Shown here: positions 1 to 64,000 of the stretch, piece after piece
Position numbering within the stretch: position 1 is the first letter of the stretch
Layout of the letters: every line of letters begins with the position of its first letter
NCBI RefSeq assembly: GCF_029637605.1
Contig: NZ_CP121261.1
Span: 3,472,001-3,536,000 of the forward strand
From: Achromobacter spanius
Lineage (GTDB): Bacteria; Pseudomonadota; Gammaproteobacteria; Burkholderiales; Burkholderiaceae_B
Direction of reading: 5' to 3'
Length of the DNA stretch: 64,000 bases
Translations under genes and position numbers: made by a program
Notes under the pieces: model-generated
What the model saw: the letters and a program-made list of their open reading frames with translations, nothing else
What the model was told of the DNA's origin: nothing
Databases searched by the model: none

Positions 1-1879
1 GCCAGGCCTGCATCATCAACACGCCCCACAGGTGGCTGTCCCAATTGCGATGGCCCGAGGTGTGTTCGCGCCATTTGCGCAGGATGGGTTCCGGTTCGAA
101 CCAGCCTTCCTGGCGCAGTCGCGCGGGGTCGAGCAGCGCATCGGCCCATTCGCGCAACGGCCCGCGCAGCCAAGCGGCCAGCGGCACGGCAAAGCCGCGC
201 TTGGGGCGGTCCACCAGCGCCTGCGGCACATGGCGATGCAGCACCTGGCGCAGCAGCCATTTACCTGTGTTGCCGCGCACCTTGTACTGATGCGGCAGGC
301 TCCAGGCGAATTCATAGACGCGATGGTCGATGAGCGGCACGCGCGTCTCCAGGCTCACGGCCATCGCGGCGCGGTCGACCTTGACCAGGATGTCGTCGGG
401 CAGATAGGTGACCGTGTCCAGCTTCATCATGGCTTCGAAGGTCGAGCCCTGCATGTCGCGCGCGAATTCCGACACGGGTTCCACGCCGCCCTTGACCACC
501 TGCGTGGGGTCGGCCCAGTACGACACGAAGTGCCGGTAGAAGTCGCCACGCGTATCGGTGCGCAGCAGTTCGCCCAGCTTGCCGACCTTGCCGCGCCACG
601 CGCCACGTCCGGGCAGGTGGGTGGTCGCGGCAAGCATCGCGCCAGCGGGCTTGCGCAGCATGGCGGGCACGCGCTCGCATTGCTGCCACCAGTTATTCAC
701 GCGGAAATAGCGCGAATAGCCGCCAAAGAGTTCATCGCCGCCGTCGCCCGACAAGGCCACGGTGACGTGCTGACGCGCCATCTTGGTGACGAGCGACGTG
801 GGGATCTGCGACGAATCGGCAAACGGTTCGTCGTACATGTCGGCCAGCGACGGCACCACCGCCAGCGCGTCGTCCGCGGTGACGTAGAGTTCGGTGTGGT
901 CGGTGCCCAGGTGCGTGGCGACGGCCTTGGCGTGTTGCGCCTCGTCGTAGCCTTTCTCGTGGAAACCGATGGCGAAGGTGCGTACCGGCTTGGCGCTTTG
1001 CGCCTGCATCAGCGCCACGATGGTGGACGAATCAATGCCGCCCGACAGGAAGGCGCCCAGGCTGACGTCGGACAGCATCTGGCCGCCCACCGCCTTGGAC
1101 AGCACGCTTTCCAGCGCCTGGGCGGCCTCGGCGTCGGAGCCGAAGGTCAACGGCGACCGGGCCGCGCTGTCGGCGGCTTCGCGGGCGGACCAATACACGC
1201 GCGGCTCCGGCATGCGTCGGCTGCGCGCGTCATCGGCGGTGAATTCAATCCAGGTGCCGGGCGGCAGCTTGGCGATGCCCTGGTAGATGGATTGCGGCGC
1301 CGGAATGTAGTTGTGGCGCATGAACGAGGCCAGCGCATTGCGGTTCAGCTCGCGGCCGAATCCGGGGATGGGCATCAGGCCCTTCAACTCGGAAGCGAAC
1401 ACCAGCTCGGCGCCCGAAAATCCGTAGTACAGCGGCTTTTCGCCCATGCGGTCGCGCGCCAGCATCAGCTTGCGCGACGCGCGGTCCCACAGCGCGATGG
1501 CGAACATGCCGACCGCGGCCTGCAGCGTGGCTTCGATGCCCAGCGCGGTGAAGCCGGCCAGCAGCGTTTCGGTATCGGAATGGCCACGCCAGGACGGCGC
1601 CAGCCCTGATTTTTCAAGCTGCTGGCGGATGTCCAGGTGGTTGTAGATCTCGCCGTTGAACACCATCACATAACGGCCGCAAGCGGACGTCATGGGTTGA
1701 TGGCCGGCTTCGGTCAGGTCCAGGATGGCCAGGCGCACGTGCCCCAGCGCCACTTCGGCTTCCGGGTCTTCCCAGAAACCGTTGCTGTCCGGCCCGCGAT
1801 GGCGGATGCGGCGGCAGCTTTCGGCCAGCACGCGCTCCTTGTTCCCGATGGGGCCCCAAATTCCGACTATTCCACACAT
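1..1879 (-). CDS. asnB: AsnB/WbpS-type glutamine-dependent amidotransferase (3' end cut by window edge)
   Basis: This class II glutamine amidotransferase moves ammonia from glutamine to a carboxylate activated with ATP. The frame opens at a minus-strand ATG reading MCGIVGIWGP, so Cys2 would be the N-terminal nucleophile, followed by RHRGPD and NGEIYNH motifs of the glutaminase domain. The synthetase half carries the ATP pyrophosphatase loop LSGGIDSS. About 626 residues are present and the frame is still open at base 1; family members usually run about 610-650 residues, so only the tail is missing. It is the last visible gene of the minus-strand polysaccharide operon, 48 bp after a glycosyltransferase. 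Next to WbpO/WbpP-like enzymes it more likely amidates a uronic acid sugar (WbpS role) than makes free asparagine, but that role is inferred from context; the family call is firm. Confidence 0.93.
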   Translation of the reverse strand, partial: MCGIVGIWGPIGNKERVLAESCRRIRHRGPDSNGFWEDPEAEVALGHVRLAILDLTEAGHQPMTSACGRYVMVFNGEIYNHLDIRQQLEKSGLAPSWRGHSDTETLLAGFTALGIEATLQAAVGMFAIALWDRASRKLMLARDRMGEKPLYYGFSGAELVFASELKGLMPIPGFGRELNRNALASFMRHNYIPAPQSIYQGIAKLPPGTWIEFTADDARSRRMPEPRVYWSAREAADSAARSPLTFGSDAEAAQALESVLSKAVGGQMLSDVSLGAFLSGGIDSSTIVALMQAQSAKPVRTFAIGFHEKGYDEAQHAKAVATHLGTDHTELYVTADDALAVVPSLADMYDEPFADSSQIPTSLVTKMARQHVTVALSGDGGDELFGGYSRYFRVNNWWQQCERVPAMLRKPAGAMLAATTHLPGRGAWRGKVGKLGELLRTDTRGDFYRHFVSYWADPTQVVKGGVEPVSEFARDMQGSTFEAMMKLDTVTYLPDDILVKVDRAAMAVSLETRVPLIDHRVYEFAWSLPHQYKVRGNTGKWLLRQVLHRHVPQALVDRPKRGFAVPLAAWLRGPLREWADALLDPARLRQEGWFEPEPILRKWREHTSGHRNWDSHLWGVLMMQAW

Positions 1880-1927
1880 GATGAGGTTCTCGTGGTCACC
1901 GTAGCAACGGCGCGCGCCGCGCGGACC

Positions 1928-3070
1928 CTAGCGGCCCGGCTTGCGCACGCCGTCAAAAAGTTCTTGCCATTGCTGCAACACGCGCGCGGCGGAAAAGCGG
2001 TCGCGCACATCGGTTGCCGCTTGCGCCATCCGCTGGCGCCTTGCGTCGTTTTCCATCACATCGGACAGCGCCTTGCACAAGGCCGGCACATCGCCATTGG
2101 GCCGCACCAGCACGCCGTCGATGCCATCGCGCACGATCTCGCGCGGCCCGGTATCGCAATCGAACGAGACGGCGGCCAAGCCGCTGGCCATGGATTCAAG
2201 CAAGGTATTGGACAGCCCCTCAAAGCGCGAGGTCAGCACATACAGGTCTGCGCTGTCGTACCAGTCGCCCACATTGCCGGCGCGGCCGGGCATCGAGATG
2301 CGCGAGGCCAGGCCGGCCTGGTCGACTTGTGCTTGCAGCGCGCCGCGTTCATGACCTTCGCCCAGAATAACCAGATCCCAATCCGGATGCGATGGGGCCA
2401 GCTCGGCAAACGCCTGGATCAGCAAATCAAAACCTTTGTCGGCGTGCAACCGGCCGACCGCCAGCAGGCGCTTGCGGCCATCACCCGTGGTGGGAACCAA
2501 CAGGGGTTCGGCGCGCGGCAAGGGCCAATGCACCGGGTTGGGGATGACGGCCAGGCGCGAGCCCGGCACGTGCCGTTCGATCCAGTCGGCCGTGCCACGA
2601 GTCAGCGCAACGACTCGCGCCGCACGTGGGTAGGCGATGCGGCGCAGGCGCTGCCACAGGCCGGACAGGGTTTGCGATGGCGGATGCGTGTGTTCCGTGG
2701 CGATCACCCGGCACGGAATACCCGCGCACGCCAGTACCGACAGCACCGACGCCGTGGTCATCATGCCCAGCACGATATCGGGGCGGAACGCCTTGACCAC
2801 GCGGCGCAGCGCCCGCACGCGCTGCACGTTGCTCCAGATGCCGCGCAAGCCACCGCCCTCGCCCGCCGTATGCAGGACTTCGCGGCGCACCTTGGGATGC
2901 AGCGCGTAGACATCGCCGTCCGCGCTGGCCTGCGTCACCACCATGACCTCGCGGCCCATGCCGGCCCAGTGCGCGCTCAGGTCCGCGGCAACGCGCTCAG
3001 CGCCGCCGCCATGCAGCGAATGAATAAACAGCAGCACGCGCAATGCGCGGCCGGAGTCGGCGTCGGACAT
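1928..3070 (-). CDS. GT4-family glycosyltransferase (PglH/WbpY-like)
   Basis: A 380-residue retaining glycosyltransferase of the GT-B fold that probably adds a sugar to an undecaprenyl-linked oligosaccharide on the cytoplasmic face. The N-terminal domain has the glycine-rich HGGGAERVAADL segment and a TEHTHPP stretch. The C-terminal nucleotide-sugar domain shows VGRLHADKGFDLLIQAF, ILGEGHERGAL and the EGLSNTLLE segment, which matches the E-x7-E motif of GT4 enzymes. Its ATG directly follows the flippase stop (TGA-ATG), so translation is probably coupled. The pattern resembles enzymes adding alpha-linked GalNAc-type sugars, but donor and acceptor cannot be read from sequence. Confidence 0.9.
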   Translation of the reverse strand: MSDADSGRALRVLLFIHSLHGGGAERVAADLSAHWAGMGREVMVVTQASADGDVYALHPKVRREVLHTAGEGGGLRGIWSNVQRVRALRRVVKAFRPDIVLGMMTTASVLSVLACAGIPCRVIATEHTHPPSQTLSGLWQRLRRIAYPRAARVVALTRGTADWIERHVPGSRLAVIPNPVHWPLPRAEPLLVPTTGDGRKRLLAVGRLHADKGFDLLIQAFAELAPSHPDWDLVILGEGHERGALQAQVDQAGLASRISMPGRAGNVGDWYDSADLYVLTSRFEGLSNTLLESMASGLAAVSFDCDTGPREIVRDGIDGVLVRPNGDVPALCKALSDVMENDARRQRMAQAATDVRDRFSAARVLQQWQELFDGVRKPGR

Positions 3071-4420
3071 TCAATCGGCCTCCTTGGGTTCAGCCTTGCG
3101 CAGCGCCACCACCAGGTAGCACGCGAAGGACAGCACATACATGAGGCTGGTTGCCAGCATGATGCCGGCCGCGCCCATCTTGGGCGCCAGCACGGTGTTC
3201 AACACCGCTTTCAGCGCAAAGTTGGCCACGGCGATGGCGGCCATGATGCGGTAGCGGTTCTGGCTGGCCAGCAGTTGCACCAGGATCAGCACGCCAAAAT
3301 AGAAAGGCAGTTGCAACAGGCCCCAGCGCAGCACGTGCGCGACGACCTCGGTATTCTCGGCGGTAAAGGCGCCGCGCTGGAACAGCACGGTCACGCCCCA
3401 CGGGGCCAGCACCCAGCCGATGGCAACGACCACGGCGCCCGCGCCCACCATCAGCACGGACCATTTCAGCGCCATGCTGCGCGCGCGGGCGGTATCGCCG
3501 CGCGCCTGCACATCGGCCAGCACGGGCAGCGCGGCGCGCCCGACCGACACCGCGCCGATGCCAAGCAGCAACGACAGCAGCCGGCTGGCGTAACCCAGCG
3601 TGGCGTTGGCGTTGGCGCCCAGGTTGGCGGCGGCGTATTGGTCCAGCGGGCCGACAAAGCTCATCGCCACCTGGCCGATCAGCATGACCCCGGCGGCACC
3701 CATCAGTTCGGGCCAGTGCGGCGAACGCAGCGTCAGCCGTGGCGCGCCCCAGAATCCGCCATCGGCACGCGCGGCCAGCCACGCCAGCCACACGGTCTGA
3801 ATGGCATAACCCACCAGCGTGCCCCATAGCAGCGGACCCACGCCGTCGGCGCTGACGGCCAGCATGACCCAGGCCAGTGTCGCCACGGCGGGCACGCTGT
3901 CCAGCAAGGTATTGACATGGCGTTCGTGCGCACGCAAGCGCGCGGCGCTGATGCCGGCGATGAGCAGCAGCGCCGACACCGGGGCAAAGGCGATGAGCAG
4001 GTCGCCCGTCATGCCGCGCACGCGCTCGGGCAAGCCCTTGCCCAAGGCGTCCACAACATAGGGCCAGGCGAACCAGGTTGCGATGGCCAACGCGATACCG
4101 GCCGCGGCCACCCAGCCTTGCAGTTCTTTGATGAATTGGTCGCGTTCGGCGTTGTCCGCGCGGCGCAGGCGCACCAGCACGGGAATCAAGACCACCGACA
4201 GCACGCCCACGATGGTGACCGGAAGCCACGTGGCCATGGTCATCGTGAACTGGTAGGCGTCCACGGCGTCGCTGACGCCGTAGCGATACGCCACCGCCAT
4301 CTCTTTGATGGCGCCGGCCGCCTTGCCCAGCAGCAGGAACACCGCCACCCGGAACGCGCCCTTGAAGATGCGCTGGTGGTCCGGGTGGATGTTGCCGAGT
4401 TTGCGGACGAGTGCTTTCAA
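3071..4420 (-). CDS. MurJ/Wzx-type lipid-linked saccharide flippase
   Basis: A polytopic membrane protein of the MOP exporter superfamily, MurJ/MviN branch, about 449 residues with many hydrophobic helices. Its likely job here is to flip the undecaprenyl-linked repeat unit made by the surrounding enzymes. The N-terminal part has the GKAAGAIKEMAVAYRYG segment and early loop arginines typical of MurJ-like proteins. I chose a TTG at 4418-4420, beginning MKALVRKLGN, because it sits right at the end of wbpP (overlap of the stop region, TGATTTG). The next upstream ATG at 4582 would overlap wbpP by about 160 bp and adds a non-family-like stretch. A housekeeping MurJ is possible but the operon position argues for a dedicated polysaccharide flippase. 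Confidence 0.85.
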   Translation of the reverse strand: MKALVRKLGNIHPDHQRIFKGAFRVAVFLLLGKAAGAIKEMAVAYRYGVSDAVDAYQFTMTMATWLPVTIVGVLSVVLIPVLVRLRRADNAERDQFIKELQGWVAAAGIALAIATWFAWPYVVDALGKGLPERVRGMTGDLLIAFAPVSALLLIAGISAARLRAHERHVNTLLDSVPAVATLAWVMLAVSADGVGPLLWGTLVGYAIQTVWLAWLAARADGGFWGAPRLTLRSPHWPELMGAAGVMLIGQVAMSFVGPLDQYAAANLGANANATLGYASRLLSLLLGIGAVSVGRAALPVLADVQARGDTARARSMALKWSVLMVGAGAVVVAIGWVLAPWGVTVLFQRGAFTAENTEVVAHVLRWGLLQLPFYFGVLILVQLLASQNRYRIMAAIAVANFALKAVLNTVLAPKMGAAGIMLATSLMYVLSFACYLVVALRKAEPKEAD

Positions 4421-4421
4421 A

Positions 4422-5447
4422 TCAACGCAGGAATTGCGTGTACCAGGGCATGGCCACTTCCAGGCCTTGCAGCACGGTGTGCGAAGGCGCGTAGCCCAGC
4501 AGTCGACCCGCCTTGCTGACGTCAGCCTGGGAATGGCGCACATCGCCAGCGCGGAAATCCGCGTAGACGGCTTGCTTGCCATAGTTCACGTTCTGGTTGC
4601 CCAAGGCCTTGACGAGGAAGCCGAACAGGTCATTCAAGGTGCTGCGGCCGCTGACGGCCACGTTGTAGACCTGGTTGCGGGCTTCGGGCGGCGCCATGGC
4701 GGCCAACAGGTTGGCCTGGACCGCGTTGTCCACAAAGCAGAAGTCGCGGCTGGTTTCGCCGTCGCCGTTGATGGTGACGTCTTCACCCTTGATCATGGCG
4801 GCGGTCCACTTCGGGATCACGGCGGCATAGGCGCCGTCCGGGTCCTGACGCTTGCCGAACACGTTGAAGTAGCGCAGGCCCACGGTTTCAAAGCCGTAGG
4901 AACGCGCGAATACGTCGGCGTACAGTTCGTTCACGTACTTGGTGACGGCGTAGGGCGACAGCGGCTTGCCGATGTTTTCTTCCACCTTGGGCAAGGCCGG
5001 GTGGTCGCCGTAGGTCGAGCTGGATGCAGCATAGACAAAGGACTTCACGCCGGCGTCGCGCGCGGCGACCAGCATGTTCAGAAAGCCGCCGATGTTCACC
5101 TCGTTGGTGGTGATCGGGTCTTTCAGCGAACGCGGCACGGAACCCAGGGCGGCCTGGTGCAGGACGAAGTCCACGCCCTCGGCCGCGCGTTGGCAGGCGG
5201 CCAGGTCGCGGATATCGCCTTCCACGAAGGTGAAGCGCGCCCATTGCTCGGCCGTGACCGAGGAGCGCACTTCATCCAGATTGCGCTGGTGGCCGGTGGC
5301 GAAGTTATCCAGGCCGGTCACGGTCTGGTCCAGCTTCAACAGCGTTTCCAGCAGGTTCGAGCCGATAAATCCGGCGCAGCCCGTTACCAGCCATTTACGC
5401 GGCGCGGCGGCCAGTTCCTGCTTGATGGTTTCATAGCGAGTGGTCAT
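4422..5447 (-). CDS. wbpP: UDP-N-acetylglucosamine 4-epimerase (WbpP/TviC type)
   Basis: An extended short-chain dehydrogenase, 341 residues, that interconverts UDP-GlcNAc and UDP-GalNAc or their uronic acids by C4 epimerisation. The Rossmann fingerprint GCAGFIG is at residues 23-29, followed by the NAD-binding LDNFATG segment. The catalytic Tyr-Lys pair lies in SPYAVTKY (Tyr166, Lys170) with an upstream ASSSTYGD serine/threonine region. It starts 10 bp after the wbpO-like dehydrogenase stop, so the two are co-transcribed. Together they would supply UDP-GalNAcA. TviC, acting after oxidation, is an equally close model, so the order of the two reactions is not decided by sequence. Confidence 0.92.
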
Positions 5448-5457
5448 GGCGGAATCC

Positions 5458-6735
5458 TTACAGGCGCAGGTCGGATTCGGCGGGCGACAGCACGTACTTC
5501 AGGTCATACAGCACGTGTTGCGGCTTGCCCAGCTTGCGGATGCCTTCGGCGCCCAGGGCCTTGAATTGGTTGTGCGCCACCGCCAGGATCACGGCGTCGT
5601 ACTTGCCCTCTTCCGGCTTGGCCACCGGGGTCAGGCCGTATTCGTGCACGGCTTCTTCCGGATCGACCCACGGGTCGTAGACGTCCACATCGACGTTGTA
5701 GTCGCGCAGCTCGCTGACGATGTCAACGATGCGGGTGTTGCGCAGGTCGGGGCAGTTTTCCTTGAAGGCCAGGCCCATGACCAACACGCGCGCGCCTTGC
5801 ACATGAATACGCTGCTTGGTCATGCACTTGACCAGTTGCGACACCACGTAGCCGCCCATCGAATCGTTCAGGCGACGGCCGGCAAGGATGATCTCGGGGT
5901 GGTAGCCGATGGACTGCGCCTTGTGCGTCAGGTAGTACGGGTCCACGCCGATGCAGTGGCCGCCGACCAGACCCGGGCGGAACGGCAGGAAGTTCCACTT
6001 GGTGCCCGCGGCTTGCAGCACGGCTTCGGTATCGATGCCCATCTTGTTGAAGATCAGGGCCAGTTCGTTGATCAGCGCAATGTTCACGTCGCGCTGCGTG
6101 TTCTCGATCACCTTGGCGGCTTCGGCCACGCGGATGCTGGACGCCTTGTGCGTGCCGGCGGTGATGATTTCCTTGTACAACTGGTCGACCAGTTCGGCGA
6201 CGTCGGGCGTGGAGCCAGAGGTGACCTTCTTGATCGTGCTGACGCGGTGTTCCTTGTCGCCCGGGTTGATACGCTCGGGGCTGTAGCCCGCGTAGAAATC
6301 CACGTTGAACTTCAGGCCGGACACACGTTCCAGCACCGGCACGCAATCTTCTTCGGTAGCGCCGGGATATACGGTGGATTCATAGATGACGATGTCGCCG
6401 CGCTTGAGCACCGCGCCGATCGTTTCGCTGGCCTTGACCAAGGGGGTCAGGTCGGGCTGCTTGTAGTCATCGATGGGAGTGGGAACGGTCACGATGAACA
6501 CGTTGGCCTGGCCGAGTTCGGCGCGGTCGGCTGTGTAGCTCAGTTGAGCGGCTTCGGCCAGCTCTTCGTCGCTGACTTCCAGCGTGTGGTCGTGGCCTGC
6601 CTTCAAGGCGTCGATACGGCGCGTATTGATATCGAAACCGATAACCGAACGCTTCTTGCCGAACTCCACCGCCAAGGGCAGACCGACGTAGCCCAGGCCC
6701 ACGACAGCGAGTTTCACATCTTGAATTCGCAACAT
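5458..6735 (-). CDS. wbpO: UDP-N-acetylhexosamine 6-dehydrogenase (WbpO/TviB type)
   Basis: A nucleotide-sugar dehydrogenase of 425 residues that oxidises C6 of UDP-GalNAc or UDP-GlcNAc to the uronic acid with two NAD+. The N-terminal [12 protein letters not shown] segment is the NAD site, the central helices span the dimer region, and the catalytic Cys261 is in [12 protein letters not shown]. The C-terminal UDP-binding domain carries [11 protein letters not shown]. The start ATG is preceded by a clear GGGAG ribosome site. Family membership is certain; the choice between UDP-GalNAc (WbpO) and UDP-GlcNAc (TviB) substrate is inferred from the neighbouring epimerase and amidotransferase, which match the P. 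aeruginosa O6-type pathway. Confidence 0.93.
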
Positions 6736-6748
6736 AACTCTCCCTTCA

Positions 6749-6765
6749 CCGTAAGACGTTTACGG
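6749..6765. promoter_or_regulatory. short inverted repeat upstream of wbpO
   Basis: CCGTAA-GACGT-TTACGG, six-base arms with a five-base loop, lies 14 bp before the wbpO start. It could be an operator or a leader hairpin close to the ribosome site. No known regulator is recognised. Confidence 0.35.
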
Positions 6766-6801
6766 CATTCTAAATATGGTCGGGTGATTGATGATTCACG
6801 A

Positions 6802-6824
6802 GCCCCGGCGGCAGTCGCCGGGGC
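6802..6824. other. intercistronic GC-rich hairpin
   Basis: A perfect nine-base-pair stem (GCCCCGGCG / CGCCGGGGC, loop GCAGT) sits between the initiating transferase and wbpO. No U-run follows on either strand, so it is not a standard intrinsic terminator. It may tune mRNA stability or relative expression inside the polysaccharide operon. Confidence 0.5.
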
Positions 6825-6833
6825 ACTCAACAC

Positions 6834-7940
6834 TTAATCCGAGGTCTTCAACACGGACGGCAACAGCAGCCACCCCGGGCGACGCCAGGACACCAGGCGG
6901 GCGTACAGCCAGACGTAGACGCTGGCGAACACCACCAGGCTGGCGCCCAGGGCCCACGCGTTGTCCCACCAGATGGTGGCCGGCACCAGGCCGATCAGCG
7001 CCAGCACCCACATGTAGGGCGACGCCATCGCGTTGCACAGCGCGGGAACCGCATGGCGGCGGCCACGGCTGAAGGTCACGCGGACCAGCCGACGGAACAC
7101 CAGTTGGTGCAGGTGCAGCGCGTCCGGCTGGTCAACCGGCACGCCACGCTTGAAGCGGCGGCGCCAGATCGAAAAACCGGTTTCGAAAACGGGGTAGAAC
7201 AGCACGGCCAGCGCGTAGAAAGGCGACACCGAAGGATTGCGCACCACCAGCAACACGGCCAGCTCGGCCAGCATGAAGCCCAGGAAGTACGCCCCGCCAT
7301 CGCCCAGGAAGACGCGGCCGAACGGGAAGTTCCAGACCAGAAAGCCCAGGGTGGCGGACGCCAGGGCGGCCGCGATCATGAAGATGGGCACGTCGCCCAC
7401 TTGCAGCGCCACCAGGCTGATCGACACCGCCATCAGCGTGGCGACCATGCCGGCCAGGCCGTTCATGCCGTCCACGATATTCAACGCATGGGTACAGCCG
7501 CCCACCGCGAACATGGTGAACAGCAGCGATACGGGCCAGTAAGACAGCACGTAATCCACCGGGGCCATGCCGACACGGCTGACGCCGCCCAGCAACCACC
7601 AGGCAATCGCCGCCGACAGGAAAGCCGCCAGCAAGCGCTTGCTGGCGCCGATGTCTTTCGTGATGTCTTCAAGCAGGCCGGCCACGAAGACCGGCAGGGC
7701 GGCAACGAACAACGCCGGCCAGAGCCAGGTCAGCGTCATGTTGGCGGGGCCCAGCACCAGCAGGCCCAGCAGGGTGCCGGCCAGCACGGCCAGGCCGCCA
7801 ACGCGGGGCGTGGCTCGGGAATGGTTCGCTTGCGGTTTGTTGAGGTCGCTGTCGCCGGTGAAGCGGCCATGCCAGCGCTCCGACCACACGATGAGTCCCC
7901 CCACCATGAACGCGACCACGCAGATATACAGCCAGGTCAC
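6834..7940 (-). CDS. WecA/WbpL-type undecaprenyl-phosphate sugar-1-phosphate transferase
   Basis: A membrane enzyme of the MraY/WecA glycosyltransferase 4 family, 368 residues with about ten hydrophobic helices. It should start glycan assembly by moving an N-acetylhexosamine-1-phosphate (GlcNAc, FucNAc or QuiNAc type) onto undecaprenyl phosphate. Visible motifs are ATPRVGGLAVL near residue 45, NIVDGMNGLAG in the middle, FLGDGGAYFLGF, and the C-terminal HLHQLVFRR. The start is GTG at 7938-7940, chosen because AAAGGTGA lies just upstream and no better ATG exists. It is the first gene of the minus-strand operon and sits 55 nt from a promoter candidate at 8002-8029. The sugar cannot be assigned from sequence. 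Confidence 0.9.
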   Translation of the reverse strand: MTWLYICVVAFMVGGLIVWSERWHGRFTGDSDLNKPQANHSRATPRVGGLAVLAGTLLGLLVLGPANMTLTWLWPALFVAALPVFVAGLLEDITKDIGASKRLLAAFLSAAIAWWLLGGVSRVGMAPVDYVLSYWPVSLLFTMFAVGGCTHALNIVDGMNGLAGMVATLMAVSISLVALQVGDVPIFMIAAALASATLGFLVWNFPFGRVFLGDGGAYFLGFMLAELAVLLVVRNPSVSPFYALAVLFYPVFETGFSIWRRRFKRGVPVDQPDALHLHQLVFRRLVRVTFSRGRRHAVPALCNAMASPYMWVLALIGLVPATIWWDNAWALGASLVVFASVYVWLYARLVSWRRPGWLLLPSVLKTSD

Positions 7941-8001
7941 TCGATCACCTTTCTTGGTCTATGGAGACAGGCCCGCCATTATCGGGGGCAGGTGTAACGC
8001 C

Positions 8002-8029
8002 CATATATGGGAGGGATAAGGAAGTGCAA
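8002..8029 (-). promoter_or_regulatory. candidate sigma70 promoter of the polysaccharide operon
   Basis: On the minus strand TTGCAC, a 16-base spacer and TATATG precede the GTG start of the initiating transferase by about 60 bp. The -10 overlaps a perfect palindrome CCCATATATGGG (8000-8011). The remaining spacer 7941-8235 (about 300 bp) shows no coding signal; its open frames lack family-like sequence. Confidence 0.45.
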
Positions 8030-8235
8030 TTCACGGGCACGAAACGTAACTCCCGGGTCAGGGGCGTTCTTTCGCGCGGAAGTCCAGGATTCATGCAGGC
8101 GATTGTAGATCTTTCCGCTTGGGCGCATACGAAATATCCCAGGGAAAACGCGGAGGCCTCCATAGGGTGGAGGCGCCGTCATTCCAAGACGGCCGGCGGA
8201 CCAGCCACTAAAATAGGGACGGATTGCACGCACGC

Positions 8236-8268
8236 AAAAAAAAGCCCGAGATCGTGAGATCTCGGGCT
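8236..8268 (-). terminator. strong intrinsic terminator (minus strand)
   Basis: Eleven paired bases (AGCCCGAGATC / GATCTCGGGCT, loop GTGA on the plus strand) followed on the minus strand by eight U residues. No protein gene lies between it and the coq7 stop at 8685, so it ends a short non-coding transcript and insulates the downstream polysaccharide operon. Confidence 0.9.
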
Positions 8269-8388
8269 AAATCCACCAAAGGAGGAGGGTGGAGGAGACA
8301 ACCGTGGCATGTTGGGAGCTGGCCTTCTGCTCGCTTTGCTGCCGGGGTTTTGCACCGCGCCGACTGCGTTTCAACATCCGATGTGTGA

Positions 8389-8417
8389 ATATTAACGAGG
8401 TTTTTTGTGCGATGCAA
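8389..8417 (-). promoter_or_regulatory. sigma70-type promoter of the candidate sRNA
   Basis: On the minus strand TTGCAT, exactly 17 bases, then TAATAT (8389-8394). The -10 is a five-of-six match to consensus and the start point would fall near 8382. Confidence 0.6.
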
Positions 8418-8466
8418 GAATTTTTTTGATCTCTGTAAAAGGTCAAATTCTGCGTTGCGTTTTCGC

Positions 8467-8482
8467 TGCAAATCTAGCGCCT
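8467..8482 (-). promoter_or_regulatory. sigma54-type (-24/-12) promoter candidate
   Basis: The minus strand reads AGGCGC-TAGAT-TTGCA, which keeps the GG and GC dinucleotides exactly ten bases apart as sigma54 promoters require, against the consensus TGGCAC-N5-TTGCA. The predicted start is near 8455, about 150 and 182 bp from the two NtrC-like sites, a normal enhancer distance. Confidence 0.55.
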
Positions 8483-8541
8483 ACCCCTTGGAAACCCGCG
8501 CTAACAAATGACTTGACCGAAAAAAGGGTTTTTGCCGAACG

Positions 8542-8566
8542 GGTAAACCCCTTGGGGATTTACCCT
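8542..8566. other. near-perfect hairpin between coq7 and the sigma54 promoter
   Basis: GGGTAAACCCC and GGGGATTTACCC pair with one bulged base and a TT loop. On the minus strand it is not followed directly by a U-run, so termination of coq7 transcripts is possible but weak. It also lies between the enhancer-like sites and the promoter, where a bend could matter. Confidence 0.45.
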
Positions 8567-8598
8567 CGTCGGTGCCGGGTAATCCCGCCTGGATTCAT

Positions 8599-8646
8599 GC
8601 ACCATATTAGTGCTCTTCGCACCACGATGCGCCCACATTGGTGCAA
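8599..8646. promoter_or_regulatory. paired NtrC-like enhancer sites
   Basis: TGCACCATATTAGTGC (8599-8614) has the TGCAC-N7-GTGC layout of NtrC sites. The second site (8629-8646) ends in ATTGGTGCA, matching the right half-site of the enteric glnA enhancer, with a weaker left half. Their centres are about 31 bp apart, three helical turns, as in the glnA enhancer. The only sigma54-like promoter nearby is the minus-strand one at 8467-8482. Confidence 0.55.
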
Positions 8647-8684
8647 CGCAACATCGCTGTAAACCGCGACAAAACCGTCCCGCT

Positions 8685-9362
8685 TCAGATCCAATACGCC
8701 GTCGTGGTCATCACTTTGGACATCGCCCGCATGGCCGTCTTTACAGGGCCTGGCAGCGGTACGCCCCCCGCCCGCTCGGCGCTGGCCCGGTGTTCCGCTT
8801 CGTCGTCTTTCATCTTCCGGACAACCTCGCGCGAGCGTTCGTCCTGCACCGGCAAGGTGCGTAAATGCTCTTCCAGATGGGCCTCGACCTGCTTTTCGGT
8901 TTCGGCCATGAAACCCAGGTTGCGCGGCACGCCGGCGGCGCTGGCCAGCACGCCCAGGGCGAACGAGCCGGCGTACCAGACCGGGTTCAGCAGACTGGGC
9001 CGGCTGTTCAACTCCGTCAGGCGTTCGTTGCACCAGACCAGATGATCAACTTCCTCGGCGGCGGCATTCAGCAGCAGCGCGCGCGGGGCGGGTTCACGGC
9101 ACACCGCGGCTTGACCGCGATACAGCGCCTGAGCGCAGATTTCGCCTACGTGGTTCACGCGCATCAATCCGGCGGCATGGCGCTTTTCCTCTGTCGTCAG
9201 CGTGTCGGGCGCTTCCGGCGCCTTGGCCGGATACGGTCGCCCGGCTGTGGCGCTGTTGGACAGGACACGCAAGGCGCGGTCGGCTTCGGCCAGCAGGGCA
9301 TCCAGGGGGCCGACACGACGGCGAAAGGAAACAGGTCCGGATTGGGGCAAAGCGATGGACAT
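8685..9362 (-). CDS. coq7: 2-nonaprenyl-3-methyl-6-methoxy-1,4-benzoquinol hydroxylase (Coq7)
   Basis: A di-iron monooxygenase of 225 residues that catalyses the last ring hydroxylation in ubiquinone synthesis. Iron ligands are visible as GLMRVNHVGEICAQ (Glu), EEVDHLVWC (Glu-x-x-His), a further Glu in EAHLEEHLRTL, and DDEAEHRASA (Glu-x-x-His). I start at the ATG at 9362 (MSIALPQSG), which has GAGGAG six bases upstream. The frame stays open further upstream, but that extension is not family-like and would make the protein about 40 residues too long. It is divergent from the OsmC-family gene, with a 122-bp spacer. Confidence 0.95.
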   Translation of the reverse strand: MSIALPQSGPVSFRRRVGPLDALLAEADRALRVLSNSATAGRPYPAKAPEAPDTLTTEEKRHAAGLMRVNHVGEICAQALYRGQAAVCREPAPRALLLNAAAEEVDHLVWCNERLTELNSRPSLLNPVWYAGSFALGVLASAAGVPRNLGFMAETEKQVEAHLEEHLRTLPVQDERSREVVRKMKDDEAEHRASAERAGGVPLPGPVKTAMRAMSKVMTTTAYWI

Positions 9363-9484
9363 GGGCGACTCCTCTGCAAAATGGGCCACACACCCCTGAT
9401 GCGGGGCGGGACTCTCATGCCTGGAATTGTACGCAACGGGTATCATCGGCCATTGACTGCGCGCAATGTGGAAGGACACTAAAA

Positions 9485-9928
9485 ATGGAATGCACGATAG
9501 CCTGGGGCGGCCCCAACGGCATGCTCTTTACCGCCAGCACTGGCAGCGGCCACGTGGCCGTCATGGATGGCGCAGTGGACGGCGGCGGACACAACCTGGC
9601 GCCCCGTCCCATGGAAATGCTGCTGGCCGGCACCGGCGGCTGCACGGCCTATGACGTGGTGCTGATCCTGAAGCGCGGACGCCACGCCGTTACCGGCTGC
9701 AGCGTCAAGCTGCAAGCGGATCGCGCCGACACCGACCCGAAAGTCTTCACCCGCATCCACTTCGCCTTCACCGTCACGGGCCGCAACCTGCCCCAGGCGG
9801 CGGTTGAACGCGCCGTGCAGTTGTCGCACGAAAAGTACTGCTCGGCCTCGGCCATGCTTGAGAAAACCGCGGCGATGACCTTTTCGGTCGAGATCGTCGA
9901 CACCCAGGACGCGCCGGCCGCCGCCTGA
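9485..9928 (+). CDS. OsmC/YhfA-family peroxiredoxin-like protein
   Basis: A 147-residue protein of the OsmC/Ohr superfamily, nearer the YhfA subgroup. Proteins of this fold use two cysteines; here Cys53 is in [11 protein letters not shown] on the central helix and Cys119 is in [10 protein letters not shown]. The family reduces organic peroxides or related thiol substrates, but YhfA members have no well-defined substrate. The ATG follows AAGGACAC and the stop lies 8 bp before thyA, so the two are probably co-transcribed. Confidence 0.9.
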
Positions 9929-9936
9929 GAACCGCC

Positions 9937-10908
9937 ATGAAACAATATCTAGACCTCGTCCAATCCATCCTGGACACCGGCTCGTGGCAGGAAAACCGGA
10001 CGGGCATCCGCACGATCAGCATGCCGGGCGCCTCGTTGCGCTTCGACCTGCAAAAAGGCTTTCCCGCCGTCACCACCAAGAAACTGGCCTTCAAATCCGC
10101 CATCGGCGAAATGGTCGGTTTTCTTCGCGCCTCGCGCAGCGCGGCTGAATTCCGCGAACTGGGCTGCAAGGTCTGGGACCAGAACGCCAATGAAAACAGC
10201 CAGTGGCTGGCCAACCCATACCGGGAAGGCCCGGACGACCTGGGCCCCGTGTACGGCGTGCAATGGCGCCAATGGCCTGCGTACAAGCTGCTGGACGCCA
10301 GCCGCCCGGCGCAAGTGGAAGATGCCTTGGCGCGCGGTTACGCCAAGGTCGCTGACCTGGAAGAAGGCGGCGTACCCAAGGTGTTGCTATATAAAGCAGT
10401 GGACCAGTTGCGCCAGTGCCTGGACACCATTCACGAACGCCCGGGCGACCGCCGTATCCTGTTCCATGGCTGGAACTGGGCCCAGATCGAAGAAATGGCG
10501 CTGCCGCCCTGCCACCTGCTGTATCAGTTCCTGCCCAACGCCACCACCCGCGAGATTTCGCTTTGCCTGTATATCCGCTCCAATGACGTGGGCCTGGGCA
10601 CGCCGTTCAATCTGACGGAGGGCGCCGCGCTGCTGCATCTGGTGGGCCGGCTGACCGGGTACACGCCGCGCTGGTTCACCTACTTCATCGGCGACGCGCA
10701 CATCTACGAGAATCACCTGCCGATGCTGCGCGAACAGCTCACGCGCGAGCCCTACGAATCGCCCAAGCTGGTGCTGTCCGACCGTATCCCGGACTTCGCC
10801 GTCACCGGGCGCTATGAGCCGGAGTGGCTGGAAAAGGTGGAACCGACCGACTTTTCCCTGTCCGGCTACACCCATCACGCGCCACTTACCGCCCCCATGG
10901 CCGTATAG
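9937..10908 (+). CDS. thyA: thymidylate synthase
   Basis: ThyA methylates dUMP to dTMP using methylenetetrahydrofolate. The catalytic Cys192 is in [11 protein letters not shown], with [13 protein letters not shown] (folate and nucleotide site), [12 protein letters not shown], and [11 protein letters not shown] near the C-terminus. At 323 residues it is of the long ThyA type, about 60 residues longer than the 264-residue E. coli enzyme; the extra sequence lies between the DLGPVYG motif and the catalytic cysteine. The line before the catalytic loop reads [17 protein letters not shown], unlike the more common SAWNV form. The dihydrofolate reductase that recycles its product is about 2.6 kb downstream. 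The following gap 10909-11294 holds a stem-loop and no gene. Confidence 0.96.
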
Positions 10909-10986
10909 GATCCCCCTCGGCTCGCCGGTCTTCGGCGGGCAGAGTAGCCGGCCTTGCAAGCCCCTTAAGTGAAGATTGGTGAGCAT

Positions 10987-11039
10987 CTGGACGCGCGATT
11001 TCGGTATAACCCATCCCTTAGCTCAGGACGCGCGTCCAG
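10987..11039. repeat. long inverted repeat in the thyA / MHYT spacer
   Basis: Perfect 11-base arms (CTGGACGCGCG and its complement) separated by 31 bases. It lies in a 386-bp spacer that I otherwise find empty of genes, about 255 bp before the MHYT gene. It may be a leader structure or an operator. No U-run follows, so it is not a standard terminator. Confidence 0.5.
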
Positions 11040-11294
11040 AACCACGCGCGCGCCCAGGCTTCCGACCGGCTCATGCCGCGCCGCGCCCGCCACTTGCCGC
11101 AATAGCGCGCGGCGCCCCGGCGGCGCAGACCGCAGGCATTGCTTGCCACCTCCCCCTTCCCGACAAGAGAGTACGTAGATCGCCAGCGTCGACAGCAGCA
11201 ATCGTCTTGCGAGCCAATTGCAACTGTTGACTACCAATTGAATTGATTTGAGGCCGGCGCGACGGCAGTAAGCGCTTAGGACAGGACCGCACAA

Positions 11295-13358
11295 ATGCTC
11301 GTTGGAACTTATAACCCTTCGCTCGTCCTCGTATCTCTAGGGGTCGCCATCCTGGCGTCATATACGGCGTTGGGCATGGCCAACCGCGTGCGGGCCTCGA
11401 ACGGGCTGCCGGCCGCGCGGTACTGGCTGGCGGGTGGTGCGTTCGCCATGGGCGTCGGGATCTGGTCGATGCACTTTGTGGGCATGCTGGCCTTCAACCT
11501 GCCCATCCCGATGGGCTACGACCTGCCGCTGACCATACTGTCGTTGGCCATCGCCATCGGCTGCTCGGCCTTTGCGCTGTGGATCGTGTGCAAGGACGAA
11601 CTGCCTTGGCGCCGCTTGCTCAGCGGCGCGCTGCTGATGGGGGCCGGGATTGCAGCGATGCACTATCTGGGCATGGCCGCCATGCGCATGGCCCCGGGCA
11701 TCGTCTACGACGCAAAGTGGTTTGCGTTGTCCATCGCGATTGCGGTGGTGGCCTCGGGAGCCGCGCTGTGGATCACCTACCGGCTGCGCCACGACGGGCC
11801 GCGCGTGGCCTTGTCGCGGCCGCTGGCGTCGGTGGTCATGGGCATCGCCATTGTCGGCATGCATTACTCGGGCATGGAAGCCGCGGCCTTCCCCGCCGGC
11901 AGCATCTGCATGGCGGCCGACGGCGGGATCTCGGCGGGCTGGCTGGCCATCGCCGTGACGGCCGTTACCTTGAGCGTGCTGGCCATTGCGCTGGTGGTGG
12001 CGGTGCTGGACAACCGGCTGGAGGCGCGCACATCGGCGCTGGCCTCGTCATTGGCCGAAGCCAATGAAGAACTGGTGCAGTTGGCCCTGCACGACACGCT
12101 GACCAAGCTGCCCAACCGCATCCTGCTGGAAGACCGCATGGAGCAGGCCATCGAGAGCGCGAGCCGGCGCAAGGGCTATTTCGCCGTGCTGTTCTTTGAC
12201 CTGGACGGTTTCAAGGCGGTCAACGACGCCTACGGCCACCACACGGGTGATGCCTTGCTGATCGACCTGGCCCAGCGCATCCGCCAGGCCCTGCGCACGC
12301 AGGACACGGTGGCGCGCCTGGGGGGTGACGAATTCATCGTGCTGAGCGAAGTCATCGAGCCCACCGACGCCGCCAACGTAGCCGACCGGCTGATCGAAGC
12401 CATCGCGCGCCCGGTCATGGTCTATGGCCACGAAGTGCTGGTGACCTCTAGCGTGGGCATCGCCATCTACCCGAACGACGGCGAAGACACCCATACGCTG
12501 CTGACCAACGCCGACGCCGCCATGTACCACGCCAAGCGCCTGGGCGGCACCGGCTACAGCTTCTTCGAGCCGTCCATGAACGCGGACGCGCACGAGCAGA
12601 TCGAGCTGCTGCACGACCTGCGCCTGGCGCAGGAGCGCGGCCAGTTCGTGCTGCACTATCAGCCCAAATATGAAGCCCCGGCAGGGCCGATCATCGGCGC
12701 CGAGGCGCTGCTGCGCTGGAACCATCCCACGCGTGGCCTGGTCGGCCCGGATCAGTTCATTCCCACCGCTGAAAAGACCGGCCTGATCCTGTCGATCGGC
12801 GAATGGGTGATCAACGAGGCGTGCCGGCAGATGCGGGAATGGATCAACGCCGGCCAGACGCACTGGACCATCGCCGTCAATATTTCGGCCTTGCAGTTTG
12901 CCCACGCCAGCCTGGTGGAAACGGTACGCGTGGCGTTGGCGCGGCACGACGTTCCCCCTTCCTGCCTGACGCTGGAAGTCACCGAGTCCACCGCCATGCG
13001 CGACGCCGAAGCCAGTCTGGCCGTGCTCAAGCGCCTGTCGGGCCTGGGCGTCACGATCTCGATCGACGATTTCGGCACGGGCTATTCCAGCCTGCTGTAT
13101 CTGAAGCGCCTGCCCGCGACGGAATTGAAGATTGATCGTGGCTTTGTGAATCAACTCGAGAACGACAACGAGGACGCGGCCATCGTGGCGGCCATCGTCG
13201 CCTTGGCGCAGCAGTTGAATTTGCGCATCGTCGCCGAGGGCGTGGAAACCGCCGCGCAGCAGAAGTTCCTGACGGGGCTGGGCTGTGAAACCTTGCAAGG
13301 CTTTCTGCTGGGCCGGCCGATGCCCGCGACTGAATTCCTGGAACACGCGGCAACCTGA
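11295..13358 (+). CDS. MHYT-GGDEF-EAL membrane protein (cyclic-di-GMP turnover)
   Basis: A 687-residue signalling enzyme. Residues 1-230 form a seven-helix MHYT sensor with the repeated motifs MHFVGM, MHYLGM and MHYSGM, thought to bind a metal and sense oxygen, CO or NO. A GGDEF domain follows with an intact RLGGDEF active site near residue 342 and an RTQD inhibitory site just before it. The C-terminal EAL domain has AEALLRW, LEVTEST, IDDFGTGYSSL, LKIDRGFV and EGVETAAQ, so the phosphodiesterase residues also look intact. It resembles P. aeruginosa MucR/NbdA. Both activities seem possible and the net direction cannot be told from sequence. AGGACAGGA precedes the ATG. Confidence 0.94.
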   Translation: MLVGTYNPSLVLVSLGVAILASYTALGMANRVRASNGLPAARYWLAGGAFAMGVGIWSMHFVGMLAFNLPIPMGYDLPLTILSLAIAIGCSAFALWIVCKDELPWRRLLSGALLMGAGIAAMHYLGMAAMRMAPGIVYDAKWFALSIAIAVVASGAALWITYRLRHDGPRVALSRPLASVVMGIAIVGMHYSGMEAAAFPAGSICMAADGGISAGWLAIAVTAVTLSVLAIALVVAVLDNRLEARTSALASSLAEANEELVQLALHDTLTKLPNRILLEDRMEQAIESASRRKGYFAVLFFDLDGFKAVNDAYGHHTGDALLIDLAQRIRQALRTQDTVARLGGDEFIVLSEVIEPTDAANVADRLIEAIARPVMVYGHEVLVTSSVGIAIYPNDGEDTHTLLTNADAAMYHAKRLGGTGYSFFEPSMNADAHEQIELLHDLRLAQERGQFVLHYQPKYEAPAGPIIGAEALLRWNHPTRGLVGPDQFIPTAEKTGLILSIGEWVINEACRQMREWINAGQTHWTIAVNISALQFAHASLVETVRVALARHDVPPSCLTLEVTESTAMRDAEASLAVLKRLSGLGVTISIDDFGTGYSSLLYLKRLPATELKIDRGFVNQLENDNEDAAIVAAIVALAQQLNLRIVAEGVETAAQQKFLTGLGCETLQGFLLGRPMPATEFLEHAAT

Positions 13359-13368
13359 GGGTGACGTC

Positions 13369-13457
13369 GGCGGGGCCGGTGCCTGATGGTGAGTGCGGCG
13401 CCGGCAGGGCCGATGCCTAGTGGTGAGGGTGGTGCCGGCCGGGCCGGTGCCAAGTGG
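13369..13457. repeat. 34-bp imperfect tandem repeat, about 2.6 copies
   Basis: Three consecutive copies (13369-13402, 13403-13436, partial 13437-13457) each start GGCnGGGCCGrTGCC and carry a GTGGTGAG-like core. It fills most of the 198-bp spacer between the MHYT gene and folA and encodes nothing visible. Confidence 0.7.
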
Positions 13458-13556
13458 ACGCCTCCTTGCAGACGCCCCGACGGACCATCGAATTTGCTAC
13501 GCTTACGCCGTCGCGCGGGCCGACTTCCGGCCCCGCCCCAACCGTAGCCCACCCGC

Positions 13557-14039
13557 ATGCCCGCCAGCCTTACCCTGATCGTCGCCTACTCCACCAATCG
13601 CGCCATCGGGCGCGACAACGCCCTGCCCTGGAAACTGCCGGGCGACCTGGCGCATTTCAAGCGCAGCACGCTGGGCCATCCCATCATCATGGGCCGCAAG
13701 ACCTGGGATTCCCTGGGGCGCCCGCTGCCGGGCCGCAGCAATATCGTCATCAGCCGCAATCCGGATTTCAACGCAGCCGGCGCCACCGTGGTGCCGACGC
13801 TGGAGGCGGCCATCGCGGCTTGTGGCGATATGCAGGAAGCATTCGTGATTGGCGGCGCGCAGATCTACGCGCAAGCGCTGCCGATGGCACAACGGGTGCT
13901 GGCGACGGAAGTGCACGCCGATGTCGAAGGCGACGCGTTCTTTCCGTTGTTGCCGTCGTTTCAGTGGAAGGAAACGGGACGTGAAGCGCAGCCGGCGGAG
14001 AACGGCTATGCATATGATTTTGTGGTTTATGAGCGGTGA
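13557..14039 (+). CDS. folA: dihydrofolate reductase
   Basis: FolA reduces dihydrofolate to tetrahydrofolate with NADPH and is the trimethoprim target. The 160-residue frame has the expected segments: IVAYSTNRAIGRDNALPW, PGDLAHFKRST with the catalytic Asp, MGRKTWDSLGRPLPGR for NADPH and folate, and FVIGGAQIYAQAL. Length is normal for a chromosomal enzyme. Its product partner ThyA lies upstream with one cyclic-di-GMP gene between. No strong ribosome site is seen before the ATG; MPASLTLIVAYS is kept because it fits the family N-terminus. Confidence 0.96.
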   Translation: MPASLTLIVAYSTNRAIGRDNALPWKLPGDLAHFKRSTLGHPIIMGRKTWDSLGRPLPGRSNIVISRNPDFNAAGATVVPTLEAAIAACGDMQEAFVIGGAQIYAQALPMAQRVLATEVHADVEGDAFFPLLPSFQWKETGREAQPAENGYAYDFVVYER

Positions 14040-14085
14040 GGTCGATGGGTTGCGCGCGGTCGGCGATGGGATTTTTCTGACGTCT

Positions 14086-14153
14086 GTGCCGCGCTTCACC
14101 CATCCTACGCACATCCGCCGCGTTCAATCCGTAGGATGGGTGTAGCGCGGCAC
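14086..14153. repeat. REP-like palindromic element
   Basis: Two 24-base arms (14086-14109 and 14130-14153) are complementary at 23 positions around a 20-base loop; the core is CGTAGGATGGGTG with AGCGCGGCAC. This GTAGGATGGGT core is typical of dispersed REP-like palindromes in proteobacteria. It sits between the convergent ends of folA and the MocR regulator and could end transcription from both sides. Confidence 0.75.
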
Positions 14154-14265
14154 GCATTCAAGAAGGAGCCCCTCGCCAATCGCGCGAAACCCATCACGTC
14201 GCCCCGCACATCACCCGTCACGCCGCCTTGCGCATCGCCCGTCACGTCGCGTTCCGCATCGCCCA

Positions 14266-15684
14266 TCAAGCCGCCCCCGCATTCCGCATGAACCGCCACA
14301 ACGCTGGCGCCTCGGAATACGCCACGTTGAATCGCACCCAGGGCGTATCGGCCTCGTCCACATCGAAATACGACCCCGGCGCCAGCCAGATCCCGTCCTT
14401 CAAGGCCAGCTCCGCCAAACCATTGGCGCCACGCTCGCGCCACGTTCCCGCCACCTTCGCCCACAGGAACAAGCCGCCTTGCGGCCGGCCATGGATCTCG
14501 AAACCATGTTGCCGCATCTGCTCGGCCACCACCCCATGCGCCTCGGCCAGCCGTTCGCGGGTGCGGGCGATGTGCGCGCGGTAGCGGCCTTCGCGAATCA
14601 CCTGGTGCACGATACGTTCCATGATCTCCGGCGACGTCAGTCCCACCGCCATCTTCGTGCGCGCAATATCGCGAACCAGATCGCGGTGCGCCACCACGTA
14701 CCCCACGCGCACCGACGGGCTGATCACCTTGGAATACCCGCCCAGGTAGACCACCCGCCGCGCGCCGTCCAGCGCGGCCAGCATCGGTGTCACGCCCGGC
14801 GCCAGTTCGCGCGAGATATCGTCTTCGATCACCCACAAGCCATGCCGCTCGGCCGCTTGCAGGATGCGGAACGCATTGGCCATGCCGATGCTGGCGCCCG
14901 ACGGGTTCTGCAACACAGTATTGATGAACAGCGCGCGCGGCCGGTGCAGGGCCGCCACGCGCTCCAGCGCCTCGCAGTCCAGCCCGTCCACCGTGCGCGG
15001 CACCGACACCACGCGCAGTCCCGCCAGCCGAAGCAGCTGCAACAGGTTGGCATAGGCCGGCTGCTCGACCACGACCGTGTCGCCCGGCCGCAGCAAGGTG
15101 CGGATCACCATGTCCAGGCCGTGCGTCACCCCTTGGGTCAGCAGCACCTGCGACGCTTCCACCTCCATCCCTTGTGCGCTCAGGCTGGCCGCGATGGTTT
15201 CGCGCAGCGGCGCATAGCCGTAGGGATGCCCGTAATTGGCGATGCGCATCGCCGGCACCCGGCCCATGTGGCGCAGGGCAACATGCAGGCCCTCTTCATT
15301 CAGCCATTCGCCGGGCAACCAGCCGCAGCCTGACTTGATGGGGATGGAGTGGTCGGCAAAGATGTCCGACAGCAGCCAGCCGGCGTTCAGGCGCGGCGGT
15401 TCCCATGACAGCGGCTCGCCCCGGCGGGCCGGTGCATCCGGCGAGGCCACCCGATAACCCGCGCCCGGCCGCGCGGCCAGCCAACCCAGCGACACCAGCC
15501 GGCTATAGGCGCTGGCCACCGTGAAGGTGCTGACGCCGTACTGGCGCGCGAACTCGCGCACCGAGGGTAGGGACATACCCGGACGCAGCGCCTGTTCCTC
15601 AATGGCGCGCAAGATGGCCGCGACCAATTGTTCCACCAAGGTCGGGGCCAGTCCGCGCGCGCGGTTGGGCTGAAAATCAATCAC
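14266..15684 (-). CDS. MocR/GabR-family transcription regulator (GntR DNA-binding plus aminotransferase fold)
   Basis: A 472-residue fusion regulator. The N-terminal winged helix has LPSVREFARQYGVSTFTV and a following wing (residues about 15-80). The rest is a class I aminotransferase-like domain with the PLP lysine in GGYSKVISPSVRVGYV (Lys319), VIEDDISREL, and NPSGASIG. MocR proteins sense an amino compound as an aldimine and activate a neighbouring gene. It is divergent from a beta-alanine-type transaminase with direct TACAGTT sites between them (15694-15728), so that transaminase operon is the likely target. The ligand, perhaps beta-alanine or a related omega-amino acid, is inferred. Confidence 0.93.
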   Translation of the reverse strand: MIDFQPNRARGLAPTLVEQLVAAILRAIEEQALRPGMSLPSVREFARQYGVSTFTVASAYSRLVSLGWLAARPGAGYRVASPDAPARRGEPLSWEPPRLNAGWLLSDIFADHSIPIKSGCGWLPGEWLNEEGLHVALRHMGRVPAMRIANYGHPYGYAPLRETIAASLSAQGMEVEASQVLLTQGVTHGLDMVIRTLLRPGDTVVVEQPAYANLLQLLRLAGLRVVSVPRTVDGLDCEALERVAALHRPRALFINTVLQNPSGASIGMANAFRILQAAERHGLWVIEDDISRELAPGVTPMLAALDGARRVVYLGGYSKVISPSVRVGYVVAHRDLVRDIARTKMAVGLTSPEIMERIVHQVIREGRYRAHIARTRERLAEAHGVVAEQMRQHGFEIHGRPQGGLFLWAKVAGTWRERGANGLAELALKDGIWLAPGSYFDVDEADTPWVRFNVAYSEAPALWRFMRNAGAA

Positions 15685-15693
15685 GTCGAAGAT

Positions 15694-15728
15694 AACTGTA
15701 CAGTTGCGGCACCTATGACTATACAGTT
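15694..15728. promoter_or_regulatory. candidate MocR operator with repeated TACAGTT sites
   Basis: A perfect palindrome AACTGTACAGTT (15694-15705) is followed by ACTATACAGTT (15718-15728). The TACAGTT half-site is repeated in the same orientation 23 bp apart, about two helical turns. It lies in the divergent promoter region, upstream of a TATATT (-10-like, 15749-15754) facing the transaminase. Paired direct repeats are the usual binding mode of MocR/GabR proteins. Confidence 0.6.
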
Positions 15729-15847
15729 AGCGGTCTTTGCGCAGATCGTATATTTTCATTCCCCTGGGACGGACCAGAATCAACTGAATTCCGGCGTCAG
15801 CGCCTTTCCCCTTGCTGCACCGCCGTTTCGTTCTCCCTGGAGCCGCC

Positions 15848-17173
15848 ATGAACGCCCCCGCCAATTTGCCCGACTTGTCCCATCTCTGGATGCCCTTCAC
15901 TGCCAACAAGCAGTTCAAGGCTCACCCGCGCATGCTGGCAACGGCCAAAGGCATGTACTACACGTCGGCCGATGGCCGGCAAATCCTGGACGGCACCGCC
16001 GGCCTGTGGTGCGTCAACGCCGGCCACGGCCGCGAGGAAATCGTCGAGGCCATCTCCCGCCAGGCCGGCATCATGGACTACGCGCCGGGCTTCCAACTGG
16101 GCCACCCGCTGGCCTTCGAAGCCGCCACGGCAGTCGCCAGCCTGATGCCCCAAGGCCTGGACCGCGTTTTCTTCACGAACTCGGGTTCCGAATCCGTCGA
16201 CACCTCCCTGAAAATTGCACTGGCTTACCACCGCGCACGCGGCGACGGCCAGCGCACCCGCCTGATCGGCCGTGAACGCGGCTATCACGGCGTGGGCTTC
16301 GGCGGCATTTCGGTCGGCGGCATCTCGACCAACCGCAAGACCTTCTCGGGCGCGCTGCTGCCCTCGGTTGACCACCTGCCGCACACGCACAACCTGGAAC
16401 AGAACGCCTACTCCAAGGGCCAACCCGCCTGGGGCGCCAACCTGGCCGAAGAACTGGAACGCATCGTGGCGCTGCACGACGCCTCCACCATCGCCGCCGT
16501 GATCGTCGAACCCATGGCGGGCTCGACCGGCGTGCTGATTCCGCCCAAGGGCTATCTGGAAAAGCTGCGCGAAATTACCTCCAAGCACGGCATTCTGCTG
16601 ATTTTTGACGAAGTCATCACCGCTTACGGCCGCCTGGGCGCCGCCACCGCATCCGAATTCTTCGGCGTCACGCCGGACATCATCGCCATGGCCAAGGGCG
16701 TCAGCAACGCCGCCGTGCCGGCCGGCGCGGTCGCCGTCAAGCGCGAAGTCCACGACGCTATCGTCAACGGCCCCGCCGGCGGCATCGAGTTCTTCCACGG
16801 CTACACCTATTCGGCACACCCGCTGGCCGCTGCCGCCATCCTGGCCACGCTGGACATCTACCGCCGCGAAGACCTGTTCGGCCGCGCCCGCAAGTTGTCG
16901 GGCGCGTTCCAGGAAGCCGCGCACAGCCTGAAGGGCGCGCCGAACGTCATCGACGTGCGCAACCTGGGCCTGGTTGCCGGCATTGAACTGTCGCCGCGCG
17001 CGGGCGCACCAGGCGCACGCGCCGGCGAGGTCTTCCAGAAGTGCTTCGACAGCGGCCTGATGGTGCGCTATACCGGCGATATCATCGCCGTGTCGCCCCC
17101 GCTGATCATCGACGAAGCCCAGATCGGCCAGATCTTCGAACAGATCGGGAAGATCCTGAAAGAAGTCGCGTAA
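15848..17173 (+). CDS. omega-amino acid (beta-alanine) : pyruvate aminotransferase
   Basis: A class III PLP transaminase, 441 residues, of the beta-alanine/omega-amino acid : pyruvate type. It would turn beta-alanine plus pyruvate into malonate semialdehyde plus alanine. Visible features are LWMPFTANKQFKAHPRML at the N-terminus, typical of this subgroup, TNSGSESVDTSLKIA, LLIFDEVITAYGRLG (PLP-binding Asp) and the PLP lysine in AMAKGVSNAAVP (Lys283). I start at the ATG at 15848 (MNAPANLPDL) with GGAG upstream; the frame reaches back to 15812 but that extension is not family-like. Next comes a terminator and then mmsA, which takes the semialdehyde product. Substrate range of the family is broad. 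Confidence 0.92.
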   Translation: MNAPANLPDLSHLWMPFTANKQFKAHPRMLATAKGMYYTSADGRQILDGTAGLWCVNAGHGREEIVEAISRQAGIMDYAPGFQLGHPLAFEAATAVASLMPQGLDRVFFTNSGSESVDTSLKIALAYHRARGDGQRTRLIGRERGYHGVGFGGISVGGISTNRKTFSGALLPSVDHLPHTHNLEQNAYSKGQPAWGANLAEELERIVALHDASTIAAVIVEPMAGSTGVLIPPKGYLEKLREITSKHGILLIFDEVITAYGRLGAATASEFFGVTPDIIAMAKGVSNAAVPAGAVAVKREVHDAIVNGPAGGIEFFHGYTYSAHPLAAAAILATLDIYRREDLFGRARKLSGAFQEAAHSLKGAPNVIDVRNLGLVAGIELSPRAGAPGARAGEVFQKCFDSGLMVRYTGDIIAVSPPLIIDEAQIGQIFEQIGKILKEVA

Positions 17174-17219
17174 CGCCGATGATGACGCTGCCCTTGCGGC
17201 CGCGCCGCATCCCTTGACA

Positions 17220-17259
17220 CCTCTTGCGGGCGGCCCTGTGCCGCCCGCAAGAGGTTTTT
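17220..17259 (+). terminator. intrinsic terminator between the transaminase and mmsA
   Basis: A perfect 15-base-pair stem with a five-base loop (17235-17239), followed by TTTTT. It should end or attenuate transcription after the transaminase, so mmsA may be read partly by read-through or have its own promoter. Confidence 0.9.
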
Positions 17260-17289
17260 GAAGAATCACCGCCCAGAGCCTTTCGCACC

Positions 17290-18783
17290 ATGAAGAAGAT
17301 CTCCCATTTCATCAACGGCCAGCATTTCGATGGCCGCAGCAGCCGCTACGCCGACGGCTTCAATCCGGCCACGGGCGAAATCTGCTCGTCCATTCCGCTG
17401 GCCTCGACCGAAGACGTGGCGCTGGCCGTGGCGGCCGCCAAGGCAGCATTCCCGGCCTGGTCGGAAACCCCCGCGCTCAAGCGCGCCCGCATCCTGTTCA
17501 ACTTCAAGGCGCTGCTGGACCAGCACCAGGACGAACTGGCCGAGCTCATCACCCGCGAACATGGCAAGGTGTTCTCGGATGCCAAGGGCGAAGTCATGCG
17601 CGGCATTGAGATCGTCGAATTCGCCTGCGGCATTCCGCAACTGCTCAAGGGCCAGTACTCGGACCAGATCGGCGGCGGCATCGACAACTGGAGCATGCGC
17701 CAGGCCCTGGGCGTGGTGGCCGGCGTCACGCCGTTCAACTTCCCGATGATGGTGCCGTGCTGGATGTTCCCGGTGGCCATTGCCTGCGGCAACACCTTCG
17801 TGCTCAAGCCTTCTGAACGCGACCCGTCGGCGTCCCTGCGCCTGGCCGAACTGCTGACCGAAGCCGGCCTGCCCGCGGGCGTCTTCAACGTGGTGCATGG
17901 CGACAAACTCGCCGTGGACGCGCTCATCGCGCACCCCGACGTCGAAGCCCTGTCGTTCGTGGGTTCAACGCCCATCGCCGAATACATTTATTCCGAAGGC
18001 ACCAAGCGCGGCAAGCGCGTGCAGGCGCTGGGCGGCGCCAAGAACCACTTGGTTGTCATGCCCGATGCCGACCTGGACCAGGTCACCGACGCCTTGATGG
18101 GCGCGGCCTACGGCTCGGCCGGTGAACGCTGCATGGCGATCTCGGTAGCCGTGGCGGTGGGCGACGTGGCCGACAAGGTTGTCGAACGCCTGGCCCCGCG
18201 CGTGAAGGCGCTGATCGTCAAGGACGGCATGAACGCCGACGCCGAGATGGGTCCGCTGGTGACCGCGCAGCATCGCAACAAGGTCATGGGCTACATCGAA
18301 GACGGCATCGCGGCGGGCGCGGACCTGGTCGTGGACGGCCGGGGCCTGACCGTGCCCGGCAACGAAAAAGGCTACTTCCTGGGCGGCACGCTGTTCGACA
18401 ACGTCAAGCCCGCGATGAACATCTATCGCGAAGAAATCTTCGGCCCGGTGCTGTGCATCGTGCGCGTGCCCGACTTCGCCAGCGCGGTTGAACTGATCAA
18501 CGCACACGAGTTCGGCAACGGCGTGGCCTGCTTCACGTCGGATGGCGGCGTGGCCCGTGCGTTCGCGCGCCAGATCAAGGTCGGCATGGTGGGCATCAAC
18601 GTGCCCATTCCCGTGCCCATGGCATGGCATTCGTTCGGCGGCTGGAAGCGTTCGCTGTTTGGCGACCACCACGCCTACGGCGAAGAAGGCATCCGCTTCT
18701 ACTCGCGCTACAAGAGCGTAATGCAGCGCTGGCCCGACAGCATCGCCAAGGGCGCGGAATTCACCATGCCCGTGGCGAAGTAA
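17290..18783 (+). CDS. mmsA: CoA-acylating methylmalonate/malonate-semialdehyde dehydrogenase
   Basis: A CoA-dependent aldehyde dehydrogenase, 497 residues, that turns methylmalonate semialdehyde into propionyl-CoA or malonate semialdehyde into acetyl-CoA, with NAD+. The N-terminus [12 protein letters not shown] is typical of Mms[18 protein letters not shown], the nucleophile Cys281 in [10 protein letters not shown], and [10 protein letters not shown] are all present. I use the ATG at 17290; the frame extends upstream through the terminator, which cannot be coding. Following a beta-alanine-type transaminase, it would complete the route from beta-alanine to acetyl-CoA. A role in valine or inositol breakdown is also known for the family, but no valine genes are nearby. 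Confidence 0.94.
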
Positions 18784-18853
18784 ACCGCCCGCGCGCCTTT
18801 ACGTTTTTCAACGAACCGTATTCAAGAAGGATGCTTTACCCGGCTTTTGCATA

Positions 18854-18875
18854 GGGCGCGGCTTCGGCCGCGCCC
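18854..18875. other. very stable UUCG hairpin between mmsA and the first M81 gene
   Basis: GGGCGCGGC-TTCG-GCCGCGCCC gives nine GC pairs around the extra-stable UUCG tetraloop. There is no U-run, so it probably acts as an mRNA end-stabiliser or partial terminator between mmsA and the next gene. Confidence 0.65.
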
Positions 18876-18923
18876 GGCCAGTACCACGACACAGCAACAT
18901 CAAACAACACAAGGGGATGCCTG

Positions 18924-20432
18924 ATGCGCATCGGTATAGGCGGCTTTCAGCACGAAACCAATACGTTCGCGCCTTCGCGTGCAACGTGGGAAGATTTTGC
19001 CGAGAAAGGTGGCGGCTGGCCAAAACTGGTCAGCGGCCCCGCGATGTTCCAAGCCGTGGCAGGCGCCAACATTCCCGTGGCGGGCTTCATCGAAGCCATG
19101 AACCAGCACACGCTGGTACCCACCACCTGGGCCGCGGCCAGCCCGTCGGGCCCGGTCACCAAAGACGCTTTTGAACGCATCAGCGCATTGATCCTGCAAG
19201 GCTTGTCCGACGCGCTGCCGCTGGAGGGCGTGTACCTGGACCTGCATGGCGCCATGGTCACCGAACACCTGGACGACGGCGAAGGCGAACTGCTCAAGCG
19301 CGTGCGCGACCTGGTCGGCCCCGACGTGCCCGTGGTGGCCAGCCTGGACCTGCACGCCAACGTCACGCGCGCCATGGTGCGCCACGCCGACGCGCTCGTC
19401 TGCTATCGCACGTATCCCCACATCGACATGGCCGAAACCGGACAGCGCGCCGCGTCGCTGCTGTCCCTGCGGCTGGGCGGCATGCCGCGCCCGTACGCAT
19501 CGCTGCGTGCCCTGCCCTACCTGATCTCGCTGTGCTGGCAGTCCACCGACATCGAACCCTCGCGCAGCCTGTACGCGCAAGTGGGCGAGATTGAATCGCG
19601 CGGCGCCACCAGCTTGTCGTTCGCCACTGGCTTTCCCGCCGCTGACTTCCCCGAATGCGCGCCCACCGTGTGGGCCTACGGCACGACACAAGCCGAAGCC
19701 GATGCCGCCGCCGCTGAAATGGCGCGCGCCGTGCTGAACGCCGAACGCGAATTCGGCGGCAAGCTCTACACGCCGGATGAAGCCGTGGAAGAAGCCATGC
19801 GCATCGCGCGCGACGCCAACAAGCCCGTCGTCATTGCCGACGCGCAAGACAACCCTGGCGCGGGCGGCAGTTCCGACACCACGGGCATGCTGCGCGCCTT
19901 GATCCGCCACGATGCACGCGACGCCGCCATCGGCCTGATCGTGGACCCCGCCGCCGCGCTCGCCGCGCACCGCGCGGGCGTTGGAAACAAGGTACGGATT
20001 GCACTAGGTGGACACTCGGGTATTCCCGACGACGAACCGCTGGACAGCGAATTCATCGTCGAGAAAACGTCAGATGGACGCTTCGATACGCACGGCGCTT
20101 TCTATCGCGGGTTTCACATGGACCTGGGCCCCAGCGCCTGCCTGCGCATTGGTGGCGTACGCATCATCGTCGCGTCGAACAAGGTGCAGATGGCGGACCA
20201 GGAAATGTTCCGGTTCGCCGGCGTGGAACCCACGCGCGCCGCGATTCTGGTGGTGAAGAGTTCTGCGCATTTCCGCGCGGATTTCACGGCCATCGCGCAA
20301 ACGATCCTGGTCTGCGCCGCCCCCGGCTCCATGCTGATGGATGCGGCAAAACAACCATGGACACGCTTGCGTCCCGGTATCAGAATGGCGCCTTGCGGAC
20401 CGGTGTTTTCCGGCCGAGCCGCAACTGCCTGA
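18924..20432 (+). CDS. M81-family metallopeptidase (MlrC-like), copy 1
   Basis: A 502-residue member of peptidase family M81, named for MlrC, the enzyme that cuts linear microcystin products. Conserved metal-site motifs are visible: GGFQHETNTF at the N-terminus, YLDLHGAMV, SLDLHANVT and YPHIDMAETG, with DAQDNPGAGGSSDTTG in the C-terminal half. No signal peptide is seen, so it acts in the cytoplasm. It precedes an oligopeptide-type ABC transporter, and a second M81 gene closes the cluster, so it probably hydrolyses an imported peptide or amide. Real substrates of most M81 proteins are unknown; microcystin itself is not implied. AAGGGG is eight bases before the ATG. Confidence 0.9.
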   Translation: MRIGIGGFQHETNTFAPSRATWEDFAEKGGGWPKLVSGPAMFQAVAGANIPVAGFIEAMNQHTLVPTTWAAASPSGPVTKDAFERISALILQGLSDALPLEGVYLDLHGAMVTEHLDDGEGELLKRVRDLVGPDVPVVASLDLHANVTRAMVRHADALVCYRTYPHIDMAETGQRAASLLSLRLGGMPRPYASLRALPYLISLCWQSTDIEPSRSLYAQVGEIESRGATSLSFATGFPAADFPECAPTVWAYGTTQAEADAAAAEMARAVLNAEREFGGKLYTPDEAVEEAMRIARDANKPVVIADAQDNPGAGGSSDTTGMLRALIRHDARDAAIGLIVDPAAALAAHRAGVGNKVRIALGGHSGIPDDEPLDSEFIVEKTSDGRFDTHGAFYRGFHMDLGPSACLRIGGVRIIVASNKVQMADQEMFRFAGVEPTRAAILVVKSSAHFRADFTAIAQTILVCAAPGSMLMDAAKQPWTRLRPGIRMAPCGPVFSGRAATA

Positions 20433-20513
20433 CCCTCGCACGCCGCCATCGAGCGGCGCGTTAACGACGTAGCGGCCGACCGTGCCGCTCACACCGCTTC
20501 AAGGGGAATCTCC

Positions 20514-22079
20514 ATGCTCAAGTTTGTCCGAGCGGCCGCGCTGGCCGGTGCAACGTTGATGATGGCTCACGGCGCTTACGCCGAAACCGTCATCAAGTCC
20601 GTCATGCACTCGCCGTTGCGCCTGACCGACCCGCACGCCACCACCGCGTACATCACGACGTGGCACGGCTACATGATCTACGACACCTTGCTGGCCACCG
20701 ACGCCAACAACAAGATCCAGCCGCAGATGCTTGAGAAGTGGGAAGTCTCGCCCGACGGCAAGACTTACACGATGACCTTGCGCGACGGCCAGAAGTGGCA
20801 CGACGGCAAGCCGGTCACGTCCGAGGATTGCGTGGCCTCGATCAAGCGCTGGGCCGGTGGCGACGGCATGGGCCGCACGCTGCTCAAGTTCACCGACAAG
20901 ATCGAAGTCATTGACGACAAGAGCTTTCGCATCGTCATGAAAGAACCCACGGACCTGGCGCTGCGCGCCCTGTCCAAGCCCACCGGCACCGCGCCGTTCA
21001 TGATGCCCAAGCGCATCGCCGAACAACCCGTCGGCAAGCCCATCACCGACATGACCGGTTCGGGCCCGTTCAAGGTGATTGAATTCAAGCCGGGCGTGAA
21101 GACCGTGTACGCCAAGAACACCGACTACGTGCCGCGCAAGGAACCAGCCAGCGGCCTGGCCGGCGGCAAGGTTGTAAACGTGGACAAGGTGGAATGGGAC
21201 GTCATGCCCGACGCGCTGACGACCGCCAACGCGCTGCTGGGCGGCGAGATCGACTTCGTCGAACAGTTCCCGTATGACCTGTTGCCCATGATTGAAGGCA
21301 ACCCCGACCTGAAGGAAGAATCGCTCAGCCCGGTCGGCTACTTCACGATGTACCGCTTCAACTTCAAGTACCCGCCCTTCGACAACAAGAAGATCCGCCA
21401 GGCCGCCATGTACGCCATCGGCCAGGAAGACGTGATGAAGGCATTGGTGGGCAACCCCAAGTACTGGAAGACCTGCGCATCACTGTGGGGCTGCGGCACG
21501 CCGCTGGAATCCGATATCGGCAAGGAAATCGTCGTGCCCTCGAACATCGAGAAGGCCAAGGAACTGCTGAAGGAAGCCGGTTACGACAACACGCCCATCC
21601 TGATGATGCACGCGACCGACGTGGGCACGCTGTCGGCTCAACCGGTGGTGATGGCCCAGGCGCTGCGCAAGGCTGGCTTCAACGTCAACCTGGCCGCGAT
21701 GGACTGGCAAAGCGTGGCCACGCGCCGCGCCTCGAAGGCCGCGCCGGCTGAAGGCGGCTGGAACATCCACAACACCAACTGGTACGCCACCGACGTGATG
21801 GACCCGGTGCGCTCCGCGCCCGCCGCCGCCAACGGCGACAACGCCTGGTTCGGCTGGCCCGACATGCCGAAGGTGGAAGAGCTGCGTACCAAGTTCGCCC
21901 TGACGTCCGACCCTGCCGAGCAGAAGAAGATTGCCGACGAACTGCAACGCATCGGCATCGACGAAGGCCTGTACGTGCCGCTGGGCCAGATGTCCGTGCC
22001 CACCGTCTACTCGACCAAGCTCTCCGGCCTGGTGCATGCACCGGTCTTTGCGTTCTGGAACGTCAAGAAAGCTCCTTAA
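20514..22079 (+). CDS. ABC transporter periplasmic substrate-binding protein, family 5 (DppA/OppA type)
   Basis: A 521-residue extracytoplasmic solute receptor of the dipeptide/oligopeptide/nickel type. The N-terminus has a signal peptide (positively charged start, hydrophobic core, Ala-Tyr-Ala cleavage site near residue 23). The body shows family features such as LEKWEVSPDGKTYTMTLRDG and WHDGKPVTSEDCVAS. It is followed directly by two permeases and a fused ATPase. Ligand is not readable; the neighbours suggest a short peptide or an amide of a beta-amino acid. AAGGGGAATCTCC precedes the start. Confidence 0.93.
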   Translation: MLKFVRAAALAGATLMMAHGAYAETVIKSVMHSPLRLTDPHATTAYITTWHGYMIYDTLLATDANNKIQPQMLEKWEVSPDGKTYTMTLRDGQKWHDGKPVTSEDCVASIKRWAGGDGMGRTLLKFTDKIEVIDDKSFRIVMKEPTDLALRALSKPTGTAPFMMPKRIAEQPVGKPITDMTGSGPFKVIEFKPGVKTVYAKNTDYVPRKEPASGLAGGKVVNVDKVEWDVMPDALTTANALLGGEIDFVEQFPYDLLPMIEGNPDLKEESLSPVGYFTMYRFNFKYPPFDNKKIRQAAMYAIGQEDVMKALVGNPKYWKTCASLWGCGTPLESDIGKEIVVPSNIEKAKELLKEAGYDNTPILMMHATDVGTLSAQPVVMAQALRKAGFNVNLAAMDWQSVATRRASKAAPAEGGWNIHNTNWYATDVMDPVRSAPAAANGDNAWFGWPDMPKVEELRTKFALTSDPAEQKKIADELQRIGIDEGLYVPLGQMSVPTVYSTKLSGLVHAPVFAFWNVKKAP

Positions 22080-22106
22080 AGGGGCAAGCAGTTCAGGGGG
22101 AAATAC

Positions 22107-23048
22107 ATGCTGGCATTCGTCTCACGCCGGCTCCTCGCGACCATCCCCGTTCTGGTGATGGTCGCGGTGGTGGTCTTCGCGATATTGCGTTTCAGCCCGG
22201 GTGATCCGGCCATCATCATGGCGGGCGACGGCGCCACGCCCGAACGTATCGTCCAGATACGGCAGACGATGGGCCTGGACCAACCGGTCATCAAACAGTT
22301 TGTCATCTGGGGCGGCAGGCTCCTGCAAGGCGACCTGGGCACCTCGCTCATGTCGGGCGTGCCGGTCACCAAACTAATCGCGCAGCGTCTGGAACCGTCC
22401 ATGAGCCTGGCGGTGCTGACACTGGTCTTCACCTTGCTGGTGGCCATTCCGCTGGGCATCCTGGCGGCATGGCGGCAAGGCAAGCTGCTGGACCGCGCCG
22501 TGATGGGCTTTTCGGTGCTGGGCTTTTCCGTGCCGGTGTTCGTCACGGGCTACCTGCTGATCTGGCTGTTCGCCATCAAGCTGGGGTGGTTCAACGTGCA
22601 GGGCTATACGCCGCTGGCAAAGGGCTTCTGGCCATATCTGCACCGGCTCATCCTGCCGTCACTGGCCTTGTCCACGGTGTATGTCGCATTGATCGCGCGC
22701 ATCACGCGCACCAGCGTGATCGAGGTCATGGGTGAAGACTTCATCCGCACCGCGCGTTCCAAGGGCCTGGGCGAAACCGGTGTGCTGCTTGGCCATGCGC
22801 TGCGCAACGCGGCGGTGCCCATCGCCACGGTGGTGGGCCTGGGCATTGCGCTCTTGATCAGCGGCGTGGTCGTGACCGAATCGGTGTTCAACATTCCCGG
22901 CCTGGGCCGCCTGGTGGTCGAAGCCGTGCTGGCGCGTGACTACCCCGTCATCCAGGGCCTGACGTTGTTCTTCGCGTTCGTCTACGTGTTCATCAATCTG
23001 GTTGTCGATTGCGCCTACACGGTGTTCGACCCGCGAATCAGGTACTAG
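22107..23048 (+). CDS. ABC transporter permease (DppB/OppB type)
   Basis: The first inner-membrane subunit of the peptide-type importer, 313 residues with about six helices. The N-terminal FVSRRLLATIPVLVMVAVV and RQTMGLDQPVIKQFVIW are typical of DppB. The ATPase-contacting EAA loop is visible as EDFIRTARSKGLGE. It lies 27 bp after the receptor gene and 9 bp before the second permease. It pairs with that permease and the fused ATPase to form the transport channel. Confidence 0.93.
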   Translation: MLAFVSRRLLATIPVLVMVAVVVFAILRFSPGDPAIIMAGDGATPERIVQIRQTMGLDQPVIKQFVIWGGRLLQGDLGTSLMSGVPVTKLIAQRLEPSMSLAVLTLVFTLLVAIPLGILAAWRQGKLLDRAVMGFSVLGFSVPVFVTGYLLIWLFAIKLGWFNVQGYTPLAKGFWPYLHRLILPSLALSTVYVALIARITRTSVIEVMGEDFIRTARSKGLGETGVLLGHALRNAAVPIATVVGLGIALLISGVVVTESVFNIPGLGRLVVEAVLARDYPVIQGLTLFFAFVYVFINLVVDCAYTVFDPRIRY

Positions 23049-23057
23049 GGCAGAGCC

Positions 23058-23963
23058 ATGCAAACGCCAACCGATGCCGCCGCGCAAGCGGCCGCCGACC
23101 TTCCCGGAGGCGGCACTCCTCACGTCACTGCCTGGGGGCAAGTCCGCCAGGGCCTCAAAAGCTGGCCGGTCATGCTGGCGCTGGTGGTGCTGGTCGCCAT
23201 CGTCGCCATCGCCGTGTTCGCGCCGCTGCTGGGCACGGTCGACCCCACCTTCATCGACCCGGGCTCGCGCCTGAAGCAACCCTTTACCGACTTCCTGTTC
23301 GGCACCGACGCCTTTGGCCGCGACGTCTGGTCGCGCGTGGCCTACGGCGCGCGCATCTCACTGATCGCGGGCCTGGGCGCCGCGGTCGTCAGCGTCGTCA
23401 TCGGCCTGATCATCGGCGTCATCGCCGGCTGGTTCCGGTCGCTGGACGGGTTCATCATGCGCACCATGGACGCCATCATGGCGATTCCCGGCATCCTGCT
23501 GGCGATCGCCCTGGTGTCCGTCACCGGCGCCAGCATCACGACCGTGCTGGTCGCCATCACCATCCCTGAAATTCCCCGGGTGGTGCGGCTGGTGCGCGGG
23601 CAGATCCTGACGGTGCGCGGCGAACCCTATGTGGAAGCCGCGCTGGCGCTGGGCACGCCCTTGCCGCTGCTCTTGTGGCGCCACATGGTGCCCAGCACCA
23701 TCGCGCCGCTGACGGTGCAAGGCACCTACGTGTTCGCCTCGGCCATGCTGACCGAGGCCATTCTCAGCTTTCTGGGCGCGGGCATCCCGCCCGAGATCGC
23801 GTCATGGGGCAACATCATGTCCGAAGGCCGCATGTACTTCCGCATGCTGCCCGGCCTGATTCTCTTTCCCGGCCTGTTCCTGTCGCTGACCGTGCTTAGC
23901 GTGAACATCCTGGGTGACGCCCTGCGCGACGCGCTGGACCCGAAAATGGTGCGCAGGATCTGA
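23058..23963 (+). CDS. ABC transporter permease (DppC/OppC type)
   Basis: The second inner-membrane subunit, 301 residues. A DppC-style N-terminal cytoplasmic tail of about 35 residues precedes the first helix. FGTDAFGRDVWSRVAYGARI is the hallmark segment, and the EAA loop reads EPYVEAALALGTP. Its stop codon overlaps the start of the ATPase gene (TGATG), so translation is coupled. Confidence 0.93.
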   Translation: MQTPTDAAAQAAADLPGGGTPHVTAWGQVRQGLKSWPVMLALVVLVAIVAIAVFAPLLGTVDPTFIDPGSRLKQPFTDFLFGTDAFGRDVWSRVAYGARISLIAGLGAAVVSVVIGLIIGVIAGWFRSLDGFIMRTMDAIMAIPGILLAIALVSVTGASITTVLVAITIPEIPRVVRLVRGQILTVRGEPYVEAALALGTPLPLLLWRHMVPSTIAPLTVQGTYVFASAMLTEAILSFLGAGIPPEIASWGNIMSEGRMYFRMLPGLILFPGLFLSLTVLSVNILGDALRDALDPKMVRRI

Positions 23964-25660
23964 TGCCGATGACCTACTCTCCTACTCCCCCCGCGGGCGA
24001 CACCTCGTCCGCCATCCTTGCCATCCGCAACCTGTCGGTGGAAGTGGCCGGCGCGGGCAACCGCGTCGTGCGCAACCTGAGCCTGGACGTGCATGCTGGT
24101 GAAACGGTGTGCGTGGTTGGCGAATCCGGCTCCGGCAAATCGGTCACGTCGCTGGCCGTGATGGGCCTCTTGCCGCCCGGCATCCTGTCGATCAGCGCGG
24201 GTTCCATCCGCGTTGAGGGCGAAGACGTGGCCACCGCGTCGCAGCGGCGGCTGCGCGAACTGCGCGCGACCCGCATGGCCATGGTGTTCCAGGAACCCAT
24301 GACCGCGCTGAACCCCGTGCACACCGTGGGCAAGCAGGTGGACGAAGTGCTGCGCCTGCACCGCAAGGGCATGAGCGCCGCCGAACGCCGCGCCAAGGTG
24401 CTGGACATGTTCCAGTCGGTGCATCTGCCGGACGTCGAACGCATATTCGAGGCTTACCCGCACCAGTTGTCGGGCGGCCAGCGCCAGCGCATCGTGATCG
24501 CGATGGCGCTGATCCTGGAACCCAAGCTGCTGATCGCCGACGAACCCACGACGGCGCTCGACGTGACCACGCAAAAGCAGATTCTTGCGCTGATCAAGGA
24601 ACTGCAGGTCAAGCACAAGACCGCGGTGCTGTTCATCACGCACGACTTCGGCGTGGTGGCCGAGATTTCAGATCGCATCGTGGTGATGAACCGCGGCGAC
24701 CTGATCGAAAGCGGCACGCGCAACGAAATCCTGGCCGAACCCAAGCAGTCGTATACGCGGCGCCTGGTGTCGTCCGTGCCCAGCCTGGTGCCCAACCGGC
24801 GCGACGCGCCCGACGGCCAGCCGGTATTGCACGTCAAGGGCCTGGGCCGCACCTATGCCGGAAAAAGTTCGCTGTTTTCCCGCAAGGCCGCGCAGAACGT
24901 CATTGCCGCGTCCGACGTCAATCTGACACTGCGCAAGGGTGAAATCCTGGGCATCGTGGGCGAGTCCGGTTCGGGCAAGTCCACGGTGGCGCGTTGCATC
25001 GTGCGCCTGATCGAACCCACGGCCGGCCACATGATGATGGGCGGCGAAGACCTCAGCACGTTGTCCGGCTCGGCCTTGCGCCCGGTGCGCCGCCGTATCC
25101 AGATTGTTTTTCAGGACCCCTACCGGTCGCTGAACCCGCGCCGCACGGTGGGTGAATCCATCATCGAAGGCCTGCTCAACTTCGGCATGCCGCGCGACCA
25201 GGCCGTGAAGCGCGCTGGCGAAACGCTGACCGTGGTGGGCATGAGCCCCGACGCCATGCGCCGCTATCCGCATCAGTTTTCTGGCGGCCAGCGCCAGCGC
25301 ATCTGCATTGCCCGCGCGCTGGTGATGGACCCGGAAATCCTGGTGGCCGACGAGGCCGTGTCGGCGCTGGACGTATCCGTGCAGGCGCAGGTGCTGGAAC
25401 TGCTGGAACAGGTGCGCCAACGCACGGGCGTGGGCGTGCTGTTCATCACGCACGACTTGCGCGTGGCCGCGCAGATTTGCGACACCATCATGGTCATGCA
25501 GCGCGGCAAGGTCGTTGAAACCGGCTCTGCCGAAACCGTGCTGACCGACCCTCGGCATGAATACACGCGCACCTTGATCGACGCGGCCCCGGGGCGCGAC
25601 TGGGATTTCCGCAACTTCCAGCCGGTTGCCGCCACGCTGGCACGAGCCGCCGCGTCCTGA
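23963..25660 (+). CDS. fused dual ATP-binding protein of the peptide-type ABC importer (DppD-DppF)
   Basis: One 565-residue chain carries two ATPase domains that are separate proteins (DppD and DppF) in many systems. Domain 1 has Walker A GESGSGKS near residue 52, LSGGQRQR and LLIADEPTTALD. Domain 2 has GESGSGKST near residue 333, FSGGQRQR and ILVADEAVSALD. The C-terminal oligopeptide-type extension follows each half (YTRRLVSSVPS, YTRTLIDAAPG). The fused layout is that of GsiA/YejF-type systems. The start overlaps the previous stop; a second in-frame ATG lies six bases later. Confidence 0.94.
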   Translation: MPMTYSPTPPAGDTSSAILAIRNLSVEVAGAGNRVVRNLSLDVHAGETVCVVGESGSGKSVTSLAVMGLLPPGILSISAGSIRVEGEDVATASQRRLRELRATRMAMVFQEPMTALNPVHTVGKQVDEVLRLHRKGMSAAERRAKVLDMFQSVHLPDVERIFEAYPHQLSGGQRQRIVIAMALILEPKLLIADEPTTALDVTTQKQILALIKELQVKHKTAVLFITHDFGVVAEISDRIVVMNRGDLIESGTRNEILAEPKQSYTRRLVSSVPSLVPNRRDAPDGQPVLHVKGLGRTYAGKSSLFSRKAAQNVIAASDVNLTLRKGEILGIVGESGSGKSTVARCIVRLIEPTAGHMMMGGEDLSTLSGSALRPVRRRIQIVFQDPYRSLNPRRTVGESIIEGLLNFGMPRDQAVKRAGETLTVVGMSPDAMRRYPHQFSGGQRQRICIARALVMDPEILVADEAVSALDVSVQAQVLELLEQVRQRTGVGVLFITHDLRVAAQICDTIMVMQRGKVVETGSAETVLTDPRHEYTRTLIDAAPGRDWDFRNFQPVAATLARAAAS

Positions 25661-25713
25661 TGCGCTGACGCGCTGATTGCCGAATTGCCTTCCTTTGCAA
25701 CACTGGAACCGAG

Positions 25714-27123
25714 ATGTCACAACCGCATGAATTGTCCGCCCAGGAACTGCTGCAGGCGTATCGCGACAAGACCCTGTCGCCGGTCGAAGCCACGCGCTCC
25801 GTGCTCGAACACATCGAGCGCTGGGAACCGCACCTGAAGGCCACCTATGCGCTGGACCCCGAAGGCGCGCTGGCGATGGCCCGCGCCTCCGAGGCCCGCT
25901 GGATGAAGGGCGAGCCGCAGTCAGCCGGCGGCTACTCGCTGGACGGCGTGCCCGCCACCATCAAGGAAAACATCGCCACGCGCGGCACGCCCGTGCCCTT
26001 GGGCACCGCCGCCACCGAACTCACCCCGGCAGCAAACGACGCGCCCCCTGCCGCCCGCATGCGCGAAGCAGGCGCGGTGTTGCTGGGCAAGACCACCATG
26101 CCCGACTTCGGCATGCTGTCCTCGGGCCTGTCCAGCTTTCATGAACTGACCCGCAACCCCTGGGACCTGACGAAGAACCCGGGCGGCTCCAGCGCCGGCG
26201 CGGGCGCGGCTGCCGCTGCCGGCTACGGCCCCTTGCACATCGGCACCGACATCGGCGGTTCGGTGCGCCTGCCGGCCGCCTGGTGCGGCATTGCCACGCT
26301 GAAACCCAGCCTGGGCCGCATCCCCATCGACCCGCCCTTCATGGGCCGCTGCGCCGGCCCCATGACGCGCACCATCACCGACAGCGCGCTGATGATGGGC
26401 GTGCTGTCGCAGCCCGATGCGCGCGACCACATGAGCCTGCCCTTCCAGGACTTTGACTGGCTGAACCTGGCGCAAGACGTCAAAGGCCTGCGCATCGGCC
26501 TGTTGATGGACGCCGGCTGCGGCCTGCCACTGGACCCGGAAGTGCGCGAGGCCGTGCAAGCCGCCGCCCAAGCCTTCGAAGCGGCGGGCGCCATCGTCAC
26601 GCCCATGCTGCCGTGGATGACGCCCGACATGCTGGAAGGCGTGGACCGCTTCTGGCGCACGCGCTCGTCCATAGACCTGGCCGCGCTGCCTGAAGACCGC
26701 CGCGCGAAGATCCTCCCCTTCATCCGCGACTGGGCGGAAAGCGGTGGCGGGCAGACTGGCGAGGCCGTGTTCAAGAGCTACTACGAAACGCTGAACGTGC
26801 GCGCCAAGACCGTGGCCGCCTGCGCCCCCTTCGACTACGTGCTGTCGCCCGTGGCGCCGGTGGTGGCGTACAACGCCGAATGGCCGTCGCCCACCAATGA
26901 AGTGGCCACGACCATGCACCACATCGGCTTCACGCTGCCCTTCAACATGAGCGAACAGCCCGCCGCGTCCGTCAACTGCGGCTACACCCGGGCGGGCCTG
27001 CCTATCGGCCTGCAGATTGCCGGGGCACGTTTCGACGACCTGGGCGTGTTGCGCGTGGCACGCGCCTGGGAACAGATGCGCCCCGCGCAGCATCCGTGGC
27101 CGCAGCCCCCCAAGACGAACTGA
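25714..27123 (+). CDS. amidase-signature family amidohydrolase
   Basis: A 469-residue amidase of the Ser-cisSer-Lys type, which cleaves carboxamides or small amide bonds. The triad is visible: Lys84 in TIKENIA, cis-Ser159 in GGSSAGAG, and nucleophile Ser183 in GGSVRLPA, with the expected 24-residue gap between the serines. There is no signal peptide. The N-terminus SAQELLQAYRDKTLSPVEAT is typical for this family. It sits between the transporter and the second M81 gene, so an imported amide or peptide is the likely substrate. GatA is excluded by context, as no gatB or gatC lies nearby. Confidence 0.92.
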   Translation: MSQPHELSAQELLQAYRDKTLSPVEATRSVLEHIERWEPHLKATYALDPEGALAMARASEARWMKGEPQSAGGYSLDGVPATIKENIATRGTPVPLGTAATELTPAANDAPPAARMREAGAVLLGKTTMPDFGMLSSGLSSFHELTRNPWDLTKNPGGSSAGAGAAAAAGYGPLHIGTDIGGSVRLPAAWCGIATLKPSLGRIPIDPPFMGRCAGPMTRTITDSALMMGVLSQPDARDHMSLPFQDFDWLNLAQDVKGLRIGLLMDAGCGLPLDPEVREAVQAAAQAFEAAGAIVTPMLPWMTPDMLEGVDRFWRTRSSIDLAALPEDRRAKILPFIRDWAESGGGQTGEAVFKSYYETLNVRAKTVAACAPFDYVLSPVAPVVAYNAEWPSPTNEVATTMHHIGFTLPFNMSEQPAASVNCGYTRAGLPIGLQIAGARFDDLGVLRVARAWEQMRPAQHPWPQPPKTN

Positions 27124-27151
27124 GCTTCCCTACCCTTCCACAGGAATTCCC

Positions 27152-28627
27152 ATGCGTTGGCTCTTGGCAATGATCAAGCACGAGACGAATACCTATTCGC
27201 CCGTGCCGACCCCGTTGGAACGCTTTTTCCGCGGCAGTCCTGAAATCCTGGCTGGCGAACGCGCCATCAAGGCCTACGAAAACACCGACAGCGGGTTGGG
27301 CGGGTATATCGAAGTGGCCCGTCGCGTGGGCGCGGAAATCGTGGTGCCGGTCGCGGCCGAGTCCTGGCCCAGCGGCCCCACCAGCGCCGACACCCACGAA
27401 CGCCTGTGCAAGCTGGTGCTGGACCAGGTCAAGCTGGGCGGCTTTGACGCCATCTTGCTGGACCTGCACGGCGCCATGGTCGCCGAAGGCGTGGAAGACG
27501 CGGAAGGCGACCTGCTGCGCCGCCTGCGTGAAATTGACCCGACCACGCCCGTGGCCGTCACGCTGGACATGCACGCCAACATCTACGACGACATCGTCGA
27601 CAACGCCACCGTCATCAGCGGCTTTCACACCTATCCGCACGTGGACATCCGTGACGCCGGCGTGCGCGCGGCCAACGTCATCGTCCGCACGCTCAAGGGT
27701 GAAATCAAGCCCGTCATGAGCTGGGCCAACAAGCCCATGCTGCCGCACATCATGTGCCAGGGCACGCACGCCGCGCCCAACAAGCCCTTGCAGGAGCGTT
27801 GCAAGGAACTGGAAGCGGGCGGCGTGCTGGCGGCCTCGGTCTTCGTGGGTTTTCCGCATGCGGACATCCGCGAAGCCGGCTTGAGCGCCGTCGTCTGTAC
27901 GGACGGCAAGCTGGAAGAGGCAAACAAGTACCGCGACGAGTTGCTGGAACGCGCCTGGGCAGGCCGCGCCGACTGGGTCTTCCACCCTGAACCGCTGGAA
28001 CCCACCATCGCGCGCGCCAAGCAGATCGAACAAGGCCCCGTCGTGTTGCTGGACCACTTCGACAACACCGGCTCGGGCGGCACCATGGACACCACCGCCG
28101 TGCTTGCCGAAGTGCTGCGCCAGGAACTCGACAATGTCGTGTTCTACGCCATTTGCGACCCGGACGCGGCACAGGAAGCCGCCACCGCGGGCGTCGGCAA
28201 GACCGTCACGATCAAGCTGGGTGGCAAGCTGGCCATGCCCGCCATCAAGGAACCCAGCGAACCGCTGGAAGTGACGGGACGCGTCAAGCTGGTGTTTGAC
28301 GGCGTCTACCTGAACCGCGGCCCCATGTACCGGGGCGTGCGCAACGACACGGGCCTGACGGTCGTCATCGACACCGGCCGGGTCGAGATCGTGGTGGTGT
28401 CGCGCCACCAGGAACCCTTTGATATCAACTGCCTGCTGTCGGCCGGCATCGACCCGCTGCAAAAGCGCTATGTGGTGTTGAAAAGCCGGGTGCACTGGCG
28501 CGCGGGCTTTTCCGACATGGCAACCGAAGTCATCGAATGCACTGGGGTGGGCGTGACCACATCCGACTACAGCCAGCTTGAATTCAAGAACGTGCGCCGC
28601 CCGATCTACCCGTTGGACCCGCTGTAA
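27152..28627 (+). CDS. M81-family metallopeptidase (MlrC-like), copy 2
   Basis: A second M81 protein, 491 residues, starting MRWLLAMIKHETNTYSP at an ATG with AGGAA upstream; the frame extends further back but overlaps the amidase. It has the same metal-site framework as copy 1: LLDLHGAMV, TLDMHANIY and YPHVDIRDAG, with DHFDNTGSGGTMDTT in the C-terminal half. The two copies differ clearly outside these motifs, so they are old paralogs rather than a recent duplication. It closes the cluster, followed by a terminator. Copy 1 and copy 2 may cut different bonds of the same imported compound. Confidence 0.9.
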   Translation: MRWLLAMIKHETNTYSPVPTPLERFFRGSPEILAGERAIKAYENTDSGLGGYIEVARRVGAEIVVPVAAESWPSGPTSADTHERLCKLVLDQVKLGGFDAILLDLHGAMVAEGVEDAEGDLLRRLREIDPTTPVAVTLDMHANIYDDIVDNATVISGFHTYPHVDIRDAGVRAANVIVRTLKGEIKPVMSWANKPMLPHIMCQGTHAAPNKPLQERCKELEAGGVLAASVFVGFPHADIREAGLSAVVCTDGKLEEANKYRDELLERAWAGRADWVFHPEPLEPTIARAKQIEQGPVVLLDHFDNTGSGGTMDTTAVLAEVLRQELDNVVFYAICDPDAAQEAATAGVGKTVTIKLGGKLAMPAIKEPSEPLEVTGRVKLVFDGVYLNRGPMYRGVRNDTGLTVVIDTGRVEIVVVSRHQEPFDINCLLSAGIDPLQKRYVVLKSRVHWRAGFSDMATEVIECTGVGVTTSDYSQLEFKNVRRPIYPLDPL

Positions 28628-28678
28628 GGCGCGCAGACGCCAACCAAACCCGCGATAAAAACGCGGAATTGTCGACAA

Positions 28679-28705
28679 AAAGGCCAGCGCTGATCGCTGG
28701 CCTTT
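28679..28705. terminator. intrinsic terminator after the catabolic cluster
   Basis: An 11-base-pair stem (AAAGGCCAGCG / CGCTGGCCTTT) with loop CTGAT, flanked by A-rich sequence on the left and CATTTT on the right. It ends the second M81 gene and could work in both directions. Confidence 0.85.
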
Positions 28706-28890
28706 CATTTTGAAACCTCCCGTAACTGCGCGCGCGGTCATGTGTCCCTTTGCGTCGGTATACTCCGGCGCTGGCCCTTACAGGCTCATGAATGCGTATA
28801 TGTCGGCAGCCGCGCCTGAGCAACCACGGCGCGATGGCTTGGTGCCTGGCCTGCCGAATATGACTCGACAATCAACGAAGAAACAAAACG

Positions 28891-30849
28891 ATGAAAAAGA
28901 GCGTAGCGATCACCCTCGGCGTGGTCATAGTGGGAGCGGGAAGCTGGATAGGCGCCACTTGGTACACCGGCAAACGCATAGAGGAAAGTTCGCAACGCCA
29001 TCTGGCCGAAGCCAACGAAAAGCTGGCCAAGCTGACGCCGTTGTTCGGTCTGCGCATTGACCAGATCAAGTACGAACGCAGCCTGTTCTCGACCCAGGCG
29101 CGCTACGGCCTGTCGCTGGTAAAGAACGACAAGAGCCTGGACGACATGCCCGCCGGCATGATTGAGTTCGACGCGGTCATTGAACATGGCCCCTTCCCCA
29201 AGACCGCGCTGTCGCGCGGCGCCCTGGCGCCCAAGCTGGCTTTCGTCCACGCCGAAATCGCCAAGACGGACAACCTGAAGGAAGTGTTCGCCCTGACCAA
29301 GGACGTCTCGCCCCTGATCAGCGACGCCATGATCAGCTACAGCGGCACCACCAGCTCCACGTCCAAGATTGCGCCGGTGTCGACGGCCGTGGACGGCAAT
29401 TCGATCGACTTCAGCGGCATGGTGATCACCGGCACGTTCGACCGTACTCTGGAAGCCGTCACCGCGCACGGCGTGATGGACAAGCTGGCCATCGACGGCA
29501 CGAAGAGCAACGACCCCGTCGTCATGGCCATTACCGGCATGACCATGGACGTCAACAGCCGCATGGGCAAGTTCGGCGTGTCCATGGGCGACTCCGATCT
29601 GAAGGTCAAGCGCGTCGACGTGACCCGCCCGGGCGACGACATCAAGCTGTCGCTGGACAACTTCGGCTATGGCGTGAAGCTGGCCGAAGACGACAAGGCC
29701 ATCAACGTGCAAGCCGCCTATCAAACGGGCGACATCACCGTGAACGACGTGGCGCTGGGTAACGGCCAGGCCGTGATCAAGCTGGCCAAGCTGGATGGCC
29801 AGGCCGTCAAGCAACTGTCCGACACCTACAACCAGATGCTGCGCCAACTTATGGGGCAGGCTGAAGACGAAGGCCTGAAGGACGAGCAGATTCAGACGAT
29901 GATGGATGCCGGCGGCAAGCTGCTGGCGGGCAACCCGTCGTTCAGCATCGACCCCATCAGCTGGAAAACGCCCAAGGGCGAAAGCAAGCTGAACTTCACG
30001 CTGGACCTGGCCAACCCGCCCGACATCAAGAACCTGACGCCGCAAGAGATCGCCATCCAGGCCATCAAGCGCATCGATGCCACGCTGGTCATCTCCAAGC
30101 CGATGGTTCAAGACCTGGCTACGCAATACGCGATCAAGAAAGAAGGCCTGACGCCTGAGAAGGCCGCTGAAGAAGCCGACGAAAGCGTGCGCCAGATGGC
30201 CGGCATGGCCGAAATGCTGAACGTGGGCAAGAACGACGGCGACAACATCGTCGGCAAGTTCACCTACGCAGACGGCATGGGCAACTTGAACGGCAAGGAA
30301 ATCCCCGCCGACGAGCTGTTCAGCGGCCTGCTGGGTGCCACCGGCATGGGCGGCATGGACGACTATGGCGACGAGCCGATGCCGGAAATGGGCATGGAAG
30401 AGCCGGCAGCGGATGCGACGCCCGCCGTCGGCATGATGCAGGATTTCGACCTGGACACCATCAGCAGCCTGCTGGACGACATGGGCATCACCGCCAACAA
30501 GCTGGATGGCGACGAAGGTCCGGTGCTGGTGCTGGATGCCGGCAACACCGGCGCCAACGAGCTGCGCCTGGAATTCCTGTGCAACGACTTCACCGAAAAG
30601 TGCCTGGACCTGGTCATGACGGCCACGTACAAGACCAAGAAGCCGATGCCGCTAAAGGCCATCAATAGCTGGAACCAGGAATACCGCTGGACGCGCGCTT
30701 ACCTGGATGACAACAACCAGGCCGTGCTGCAGATGGACATGAACGCGGAAGGCGGAATCGGCAAGGACAACCTGCAGATCCTGCTGAACACCTTCATCAG
30801 CATCGCCGAAGACTTCAACACGGCGGCGCAGGCAGCGCCGGCCAAGTAA
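28891..30849 (+). CDS. YdgA/DUF945-family protein
   Basis: A 652-residue protein anchored by a single N-terminal membrane segment (SVAITLGVVIVGAGSWIGATW) with the rest in the periplasm. After it come the YTGKRIEESSQRHLAEAN and IDQIKYERSLFSTQARYG segments that mark the YdgA-like family (DUF945). An acidic, Gly/Met-rich linker lies near residues 480-520. The family has no established biochemical activity. It is a single-gene unit flanked by terminators. Confidence 0.82.
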   Translation: MKKSVAITLGVVIVGAGSWIGATWYTGKRIEESSQRHLAEANEKLAKLTPLFGLRIDQIKYERSLFSTQARYGLSLVKNDKSLDDMPAGMIEFDAVIEHGPFPKTALSRGALAPKLAFVHAEIAKTDNLKEVFALTKDVSPLISDAMISYSGTTSSTSKIAPVSTAVDGNSIDFSGMVITGTFDRTLEAVTAHGVMDKLAIDGTKSNDPVVMAITGMTMDVNSRMGKFGVSMGDSDLKVKRVDVTRPGDDIKLSLDNFGYGVKLAEDDKAINVQAAYQTGDITVNDVALGNGQAVIKLAKLDGQAVKQLSDTYNQMLRQLMGQAEDEGLKDEQIQTMMDAGGKLLAGNPSFSIDPISWKTPKGESKLNFTLDLANPPDIKNLTPQEIAIQAIKRIDATLVISKPMVQDLATQYAIKKEGLTPEKAAEEADESVRQMAGMAEMLNVGKNDGDNIVGKFTYADGMGNLNGKEIPADELFSGLLGATGMGGMDDYGDEPMPEMGMEEPAADATPAVGMMQDFDLDTISSLLDDMGITANKLDGDEGPVLVLDAGNTGANELRLEFLCNDFTEKCLDLVMTATYKTKKPMPLKAINSWNQEYRWTRAYLDDNNQAVLQMDMNAEGGIGKDNLQILLNTFISIAEDFNTAAQAAPAK

Positions 30850-30881
30850 GCCTGATACCCAAGCGGGCAAACGCCCAGCAA

Positions 30882-30912
30882 AAAGCCTCCATCTTGCGAT
30901 GGAGGCTTTTTT
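30882..30912. terminator. bidirectional terminator between the YdgA-like gene and gcvP
   Basis: AAAGCCTCCATC / GATGGAGGCTTT pair perfectly over 12 bases with a TTGC loop, followed by TTT on the plus side and preceded by AA on the other. It serves both convergent genes. Confidence 0.9.
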
Positions 30913-30924
30913 ATCGCCATTGCG

Positions 30925-33798
<2,874 letters not shown>

Positions 33799-33873
33799 GG
33801 GGAGATCTCGGGGTGGTGGTGCATTTCGCGAGCCGGGCACGCCACGAGGACGGCGCGCCCGGCTCGAACCGGC

Positions 33874-34251
33874 TTAACCGTTGGCGACGGCTTCGTAGCC
33901 GGCGGCGTCCAGCAGCTTGTCGGCGTCGGCGGCGTTCACCGGCTTGATCTTGAAGATCCAGGTGGTGAAAGCCGATTCGTTGATCAGGCTGGGGTTGTTT
34001 TCCAGTTCGTCGTTGAAGGCGACGATTTCACCGTCGACCGGTGCGTAGATGTCGGAAGCGGCCTTGACCGACTCGACCACGCCGGCGGTTTCGCCCGCTT
34101 TCAGCTTGGCGCCGACATTCACGTCGCCAACGAAAACCAGGTCGCCCAATTGGTCCTGGGCGGTATCGGTGATGCCGACGACGAACACGTCGCCTTCAGC
34201 TTTGACCCATTCGTGGGACTGGGTGTACTTGCGATCGGTGGGCAGGCTCAT
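33874..34251 (-). CDS. gcvH: glycine cleavage system H-protein
   Basis: The 125-residue lipoyl carrier of the glycine cleavage system, which shuttles the aminomethyl group from GcvP to GcvT. The lipoylation site is Lys63 in VESVKAASDIYAP, and HEWVKAEGDVFVVGITDTAQ is the conserved N-terminal part. AGAGGA lies before the ATG. It is the middle gene of gcvTHP. Confidence 0.97.
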   Translation of the reverse strand: MSLPTDRKYTQSHEWVKAEGDVFVVGITDTAQDQLGDLVFVGDVNVGAKLKAGETAGVVESVKAASDIYAPVDGEIVAFNDELENNPSLINESAFTTWIFKIKPVNAADADKLLDAAGYEAVANG

Positions 34252-34353
34252 GGGAAATCCTCTAGGGAATACGGGGTAGATGAATGGTGTTGCGCGCCTC
34301 GCGCGAACGCCGCGTGCATCCAGGCAGGCGGCCGGTCGCGCGAAGCTTCGAGT

Positions 34354-35454
34354 TTACGAGTGTTCGACGGCTTTGCCGTTACGGACAAAAGGCAGTTTGC
34401 AGACCAGGGCGGGCACCCATTTGCCACGGATATCGACCTCGACCGTGTCGCCCGGACGCACGCCTTGCGGCAGGCGGGCAAAGCCGATCGACACGCCCAG
34501 CGTGGGCGACATGGTGCCGCTGGTGAGTTCGCCCGTGCCGGCCGGCGTGCGCACGGCCATGTGGGCGCGCATCACGCCACGCTCTTGCAGCTTCAGGCCG
34601 ACAAAGGCGGCGGGGGTGGCGAATTGTTCCAGCGCATCGCGGCCGATGAAGCGGCGCTCGGCGTTCTTCAAGGACACGGTCCAGGTCAGGCCGGCCTGGT
34701 CGGGCTGGGTCAGCTCGTCCATGTCTTGGCCGTACAGGTTCATGCCGGCTTCCAGGCGCAGCGTGTCACGCGCACCCAGGCCCGCCGGGCGCACGCCCTG
34801 GGCGACAAGGTCGCGCCACAGTTGCACGACGTCAGCAGCGGGCAGGACGATTTCAAAGCCGTCTTCGCCGGTATAGCCGGTGCGGGCAACCAGCGTGTCG
34901 CCATCCAGGTGGGCGGCAACGAAGGGCGTCAGGGATTCAGTGGCGGCCTGCCAGGCCGGGCGCGCGGCCCAGACCTTGGCGCGAGCGTTGGGGCCCTGCA
35001 CGGCCACCATGGCCAGGTCGCGGCGCGGGGTGATGGCGACGTCGAAATTGCCGGCCTGCTTGACGCGCTGCATCCAGGCCACGTCTTTGTCGGCGGTGCC
35101 GGCGTTGACCACCACGCGCCATTCGTCGGCGGCGAAAAAATAGATGATCAGGTCGTCGATGACGCCGCCCTGCGGGTTCAGCATGCAGGAATACAGCGCC
35201 TTGCCGGGCACGGTCAGCTTGGCCACGTCGTTGGCCACCAGGCGTTGCAAGAAGGCGTAGGCGTCGGGGCCGACAATATCGACGTTCAGCATGTGCGACA
35301 CATCGAACATGCCCGCATCCTGGCGCACCGCGTGGTGTTCCTCAAGCTGCGAGCCGTAGGCCAAGGGCATGTCCCAGCCGCCGAAATCGACCATTCGGGC
35401 GCCGGAGGCGATGTGTTCGTCGGCCAGCGGGGTGCGTTTGAGGGTTGCGGACAT
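34354..35454 (-). CDS. gcvT: glycine cleavage system aminomethyltransferase, T-protein
   Basis: GcvT releases ammonia from the H-protein intermediate and gives methylenetetrahydrofolate. The 366-residue frame has [20 protein letters not shown] near the N-terminus, [17 protein letters not shown] and the C-terminal [13 protein letters not shown] segment. It is the first gene of the operon and is preceded by a tandem glycine riboswitch, so its expression should rise with glycine. Confidence 0.97.
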
Positions 35455-35549
35455 GCGCGGAAACTCCGGGACGGCAATGCTTTGCCAGGGTTACGGAATG
35501 CCGGTCGTGACAAGCGGACTGCGCCCGCACGGCATCGGCTGAATCTTCC

Positions 35550-35800
35550 GCCCCTCTGTCCTTTTGCCTGAGAGTTGCCCCGCGCTTGGCGGGTTTGCAC
35601 CTTCGGCGCCTGGGCTGCTCGCTGTGTCCCGAATTCGGGGCGGCGCCAGGTCTCTCCAGAGTACTGTTTTGCCGCATCCACACGGTGAAAAACCGGGACG
35701 GGGCAAGCATGTGCGGTATCGGTTACCTGAGCGATTCTGGGCGAATTGCGCCTTCGGCGGCGGCCCACTGAAACGGCCGCTCTCTCCCGCAGACATGCGT
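35550..35800 (-). promoter_or_regulatory. tandem-aptamer glycine riboswitch
   Basis: The minus-strand leader of gcvT contains two aptamers. The promoter-proximal one (about 35705-35800) has GGGAGAGAGCGG and GCCGCCGAAGGCGCAA and ends near CGCUCAGGUAACCG. The second (about 35550-35670) has the textbook GGAGAGACC, GCGCCGAAGGTGCAA and CTCTCAGGCAAAAGGACAG. Two aptamers with a short linker are the classic arrangement in front of gcvT. The region from 35455 to 35549 would be the expression platform; I do not see a U-run terminator there, so control of translation is likely. Confidence 0.93.
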
Positions 35801-35829
35801 GACAGCGGCGCCAAGCATACAACGAAAAC

Positions 35830-35859
35830 AAGCCCTGGAAAAGCGCGATTTCCGGGCTT
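35830..35859 (-). terminator. terminator of the sodA-ZIP unit
   Basis: On the minus strand AAGCCCGGAAA pairs with TTTCC-A-GGGCTT (one bulge), followed by GTTTTCGTT. It lies about 90 bp after the ZIP gene stop and just upstream of the riboswitch. Confidence 0.65.
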
Positions 35860-35946
35860 GGGCCAGCGGCAAACCGCAGCTGGCAGGCGGCGCCGGAGCT
35901 GGGCTGGACCGGCCCAGCGTCGCCCCGCTTGTTGCTGGCGCTGGCG

Positions 35947-36840
35947 CTATCCCAGCGCGGTGTCCAGCAGCATCATCAGCACAAAGCCCAGCATCAGCCC
36001 GCAGGTGGCATAGACCTCGTGCCCCTTGCGGTGCGATTCGGGAATGATTTCATGGCTGATGACAAACAGCATGGCGCCCGCCGCGAAGCCCAGGCCCCAG
36101 GGCAGCAGCAACGCCGACCAGCCGACGATGGCGGCCCCCAGCACGGCGCCCAGCGGCTCGACCAGCCCCGACAACATCCCCAGCGCCACGGCGAAGGTTC
36201 GCGTGTAGCCGGCTGCCAGCAACGCCACCGCCACGACCAGCCCTTCGGGAACGTCCTGGATGGCGATGCCGGTAGCCAGCGCGGTGCCGGCCACCGGATC
36301 GCCGCCCGCAAAGCCGACCCCAATGGCCAGGCCTTCGGGCAGGTTATGCAAGGTGATGGCGATGACGAACAGCCAGGCCCGGCGAATGCGGCGCGACTCG
36401 ATGCCTTCGCGGCCCTTGATGAAGTGTTCGTGCGGCAGCGTGCGGTCCATGATGAGCAGCACGGCGGCGCCCAACAGAATGGCCGCCCCCACCGTCAGCC
36501 CCGCCCCCCACGGCCCCATGCCCTGGCTTTCAGCCGCCGCGATGCCCGGGGCCACCAGCGAAAACGCGCAGGCCGCCAGCATGACGCCGGCGCCGAAGCC
36601 GAACATGCTGTCCTGGACCTTTTGCGGAATGGTGCGGGCGAACAGAATGGGCAAGGTGCCCAGCGCGGTAGCGGCGGCCGCCACCAGTCCGCCCAGCAAG
36701 GCGTCGGCCACGTGCGGCGCGCGCACATCCAGATAGGCCCACAACTGGTGCAAAGCCAGGCATGACACCAAGACCGCCAGCGTCCAGACACTGATGCTGG
36801 TGGCCGCGGGACGCACGCGATGACGACTGAAGGTGTTCAT
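35947..36840 (-). CDS. ZIP-family divalent metal transporter (ZupT-like)
   Basis: An eight-helix metal importer of about 297 residues. The metal-binding helices IV and V are visible as HNLPEGLAIGVGFAGGD and QDVPEGLVVAVAL, plus FVISHEIIPESHRKGHE. The ATG at 36840 follows GGAGGCAG; longer readings run into the sodA stop region. It starts 29 bp after sodA on the same strand, so the two are probably one operon. That pairing suggests manganese (or iron) supply for the dismutase, though ZIP proteins also carry zinc. Confidence 0.9.
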   Translation of the reverse strand: MNTFSRHRVRPAATSISVWTLAVLVSCLALHQLWAYLDVRAPHVADALLGGLVAAAATALGTLPILFARTIPQKVQDSMFGFGAGVMLAACAFSLVAPGIAAAESQGMGPWGAGLTVGAAILLGAAVLLIMDRTLPHEHFIKGREGIESRRIRRAWLFVIAITLHNLPEGLAIGVGFAGGDPVAGTALATGIAIQDVPEGLVVAVALLAAGYTRTFAVALGMLSGLVEPLGAVLGAAIVGWSALLLPWGLGFAAGAMLFVISHEIIPESHRKGHEVYATCGLMLGFVLMMLLDTALG

Positions 36841-36869
36841 GGGGCGACTGCCTCCGTCACAGAGCGGGC

Positions 36870-37484
36870 TTAGCCCTTCGCAGCCGCATAGCGGCGAGCC
36901 ACTTCGGACCAATTCACGACATTGTAAAAGGCGCCAATGTATTCAGGGCGACGGTTTTGGTACTTGAGGTAATAGGCGTGTTCCCAGACGTCCAGGCCCA
37001 GGATCGGGGTGTTGCCCTGCATTAGCGGGCTGTCCTGGTTGGCGCTGCTTTCCACCACCAGCTTGCCGGCGGGCGTGACCGAGAGCCAGGCCCAGCCGCT
37101 GCCGAAGCGGGTCAGGGCGGCTTTGGTGAAGGCGTCGCGAAAAGCGGCCAGGCCGCCCAGTTCGGCGTCGATGGCGGCGGCCAGCGCGCCATCGGGTTCG
37201 CCGCCGCCCTCGGGCGACATCACGGACCAGAACAAGCTGTGGTTGGCGTGGCCGCCGCCATGATTGCGGACCGCGCCGCGTATGGCTTCGGGCAATTGGT
37301 CCAGACGGGCGACCAGGGCTTCAACGGGCTCTTCCGTGCTGATCCCTGCGCCATCCAGCGCCGCGTTCAGGCTGGTGACATAGGTTTGATGATGCTTGCT
37401 GTAGTGGATCTCCATCGTCATCGCGTCGATGTGAGGCTCCAGGGCCTCATAGGCGTAGGGCAGCGTCGGAAGGGTATAGGCCAT
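36870..37484 (-). CDS. sodA: superoxide dismutase, Mn-type (SodA-like)
   Basis: A 204-residue Fe/Mn superoxide dismutase. The metal ligands are recognisable: His27 in MEIHYSKHH, a His in [11 protein letters not shown], and Asp and His in [15 protein letters not shown]. Details lean to the manganese type: the [18 protein letters not shown] start, HANHSLFW and NQDSPLM match E. coli SodA rather than SodB. I begin at MAYTLP (37484); the frame is open upstream across the AT-rich promoter, so a longer product is unlikely. Metal choice should be confirmed by experiment. Confidence 0.93.
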
Positions 37485-37548
37485 GCATGTCTCCGTGGGA
37501 CTGGCCCCCTTTTTTAGCGAAAGGCGCCAGTTAAAATCGAAAACATAA

Positions 37549-37577
37549 ATGATATGTATTTTTATTTGATAAAACAA
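37549..37577 (-). promoter_or_regulatory. candidate sodA promoter in an AT-rich patch
   Basis: The minus strand has TTGTTT, 17 bases, TATCAT, about 65 bp before sodA. The patch (about 37530-37580) is far more AT-rich than its surroundings and contains AATGAT-ATGTAT-TTTTAT hexamers, which could be a poor Fur-type site. Confidence 0.45.
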
Positions 37578-37668
37578 TGGCGGCGTGGAAGTTGAGCCAT
37601 CACCGCGCTATTACGGGGCCATCACCCGCGCCATCACTGCCTCATCACAGCGCTGAAGACAATGCCTA

Positions 37669-38871
37669 TTACAGCGCCTTGCCGCAGGCTACTCCCGAGG
37701 CCCAGGCCCATTGGAAGTTGTAGCCACCCAGCCAGCCGGTGACATCGACGGCTTCGCCAATGAAATACAGGCCGGGCATGGTTTTGGCCTGCATGGATTT
37801 TTGATCCAGGCCGCGCGTATCGACACCACCGCGCATCACTTCGGCCTTTTTGTAGCCGGCGGTGCCGCTGGGCACCAGTGTCCATTGGTGGATGTCTTGC
37901 GCCAAGGCGCGCAGCGTTTTGTCCGGCGCGTCGGCCAGGCGCATCGCGGCAAGACCGGGCTTGCCGCCCTGCTCCGCCAGATGCAGCCACCGATCGGCCA
38001 GCCGCTTGGGCCATAACCCGGCCAGTACGGTATGCAATTGCTGCCGGTTGCCCGACTTGGACGCGAGCAGCTCTTCAGCCAGGTCGCGGCCCGGCGCCAG
38101 GTCGATGACGATGGGTTCGCCCGGCTTCCAGTAGCTGGAAATCTGCAAGATGCCTGGCCCGGACAGGCCACGATGGGTGAACAGCAGGTCTTCCAGGAAT
38201 TCACCGCGCGTCTTGCCCTGCCCCGTGTGCAGGCCCACTTCCAGCGCCACGCCCGACAGTTCGGACAGCGCCTGCCATTGTGCGGGGTCAAAGGTCAGCG
38301 GCACCAGCGCGGGCCGGGGCTCGACCACCTTCAAGCCGAATTGGCGCGCAATCTTCAAGCCGAAATCGGTGGCACCCAATTGCGGGATCGCCATGCCGCC
38401 CGTGGCCACCACCAGCTTGGCCGCGCGGATCACGCCCTGGCTGGTGCGCAACTCGAAACCCTGCTCACCATGGCTGATCTCGGCCACGGAACACCCCATG
38501 CGCCACTGCACATTGCCCGCGTCGCACTCGGCGCGCAGCATGTCGATGATGGATTCGCTGGAATCGTTGCAGAACAGCTGGCCACGATGCTTCTCGTGCC
38601 AGGCGATGTGGTGGCGCTTCATCAGCGCCAGAAAATCCTGCGGCGTGTAGGCCGACAGTGCCGAGCGGCAGAAATGCGGGTTGTCGGACAGAAAGTTGGC
38701 GGGTCCGGTCCCGATGTTGGTGAAGTTGCAGCGGCCGCCGCCCGAAATGCGGATTTTCTCGGCCAGGCGCTCGGCGTGGTCGACCAGCACCACGCGCAAG
38801 CCGCGTTGCCCGGCCACCGCTGCACACATCATGCCAGCGGCGCCGGCGCCGAGTACGGCTACATCAAACAT
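37669..38871 (-). CDS. HI0933-family flavoprotein (NAD(P)/FAD-dependent oxidoreductase)
   Basis: A 400-residue flavoprotein of the YhiN/HI0933 family. The FAD-binding GAGAAGMMCA loop is at the N-terminus, followed by EKIRISGGGRCNFTN, the hallmark of this family, and a C-terminal GEAVDVTGWLGGYNFQWAW segment. The ATG at 38871 follows GGAGTCCTG. The physiological role of the family is not settled. It lies 23 bp after the decarboxylase gene and may be co-transcribed with it. Confidence 0.9.
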   Translation of the reverse strand: MFDVAVLGAGAAGMMCAAVAGQRGLRVVLVDHAERLAEKIRISGGGRCNFTNIGTGPANFLSDNPHFCRSALSAYTPQDFLALMKRHHIAWHEKHRGQLFCNDSSESIIDMLRAECDAGNVQWRMGCSVAEISHGEQGFELRTSQGVIRAAKLVVATGGMAIPQLGATDFGLKIARQFGLKVVEPRPALVPLTFDPAQWQALSELSGVALEVGLHTGQGKTRGEFLEDLLFTHRGLSGPGILQISSYWKPGEPIVIDLAPGRDLAEELLASKSGNRQQLHTVLAGLWPKRLADRWLHLAEQGGKPGLAAMRLADAPDKTLRALAQDIHQWTLVPSGTAGYKKAEVMRGGVDTRGLDQKSMQAKTMPGLYFIGEAVDVTGWLGGYNFQWAWASGVACGKAL

Positions 38872-38894
38872 CAGGACTCCAGACCCGCCGGGTC

Positions 38895-41156
38895 TTATTC
38901 TTCGATCAGGCAATCAACGTAGTAGCGCTTTTCGCCATCCGGACCCAGTTCGTCGGCCAGGCCGTGAATATAGGTTTCGAAGCCGGGGAAGCGCTCGTTG
39001 AATTCACGCGCGAATTGCAGGTATTGCACGATGGTGCGGTTGAAGCGTTCGCCCGGAATCAACAGCGGAATGCCCGGGGGATACGGCGTCAACAGCACGC
39101 CCGTGACGCGGCCTTCCAGCTTGTCGATGTCGACACGCTCGACCTCGCGGTGCGCCATGCGCGCAAAGGCGTCCGACGGCTTCAATGCCGGCACCATGTC
39201 GCTCAGGTACATCTCGGTGGTCAGGCGGGCGACGTCGCGCGCGCGGTAGGCTTCGTGGATTTCCTGGCACAGATCGCGCAGGCCCATGCGTTCGTAGCGG
39301 CGATGCACGCGGCAGAAGTCCGGCAGGATGCGCCACAGCGGCTGGTTGCGGTCGTAGTCGTCCTTGAACTGCTGCAAGGCGGTCAACAGCGTGTTCCAGC
39401 GGCCCTTGGTGATGCCGATGGTGAACAGGATGAAGAACGAATACAGGCCGGTCTTTTCAACCACCACGCCGTGCTCGGTCAGGTACTTGGACACCAGCGC
39501 GGCCGGGATGCCGGTTTCGCCAAAGCTGCCCGACATGTCCAGCCCCGGCGTGATGACCGTGGCCTTGATCGGGTCCAGCATGTTGAAGCCTTCGGCCATT
39601 TCGCCGAAGCCGTGCCAGTGGTCATTGGCTTCCAGGATCCATTCGTCTCGGTTGCCGATGCCTTCGGACACCAGGCGGTTCGGGCCCCAGACCTTGAACC
39701 ACCAGTCGTTCTTGCCGAATTCCGATTCCACCTTGCGCATGGCGCGGCGGAAGTCCAGCGCTTCGCGGATGCTTTCCTCGACCAGCGCGGTGCCTCCGGG
39801 CGGTTCCATCATGGCGGCGGCCACGTCGCACGACGCAATGATTGCGTACTGCGGCGAGGTCGACGTGTGCATCAGGTACGCCTCGTTGAAGACGTTGCGG
39901 TCCAGTTTGCGGGTCTCGGATTCCTGCACGATGATCTGCGAGGCCTGCGAAATACCGGCCAGCAGCTTGTGCGTGGAGTGCGTGGCGAAGACCATCGCGT
40001 CCTGGCTGCGGGGGCGGTCCTGGCCGATGGCGTGCATGTCCTGGTAGAACTCGTGGAAGGACGCGTGCGGCAGCCAGGCTTCGTCAAAGTGCAGCGTATC
40101 GACATAGCTGCCGAGCTGTTCCTTGATCATTTCCACGTTGTAGATGACGCCGTCGTACGTGCTTTGCGTCAGCGTCAGGATGCGCGGATTCTTGTTCACC
40201 GCTTCGCGCGCGAAGGGGTTGGCTTCGATCTTCTTGCGGATGTTGTCCGGGTGGAATTCTTCCAGCGGGATCGGGCCGATGATGCCCAGGTGGTTGCGCG
40301 TGGGGCGCAGGAACACCGGGATCGCGCCCGTCATCGTGATGGCGTGCAGGATCGACTTGTGGCAGTTGCGGTCCACCACCACCACGTCGCCCGCGGCCAC
40401 GTTGGCGTGCCACACGACCTTGTTGGACGTGGACGTGCCGTTGGTCACGAAGAAGCAGTGGTCGGCATGGAAGATGCGCGCGGCGTTCAGCTCGGACTCG
40501 GCCACGGGGCCGGTGTGGTCCAGCAATTGGCCCAGTTCGTCCACGGCGTTGCAGACGTCGGCGCGCAGCATGTTTTCACCGAAAAACTGGTGGAACATGC
40601 GGCCCACGGGGCTCTTCAGGAAGGCGACGCCGCCCGAATGGCCCGGGCAGTGCCAGGAATACGAACCGTCTTGCGCGTACTTGACCAGCTCGCGGAAGAA
40701 CGGCGGGGGCAGCGAATCCACGTAGCTGCGCGCTTCGCGGATGATGTGGCGCGCCACGAATTCGGGGGTGTCCTCGAACATGTGGATGAAGCCGTGCAGC
40801 TCGCGCAGGATGTCGTTCGGAATGTGTTCCGACGTGCGCGTCTCGCCATACAGGTAGATGGGGATGTCGGCGTTGCGGAAACGCAGTTCGCCGATGAACA
40901 TGCGCAGGTTCTTGATCGCGCTGGCCACGTCCTCGGGCGAGTCCACGTCGAACTCTTCATCGTCGATAGACAGGATGAAGGCGCTGGCGCGGCTTTGCTG
41001 TTGCGCAAACGAACTCAGGTCGCCATAACTGGTTACCCCGATCACCTCGACGCCCTCGGCCTCGATCGCTTCAGATAAGGCACGAATACCCAAACCGGAC
41101 GCGTTCTCGGAACGGTAGTCCTCGTCGATGATGAAAATGGGGAAGCGAAATTTCAT
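38895..41156 (-). CDS. Orn/Lys/Arg decarboxylase, large PLP fold-type I enzyme
   Basis: A 753-residue decarboxylase of the family of inducible and biosynthetic lysine, ornithine and arginine decarboxylases. It has an N-terminal receiver-like wing domain (IFIIDEDYRSENASGLG), a PLP core with WHCPGHSGGVAFLKSP, DRNCHKS and the PLP lysine Lys397 in THSTHKLLAG, and a C-terminal domain with LLTPYPPGIPLLIPGE. The length fits both arginine and lysine decarboxylases; the substrate cannot be set from sequence alone. No amino acid antiporter lies next to it, so a polyamine role is at least as likely as acid resistance. The 240-bp spacer to the next gene upstream holds nothing I can name. Confidence 0.92.
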   Translation of the reverse strand: MKFRFPIFIIDEDYRSENASGLGIRALSEAIEAEGVEVIGVTSYGDLSSFAQQQSRASAFILSIDDEEFDVDSPEDVASAIKNLRMFIGELRFRNADIPIYLYGETRTSEHIPNDILRELHGFIHMFEDTPEFVARHIIREARSYVDSLPPPFFRELVKYAQDGSYSWHCPGHSGGVAFLKSPVGRMFHQFFGENMLRADVCNAVDELGQLLDHTGPVAESELNAARIFHADHCFFVTNGTSTSNKVVWHANVAAGDVVVVDRNCHKSILHAITMTGAIPVFLRPTRNHLGIIGPIPLEEFHPDNIRKKIEANPFAREAVNKNPRILTLTQSTYDGVIYNVEMIKEQLGSYVDTLHFDEAWLPHASFHEFYQDMHAIGQDRPRSQDAMVFATHSTHKLLAGISQASQIIVQESETRKLDRNVFNEAYLMHTSTSPQYAIIASCDVAAAMMEPPGGTALVEESIREALDFRRAMRKVESEFGKNDWWFKVWGPNRLVSEGIGNRDEWILEANDHWHGFGEMAEGFNMLDPIKATVITPGLDMSGSFGETGIPAALVSKYLTEHGVVVEKTGLYSFFILFTIGITKGRWNTLLTALQQFKDDYDRNQPLWRILPDFCRVHRRYERMGLRDLCQEIHEAYRARDVARLTTEMYLSDMVPALKPSDAFARMAHREVERVDIDKLEGRVTGVLLTPYPPGIPLLIPGERFNRTIVQYLQFAREFNERFPGFETYIHGLADELGPDGEKRYYVDCLIEE

Positions 41157-41396
41157 GCAGGCGCTCCTGGGGGCATGGCGGGTTCGGACGCGTAACGCGG
41201 CGCGAGTGTACTGCTAGTAAAAATCCGGCTGATGACAGACGGCGCGAGCCCCCGCCGACAGGCGGGAATGGCCGAATTGTAGGGCTGTTTTTCTTTCAGT
41301 CCTACGGGAAATCCCCAGATGGGCCGAACGGCCGTTGTCATCGCGCCAAAAGCGCTGGCTTTCGGCACGGCGGCAACGGCTGCCAGAGGGAAAAGC

Positions 41397-41849
41397 CTAC
41401 CGGATGGTGCGGGCTTCACCGGCCCGCAGGGCCGAGGTGAACTGCTCGAAGTAGGCGGGAATGGACTCGACGGCCCCATCCCGGATGCGGCGTTCGACCT
41501 TGGCAATGGCGCCAAAGCAGACTTCGGCCCCGGGTTCGCCGCACACCAGTACGACCGGGTCGTCATCGTCGCAGACTTCATACAAGCCGCCGTGCGCGCG
41601 GCGACCCACCTCGTAAAGGTAGGCGGCGGCGCCGACGGTCTGCATGGGGGTCAGGGGCAGGCTGCCCAAGTGGGCGGCCTCTAGTGCGTCATCCAGCGCA
41701 TGGACGCTGGACAGGGAATAGTCCAGCACGGCGCCGGTGGATTCGGCGACTTGGACAAAGTGTTGCGCGGCGTCCGCCACCCGCTCGACAAATGCACCCT
41801 GCACTTCGTCGAGATTGGCGTCCTGGTTTATCTTGAGGAAACCGAACAT
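41397..41849 (-). CDS. conserved-looking hypothetical protein
   Basis: A 150-residue soluble protein starting MFGFLKINQDANLDEVQGAF, with AAGGAG before the ATG. I do not recognise a family. It is mostly alpha/beta in appearance, acidic, with a CDDDDPVVLVCGEPGAEVCFG stretch containing three cysteines. No signal peptide or membrane segment is seen. It stands alone, divergent from a GNAT gene. Good ribosome site and codon use suggest it is real. Confidence 0.75.
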   Translation of the reverse strand: MFGFLKINQDANLDEVQGAFVERVADAAQHFVQVAESTGAVLDYSLSSVHALDDALEAAHLGSLPLTPMQTVGAAAYLYEVGRRAHGGLYEVCDDDDPVVLVCGEPGAEVCFGAIAKVERRIRDGAVESIPAYFEQFTSALRAGEARTIR

Positions 41850-41963
41850 CGTTGGCTCCTTTGTGAAAACCGCAAGCGGCAATGGCTCGATTATAGGCGG
41901 CGGCTTTGCCTATACTGCCCCGCAAAGCCCGCCAACGTTACCTATTCCCAACACTTGACGCCC

Positions 41964-42482
41964 ATGCCCCCACCGCTAGTCAGACGCCTGACCACCCCGG
42001 ATGCCCCGTCTTTACGACGCCTGCGCCTGGATGCGCTGGTTGAAACCCCCGAATCGTTCGGATCGAGTTACGAAGAGGAACACACGCTGACACTGGAAGA
42101 TATCCAGGCGTGGATCGCGCCACAGAACGATGGCGCGATGTTCGGCGTCTTTGACGACGAGTCGCTGGTGGGCATCGTCGGCGTGGGCCGTCAGCGCAAG
42201 CTGAAGATGCGCCACAAGGCGCACATCTGGAGCATGTACGTGGCGCCTGCGCAGCGCGGCCATGGCTTGGGCCGCTTGCTGATGCAAGCCGCCATTGCGC
42301 ACGCGCGCACCATGCGCGGCATTCGCCAGGTGCAGTTGAGCGTCACCGCCAACAACGCGGCGGCGGCCACGCTGTACGCCAGCCTGGGGTTCGAGGAATA
42401 CGGCACGGAGCGCGAATCGCTGTGCGTGAACGGCCAGCTTTATGACGAGACCCTGATGGCGCTGCCGCTCGACGGCAAGTAG
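41964..42482 (+). CDS. GNAT-family N-acetyltransferase
   Basis: A 172-residue acetyltransferase. The acetyl-CoA motif A is WSMYVAPAQRGHGLGRLLMQ, and NNAAAATLYASLGFEEYG is motif B. I start at MPPPLVRRLT, which fits the family; the frame is open upstream through the divergent spacer. Substrate unknown. Confidence 0.88.
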   Translation: MPPPLVRRLTTPDAPSLRRLRLDALVETPESFGSSYEEEHTLTLEDIQAWIAPQNDGAMFGVFDDESLVGIVGVGRQRKLKMRHKAHIWSMYVAPAQRGHGLGRLLMQAAIAHARTMRGIRQVQLSVTANNAAAATLYASLGFEEYGTERESLCVNGQLYDETLMALPLDGK

Positions 42483-42552
42483 TTCGCGCGGGCGAAGGTC
42501 GTTCAAGGTCTTGTCCGACCTTGCAGCCCCCGCCAGCCCGGGTCACGCCGAT

Positions 42553-43851
42553 TCAAGCCGCCGAACCGCGCCGCCGCGCGCCATGGGCGCACACCTGATT
42601 GCGCCCGCCGTCCTTGGCTTTGTACAGCGCCTGGTCGGCCGCCTTGATCACGGCTTCGGGCGCGCGCAAGGCGTCGCCCCGCTCGGCCACGCCGATGCTG
42701 ACGGTGACACGCATCGGTCGCGCATTGCGCCCGGCGCGCGCGCCGCGCCGGCGTTGGCCGATCTGGTCCGCCTTGGGCCGCGCCGGCTTATCGCGCAAGC
42801 GCATCTGATACGCCTCGATGGCCCTTCTGACGGCTTCCAGATGCGGCATGCTTTCGGCCGCCGTCTTGCCGGGAAACACCAGCGTGAATTCTTCGCCGCC
42901 GTAGCGATACGCCTGGCCGCCGCCCGGCACCCGCCGCAATTGGGAGGCCACCATGCGCAGCACCTGGTCGCCGACGTCATGCCCGTGGGTATCGTTGAAC
43001 GCCTTGAAATGGTCCACGTCGGCCATCGCCAGCGTGTACACGCGGCCCATGCGTTGCAAGCGTTCGTTCAACGCGCGCCGCCCGGGCAAGCCGGTCAGCT
43101 CGTCGCGAAACGCCATGTGGAAGCCCTCGTGCGCCAGCGAGATGCACAGCGCGGTAAGCGCCGCGGCCGACATCAGGGCCAGTTCAATCGGGTGGTGCGC
43201 GCCGCGCGGCAAGGCCCACGCCATGCACACAAAACCCAGCCATTGCCCCGCCTGCTGCGGACGGCCATAGCGCAGCAGCAGCAAGGTCAGTGTCAGCCCG
43301 GTGCCCAACAGGGCAACCAGGGCTTCAATGGGCACGCCCAGGCGCGCCAGCTTGCCTTGCACGGCCAGGGTGCCGAACACGTCCACCATGCCGTCCTTGC
43401 CGATCAGCGCAATGCCCGCCACGCCGATGGCAATCAGGCCAAGACGCAAGGCCAGGTCCAGCAGCATGTTGGAACGTTCCGCCCACAGCGCGTTGATGGT
43501 GTAAGTCACCGCCCACCAGGCTAGCGCGGGCCCCAGCGCCCAGGGCGCCTCGCGCGCCAGCGTTGGCCACAGCACGGTGGCGGCCAACACACACAGCATC
43601 AGCGCCAGCGTTTGCGAACGCTGGTACATCAGGCAGATCGCCGTGCCAATCAACGCCATCACCCAGGGCACGAACGGCACGATCAATGTGAGCGCCGGCG
43701 GCCATTCCCGCCACAACATGAGGGCGACCGCGGCGGCGACTGGCAGCGCGGGATAAAACAACAGGGGCAGCCAGGGAATATGGGGGTAACGCACAGGGGT
43801 CGGGGCCTTGCTCAGCTTGCAGAGATGACGTCGCCAAATCGGCAAACACAC
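42553..43851 (-). CDS. membrane diguanylate cyclase (GGEEF)
   Basis: A protein of up to 432 residues with about six hydrophobic helices in the first 230 residues and a C-terminal GGDEF domain. The active site reads YRYGGEEFTLVF near residue 315, a functional variant, with FDDT-like FNDTHGHDVGDQVL upstream. The RxxD inhibitory site expected just before the motif is missing (PGGG is there), so product inhibition may be lost. A GTG at 43794 is an alternative start that gives VRYPHIPWLPLL as the N-terminus, closer to the first helix. No partner domain is seen. Confidence 0.88.
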   Translation of the reverse strand: MCLPIWRRHLCKLSKAPTPVRYPHIPWLPLLFYPALPVAAAVALMLWREWPPALTLIVPFVPWVMALIGTAICLMYQRSQTLALMLCVLAATVLWPTLAREAPWALGPALAWWAVTYTINALWAERSNMLLDLALRLGLIAIGVAGIALIGKDGMVDVFGTLAVQGKLARLGVPIEALVALLGTGLTLTLLLLRYGRPQQAGQWLGFVCMAWALPRGAHHPIELALMSAAALTALCISLAHEGFHMAFRDELTGLPGRRALNERLQRMGRVYTLAMADVDHFKAFNDTHGHDVGDQVLRMVASQLRRVPGGGQAYRYGGEEFTLVFPGKTAAESMPHLEAVRRAIEAYQMRLRDKPARPKADQIGQRRRGARAGRNARPMRVTVSIGVAERGDALRAPEAVIKAADQALYKAKDGGRNQVCAHGARRRGSAA

Positions 43852-43971
43852 ATATTCTTTTTACGGTCGCGGGCGAAGGTTCTTTAGCGCTTTTGCCGCA
43901 ACACCCGCGACGCGCGCCGACGCACCTTGCGCGTGATATGGTTTTCTTCCTTTTCACACAGGAACGCCTTC

Positions 43972-44820
43972 ATGCAGCTCCTCGTCAATATTGATGTGCC
44001 CGATCTGGATCACGCCGTTGACTTCTATCAGCGCGCATTCGGGCTGACGCTGCATCGACGACTGGGGCCGAAGGCGGCGGAAATGCACGGCGCCAACGCC
44101 CCCATCTACCTGCTTGAGAAAGCCGCTGGCACGCGCGCGACCAGCGCCTCGCCGCAATGGCGCGACTACGCGCGCCACTGGACGCCGGTGCATCTGGACG
44201 TGGTGGTGGCCGACGTGGACCGCGCGGTCGATCAGGCCGTGGCGGCCGGCGCGCACCTGGAAGACGCCGCCACCACCCACGCCTGGGGCCGCATCGCGCA
44301 CCTGAGCGATCCCTACGGCCATGGCATCTGCATTCTGCAATTCCTGGGCCAGGGCTATGACGAGCTGGTGGATGACAGCAGCCTGCGAATCGCGCCCGTT
44401 GCGGCCGCTGATTTCGACGCACTGGCGGACATTCGCGTCGCGGCCATGCGCGACAGCCTGGAACGGGTGGGCCGCTTTGACGCAGACCTGGCGCGCGCGC
44501 GACTACGCGACAATTTCCGCCCGGATTGCACTTGGTGGATTGAGCGGGGCGGACAACGGGTGGGGTTCTATGCGCTGCGGCCAGATGGCCAGGGCCTGCG
44601 GCTGGACCACCTGTATGTGGTGCCCGCCGCGCAGGGCCAGGGCCTGGGCGGCCGCGTCCTGCAAGGCATTCTGGAAGACGCCGACCGCCAAGGGCTGCCA
44701 GTCAGCGTGGGCGCGCTACGCGACAGCGACGCCAACCGGTTTTATCGCCGGCACGGCTTCGTGCAGACCGGCGAGACCGAATGGGATATTGCGTACCTGC
44801 GCGAGTATCGGCGTCAGTAA
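43972..44820 (+). CDS. VOC (glyoxalase/bleomycin-resistance) domain fused to a GNAT acetyltransferase
   Basis: A 282-residue two-domain protein. Residues 1-125 are a VOC domain (VNIDVPDLDHAVDFYQRAFG, then SDPYGHGICILQF), normally a metal-binding or ligand-binding fold. Residues 140-282 are a GNAT acetyltransferase with LYVVPAAQGQGLGGRVLQ and DSDANRFYRRHGFVQ. I start at MQLLVNIDVPD; the frame runs further upstream without sense. It converges with dcd. The fusion suggests ligand recognition by one half and acetylation by the other; the substrate is unknown. Confidence 0.88.
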   Translation: MQLLVNIDVPDLDHAVDFYQRAFGLTLHRRLGPKAAEMHGANAPIYLLEKAAGTRATSASPQWRDYARHWTPVHLDVVVADVDRAVDQAVAAGAHLEDAATTHAWGRIAHLSDPYGHGICILQFLGQGYDELVDDSSLRIAPVAAADFDALADIRVAAMRDSLERVGRFDADLARARLRDNFRPDCTWWIERGGQRVGFYALRPDGQGLRLDHLYVVPAAQGQGLGGRVLQGILEDADRQGLPVSVGALRDSDANRFYRRHGFVQTGETEWDIAYLREYRRQ

Positions 44821-44883
44821 CTGCGTGAGCGGTACATCAGCAACCGCGCAAGGGCCAGCGCGCGGCGTGCGCGCGCTGAACCA

Positions 44884-45447
44884 TCAGGTGCGCGGCAACG
44901 TCACGCCGCGCTGGCCCTGGTACTTGCCGCCACGATCCTTGTACGAGGTCTCGCAGACTTCGTCGCTTTCCAGGAACAGCATCTGCGCGCAGCCTTCGCC
45001 GGCGTAGATCTTGGCGGGCAGCGGCGTGGTGTTCGAGAATTCCAGCGTGACGTGGCCTTCCCATTCGGGTTCCAGCGGCGTCACGTTGACGATGATGCCG
45101 CAGCGCGCGTAGGTGCTCTTGCCCAGGCAGATGGTCAGCACGCTGCGTGGAATGCGGAAGTATTCCACCGTGCGGGCCAGGGCGAAGGAGTTCGGCGGGA
45201 TGATGCAGACATCACCCTTGAAGTCCACGAACGAGCCTTCGTCGAAGTTCTTGGGGTCGACGATGGTGGAATTGATGTTCGTGAAGATCTTGAATTCGTC
45301 GGCGCAACGCACGTCGTAGCCGTAGCTGCTGGTGCCGTAGCTGACGATGCGCCCGCCATTGGCCGTGCGGACCTGGCCCGGTTCAAAGGGTTCGATCATG
45401 CCGGCGTCGGCCTGGCGGCGGATCCAGCGGTCGCTTTTGATGCTCAT
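44884..45447 (-). CDS. dcd: dCTP deaminase
   Basis: A 187-residue enzyme that deaminates dCTP to dUTP, feeding dTMP synthesis. The catalytic Glu136 is in [11 protein letters not shown], with KSTYARCG (residues 110-117) and the C-terminal lid [14 protein letters not shown]. The length is just below that of E. coli Dcd. It follows tamB on the minus strand after a small gap, downstream of apbC-tamA-tamB. Its product path leads to ThyA, also in this window. Confidence 0.96.
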
Positions 45448-45490
45448 GGTGGCAATGGTGCTAAAGGGGATGAAGTGGGGGCCATTTTAC

Positions 45491-48400
45491 TCAGTTCCCC
45501 CAGAACGTCCGGTAGACCAGGGCAATACCGTTCACTGATCCGCCCTTCAGGTCCACCGACAGCCCGCGCGCCAGCCGGTAACTGGCCCGGCCCACGGTAT
45601 CGCTACCCGCCAGCCCCTGCTCGACGCTCAGCGTAATGCCGTTGGCGAACGATTTGCTGGCCACCAGGAACTGGGTGGCCAACTGGCTGTTGCTGTCCCG
45701 GTTTACGTTGCCCGCCACGGTGCGGTCGGGCAGGATGCTGCCCGAACTGCCGATATTGCCGGTGCGCACGCTGACGTCGTCCAGCCCGAACTGCTTGTAG
45801 AACGGCTGCCCGCCCCCCAGCAGCGCGGTCCCCACCGATACCAGCAGCGCCGCGTCACTGCCGCTTTCGTCGGGCCCCCGGCCCAGCAGCAGCCACGACA
45901 GCTTTTCCACGTCGCTGACATCGGGGTAGGACACCAGGTCGATGCGCGGACGCTGGGCGGTGCCCACCACCTTGACACCGGCTTCCACCTGTTCGCCCGT
46001 GCGCAACGCCTCGATATCCAGTATCGGGTTGTCCAGCCGACCTTGGAACGTCAGCGTGCCACGGGTCAGCCGCAGCTTCTGGCCATAGGCCTCGATGCCG
46101 CCACCCCGCGTGCGCAAGGCGCCCACGCCCGTCAAGCGGCCGTCGTTCAGCAGGATCCGGATAGAGCCCAGCAGGCCGGCGTCCAACCCCATGCCGGTGA
46201 TGTAGAAGCGCGGCCCCATGTCGAACTTCAGGTTCATGCTGGTTTGCAGCGGCGTGGATACCGTGGCGCTGTCCTCGCCGGCGCGGATGACTCTCACGTC
46301 GTCGTCCAGCGACGGCACGCCCTGCAGAATTTCCAGGCTGAACCAGCCGGCGTCGGCTTTCAGGTCGCCCACGATATCGATGCGCGGCATGGCCGCCGTC
46401 AGGTTGATGGTGCCGGAGACCATGGCGTAGCGGTCCGAGCGTTGCAGCGCCGGGAAGCGGTACAGCGTCAGCTTGATGTTGCCGCCGCCATCCATGATGT
46501 TCCACTGCCCGCTCGCCTCGGCGTATCCGCCCTTGGCCCCGGGGTTGGTCGTGATCCATTCCTTGGTGCGCCATTCGGCCGGCATCACGCGCAGCGCCGC
46601 CGGAAAGCGCAGGCTGTCCAGCACCAGCCGCTGGCCATCCAGCCGGGCCGACAGCGTGCCGTCCACCAGGCGCACGCCGTCGTCGATGCGCACCACGCGC
46701 AGCTTGTCGCCCCGGATGGTGCCGGTGGCCGCCCATTTCCCGGCCAACGTGCCTTGGACGTCGACATTGGCCTTGACCGCGCCGCCCACTTCCATCGTGT
46801 CGCCCACAAAGAGGCTGACCCAGGCCAGGTCGGCAATGTCGGCGTCGAGCTTGGCGCGCAGGGGTTGGCGCTCGTCCAGGGCCATGCCGCCGTTGGCGTC
46901 CATGCGCAGCACCGCCGTGCCCGTGCCGCTGACGGTGCCCATCTTGTTGGTGGCCAGGTCGATCTTGGCGTCCAGGCGGCTGGCGTTGGGGGACGTGGGC
47001 GTGGCAGTCAGGTCCAGCACCAATGCCTTCAACCCGAGCGGAATGGGCGGGTCCCCGGGAATCAGCAGATCACCTTCGCGGCGGGCGATGCGTGCCTTGC
47101 CGGCCAGCCGGCCGTCGAATTTAAGGTCCCAGAGCAAGTCCAGCGCAATGCGGCGCTGGCCCTCGGGCACCATGGCGTTCACGCGCGCCGGACCCTTGCC
47201 CAGCTTGCTGGCGGCGTCGGGATCGATGGCGCCGATCACCTGGCGGGCCATGGCGGCGGTAATGACCAGATTGTCGGCCTGGCCGGCGGTTTCCCAGCGC
47301 TTGCCGCCCCCGCGCGAGCCCTGGTGCGCCAAGGTCAGGCGTTCCTTGCCCGGCAGGGTCACGCTTAGCACGGTCTGCCCGACCTGCCATTGCCATTGCG
47401 GGTAGACGGCCGAGGGCAGATAGGCCAGGGACACCGGCCGGTCCGCCGCCACGGTGAAACCGGCGGTATCGGCCGTCAGCCTGGAAAACGTGCCGCGCCA
47501 GCCCAGCAGCGCCGAGTCGGGCTGGCCTGCCGGGCCCTTGCCCCAGCCGCCGGTGAAGACAATATTGGCCTTGGCGGGGGCTTGGCCCAGCACGCCCGCA
47601 CGCGCGTTGGCGGGGGTATAGCCAGCGCTCAGTTCGCCACGATGGGCGGACACGGTGCCGGCGACATTGCCCTTGAGTTCCGCGCCGCCGGGGATACCGG
47701 GCCAGAAAGCGTCCAACTGGGGCGCTTGCGCATCCAGGGTCAGGGCGCCGTCATTGGCATCCATCTCGCCCGATGCCTGAATGCGGTTGCGGCCCAGTTT
47801 CAGATCCACATCCAGGCCGTGAATGCGCAGTCCGGCCAGCGGGTTGGTGCTGGGAGCCGAGGGAGTGTTGGCGGGTGAGGCTGCTGCCGGGGACGGCGCG
47901 GTTGCTGCTGCACCGGCCGTTGCGGGATCGCCCGCCGCGGGATCGCCCGCCGCAGCACCGGCTGCCGCAGCACCGGCTGCCGCAGCACCGGCTGCCGCAG
48001 CGTCGGCTGCCGCAGCGTCGGCTACCGCGGCACCGGCCGCCGCAACTATATCCACTTGCGCCTTGACGCTGCCCGTCAGGGGCTGCTTGTTCCAGCGGGT
48101 GCCTTCTTCAAAGCGCAGGTCAACGGCGGCGTGGCGCAACTGGCTCAGGTTTTCGATGTCGGCCTGCACGTCGCCGCGCACCGTCAGCACAGCCGGTGGA
48201 ATGGACTCGCCCAGCCAGGGCGCCAGATCCAGGCGCTGCGCGCTGATGGTGCCCGCGATGCGTTCGCGGCCCGCCCCCTGCGCCGGGTTGGATTGCAGGT
48301 CCAACTGCGCGGCCAGCGCCGATTTGTCGGGTAGCTGGACGTTGACCCGCGCGCTGCGCAATACCAACGCCGTGCGCGGCGCCAGGTCAGCCACCACATT

Positions 48401-49447
48401 CAGCAGCAGGCCGGAACCGTCACCGTCCAGCTTGGCCTGGATACCATCCATAGACCCCGCGGCATCCGCGCGCAACACCACCTGGCAGGCGGGCGGCGGC
48501 GGGCCTGCCAACTGGTTGGATGCGGCGCCTGCCGCTTGGGTGGAACCGGCGGACGCCGCGGCAGCCTTGGCGTCGCCCTTGGGTTGCGGCTGGACCGAGT
48601 GCCTGGTTTCGGACTCGGGCTTGGATTGCGAATTGGGTGCCGACTTGGGTGCCGACTTGGGTGACGAAGCGGGCGACGGCTTGGATGGCAAATTAGCTGG
48701 CGACTTGGCATCGGCCTGCTTGCCGACCGCCGTCTGGCTTGCGGCCATCACGCCGCTTAATCTGTCCGCTTGGCACAAAGGAGAGTCGGGGCCGGATCCG
48801 CGCGCGGTCACGTCCAGGCGCGCGGCGAAGGGCCAGGGGTCCGCCATGCCTTGGAGTTCGGCCTCGCCGGACACCTGCGCCTGGCCCATCTCGTGGCCAA
48901 CGCGCAATGACGCAATGCGCAACTGCGCGCCCTGCTTGCCGGCCGCGAACGTGGCGCTCAGGTCGCCCAACGTGACCGGCAAGGGCTGGCCATCCTGCTC
49001 CAGGTGGAAGTCGCCCAAGGCCACGCGGTCCACCGCGATATCCACGGGCAGCGACGGCAGCGTAAACGGTTCGCCGTCATCCTCGGGGGCAGGCGCGTCG
49101 GCCTGGGTCGTCAGCGCCACGCGCACCGACCCGGCCGATACGTCGCGCACATGCAGCCGCCGGTCGCCCAGCGCGCGCCAATTCACCTGCAGATGCAGCG
49201 CGCTGACGTCGATGCGCGTACCGCCGCCAACATCCAGGTCCAGCTTGCCCACGGTCACGCCGCGCAGCAGCGAACCCTGTACGTCCAGCGCCTGGCCGTC
49301 CAGTTGTTGCGCGGCCGTCGTCAACAGCAGCCGCGTTCCGTTCTGCGACCCCACCAGCCAGAACAGAAAGCCGGCTGCCAACAACAGCAGCATCGCCAAG
49401 CCGGGCAACCACCACACCAGCACCTGGCGCAGGAACTTGCGCAACAT
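45491..49447 (-). CDS. tamB: translocation and assembly module protein TamB
   Basis: A very long AsmA-like periplasmic bridge protein, 1318 residues, with an N-terminal membrane anchor (LVWWLPGLAMLLLLAAGFLFWLV) and the C-terminal DUF490 segment ending LVYRTFWGN. It works with TamA in outer-membrane assembly and lipid transport. I start at the ATG at 49447, two bases after the tamA stop; a TTG six bases upstream is possible. Two low-complexity inserts break the beta-rich body: a Ser/Pro/Lys-rich one near residues 242-326 and an Ala-rich one near 466-532. Confidence 0.93.
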   Translation of the reverse strand: MLRKFLRQVLVWWLPGLAMLLLLAAGFLFWLVGSQNGTRLLLTTAAQQLDGQALDVQGSLLRGVTVGKLDLDVGGGTRIDVSALHLQVNWRALGDRRLHVRDVSAGSVRVALTTQADAPAPEDDGEPFTLPSLPVDIAVDRVALGDFHLEQDGQPLPVTLGDLSATFAAGKQGAQLRIASLRVGHEMGQAQVSGEAELQGMADPWPFAARLDVTARGSGPDSPLCQADRLSGVMAASQTAVGKQADAKSPANLPSKPSPASSPKSAPKSAPNSQSKPESETRHSVQPQPKGDAKAAAASAGSTQAAGAASNQLAGPPPPACQVVLRADAAGSMDGIQAKLDGDGSGLLLNVVADLAPRTALVLRSARVNVQLPDKSALAAQLDLQSNPAQGAGRERIAGTISAQRLDLAPWLGESIPPAVLTVRGDVQADIENLSQLRHAAVDLRFEEGTRWNKQPLTGSVKAQVDIVAAAGAAVADAAAADAAAAGAAAAGAAAAGAAAGDPAAGDPATAGAAATAPSPAAASPANTPSAPSTNPLAGLRIHGLDVDLKLGRNRIQASGEMDANDGALTLDAQAPQLDAFWPGIPGGAELKGNVAGTVSAHRGELSAGYTPANARAGVLGQAPAKANIVFTGGWGKGPAGQPDSALLGWRGTFSRLTADTAGFTVAADRPVSLAYLPSAVYPQWQWQVGQTVLSVTLPGKERLTLAHQGSRGGGKRWETAGQADNLVITAAMARQVIGAIDPDAASKLGKGPARVNAMVPEGQRRIALDLLWDLKFDGRLAGKARIARREGDLLIPGDPPIPLGLKALVLDLTATPTSPNASRLDAKIDLATNKMGTVSGTGTAVLRMDANGGMALDERQPLRAKLDADIADLAWVSLFVGDTMEVGGAVKANVDVQGTLAGKWAATGTIRGDKLRVVRIDDGVRLVDGTLSARLDGQRLVLDSLRFPAALRVMPAEWRTKEWITTNPGAKGGYAEASGQWNIMDGGGNIKLTLYRFPALQRSDRYAMVSGTINLTAAMPRIDIVGDLKADAGWFSLEILQGVPSLDDDVRVIRAGEDSATVSTPLQTSMNLKFDMGPRFYITGMGLDAGLLGSIRILLNDGRLTGVGALRTRGGGIEAYGQKLRLTRGTLTFQGRLDNPILDIEALRTGEQVEAGVKVVGTAQRPRIDLVSYPDVSDVEKLSWLLLGRGPDESGSDAALLVSVGTALLGGGQPFYKQFGLDDVSVRTGNIGSSGSILPDRTVAGNVNRDSNSQLATQFLVASKSFANGITLSVEQGLAGSDTVGRASYRLARGLSVDLKGGSVNGIALVYRTFWGN
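47929..48050. repeat. 15-bp tandem repeats encoding the Ala-rich insert of TamB
   Basis: A 15-base unit, CACCGGCTGCCGCAG, occurs three times in a row, then CGTCGGCTGCCGCAG twice, next to repeats of GGGATCGCCCGCCGC. All keep the tamB reading frame. Such arrays readily change copy number, so this stretch may vary in length between strains. Confidence 0.8.
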
Positions 49448-49449
49448 CC

Positions 49450-51345
49450 TCAAAACGCGATCCCCAACGAAAAGTGCAGACGCAGGTCGCGCTCGCGCTG
49501 GCCGTAAGCCACGTCCAGGGACAGCGGGCCGGCGGGCGTGCGCACCCGCGCGCCCACGCCGTAGCCCAGGGCCAGCGACATATCGCCGAACGATTCCGCG
49601 GCATCACCGGCATCCAAAAACACACCCATGCCCCAGCGCTCGTCGAAATAGTGGTCGTATTCGATGCTGCCGACAACCAGCGTGGGCGCGCCCACCACCG
49701 CGTTGTCGCGCTGCACGCCGATGCTCTGGTACTTGTAGCCGCGTATGGACCGCGCGCCACCCGTGCGAAAGCCAAAGTCGTCAGGCACCTGCACCTTGCT
49801 GCTGGACCACACCCGCCCGACCTCGCCGCGCACGGTCAGCACGTCCAGCTTGCCGATGGGCCACCACTTCTGCGCGCGCAGCCTGGCGCGGGTATAGGGT
49901 TCGCCGGTATCCAGCGTAACGCCCACGCCGCCGCCCACGGCGATTAGATTGCCTTCGCGCGGGTTGTACTTGTTGTCCACGTCGCGGCGCAGCCATTCGG
50001 CCGTGGCGGTCAGCGTGGGCAAGGTGTATTCGTCGCCGCCATCGATTTTTACGTGATCTTGCGCCAGCAATAAACCCCAACGGGTTTCGTATTCCACGCG
50101 GCTGTCACCCGCGCCCTTGCGCTCTTGCAGGCGCGTGGCGCCCAGGGCGTAGCGCGTCACTTCCAGGCCCTGGATGTCGGAATGGTCGGCCAGGACGCCG
50201 ATTGAATCCTTGTAGCCGCGCTCGGTCGGCGGCAGCAGGAAGTCGGCGTAGGCGCGTTGGCGCAGCCGATCCACGCCGAAACCGGTTTCCAGGGTGACGG
50301 GTTGGCCGAACACCACGTTCTGCCGGTACAGCGATTCCACACGCACGCCCGCTTCGTCATCCAAGCCGATCGAGCCCGTGAAGCGCTTGGGCGGCGCTTC
50401 GACCACGCGCACCTGCACCGGCAGGGTCACTTCGCCGTCGGAATCAAAGGTGGGCGGCGGAGGCGGGACGGCGCCGGATACGGACGGGTCGCCCGCCGGC
50501 GTTTCCGCGGCCAGCTCGGTGGAGCCCGGTGCGCGGGCACGATCGACTTTCACGTCGGTCGCCTGCGACTGGGTGCTGCCCGGGGTCTCCAGCGACACGA
50601 ACGCGCCGCGAAAGAAGGCGGTGGATTGCAGGTCCTGCTGCCAGGTGTCCAGCCGGTTCTGGTCGTAGGCCGCGCCCACGGAATAGCGCACGTAGCGCTC
50701 GACCAGCTTGTTGGGCACGCGCTTCAAACCTTCGGTATTCAGCTCGCCCATGCGGACCTGGGGTCCGCTGTCGATGGTGACGTGCAAGTCGGCCGTGGCC
50801 GTGTCGGCCATGATGTCGGCTTGCGAAGCCGTCATGCGCGCCAGCATGAAATCACGCGTCGACACGTCGTCCAGCAAGGTCGACTTGGCGCGGTTCCAAT
50901 CGCTGTTGATGAATGGCTGACCGGCCTTGAGCTGCCAGTCGTCGCGCAATTTCTGCACGCGCTGGGCATATTCAGGCCGCGTGATGCGGCCCGTGAATGT
51001 CAGGTCCACGGACGAGACGGTCGTGCGCTTGCCCGCCACGATGCCGATGTCCCAGGTTTCCCCACCGATGTCGGTACCGGCCTCCAGCGTCACCTTGGGT
51101 GAAAAGTACCCCTGCGTGGCCAGCGCGGCCAGCGTGGCGTCGCGCGCGCGCCGGCGCAGCCGGTTGATTTCTCCGCCGTCCTGGTCTTCGGCCAGGCGGG
51201 CAATCGCGTCAACCGCCTCGGTAATCGCCGTCAGCGCGGCCGGGGGCACGCCCCCTGGGTCCACGATGATTTCCGGGCGCTTGGCCAAGGCCTCGCCCGT
51301 TACCACGCAAAGTCCTGCCAGAAAGGCGCGTGCTGCCCACCGCAT
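49450..51345 (-). CDS. tamA: translocation and assembly module protein TamA
   Basis: An Omp85-family outer-membrane beta-barrel of 631 residues with a signal peptide, periplasmic POTRA domains and a C-terminal barrel that ends HFSLGIAF, a proper beta-signal with terminal Phe. It forms the TAM complex with TamB. A proline-rich insert near residues 270-315 (PPPPPTFDSDGEVT) lies between POTRA and barrel. Its stop codon sits two bases before the tamB ATG. apbC precedes it by 3 bp, so apbC-tamA-tamB is one unit. Confidence 0.94.
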   Translation of the reverse strand: MRWAARAFLAGLCVVTGEALAKRPEIIVDPGGVPPAALTAITEAVDAIARLAEDQDGGEINRLRRRARDATLAALATQGYFSPKVTLEAGTDIGGETWDIGIVAGKRTTVSSVDLTFTGRITRPEYAQRVQKLRDDWQLKAGQPFINSDWNRAKSTLLDDVSTRDFMLARMTASQADIMADTATADLHVTIDSGPQVRMGELNTEGLKRVPNKLVERYVRYSVGAAYDQNRLDTWQQDLQSTAFFRGAFVSLETPGSTQSQATDVKVDRARAPGSTELAAETPAGDPSVSGAVPPPPPTFDSDGEVTLPVQVRVVEAPPKRFTGSIGLDDEAGVRVESLYRQNVVFGQPVTLETGFGVDRLRQRAYADFLLPPTERGYKDSIGVLADHSDIQGLEVTRYALGATRLQERKGAGDSRVEYETRWGLLLAQDHVKIDGGDEYTLPTLTATAEWLRRDVDNKYNPREGNLIAVGGGVGVTLDTGEPYTRARLRAQKWWPIGKLDVLTVRGEVGRVWSSSKVQVPDDFGFRTGGARSIRGYKYQSIGVQRDNAVVGAPTLVVGSIEYDHYFDERWGMGVFLDAGDAAESFGDMSLALGYGVGARVRTPAGPLSLDVAYGQRERDLRLHFSLGIAF

Positions 51346-51348
51346 GCG

Positions 51349-52437
51349 TCACGTCGGCTGCTGGACGACGATGGACGGGAATTTTCCGGCCATATCGCGC
51401 GGGAGCGCCGCGACGCCGGCCGCGAGCTTGCGCGCAATGCCGCGATAGAGCGCGGCGGCTTCGCTGCCCGCGTCCGACACCACGGTGGGTTTGCCGGCGT
51501 CCGTCTGTTCGCGGATGGCCAGCGTCAAGGGCAGGCTGCCCAGCCAGGGCGTCTGGTATTGCTCGGCCATGCGCTGGCCGCCGCCCTCGCCAAAGATATG
51601 TTCGGCGTGGCCGCACTGCGAGCAGATGTGAATGGCCATATTTTCGACCACGCCCAGAATCGGCACTTCCACCTTCTGGAACATGCGCAGGCCCTTGCGG
51701 GCGTCCAGCAGCGCCACGTCCTGCGGCGTGGTGACGATCACCGCGCCCACCACCGGCACCTTCTGCGCCAGCGTCAGCGCGACGTCGCCCGTGCCCGGCG
51801 GCATGTCGACGATCAGGTAATCCAGGTCGCGCCAGTTGGTCTGGCGCAGCAATTGTTCCAGCGCCTGCGTCACCATGGGGCCGCGCCAGATGGCGGGCGA
51901 ATCGGCGTCGATCAGGAAACCGATGGAATTGGCCTGCAAGCCATGGCCCGTCAGCGGTTCCATGCTTTTGTTGTCCAGGCTTTCAGGGCGGCCGGAAATG
52001 CCCAGCATGGTCGGCACGCTGGGGCCGTAGATGTCGGCGTCCAGCACGCCTACCTTGGCGCCCTCGGCCGCCAGCGCCAGGGCCAGATTGACGGCTGTGG
52101 TGCTTTTGCCCACGCCGCCCTTGCCGGAGGCCACGGCAATGATGTTGCGCACATTGGGCAGCGGCTTCAGGCCCTTCTGCACCGCGTGCGCGGCAACCTT
52201 CCACGTAATGGTGATTTGCGCGTCGGGCACGCCAGCGGCCGCCAGGGCGGCGGCGGCAAGGGCGGCGACGTCGTCGCGCACGCCATCGGCGGGGTAGCCC
52301 AGTTCAAGCGTCACGGCGGGGCGGGCGCCCGTCAGTTGGATGTCACGATCTTTTACAGAAACGCCGAGGTCCAAACCGGTGTTGGGGTCACGCGCGGCGC
52401 GCAGGGCGGCGCGGATGTTTTCTATCGTTATACTCAT
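51349..52437 (-). CDS. apbC: Mrp/ApbC-family iron-sulfur cluster carrier ATPase
   Basis: A 362-residue ParA-like ATPase that binds and transfers iron-sulfur clusters. The deviant Walker A GKGGVGKST is at residues 105-113, the N-terminal DUF59-type domain covers residues 1-85, and CSQCGH supplies the CxxC cluster ligands. It is the first gene before tamA-tamB and is divergent from a small membrane protein gene. Confidence 0.95.
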   Translation of the reverse strand: MSITIENIRAALRAARDPNTGLDLGVSVKDRDIQLTGARPAVTLELGYPADGVRDDVAALAAAALAAAGVPDAQITITWKVAAHAVQKGLKPLPNVRNIIAVASGKGGVGKSTTAVNLALALAAEGAKVGVLDADIYGPSVPTMLGISGRPESLDNKSMEPLTGHGLQANSIGFLIDADSPAIWRGPMVTQALEQLLRQTNWRDLDYLIVDMPPGTGDVALTLAQKVPVVGAVIVTTPQDVALLDARKGLRMFQKVEVPILGVVENMAIHICSQCGHAEHIFGEGGGQRMAEQYQTPWLGSLPLTLAIREQTDAGKPTVVSDAGSEAAALYRGIARKLAAGVAALPRDMAGKFPSIVVQQPT

Positions 52438-52538
52438 GTCACTATGGTTCCGTAGGCAGCGCGGCTTCTGCGGGCCGCCATCCCCTAAAGGATAGCGGAT
52501 ACGCGGGAACCTTTCGCTGCGTTTTGCATCCGACCTTC

Positions 52539-52814
52539 ATGACCAACACACTTATCCGCTTCTTCCGTGCCGTCCTATTCGCCGCCCTGGCCTTGATCGG
52601 TATGGCGATGGCGCTGGTCTTCATGCTCTCCACGGCGCTTGCCGTGGCGATCCTGTACGTGGTCGCCAAGGTGCGTGGCAAACCTTTCGGCGTCCGCGCC
52701 TATTGGAGCCAACGCCAAGGCGCCCGACCGGGTCCATTCCAGTCCGCCACCGCCCCTTTCGCCACGCAACCGCGTGGCGATGTGATCGACGTCGAAGCAC
52801 GCGAAATCCGCTAA
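52539..52814 (+). CDS. small membrane protein of unknown function
   Basis: A protein of about 91 residues with one or two hydrophobic helices (LIRFFRAVLFAALALIGMAMAL and a following segment), then a basic KVRGKPFGVRAYWSQRQ stretch and a loose tail. I use the ATG at 52539 (MTNTLIRFF); an upstream in-frame ATG at 52524 is possible. It lies between divergent apbC and metG. No family is recognised. Confidence 0.7.
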   Translation: MTNTLIRFFRAVLFAALALIGMAMALVFMLSTALAVAILYVVAKVRGKPFGVRAYWSQRQGARPGPFQSATAPFATQPRGDVIDVEAREIR

Positions 52815-53066
52815 CGGCGGCGCTGCATCACGGCTTGCGCCACACGCGGCGCAAGCTTGCCGTTGCACGGTACGCTCTCGGGGCCTGTTAGCCGCGCGCT
52901 ACAAGCTTCGGCGCCACGCCTTGGCCGCTTCCCCTTCAACCCGCCCGAATCGCAGGCTTGCGATCGGCGGGTTGTGTCGTTATCGGCCGGCGTGGCGGGC
53001 AAGACTTCGCCATTGCCCTAAAATGGCCCGCCAAACCCCTTTTTCCTTCAACCTCTGTCGACAACC

Positions 53067-55133
53067 ATGTCTCGCACCCTTTTTGTCACCACAGCGCTGC
53101 CCTACGCCAACGGCTCCTTCCACATCGGCCACATCATGGAATACATCCAGGCCGATATCTGGGTCCGTTCGATGCGAATGGCGGGCCACACGGTGCATTT
53201 CGTGGGTGCGGACGACGCGCACGGCGCGCCGATCATGCTGAAGGCCGAAAAAGAGGGCATTTCGCCTCAGGCGCTGGTGGCCCGCTACGCCGCCGAACGC
53301 CCGCAGTACCTGAACGGTTTCCATATCCGTTTCGACCACTGGCATTCCACGGATTCCGCCGAGAACGTCGCGCTGTCGCACGACATCTACCGCGCGCTGC
53401 GTGCCCAGGACCTGATCGAAACCCGCTCCATCGAGCAGTTCTACGATCCGGTCAAGGGCATGTTCCTGGCCGACCGCTACATCAAGGGCGAATGCCCCAA
53501 GTGCCACGCCAAAGACCAATACGGCGATTCCTGCGAGGTTTGCGGCGCCGTGTATGCGCCCACCGAGCTCATCAACCCGTATTCGGCCCTGACCGGCGCC
53601 ACACCCGTGCTGAAGTCGTCCGACCACTTTTTCTTCAAGTTGTCAGACCCGCGCTGTGTGGAATTCCTGCAGCAATGGACCACCGGTTCCAACGCCAACG
53701 GCGGCAAACACCTGCAACCAGAAATGCTGGCCAAGACCCGCGAATGGCTGGGCGCCGAAGACGGCGAGGCCAAGCTGGGCGACTGGGACATCTCGCGCGA
53801 TGCGCCCTACTTCGGCATCGACATCCCGGACGCGCCGGGCAAGTACTTCTACGTGTGGCTGGACGCGCCCGTGGGCTACCTGGCGTCGTTGAAATCGTAT
53901 TGCGCGGTCAAGGGGCTGGATTTCGACGCCCTGCTCGACCCCAATGGCACCACCGAACAAGTCCACTTCATCGGCAAGGACATCGTCTACTTCCACGCGC
54001 TGTTCTGGCCCGCGATGCTGAAATTCGCCGGCCGCAAGACGCCGGACCAGGTGAACGTGCACGGCTTCATCACCGTCAGCGGTGAAAAAATGTCCAAGAG
54101 CCGCGGCACCGGTATTTCGCCGCTGCGCTATCTGGAACTGGGCATGAACGCCGAGTGGATGCGCTATTACATCGCCGCCAAGTTGAATGCCCGCGTCGAA
54201 GACGTGGACTTCAACCCGGAAGATTTCATCGCCCGCGTCAACAGCGACCTGGTCGGCAAATACGTCAACATCGCCAGCCGCGCCGCCAGCTTCATCACCA
54301 AGCACTTTGACGGCGTGCTGGGCTATTCCGGCGACACCGCCGCGCTGTCGGCGGAATACGCCGAACAGGCCGAATCCATCCGCGCCGCGTTTGAAGCCCG
54401 CGAATACAACCGCGCCATCCGCGAAATCATGGCCTACGCCGACCGCATCAATCAAGCGTTCGACACGGCCCAGCCGTGGGTGCTGGCCAAGGGCCTGGCC
54501 ACCGCTGACGACGCGCAAAAGATCGCGCTGCAAGACATCTGCTCGCGTTCGCTGGCGGGCTTCAAGGCCTTGTCCGTGATGCTGGCCCCGGTACTGCCGT
54601 CGCTGGCCGAGCGCGTGGCGCTTGAACTTTTTGGCGCACAAGCCCCGTTCACCTGGGCCGACGCCGCCGTGCTGCCGCAGCGCGTGGCGCCGTTCAAGCA
54701 TCTGATGCAGCGCGTTGAGCCGCAAATGCTGGAAGACCTGTTCGAACCGCCCGCCGCCCCCGTGGTGGTGCCCGGCGGCGAACCGGTTGCCGAGACCATT
54801 TCCATCGACGATTTCGCTCGCGTCGACCTGCGCATTGCGCAGATCGTCAACTGCGAACACGTCGAAGGCTCGACCAAGCTGCTGCGCCTGACGCTGGACG
54901 TGGGCGAAGGCCGCCATCGCAACGTGTTTTCGGGCATCAAGTCGGCCTATAAGCCCGAAGACCTGATCGGCAAGCTGACCGTCATGGTGGCCAACCTGGC
55001 CCCGCGCAAGATGAAGTTCGGCGTATCCGAAGGCATGGTGCTTGCCGCCAGCCACGCCGACGAAGCGGTGGATACCGGCATCTACGTGCTGGAACCCTTC
55101 CCCGGCGCCAAACCCGGCATGCGCGTGCGCTGA
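53067..55133 (+). CDS. metG: methionyl-tRNA synthetase
   Basis: MetRS charges initiator and elongator tRNA-Met. The 688-residue chain has the HIGH motif in [13 protein letters not shown], a zinc knuckle [18 protein letters not shown] near residues 143-160, and KMSKS in [12 protein letters not shown]. The C-terminal 110 residues form the extra tRNA-binding dimer domain ([20 protein letters not shown]). The frame is full length. A terminator follows directly. Confidence 0.97.
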
Positions 55134-55156
55134 TCGGGATGCGCTAGCCCAGCAAC

Positions 55157-55180
55157 AACCCGCCAATCGGCGGGTTTTTT
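55157..55180 (+). terminator. metG intrinsic terminator
   Basis: AACCCGCC / GGCGGGTT stem, loop AATC, followed by a run of six Ts counting the last stem bases. It lies 23 bp after the metG stop and close to the convergent trhO end. Confidence 0.88.
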
Positions 55181-55195
55181 ATCGTCTGATGGTAT

Positions 55196-55933
55196 TCAGC
55201 GTTGACTAGGCGCCAACCCCGGATCCAGCGAATGACGCTCGTCGAAGACAAAGCATTTGCCGTCATAGCCCGGACCGCCCGTTTCCTCGAAGTACTTGAG
55301 GATGCCGCCGTCTAATTGGTACACGTTCTGGATGCCTGCCTCGTTCATGTAGATGGCGGCTTTTTCGCAGCGGATGCCGCCCGTGCAGAAGCTGACGACG
55401 GTCTTGCCTTCGAGTTCGGCGCGGTGCGCCTGGACGGCGGCGGGAAATTGCGTGAAGCGTTCGATGCGCCAGTCGATGGCGTTGTGGAACGTGCCTTCGT
55501 CCACTTCGAAGGCATTGCGCGTGTCGAGCATCACCACGGGCCGGCCGGCGTCGTCGGCGCCCTGGGCAAGCCAGCGTGCCAGCGTCTGGGCGTCCACGCC
55601 CTGAGCACGGCCCGCTTCGGGGCGGATGGTGGGGTGGTCCATACGGATGATTTCGCGCTTGATCTTCACCAGCAGCTTGCGAAACGGCACGGCGTCGCTG
55701 TGGCTGAACTTGACTTCCAGATCGGCAAAACGGGGGTCGCCGCGCAGCGCTTGCAGGAAGGCATTGATGCCCTCGGCCGAGCCGGCCAAAAACAGGTTGA
55801 TGCCCTCTTCGGCCAGCAGGATGGTGCCCTTGAGCGCGCAGTCGCCAGCCACCGTGAGCAGGTGGGCGCGCAGGTCGGGCAAGGAATCCAGCGAAACGAA
55901 TTTATAAGCGGCAATATTGACGACGGAAGTCAT
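55196..55933 (-). CDS. trhO: tRNA uridine-34 hydroxylase TrhO (rhodanese-like, YceA family)
   Basis: A 245-residue protein of the UPF0176/YceA family, which hydroxylates U34 of some tRNAs with oxygen and has a C-terminal rhodanese fold. The active-site Cys183 is in [15 protein letters not shown], with [19 protein letters not shown] upstream. The N-terminal half has [10 protein letters not shown]. The gene is convergent with metG, a tRNA-charging enzyme, though the two need not be linked. Confidence 0.9.
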
Positions 55934-56038
55934 GGCAAAGCGATGGAAAGCGGACGGCGAAGCCCGTAATCATAATCGCTGGGCGGGTCAAGCCGCCCGC
56001 GGCCCGGCAGGTTCCAGACGGTGGCGGCTTGATCCGGC

Positions 56039-56548
56039 TCAACGGCGGCCGAAGTCCAGCGTGTCGCCGGAGCTCAATACCCAGGTCATGCGTTGCGGGT
56101 TATTGGTGTTGTCCAGCGACATGGAGGTGATGCGCGTCATCCCCGCCAGAAAGTCCTGTTCCAGCTTCATCGTCTGCGGGGCGCAGGCCATCATGGTGGC
56201 CACCGGGTTCGCCCGCACAATGAGCTGGCCGTTGGCCACCGTATAGGGCGCGTTGTACTGGTTGCAGCCCGCAAAGCCCGACATGCTCGGGGTGCCCTGC
56301 ACATGGACGAAGCTGGCCGTCAGCGGCCGGGAACTCGATGAGGGATGCGGGATGGTCCGCAAGCCGCCACCCGGCAGGGTCCAGCGGGCCAGATCCCAAT
56401 TGGTCTGCACCAGCACATCCGAGGCCGAAGCCGGTTGAAAGCGCGGGTCCTGCCCGTCTGCCGCGCGATACGGCGGCGCGGCGCAGGCGGCCAGGCCAAC
56501 GGACAATACGCACGGCGCCAGCCAGCGCAGGGAAGCGGTAAAGGACAT
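56039..56548 (-). CDS. META-domain lipoprotein, copy A
   Basis: A 169-residue probable lipoprotein (lipobox LAAC around residue 20) carrying a META domain like HslJ. Core residues are FAGCNQYNAPYTVANGQL and ATMMACAPQTMKLEQDFL. HslJ proteins are linked to heat and novobiocin tolerance, but the mechanism is unknown. It lies about 110 bp downstream of a second, related copy on the same strand. Confidence 0.88.
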   Translation of the reverse strand: MSFTASLRWLAPCVLSVGLAACAAPPYRAADGQDPRFQPASASDVLVQTNWDLARWTLPGGGLRTIPHPSSSSRPLTASFVHVQGTPSMSGFAGCNQYNAPYTVANGQLIVRANPVATMMACAPQTMKLEQDFLAGMTRITSMSLDNTNNPQRMTWVLSSGDTLDFGRR

Positions 56549-56656
56549 GAACGGTCTCCCGGAATCAGCAAGGGCAAGGTAAGCCGCGCCCCGGCAAGAC
56601 GCCGGGCGCGGACAACGCCACATTATCGCCGGGGCCGCCGCCTTGGGGCGCCGAGC

Positions 56657-57187
56657 TTACGGCGTGGGAGGATCCTGGCGGCGCTCGAATTCCAGCACGT
56701 CGCCGCCGCGCAGGTTGAACGTCATGTGACGTGGGGCGCCGCCGCTGTCCAGCGTGAAGGTATCGATGGTTGTCAGGCCGCGCAGATAGTCGGCTTCAAG
56801 CTTGGCGCGTTCGGGCGGCACGCAGGCCATGCGGGTGGTGGCCGGGGCGTCGATGAACAGCTTGCCGCCTTCCAGCTTGTAGGAACCCATATAGCGGTTG
56901 CAGCCGGCAAACCCGTTGACACGGTACTGCTTGCCTTGGGCCAGGAACGTGAGCCGCACCGGTTCGCCGTTGTCGCCATGGGGAATGTCGCGCAAGCCGC
57001 CGCCGGCCTGCGCCCAGCGGACCAGTTCCCAACTGGTTTGGGCCAGCGAGTCCGCGCTGGTGGCGGCATTGGCCGCGGCGGCGCCTTGCGGGCGCGCGCC
57101 TCCGGTGGACACCGCGCAACCCGCCAATGCCACGGCCAGCAGGCTCAGGCAGAGCAGCCGGCAACGCGAAGACAGATGGGAAAGCAT
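56657..57187 (-). CDS. META-domain lipoprotein, copy B
   Basis: A 176-residue protein with a signal peptide and lipobox (LAGC near residue 24), followed by a META domain with FAGCNRYMGSYKLEGGKL and TRMACVPPERAKLEADYL. The domain matches copy A along its whole length, so the pair is a tandem duplication that has diverged. It is divergent from the acyltransferase. The 327-bp divergent spacer (57188-57514) holds a 19-bp repeat and no gene. Confidence 0.88.
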   Translation of the reverse strand: MLSHLSSRCRLLCLSLLAVALAGCAVSTGGARPQGAAAANAATSADSLAQTSWELVRWAQAGGGLRDIPHGDNGEPVRLTFLAQGKQYRVNGFAGCNRYMGSYKLEGGKLFIDAPATTRMACVPPERAKLEADYLRGLTTIDTFTLDSGGAPRHMTFNLRGGDVLEFERRQDPPTP

Positions 57188-57419
57188 GGGTAGGTCTCCT
57201 GAAGGTTTCGATCACCCGACTGTAACCGGGCCAGGCCCGTGCCGTCCTTGTATCTCACCCCTACAGCGGTATCCAAAAGCACCAAGCCGCGTCGGCCGCC
57301 TCACACCGATGACGCAGGCAACTGCATCGAATGCCGCATGGCGGCGGCTGCAGCCGGCGCGCAGAATCATTCCAGACCAGGCGTCCGGCAACCCTGGCAC
57401 ACAGGAAAGGAAGCCGCTT

Positions 57420-57457
57420 ACAGACGCACCAAGCAACGACAGACGCACCAAGAAACG
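57420..57457. repeat. 19-bp tandem direct repeat upstream of the acyltransferase
   Basis: ACAGACGCACCAAGCAACG is repeated at once with a single change. It lies 58 bp before the acyltransferase start, and could be a protein site or chance duplication. Confidence 0.6.
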
Positions 57458-57514
57458 CAGGTGTCCAGCCCGAGGGGGCTGCACAAACAACAAGACTACC
57501 GGGGAGATGCGGCG

Positions 57515-58672
57515 ATGGGCTTCTTAAGAACCTTACTGGCGCTATCAGTGGTGCTGGATCATCTGGGCGGCAGTTATACCGACAACCTCGTCGGCGGCCG
57601 TTTGGCGGTGCAACTGTTTTACGTGATCTCGGGTTTCCTGATTTCGTATGTGATGACCGCCACCGACAATTACCAGGGTGCGACGGGCAAGTTCTATGCG
57701 AATCGCTTCCTGCGACTGTTCCCCATCTACCTGGCCGTGGCGGCACTGACGCTCGCGGCCCACGTGCTGAGCGGCGGCGCCTTCTTCCGCATCTATGACG
57801 CCCTGCCATTCTCCGCCGACCTGTTCCTGATGCTGTCCAACCTGTTCATCTTCGGGCAGGACTGGCTCATGTTCTTCGGCATCAAGGATTCGGCTTTGGC
57901 CTTCACGGGCAGCTTCGCCAATAGCGAGGTGCCGCTGTATCAGGGGCTGCTGGTGCCGCAAGCCTGGACGCTGGGCGTCGAGATGAGCTTCTACCTGGTG
58001 GCGCCTTTCGTGCTGGGTTCGCCGCGCCGGCTGCTGGCCTTGCTGGCTGCGTCGCTGGCCCTGCGCGGGGTGCTGATCGCCACCGGTATCGGGCTGGGCG
58101 ACCCCTGGACCTACCGCTTCTTTCCGACCGAGCTGGCGCTGTTCCTGATCGGCTCGCTATCGCACCAGGTGCTGCTGCCGCTGTTCAAGGCATGGACCCG
58201 CCGCGTGAGCCGCCTGCCGGAAATCGGAACCGGCGTGCTGTTCGCCTACACGCTGCTGCACTTCTCGATCAGCATCAACCCCACGGTGCGCGACGGGCTG
58301 GCCGTGCTGCTGTTCGCCGCGCTGATGCCGCTGGCGTTCCTGTTCCAATCGCGGCATCGGCTGGACAAGGCGATCGGCGAACTCAGCTACCCGATCTATA
58401 TCTGTCATTCGCTGGTGATCCTGGTGTTCGGTTGGCTGCTTAACGACATCCAAACGCATCAGCCCATGCTGTTCGCGGCACTGGTGATAGCGGGCAGCAT
58501 CGGATTTTCAGCGCTTTTGAACGGCCTGGTCGCTGACCCCGTGGAGCGCTTGCGCAGCCGCCTGCGCAGCAAGCCGCAAGCGGGCGCGCCGATACCCGTT
58601 CCAGTTCTGGATCCCCGTCGGCGGCCGCAAAGCGCGGCGCAGCCCATCGGGACTATTCACCGCGTGCCTTGA
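57515..58672 (+). CDS. acyltransferase family 3 (OafA/NodX-type membrane O-acyltransferase)
   Basis: A polytopic membrane protein of 385 residues with about ten helices, like enzymes that acetylate surface sugars. GFLRTLLALSVVLDHLGGSY holds the catalytic His of the first helix, and FYVISGFLISYV and SYPIYICHSLVILVF are family motifs. I choose the ATG at 57515 with GGGGAG upstream; the long frame in front has no family-like sequence. It may act on the polysaccharide built by the operon at 1-7940, though the genes are far apart. It overlaps the end of the convergent XRE gene by 20 bp. Confidence 0.9.
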   Translation: MGFLRTLLALSVVLDHLGGSYTDNLVGGRLAVQLFYVISGFLISYVMTATDNYQGATGKFYANRFLRLFPIYLAVAALTLAAHVLSGGAFFRIYDALPFSADLFLMLSNLFIFGQDWLMFFGIKDSALAFTGSFANSEVPLYQGLLVPQAWTLGVEMSFYLVAPFVLGSPRRLLALLAASLALRGVLIATGIGLGDPWTYRFFPTELALFLIGSLSHQVLLPLFKAWTRRVSRLPEIGTGVLFAYTLLHFSISINPTVRDGLAVLLFAALMPLAFLFQSRHRLDKAIGELSYPIYICHSLVILVFGWLLNDIQTHQPMLFAALVIAGSIGFSALLNGLVADPVERLRSRLRSKPQAGAPIPVPVLDPRRRPQSAAQPIGTIHRVP

Positions 58673-59051
58673 TATAAGCAGCCAGCACCAGTTCTATCTG
58701 CCGCTTTTCTTGCGAGCTCAACCGTGAATAGGTGGCGTACGACACGGATTCGAACGGCCAGGCGGGCGGCGGGGAGACGCCCCCTTCGGCCGTTGCGGCC
58801 GGGTCCGTGTAGCCGGAGTTCAGCATCGGACCTTCTCCGGTGCTGAGCCACATCGGACTGACCCGCAACGCGCGGGTCAATTTGATGAGGGCATCGCTGG
58901 AGGGTTGCTGGCGCTGTCCGCTTTCGTAGTTGCCGATAGCGCTCTGAGAGAGGTTGCTTGCGACCGCCAAGTCCTTTTGAGTCCATCCCTGAAGCATTCT
59001 TGCGCTGCGCAGACGATGGCTAAACGTGTCCAATCGATCAACCTGAGACAT
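58653..59051 (-). CDS. XRE-family helix-turn-helix regulator
   Basis: A 132-residue protein with an N-terminal cro/C1-type helix-turn-helix (RLRSARMLQGWTQKDLAVAS, then SQSAIGNYESGQRQ) and a short C-terminal part with SSQEKRQIELVLAAYI. Such proteins often control a neighbouring gene or phage functions. Its upstream DNA is AT-rich with a TTTAATTAAA palindrome and a possible promoter (TTGAGA, 17 bp, TAATTT). The target is unknown; the convergent acyltransferase gene is one option. Confidence 0.9.
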   Translation of the reverse strand: MSQVDRLDTFSHRLRSARMLQGWTQKDLAVASNLSQSAIGNYESGQRQQPSSDALIKLTRALRVSPMWLSTGEGPMLNSGYTDPAATAEGGVSPPPAWPFESVSYATYSRLSSQEKRQIELVLAAYIKARGE

Positions 59052-59482
59052 TAATATGAAATTATTTATTTAATTAAAACATCTCAATACAACCGCCAAA
59101 TAAACGGATTGCACCCCAATTTGCGGGTTAATCCGTAAATCGCACTTTTCGCGCGCTTGCCTGCTGGCCCGACGTGCGCCGCCCGCCCTCTCCGGCGCTG
59201 CCCCTATTTTAAAAACTTCATATCTGGCATTGACTTAACTGTCTTGCCCTTCAGGTACAACCGGTTGGCAACGCCAGTGCCACTGGACCGCTTGCCTGAA
59301 AAAATCCGGGTTGAGTTTATGAGCGATTCGGTATGGAAAATAGAAAATAATGTATCGGTAATACTTAATAATCCCTGACCGCAACCGCGCAAGAACACAA
59401 AAACAATCACCGTTTCAAGTGCTTCCCCAGGGGGACGGACCCGCCAGCGGTTACCATCAGAAACTACAGAAACGTATCTTCA
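59052..59482. other. AT-richer spacer without a clear gene
   Basis: About 430 bp between the XRE gene and an orphan terminator, visibly richer in A and T than the rest. Both strands carry open frames (plus, 59157-59378, 73 codons; minus, 59204-59410, 68 codons from a GTG), neither with a convincing ribosome site or known family. The plus frame ends with the 19-residue MSDSVWKIENNVSVILNNP. The region looks like a decayed or acquired insert. Confidence 0.5.
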
Positions 59483-59521
59483 CAAAAAAACACGCCCGTG
59501 TTTAAATGAAACACGGGCGTG
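59483..59521 (-). terminator. orphan minus-strand terminator
   Basis: CACGCCCGTGTTT pairs with AAACACGGGCGTG over 13 bases with loop AAATG, and a seven-base U-run follows on the minus strand. No minus-strand gene lies between it and the plus-strand regulator start at 59671. It may end a short antisense RNA or, read on the plus strand, be a leader hairpin of the regulator. Confidence 0.75.
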
Positions 59522-59670
59522 ACTTCAAGACGGCATTTGGTCCACCGGCCCCTGGCGGCCAGCATGGGACAAGCAACCGGCCGGATTCCCTGCCCACATT
59601 CAAAAAAACACCGCCGCACGCTCTCGTCATGGCGCGCCGTCTTACGCCGCGCCCCTCATTGGAAGCATCA

Positions 59671-60483
59671 ATGAATAACACGCTGGATGTCATTTTCCTT
59701 GGCAATGACGATGCCAAGCACACCAGGCTTGTGGACGCCTTATCTCATTTGGGTTTCTGCGTACGCCGCTGTCATGACTTGATCGACGTCTACGACCGCT
59801 ACTCCCGACGCCCCAGTCCGCTGGTGGTATTGGACGCGCCACTTTCCGATATTCACAACGCCGCCGTGCGCTTGCGCGCGGTGGATCGGGGCTTGGGCAT
59901 CGTGGCGATTGCCGCGTTCACCGACTCTGAAAGCCGCATCCGGACGTTGCTCTGCGGCGCGGATGCCTGCCTGCCCCCTGACGTAACCGGCCTGGAATTG
60001 GCGGCGGCGCTGCAAGCCTTGGTGCGCCGCGCAGTGGGGCTGGACGGCATGGAAGCCGCCGCCGACGCGCACGCCGAAGAGCCGCCGCAGGAAGCCTGGC
60101 GGCTGGCGAACAAGGGTTGGACGTTGATCAGCCCAACCGGCCGCACGCTGGGTTTGACGACGGGAGAACGAGATTTCCTGTCGCGGCTGGTGACGGCGCC
60201 GGACCGCAAGGTCAGCCGCGACGCCTTCTATGCCGATGGGGCCGACGATGCCGATAGCGGCATCACGCGTCGACGCTTTGTGGACGTGATGATCAGCCGC
60301 CTGCGTCGCAAGGCCGCCACCAATCAAATGACCTTGCCGATCCGCGCGGTGCATGGCTGGGGCTATATGTTCGCCGCGGACATCACGCTGGATCTGGACT
60401 ATCGGACTTCGGGGGAAGACAGCCGGCAAGAGGGGCTGGAGGAATGGCGCCGCGAAACCGAGGATGCGGACGCGGCAAACTGA
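59671..60483 (+). CDS. OmpR-like response regulator with an atypical receiver
   Basis: A 270-residue protein with a receiver-like N-terminal domain and a C-terminal winged helix of the OmpR type (GLTTGERDFLSRLVTAPDRKV, then FVDVMISRLRRKA and HGWGYMFAA). The acidic pair is kept (DD at 13-14) and Asp55 sits at the phosphorylation position in PLVVLDAP. The conserved Lys is lost: the loop reads GADACLPPD. There is no histidine kinase next to it. It may be regulated without the usual phosphorylation switch. I use the ATG at 59671 with GGAAG; the frame is open back through the hairpin. Confidence 0.87.
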   Translation: MNNTLDVIFLGNDDAKHTRLVDALSHLGFCVRRCHDLIDVYDRYSRRPSPLVVLDAPLSDIHNAAVRLRAVDRGLGIVAIAAFTDSESRIRTLLCGADACLPPDVTGLELAAALQALVRRAVGLDGMEAAADAHAEEPPQEAWRLANKGWTLISPTGRTLGLTTGERDFLSRLVTAPDRKVSRDAFYADGADDADSGITRRRFVDVMISRLRRKAATNQMTLPIRAVHGWGYMFAADITLDLDYRTSGEDSRQEGLEEWRRETEDADAAN

Positions 60484-60565
60484 GGCGGCCCGTAAGGCCT
60501 TGCGTGGTCCAGCGCACTGTAGTTGGCTAAACCCGTTGGCTGAACCCGTGGGCTGAACACAGGCG

Positions 60566-60605
60566 AAAAAAACGCGGCGCTGCCCCCGAGAGGTAAGACG
60601 CCGCG
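60566..60605 (-). terminator. minus-strand terminator behind the candidate small ORFs
   Basis: On the minus strand CGCGGCG pairs with CGCCGCG across a 19-base loop and is followed by seven U residues. It lies 28 bp after the stop of the 58-codon minus-strand ORF and supports a minus-strand transcript through this region. The 482-bp gap 60484-60965 otherwise has no gene on the plus strand. Confidence 0.6.
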
Positions 60606-60632
60606 CTAAAACAACACGTGAACCCGGAGTCA

Positions 60633-60809
60633 TCAGCCGGCACTGATGCCTTCTACCTGGATCACGCGATTCCAACATTCGTGCCTCATACTGCTCACGC
60701 ACGGTCCGACCGTGAACTTGCGCCGGGTCTCTAGTCCCCGCGCAAACTGCAACGTGATCAACGCCTGGATCTCGGGCCTGCCCTGACTGCTGGCCGACCT
60801 TCCATCCAT
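60633..60809 (-). CDS. candidate small protein, 58 residues
   Basis: A minus-strand ORF starting MDGRSASSQGRPEIQALITL and ending VIQVEGISAG. It contains two cysteines and several arginines and has no signal peptide. Its ATG lies one base after the stop of a 29-codon ORF on the same strand (TGA-T-ATG), so the two could be coupled. A terminator lies 28 bp after the stop. I recognise no family. The tidy order of promoter-like TATATC, two ORFs and terminator supports expression, but the ORFs are short and could be chance. Confidence 0.4.
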   Translation of the reverse strand: MDGRSASSQGRPEIQALITLQFARGLETRRKFTVGPCVSSMRHECWNRVIQVEGISAG

Positions 60810-60810
60810 A

Positions 60811-60900
60811 TCAGCGGTTTTCCACTTCGATAGCCGCGTGATGAACGAAGTTTATGACTTGGGCCGGGAATCCAGTAATTCTTTGTTGATAGTCTTCCAT
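60811..60900 (-). CDS. candidate small upstream ORF, 29 residues
   Basis: A minus-strand ORF reading MEDYQQRITGFPAQV and on to VEVENR-like end IEVENR. AATAGGT lies just before the ATG, after a TATATC -10-like box (about 60910-60915). It may be a leader peptide of the 58-residue ORF or part of a decayed gene. The frame is open 93 bases upstream into the antisense of the potassium channel start, which is not used here. Confidence 0.3.
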   Translation of the reverse strand: MEDYQQRITGFPAQVINFVHHAAIEVENR

Positions 60901-60965
60901 ACCTATTTGATATAGCAGGGCGCTTCGTCGCATCGTCCTAAAATGCGAACTAAAGGACAAACCCA

Positions 60966-62177
60966 ATGCCCCTGAACTCGCTTTCGCTGTCACGCCGGCT
61001 CAAGAAAATCCGCGCACTGTTCTCGCCCACCTGGTGTTTGGCCATCCTGGTCGCCCTGGATGGCTATGCCTTCATGCACCCCGTGCTGCGGGAAGTGAGC
61101 GCGCGGGAATATTCGTTCTGGCTGGCGCTGGACAATTGGCAAGACGTGATGCGGGTGGTCGGGCTGCTGGAGATCCCTCGGCTGGTGCTGGGCGTAGGCC
61201 TGCAAGTGATTGCCATCGGCCTTATCCTCAAGGCGCGGATCGCGTGGGCGTTCTCGCTGGTGCTGCTGATCGGTATCGGCACCTTTGCGATTCTTGGCGA
61301 GGCCGGGCGCGCGGGGCTGGGCGTGTACACGCTGGTGTTGCTGATTGCACTGATTGTCTATTGGCGGCGCTTTGACCGCGCAAGCGTTACGGCGGGTTCA
61401 CTGTTCGCGTTGGTCAGCGTGGTGTCCCTGCTGATCTACGCGGTCTTCGGCACGCTGTACCTGGGCGATGAATTCAATCCCGCGGTCAAGGATGCAGGCA
61501 CCGCGTTCTACTTCGCCATCGTCTCCATGTCGACGGTGGGCTATGGCGACATCACACCGCACAGCCTCACGGCAAGGCTGTTCACCGCGTCGATTATCAT
61601 TCTTGGCATTACCGTGTTCGCCACGTCCATCAGCGCGATCGCCGGCCCGGTGATCGGCGGCAATTTGAAACGGCTCGTCAAAGGCAGGTTTTCCACGGCC
61701 ATGAGAAAAAACCACATCATCATCGCAGGCGCCACGCCGCTGGCGCTTAGCGTCTACGCCGGGCTGCGCCGCCGGGGCGACGAAGTCACCGTGATCGTGC
61801 CGCCCGGCATGCCGCAGGAATACCCCGCCGCCACGGACCTGATCGAAGGTGATCCCTCCAGTGTGGAGGTCTTGCATAACGCCGGCGTGACCCGCGCGCG
61901 CTATGTGCTGGCGCTGCGCGACGACGACGCCGAAAACGCATTCATCGTGCTGGCCGCCAAGGAAGCAACGGGCGAAGGCGGCGCGAAAACGGTGGCGCTG
62001 GTCAACACCAGCAAGCACCTGGAGAAGATCCGGCGCGTGCAGCCGGACCTGGTGTTTTCGGTGCAATTGCTGGGCGCGGAGTTGCTGGCGCGCGCCATCA
62101 ACGGCGAACCCATGGACGGCCAAGCCATCGCGGACCTGTTCTTCGCCAAGGTCGAGCCGCAGGCGAAACCCGCCTGA
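60966..62177 (+). CDS. Kch-type potassium channel with RCK/TrkA-N domain
   Basis: A 403-residue ion channel of the E. coli Kch type. The first 240 residues carry six hydrophobic segments; the selectivity filter STVGYGDITP is near residues 188-197, with the pore helix before it. The cytoplasmic part is a TrkA-N (RCK) domain (NHIIIAGATPLALSVYAGLRRR, then EGDPSSVEVLHNAGV) that binds a nucleotide or ion to gate the channel. AAAGGA lies nine bases before the ATG. It stands alone. An S4-like voltage sensor is not obvious. Confidence 0.92.
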   Translation: MPLNSLSLSRRLKKIRALFSPTWCLAILVALDGYAFMHPVLREVSAREYSFWLALDNWQDVMRVVGLLEIPRLVLGVGLQVIAIGLILKARIAWAFSLVLLIGIGTFAILGEAGRAGLGVYTLVLLIALIVYWRRFDRASVTAGSLFALVSVVSLLIYAVFGTLYLGDEFNPAVKDAGTAFYFAIVSMSTVGYGDITPHSLTARLFTASIIILGITVFATSISAIAGPVIGGNLKRLVKGRFSTAMRKNHIIIAGATPLALSVYAGLRRRGDEVTVIVPPGMPQEYPAATDLIEGDPSSVEVLHNAGVTRARYVLALRDDDAENAFIVLAAKEATGEGGAKTVALVNTSKHLEKIRRVQPDLVFSVQLLGAELLARAINGEPMDGQAIADLFFAKVEPQAKPA

Positions 62178-62220
62178 TCCTGCCGGCGCGCTTTACTGCG
62201 AGCCACGCCATGTGCAGCCG

Positions 62221-63789
62221 CTACGCCGCTTGCGCGCCAGGCGGCGAATGCCGCGCATACCAGGGCACGAAGTCGGCCGACGGCATCGGCCGCGCAAACA
62301 AGTACCCCTGAATGAAAGCCACGCCGCGCGTCGTCAGATAATCAAACTGCTCTTGCGTTTCGACCCCTTCGGCCACCACCGCCAGATTCAGGCGATGCGA
62401 CAAGGTAATGATGACGTCGAGCACCGGCGCCTCTTCTCCGGACGGCATGATCGCCTGCACGAAGCCCTTGTCGATCTTCAAATAGTCGACGGGAAACTTC
62501 TGCAGGTACGACAGCGAGCAATGGCCGGTGCCGAAATCATCAATGGCCACGCGCACGCCCGCCGCGCGCAGCGTATCGATATTGCTGCGGGCCTGGCCGC
62601 TGTCCGAGATCAGGCTGCGCTCGGTGATCTCAAGCACAATCAACGGCCGGCGCGCCGCGACCTTGCCCACGAAGGCCTGGATGTCGGGCACCAGCGCAGC
62701 GCTGGACAGATGTTCGGGCGCGATGTTCACGCCCACATGAAAGTCGGGCGGCGTCACCCACGACTGCATGTCGCGCTCGATCAAGCGCAGCAGGTGCTGC
62801 GTCAAGGGAATGATCATGCCCTCCGCCTCGGCTGCGGCGATGAAAATGTCCGGGCGCACGAAGCCAACGCCAGGGCGGTTCCAACGCATCAGCGCTTCGA
62901 CGCCTTCGCACTGCCCCGTCAGTTGTCCATACACGGGCTGATAGTGCACCTGGAATTCGTCGGCAAGCATGGCGCGGCGCAACTGCTCCTTGAACGACAG
63001 CCGGTTCAATTGCAGCCGATAAGCGGCGAAAGCCAAGCCCGCGCCAATCAACAAGGCCGCGGGCAGATAGCCCAGCAAGAGCTGCCGCCAGGCGTCGATC
63101 AGGCTGGCCGTGGGCGCCTTCACATGGATGGTCAGCGCCACGCGCCCGTTGTTGCGCGTGATCTCGTCGTACACGGGTTCAACGCCCGCGTCGGACGCCC
63201 CCCAGGAATCGCTACGGATCGGCGCCCCCTTGCCCACGATCAATTCCAGGCGATAGTCGCCCAAGGTGGCGACGGCGTTAAGCAAGTCCAGCACGTAGCG
63301 TCCATCCACGGCGACGGCGCCGCTGTATCCGGGCGCGCCCGGCTTGCCCAGCAGGATGGCGGGGCGATCCGGCGCCAACGGCGTACCCGCCACGGAAAAC
63401 AGCCAGCGGTCGGGCGTGCCTTCGATGGGCCATTGGCGCAAATCGCCCAGTGCAAAATCCACTTCGCCGACGGCCGACGAACAATAGATGTGCCGCTCGT
63501 TCGACAAGACCAGGGAGCGAAAGTACGGGTTCAGCGTGCCCCAGCGGCGCAGTTGGGGCAGCACATCGGCACAGGGCTGCGGCGTCAGGTCCGCCACCTG
63601 GTCCAGCACGGGCCAGGCCTGCGCCAATATGTTCTCGACCTGCACACGGACAATCTGCGCGGCCGCTTCGGCTTCCATGCGCTGCTGCTTTTTGGCATAG
63701 AACCAGGTCTCTACAGCGCACACCACAACCGGAAGCACCAAGGCGAAGGCCACCGGCAGGTATCTCCAGGAAGGCACACGAACCGTCAT
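62221..63789 (-). CDS. CSS-motif EAL phosphodiesterase (cyclic-di-GMP)
   Basis: A membrane protein of 522 residues with two helices (residues about 10-30 and 235-255) and a periplasmic CSS domain between, carrying YCSSAVGEVD and a second cysteine in CADVL. Such domains sense redox state through disulfide formation. The cytoplasmic EAL domain is complete: VEALMRW, LEITERSL, IDDFGTGHCSL, LKIDKGFV, AEGVETQEQ. It should degrade cyclic-di-GMP. I start at MTVRVPSWRYLP (63789); an upstream in-frame ATG at 63867 has no ribosome site, and a TTG near 63807 has GAGG. It converges with the channel gene. Confidence 0.9.
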   Translation of the reverse strand: MTVRVPSWRYLPVAFALVLPVVVCAVETWFYAKKQQRMEAEAAAQIVRVQVENILAQAWPVLDQVADLTPQPCADVLPQLRRWGTLNPYFRSLVLSNERHIYCSSAVGEVDFALGDLRQWPIEGTPDRWLFSVAGTPLAPDRPAILLGKPGAPGYSGAVAVDGRYVLDLLNAVATLGDYRLELIVGKGAPIRSDSWGASDAGVEPVYDEITRNNGRVALTIHVKAPTASLIDAWRQLLLGYLPAALLIGAGLAFAAYRLQLNRLSFKEQLRRAMLADEFQVHYQPVYGQLTGQCEGVEALMRWNRPGVGFVRPDIFIAAAEAEGMIIPLTQHLLRLIERDMQSWVTPPDFHVGVNIAPEHLSSAALVPDIQAFVGKVAARRPLIVLEITERSLISDSGQARSNIDTLRAAGVRVAIDDFGTGHCSLSYLQKFPVDYLKIDKGFVQAIMPSGEEAPVLDVIITLSHRLNLAVVAEGVETQEQFDYLTTRGVAFIQGYLFARPMPSADFVPWYARHSPPGAQAA

Positions 63790-63947
63790 TCCTGATGTGG
63801 GCAAAACCGCCTCGCTGAAAAGTTCAAACAGCGCCAAAAGGGCGTCGCTGCATGACACACCAAGCATGGCGTAACGTCAAGTTACTTTGGCGCCATCCCC
63901 GCGCGCGCTCGCGGCGCGCGCCACGCTGTGTTTGCGCCAGGTCATAC

Positions 63948-64000
63948 ATGGGCAAAGAGACGACGGACGCACGCTGGTATTACGGGCCCGCGCTGGGCTA
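63948..64000 (+). CDS. start of a gene cut by the right window edge
   Basis: An ATG opens MGKETTDARWYYGPALG on the plus strand and the frame is still open at base 64000. The spacer to the left is a plausible divergent promoter region for the EAL gene. Only 17 residues are visible, so neither family nor reality is certain. Confidence 0.4.
   Translation, partial: MGKETTDARWYYGPALG

Follow-up and report, generated by a model that had tools for sequence, protein, structure and literature searches.

PhaR-type operators at the promoter of an RF02278 small RNA downstream of coq7 in Achromobacter

Introduction

The small RNA S17 of Bordetella pertussis, which appears as CT_433 in a RIL-seq study (PMC12235514), is encoded between BP3151, a glycosyltransferase gene, and BP3152, or coq7 (PMC11722255). 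It has a mapped sigma-A promoter, PS17, with TTGCAT and TACTAT boxes 17 bp apart, and its transcript starts at an A located 7 bp beyond the -10 box (PMC11722255). As described in the same work, RNase E cuts S17 from 190 to 67 nt, Hfq is required, and the RNA represses genes at their ribosome sites, with direct proof for the sigma54 regulator BP2158; the processing and the Hfq dependence have been shown in B. pertussis only (PMC11722255). S17 responds to BvgA in B. pertussis, the only species for which such control has been demonstrated, and according to its authors, the promoter works without an activator; they postulate an unknown repressor but name none (PMC11722255). Some RNAs of the family RF02278 are toxic on overexpression, and S17S is not, in growing E. 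coli (PMC11722255). Burkholderia genomes carry three to five RF02278 copies, mostly very short (PMC5688073), and these members are abundant in glucose medium, biofilm, and stationary phase (PMC11722255, PMC5688073). The double-hairpin RNAs of Burkholderia (ncS03, ncS05, ncS27, and ncS62) fall under the same covariance model and have CU-rich anti-RBS segments.

PhaR is a PHB-sensing repressor that quits DNA to coat PHB granules. Its repression of phasins has been shown in other species. The footprint of PhbF (PhaR) in H. seropedicae contains TG[N]TGC[N]3GCAA, of which the TGC-N3-GCA core is essential, and phaP of R. eutropha has PhaR sites at its start and upstream of the -35 box, made of different 12-bp repeats (PMC3206438). 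In Sinorhizobium meliloti, the PhaR motif is YGCRNYGCR, and the promoter of the small RNA MmgR (Makes More Granules Regulator, RF00519) is bound and repressed by PhaR/AniA (PMC12542648). MmgR has been reported as NtrC-activated, according to the title of a paper cited in PMC12542648, and it acts on phasin (PMC9049629).

We analyzed a stretch of 64,000 nucleotides from Achromobacter spanius (here, the window). A sequence-only reading had proposed that one of its intergenic regions encodes an NtrC/sigma54-controlled small RNA (sRNA) that is comparable to NrsZ and to rhizobial alpha-r14 and not known from this group. That reading's observations are partly confirmed here, and its interpretation is partly supported. 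The RNA itself is known; what is new is the proposed PhaR-type control, a genus-specific NtrC-type enhancer, and a leader helix.

Results

Identity and synteny of the RNA

In a cmscan search, the RF02278 model (“Betaproteobacteria toxic sRNA”) matched the minus strand of the window at 8236-8300 with 69.2 bits, where the cut-off is 50. The match covers model positions 1-64 of 64 with both hairpins present and defines an S17S-like core. The RNA lies directly downstream of coq7 (8685..9362, minus strand; 2-polyprenyl-3-methyl-6-methoxy-1,4-benzoquinone monooxygenase; Pfam COQ7, 9.4e-44) and on the same strand, which is the position of S17, and a glycosyltransferase family 4 gene (6834-7940) forms the other flank. 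The closest named matches to this coq7 come from Achromobacter. Of the 59 loci L001-L059, 56 have coq7 upstream in the same orientation, 53 of them within 450 bp. The core, assessed with TTGTCTCCTCCACCCTCCTCCTTTGGTGGATT rather than with the 27-nt boundaries given in the S17 paper, has an exact match at 116 of the 122 loci L001-L122, a set that includes duplicates. Besides the position after coq7 and the core, the window RNA shares with S17 the -35 box, the promoter spacing, and CU-rich single-stranded segments that can pair with ribosome sites. Since it is a member of RF02278 and the Achromobacter ortholog of S17/CT_433, the RNA is an already known one, although the earlier reading did not know it from this group.

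RF02278 was found in 140 of 151 genomes sampled from the family; a further sample, from the genus and order, had it in 50 of 61. Achromobacter differs from Burkholderia in having one clear copy per genome, equipped with a 5' leader helix; a second, weak match occurred in 1 of 37 genomes. Two genomes of genus g67 (G102 and G131; loci L048 and L057) carry their RF02278 copies as tandem pairs a few hundred bases apart. Locus L110, on a metagenome-assembled contig titled Bordetella parapertussis that may be mislabelled, has a coq7 62% identical to that of the window and a core variant with CCTCAATAGG.

The covariance-model scan of the window RNA gave nine matches, none of them named CcsR. Membership in MmgR, alpha-r14, NmsRb, SorY, SorX, anti-hemB, ncS16, and NsiR1 was rejected, as every score fell below its cut-off; the MmgR model RF00519 gave 19.1 bits (E 0.19; cut-off 41) and the alpha-r14 model RF02344 gave 17.3 bits (E 0.64; cut-off 58.8). 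Elsewhere in the window, tandem glycine riboswitch aptamers (RF00504) lie on the minus strand at 35546-35669 and 35704-35799.

Core hairpins and a covarying leader helix

The core RNA folds into two hairpins (-28.6 kcal/mol, z -6.1), which are the two hairpins of RF02278. In the first, 8272-8277 pairs with 8288-8293 and exposes the anti-Shine-Dalgarno loop CUCCUCCUUU (8278..8287, minus strand), which is invariant in 56 aligned sequences. The second is the intrinsic terminator, with a hairpin at 8243..8268 (minus strand) that shows compensatory pair changes and a U run at 8242-8236. The sequence-only reading had described a small RNA that exposes an anti-Shine-Dalgarno loop and ends in a strong terminator, and both features hold; the loop hairpin had been placed at 8273-8292, a few bases off. 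All of the motifs that it named exist on the minus strand, with positions that deviate by a few bases at most.

By analogy with B. pertussis, the primary transcript would start at about 8382-8386 and run as an S17L-like RNA over 8236..8382 (minus strand); at about 147 nt, it would be shorter than the 190 nt of S17, and maturation probably trims it to about 65 nt. The leader contains a helix that the sequence-only reading missed. The 5' arm, GGAUGUUG (8372..8379, minus strand), pairs with CAACAU(G)CC (8306..8314, minus strand) immediately upstream of the processed RNA; in consensus form, GGAUGUYG near the transcript start pairs with CRACAUGCC. We chose this structure for testing after looking at how the window RNA folds and at the alignment itself. 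The leader set comprised 94 loci with a recognised leader start and promoter, and 56 of these sequences entered the covariation test. In that test, 98.2% of cells were paired, compared with 94.0% in shuffles, with 21 two-sided changes against 5.1 and a covariation score of 0.19 against 0.10; slid controls scored much lower. Four of the eight pairs are invariant, and three pairs show two-sided change, a number reached by 19 of 500 shuffles. Run on the leader alignment, RNAalifold returned the two core hairpins only and did not recover the leader helix.

In another explanation, the leader would encode a conserved small protein of 32 to 36 aa, the sRNA being its 3' end. A 36-aa ATG open reading frame of the window does extend through the core, and a 32-aa one is described in S17L (PMC11722255). 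Yet only 57 such frames reach the core among the 94 loci, they occupy three different frames with frameshifts even inside the genus, and the ATG of the 36-aa frame sits within the covarying helix. With the reading frame switching among the 94 loci, we rejected a conserved leader frame and give this explanation next to no credence.

The conserved promoter is of the sigma70 type

Upstream of the leader, the window has the sigma70 promoter TTGCAT-N17-TAATAT (8389..8417, minus strand), the counterpart of PS17, whose -10 box, TACTAT, differs from that of the window by one base. The sequence-only reading had named this promoter correctly, and it is conserved: TTGCATCGCACAAAAAA..TACTAT is kept across the 29 genus loci of our promoter alignment, which holds 29 of 30 loci (L023 was short) and precedes the addition of 9 further genus loci. 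A built-in promoter scanner missed it because TTGCAT matches TTGACA at three of six positions and the scanner needs four.

The promoter proposed to drive the RNA was a different one, a sigma54-type -24/-12 element at 8467..8482 (minus strand). NrsZ of Pseudomonas aeruginosa is described as driven by NtrC and sigma54, and by analogy NtrC and sigma54 polymerase would produce a nitrogen-stress sRNA here. The letters are present, the GG-N10-GC spacing is exact, and the edge of an enhancer whose layout is common to the P-II/amtB upstream region lies 117 bp upstream. The -24 GG, however, occurs in only 8 of the 29 genus loci and is missing even in the near relative L021, whose coq7 is 97% identical. 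With a matrix built from consensus values, the site scores 9.3 of 18.2, compared with 17.0 for the P-II/amtB promoter; it does not stand clearly above chance, as the best scores of letter shuffles are 8.8 (90th percentile) and 10.0 (95th percentile). Its supposed -12 box, TTGCA, is part of a conserved dyad of the genus alignment, TTGCAGCGAAAACGCAAC (TTGCNGC-AAAA-NGCAAC; 8454..8471, minus strand), that lies upstream of the sigma70 promoter; the 29 loci keep it as TTGC-AAAA-GCAAC. A search for another sigma54 promoter in the region gave best hits in differing columns of the 29 loci, the commonest in 9 of 29 and without a conserved GG, so that the genus alignment contains no conserved -24/-12 promoter of the kind expected of the NrsZ class. 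Moreover, S17 is transcribed in B. pertussis from the sigma-A promoter, which is the conserved one (PMC11722255). Given the poorly kept -24 GG and a score near that of shuffles, we judge the element not to be a functional promoter; without a conserved sigma54 promoter, the analogy with NrsZ is unsupported beyond the general idea of a nitrogen-linked sRNA, and transcription from 8467-8482 is very improbable.

PhaR-type operators at the sRNA and at phaP

The sequence conserved at the sigma70 promoter, TTGCATCGCACAA (8405..8417, minus strand), extends past the -35 box into the spacer by seven bases, where sigma70 requires no particular sequence. This element, O1, fits the TGC-N3-GCA core of the PhbF footprint and differs outside it, where the TG two bases upstream is absent and GCAC stands for GCAA; it fits the S. 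meliloti motif YGCRNYGCR in full. A second element that fits YGCRNYGCR, O2 (TTGCGTTGCACCA; 8639..8651, minus strand), lies farther upstream and overlaps the outer NtrC-like site. Of 39 genus loci, 36 have O2 as TTGCNNYGCRCMA and the remaining three as [CG]TGCARTGCGCAAA. These motif matches suggest that PhaR binds at O1 and O2. The genome encodes a PhaR (PF05233, found twice in one place; TIGR01848, 160.7 bits against 109.45).

In the whole 6.47-Mb genome, TTGCANYGCACAA occurs without mismatch at two places, the sRNA promoter and a site about 180 bp before the phasin gene phaP (Phasin_2, 4e-23; TIGR01841). Only this exact form is telling, because with up to one mismatch the genome has 43 matches and the reversed control 27. 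Excluding four duplicate or short loci (L069, L103, L116, and L122), the exact form is present at all 39 genus sRNA loci and at 47 of 72 loci from the rest of the family, a number that rises to 60 if one mismatch is tolerated, whereas dinucleotide shuffles yielded the exact form in none of the former and in 0.1% of the latter. Part of this conservation is promoter constraint, since half of O1 is the -35 box; the GCACAA half is not.

At phaP itself, loci were at hand for 30 of 41 matches, and all 30 were scored: an O1-type site is present in 23 and a second operator, TTGTGCAGTGCA, in all 30. All 30 genus phaP promoters also have a GCAC-N7-GTGC dyad (L181, 1478-1492) that resembles the NtrC-type sites of the sRNA. 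The phaP Shine-Dalgarno sequence, AAAGGAG, matches the sRNA loop over 7 nt, although such sequences are common and the duplex energy includes bases of the terminator.

Operators across the family and the order

Summed over 101 family genomes, the exact 13-mer TTGCAWYGCACAA has 123 hits, compared with 19 for the reversed pattern. By coordinates, 57 of these are at the sRNA and 66 elsewhere. Among the latter, 11 (in 10 genomes) sit 58-222 bp upstream of phaP and 2 are at the start of phaZ (L328 and L330), while 53 are at neither gene as far as examined, neighbouring proteins having been scanned for some of the 66. Single hits lie before genes for isocitrate lyase (L247), an electron-transfer flavoprotein (L236), PanB (panB, L318), and a TRAP solute-binding protein (L256); none of the other scanned hits has an informative neighbour. 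These four genes and phaZ are possible further targets of PhaR.

Outside the family, we scored 37 RF02278 copies, part of a longer listing, from Burkholderia, Trinickia, Cupriavidus, Janthinobacterium, Massilia, Duganella, Noviherbaspirillum, Undibacterium, Oxalicibacterium, and other genomes of the order. YGCRNYGCR occurs within 110 nt upstream in 23 of the 37 (7.3% in shuffles) and at 110-200 nt upstream in 5 (9.5% in shuffles); examples are TTGCATTGCACCA in B. singularis and Trinickia and TTGCGTCGCACCA in B. cenocepacia. The other 14 copies have no exact operator, and with one mismatch allowed the motif no longer discriminates, as 29 of the 37 copies and 53% of shuffles then match. The operators, which the sequence-only reading missed, are thus far more widely conserved than the NtrC sites described below.

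Natural losses bear on the same question. PhaR (PF05233, E up to 0.001) is encoded in 93 of the 101 family genomes, and all 7 genomes without RF02278 also lack PhaR (Fisher p 5e-10), an association that is confounded by genome reduction and by one 66%-complete genome. Genome G115 lacks PhaR yet keeps RF02278; there, coq7 is absent from the fetched flank and the operator has decayed to TTGCATTGCTTAG. G073 has only a weak PhaR match and keeps TGCAATGCA.

An NtrC-type enhancer restricted to the genus

The two NtrC-like sites noted earlier at 8599-8646 are present. The inner one, GCACTAATATGGTGC (GCACT-AATAT-GGTGC; 8599..8613, minus strand), belongs to the pattern GCACY-N5-GGTGC. Of 39 genus loci, 36 have this pattern, or 38 if RGTGC is allowed, whereas it occurs in 0 of 73 loci from other genera. 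The outer one, GCACCAATGTGGGCGC (8629-8644, minus strand), is overlapped by a third site, GGCGCATCGTGGTGC (GGCGC-ATCGT-GGTGC; 8619..8633, minus strand), in a tandem layout like that at P-II/amtB. Single copies of GCACY-N5-GGTGC are not rare in the genome (43 forward and 45 reverse, palindromic places being counted twice, against 17 and 19 for the reversed-pattern control). The composite TGGTGC-N5-GCMCY-N4-TGGTGC, by comparison, occurs without mismatch at only two places in 6.47 Mb, the sRNA and the region upstream of P-II/amtB; one mismatch adds two further places (control, 1). In the same genome, the P-II/amtB upstream region reads GCACC..TGGTGC-N5-GCCCC-N4-TGGTGC, followed by TGGCATGGATATTGC. 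The amtB gene was called by PF00909, and the adjacent P-II family gene scores 179.0 bits, where the equivalog cut-off is 181.

An enhancer like that of the NrsZ class is therefore present as a sequence, and NtrC may bind it, although NtrC normally works with a sigma54 promoter. As the sRNA shares the composite with P-II/amtB, and the genus retains the single site at 36 of 39 loci against 0 of 73 elsewhere, the NtrC input is likely real but a genus-level feature. Conservation in related genomes extends to the loop and, within the genus only, to the NtrC sites, but not to the sigma54 site. A nitrogen or storage link for the RNA, which it also put forward, is plausible.

Discussion

A likely reading of these results is that the window encodes a PhaR-repressed, PHB-responsive anti-Shine-Dalgarno RNA to which an NtrC input has been added in Achromobacter. 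One sigma70 promoter would make the S17-ortholog RF02278 RNA, and PhaR would switch that promoter. In cells without PHB, PhaR bound to O1, which covers the -35 box, and to O2, some 230 bp farther upstream, would hold the RNA off. As PHB forms under carbon excess and nitrogen shortage, PhaR would be titrated off the promoter, and the RNA level would climb along with that of the phasin PhaP; together with Hfq, the RNA would then mask ribosome sites on many mRNAs. In Achromobacter, the NtrC-type enhancer beside O2, similar to that of P-II/amtB, would bring in nitrogen status. Family membership, synteny, the conservation of promoter and operators, their sharing with phaP and P-II/amtB, and the covariation of the leader are observed directly, and the sign and timing of PhaR and NtrC action are predicted from them.

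The RNA could also be an ordinary S17, with a sigma70 promoter that is unregulated or otherwise regulated and a -35 box and spacer kept by promoter strength or by some other repressor that recognizes TGC-N3-GCA. The statement of the S17 authors that the promoter needs no activator, with no repressor named, agrees with this possibility (PMC11722255), as does the dependence of S17 on BvgA in B. pertussis, a response that PhaR control leaves unexplained. Most of the hits of the 13-mer away from the sRNA are, in addition, not at known PHB genes. Against this, the same 13-mer stands at phaP in 10 genomes and at phaZ in 2, and sites of this kind are known to be bound by PhaR. We therefore regard an ordinary S17 as unlikely, if less so than the sigma54-driven RNA.

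In its wiring, the PhaR-repressed RNA proposed here best matches MmgR rather than alpha-r14; the comparison with rhizobial sRNAs was a good lead. MmgR is alike in combining PhaR repression, reported NtrC activation, and a tie to PHB and phasin. It is different in being alphaproteobacterial and in belonging to another family model (19.1 vs 41 bits); the likeness is one of working, and for Achromobacter the inputs are read from sequence. The S17 paper (PMC11722255), in the text available, does not mention the PhaR-type operators pointed out here, and the NtrC-type enhancer sets the Achromobacter RNA further apart from S17.

Extending this reading, we lean slightly toward the view that the whole “toxic sRNA” family RF02278 of Burkholderiales consists of PHB-storage riboregulators, in which the circuit of MmgR is run by an RNA that falls outside the MmgR model and that in Achromobacter even has the NtrC input. 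Because PhaR-type operators lie at most family promoters, such RNAs would be released as granules form and would damp translation, perhaps including that of phasin, whose AAAGGAG matches the loop. No transcription factor is shown binding RF02278 promoters in the literature searched. Similarly, neither the literature matches listed nor the text of PMC11722255 and PMC5688073, outside subscription papers, figures, and supplements, contains a link between PhaR or PHB and RF02278 or S17. A PhaR operator over the -35 box would supply a concrete candidate for the controller and connect these RNAs to carbon storage. It would also be in keeping with the conditions under which the Burkholderia members are reported to be abundant (glucose medium, biofilm, stationary phase), and it leads to the prediction of a circuit that parallels rhizobial MmgR.

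Other conserved elements upstream

The genus alignment of 29 loci also keeps a distal TGC-N3-GC block together with the NtrC-type dyads, as well as a palindrome between the enhancer and the promoter, AGGGTAAATCCCCAAGGGGTTTACCC (8541..8566, minus strand), that folds as an 11-bp RNA hairpin and has the aligned form AGGGTaA-CC-GGGTTTACCC. A genome-wide pattern search at up to two mismatches found no second place for this palindrome, and with a single place in the genome no regulon can be read from it. Since GCAAAAACCCTTTTTT follows it, the palindrome may be a 3' hairpin of coq7 or part of an attenuator-like pair; it may also be a protein site. In several other genera, this intergenic region also contains palindromes of the AGGGTTAACCC type.
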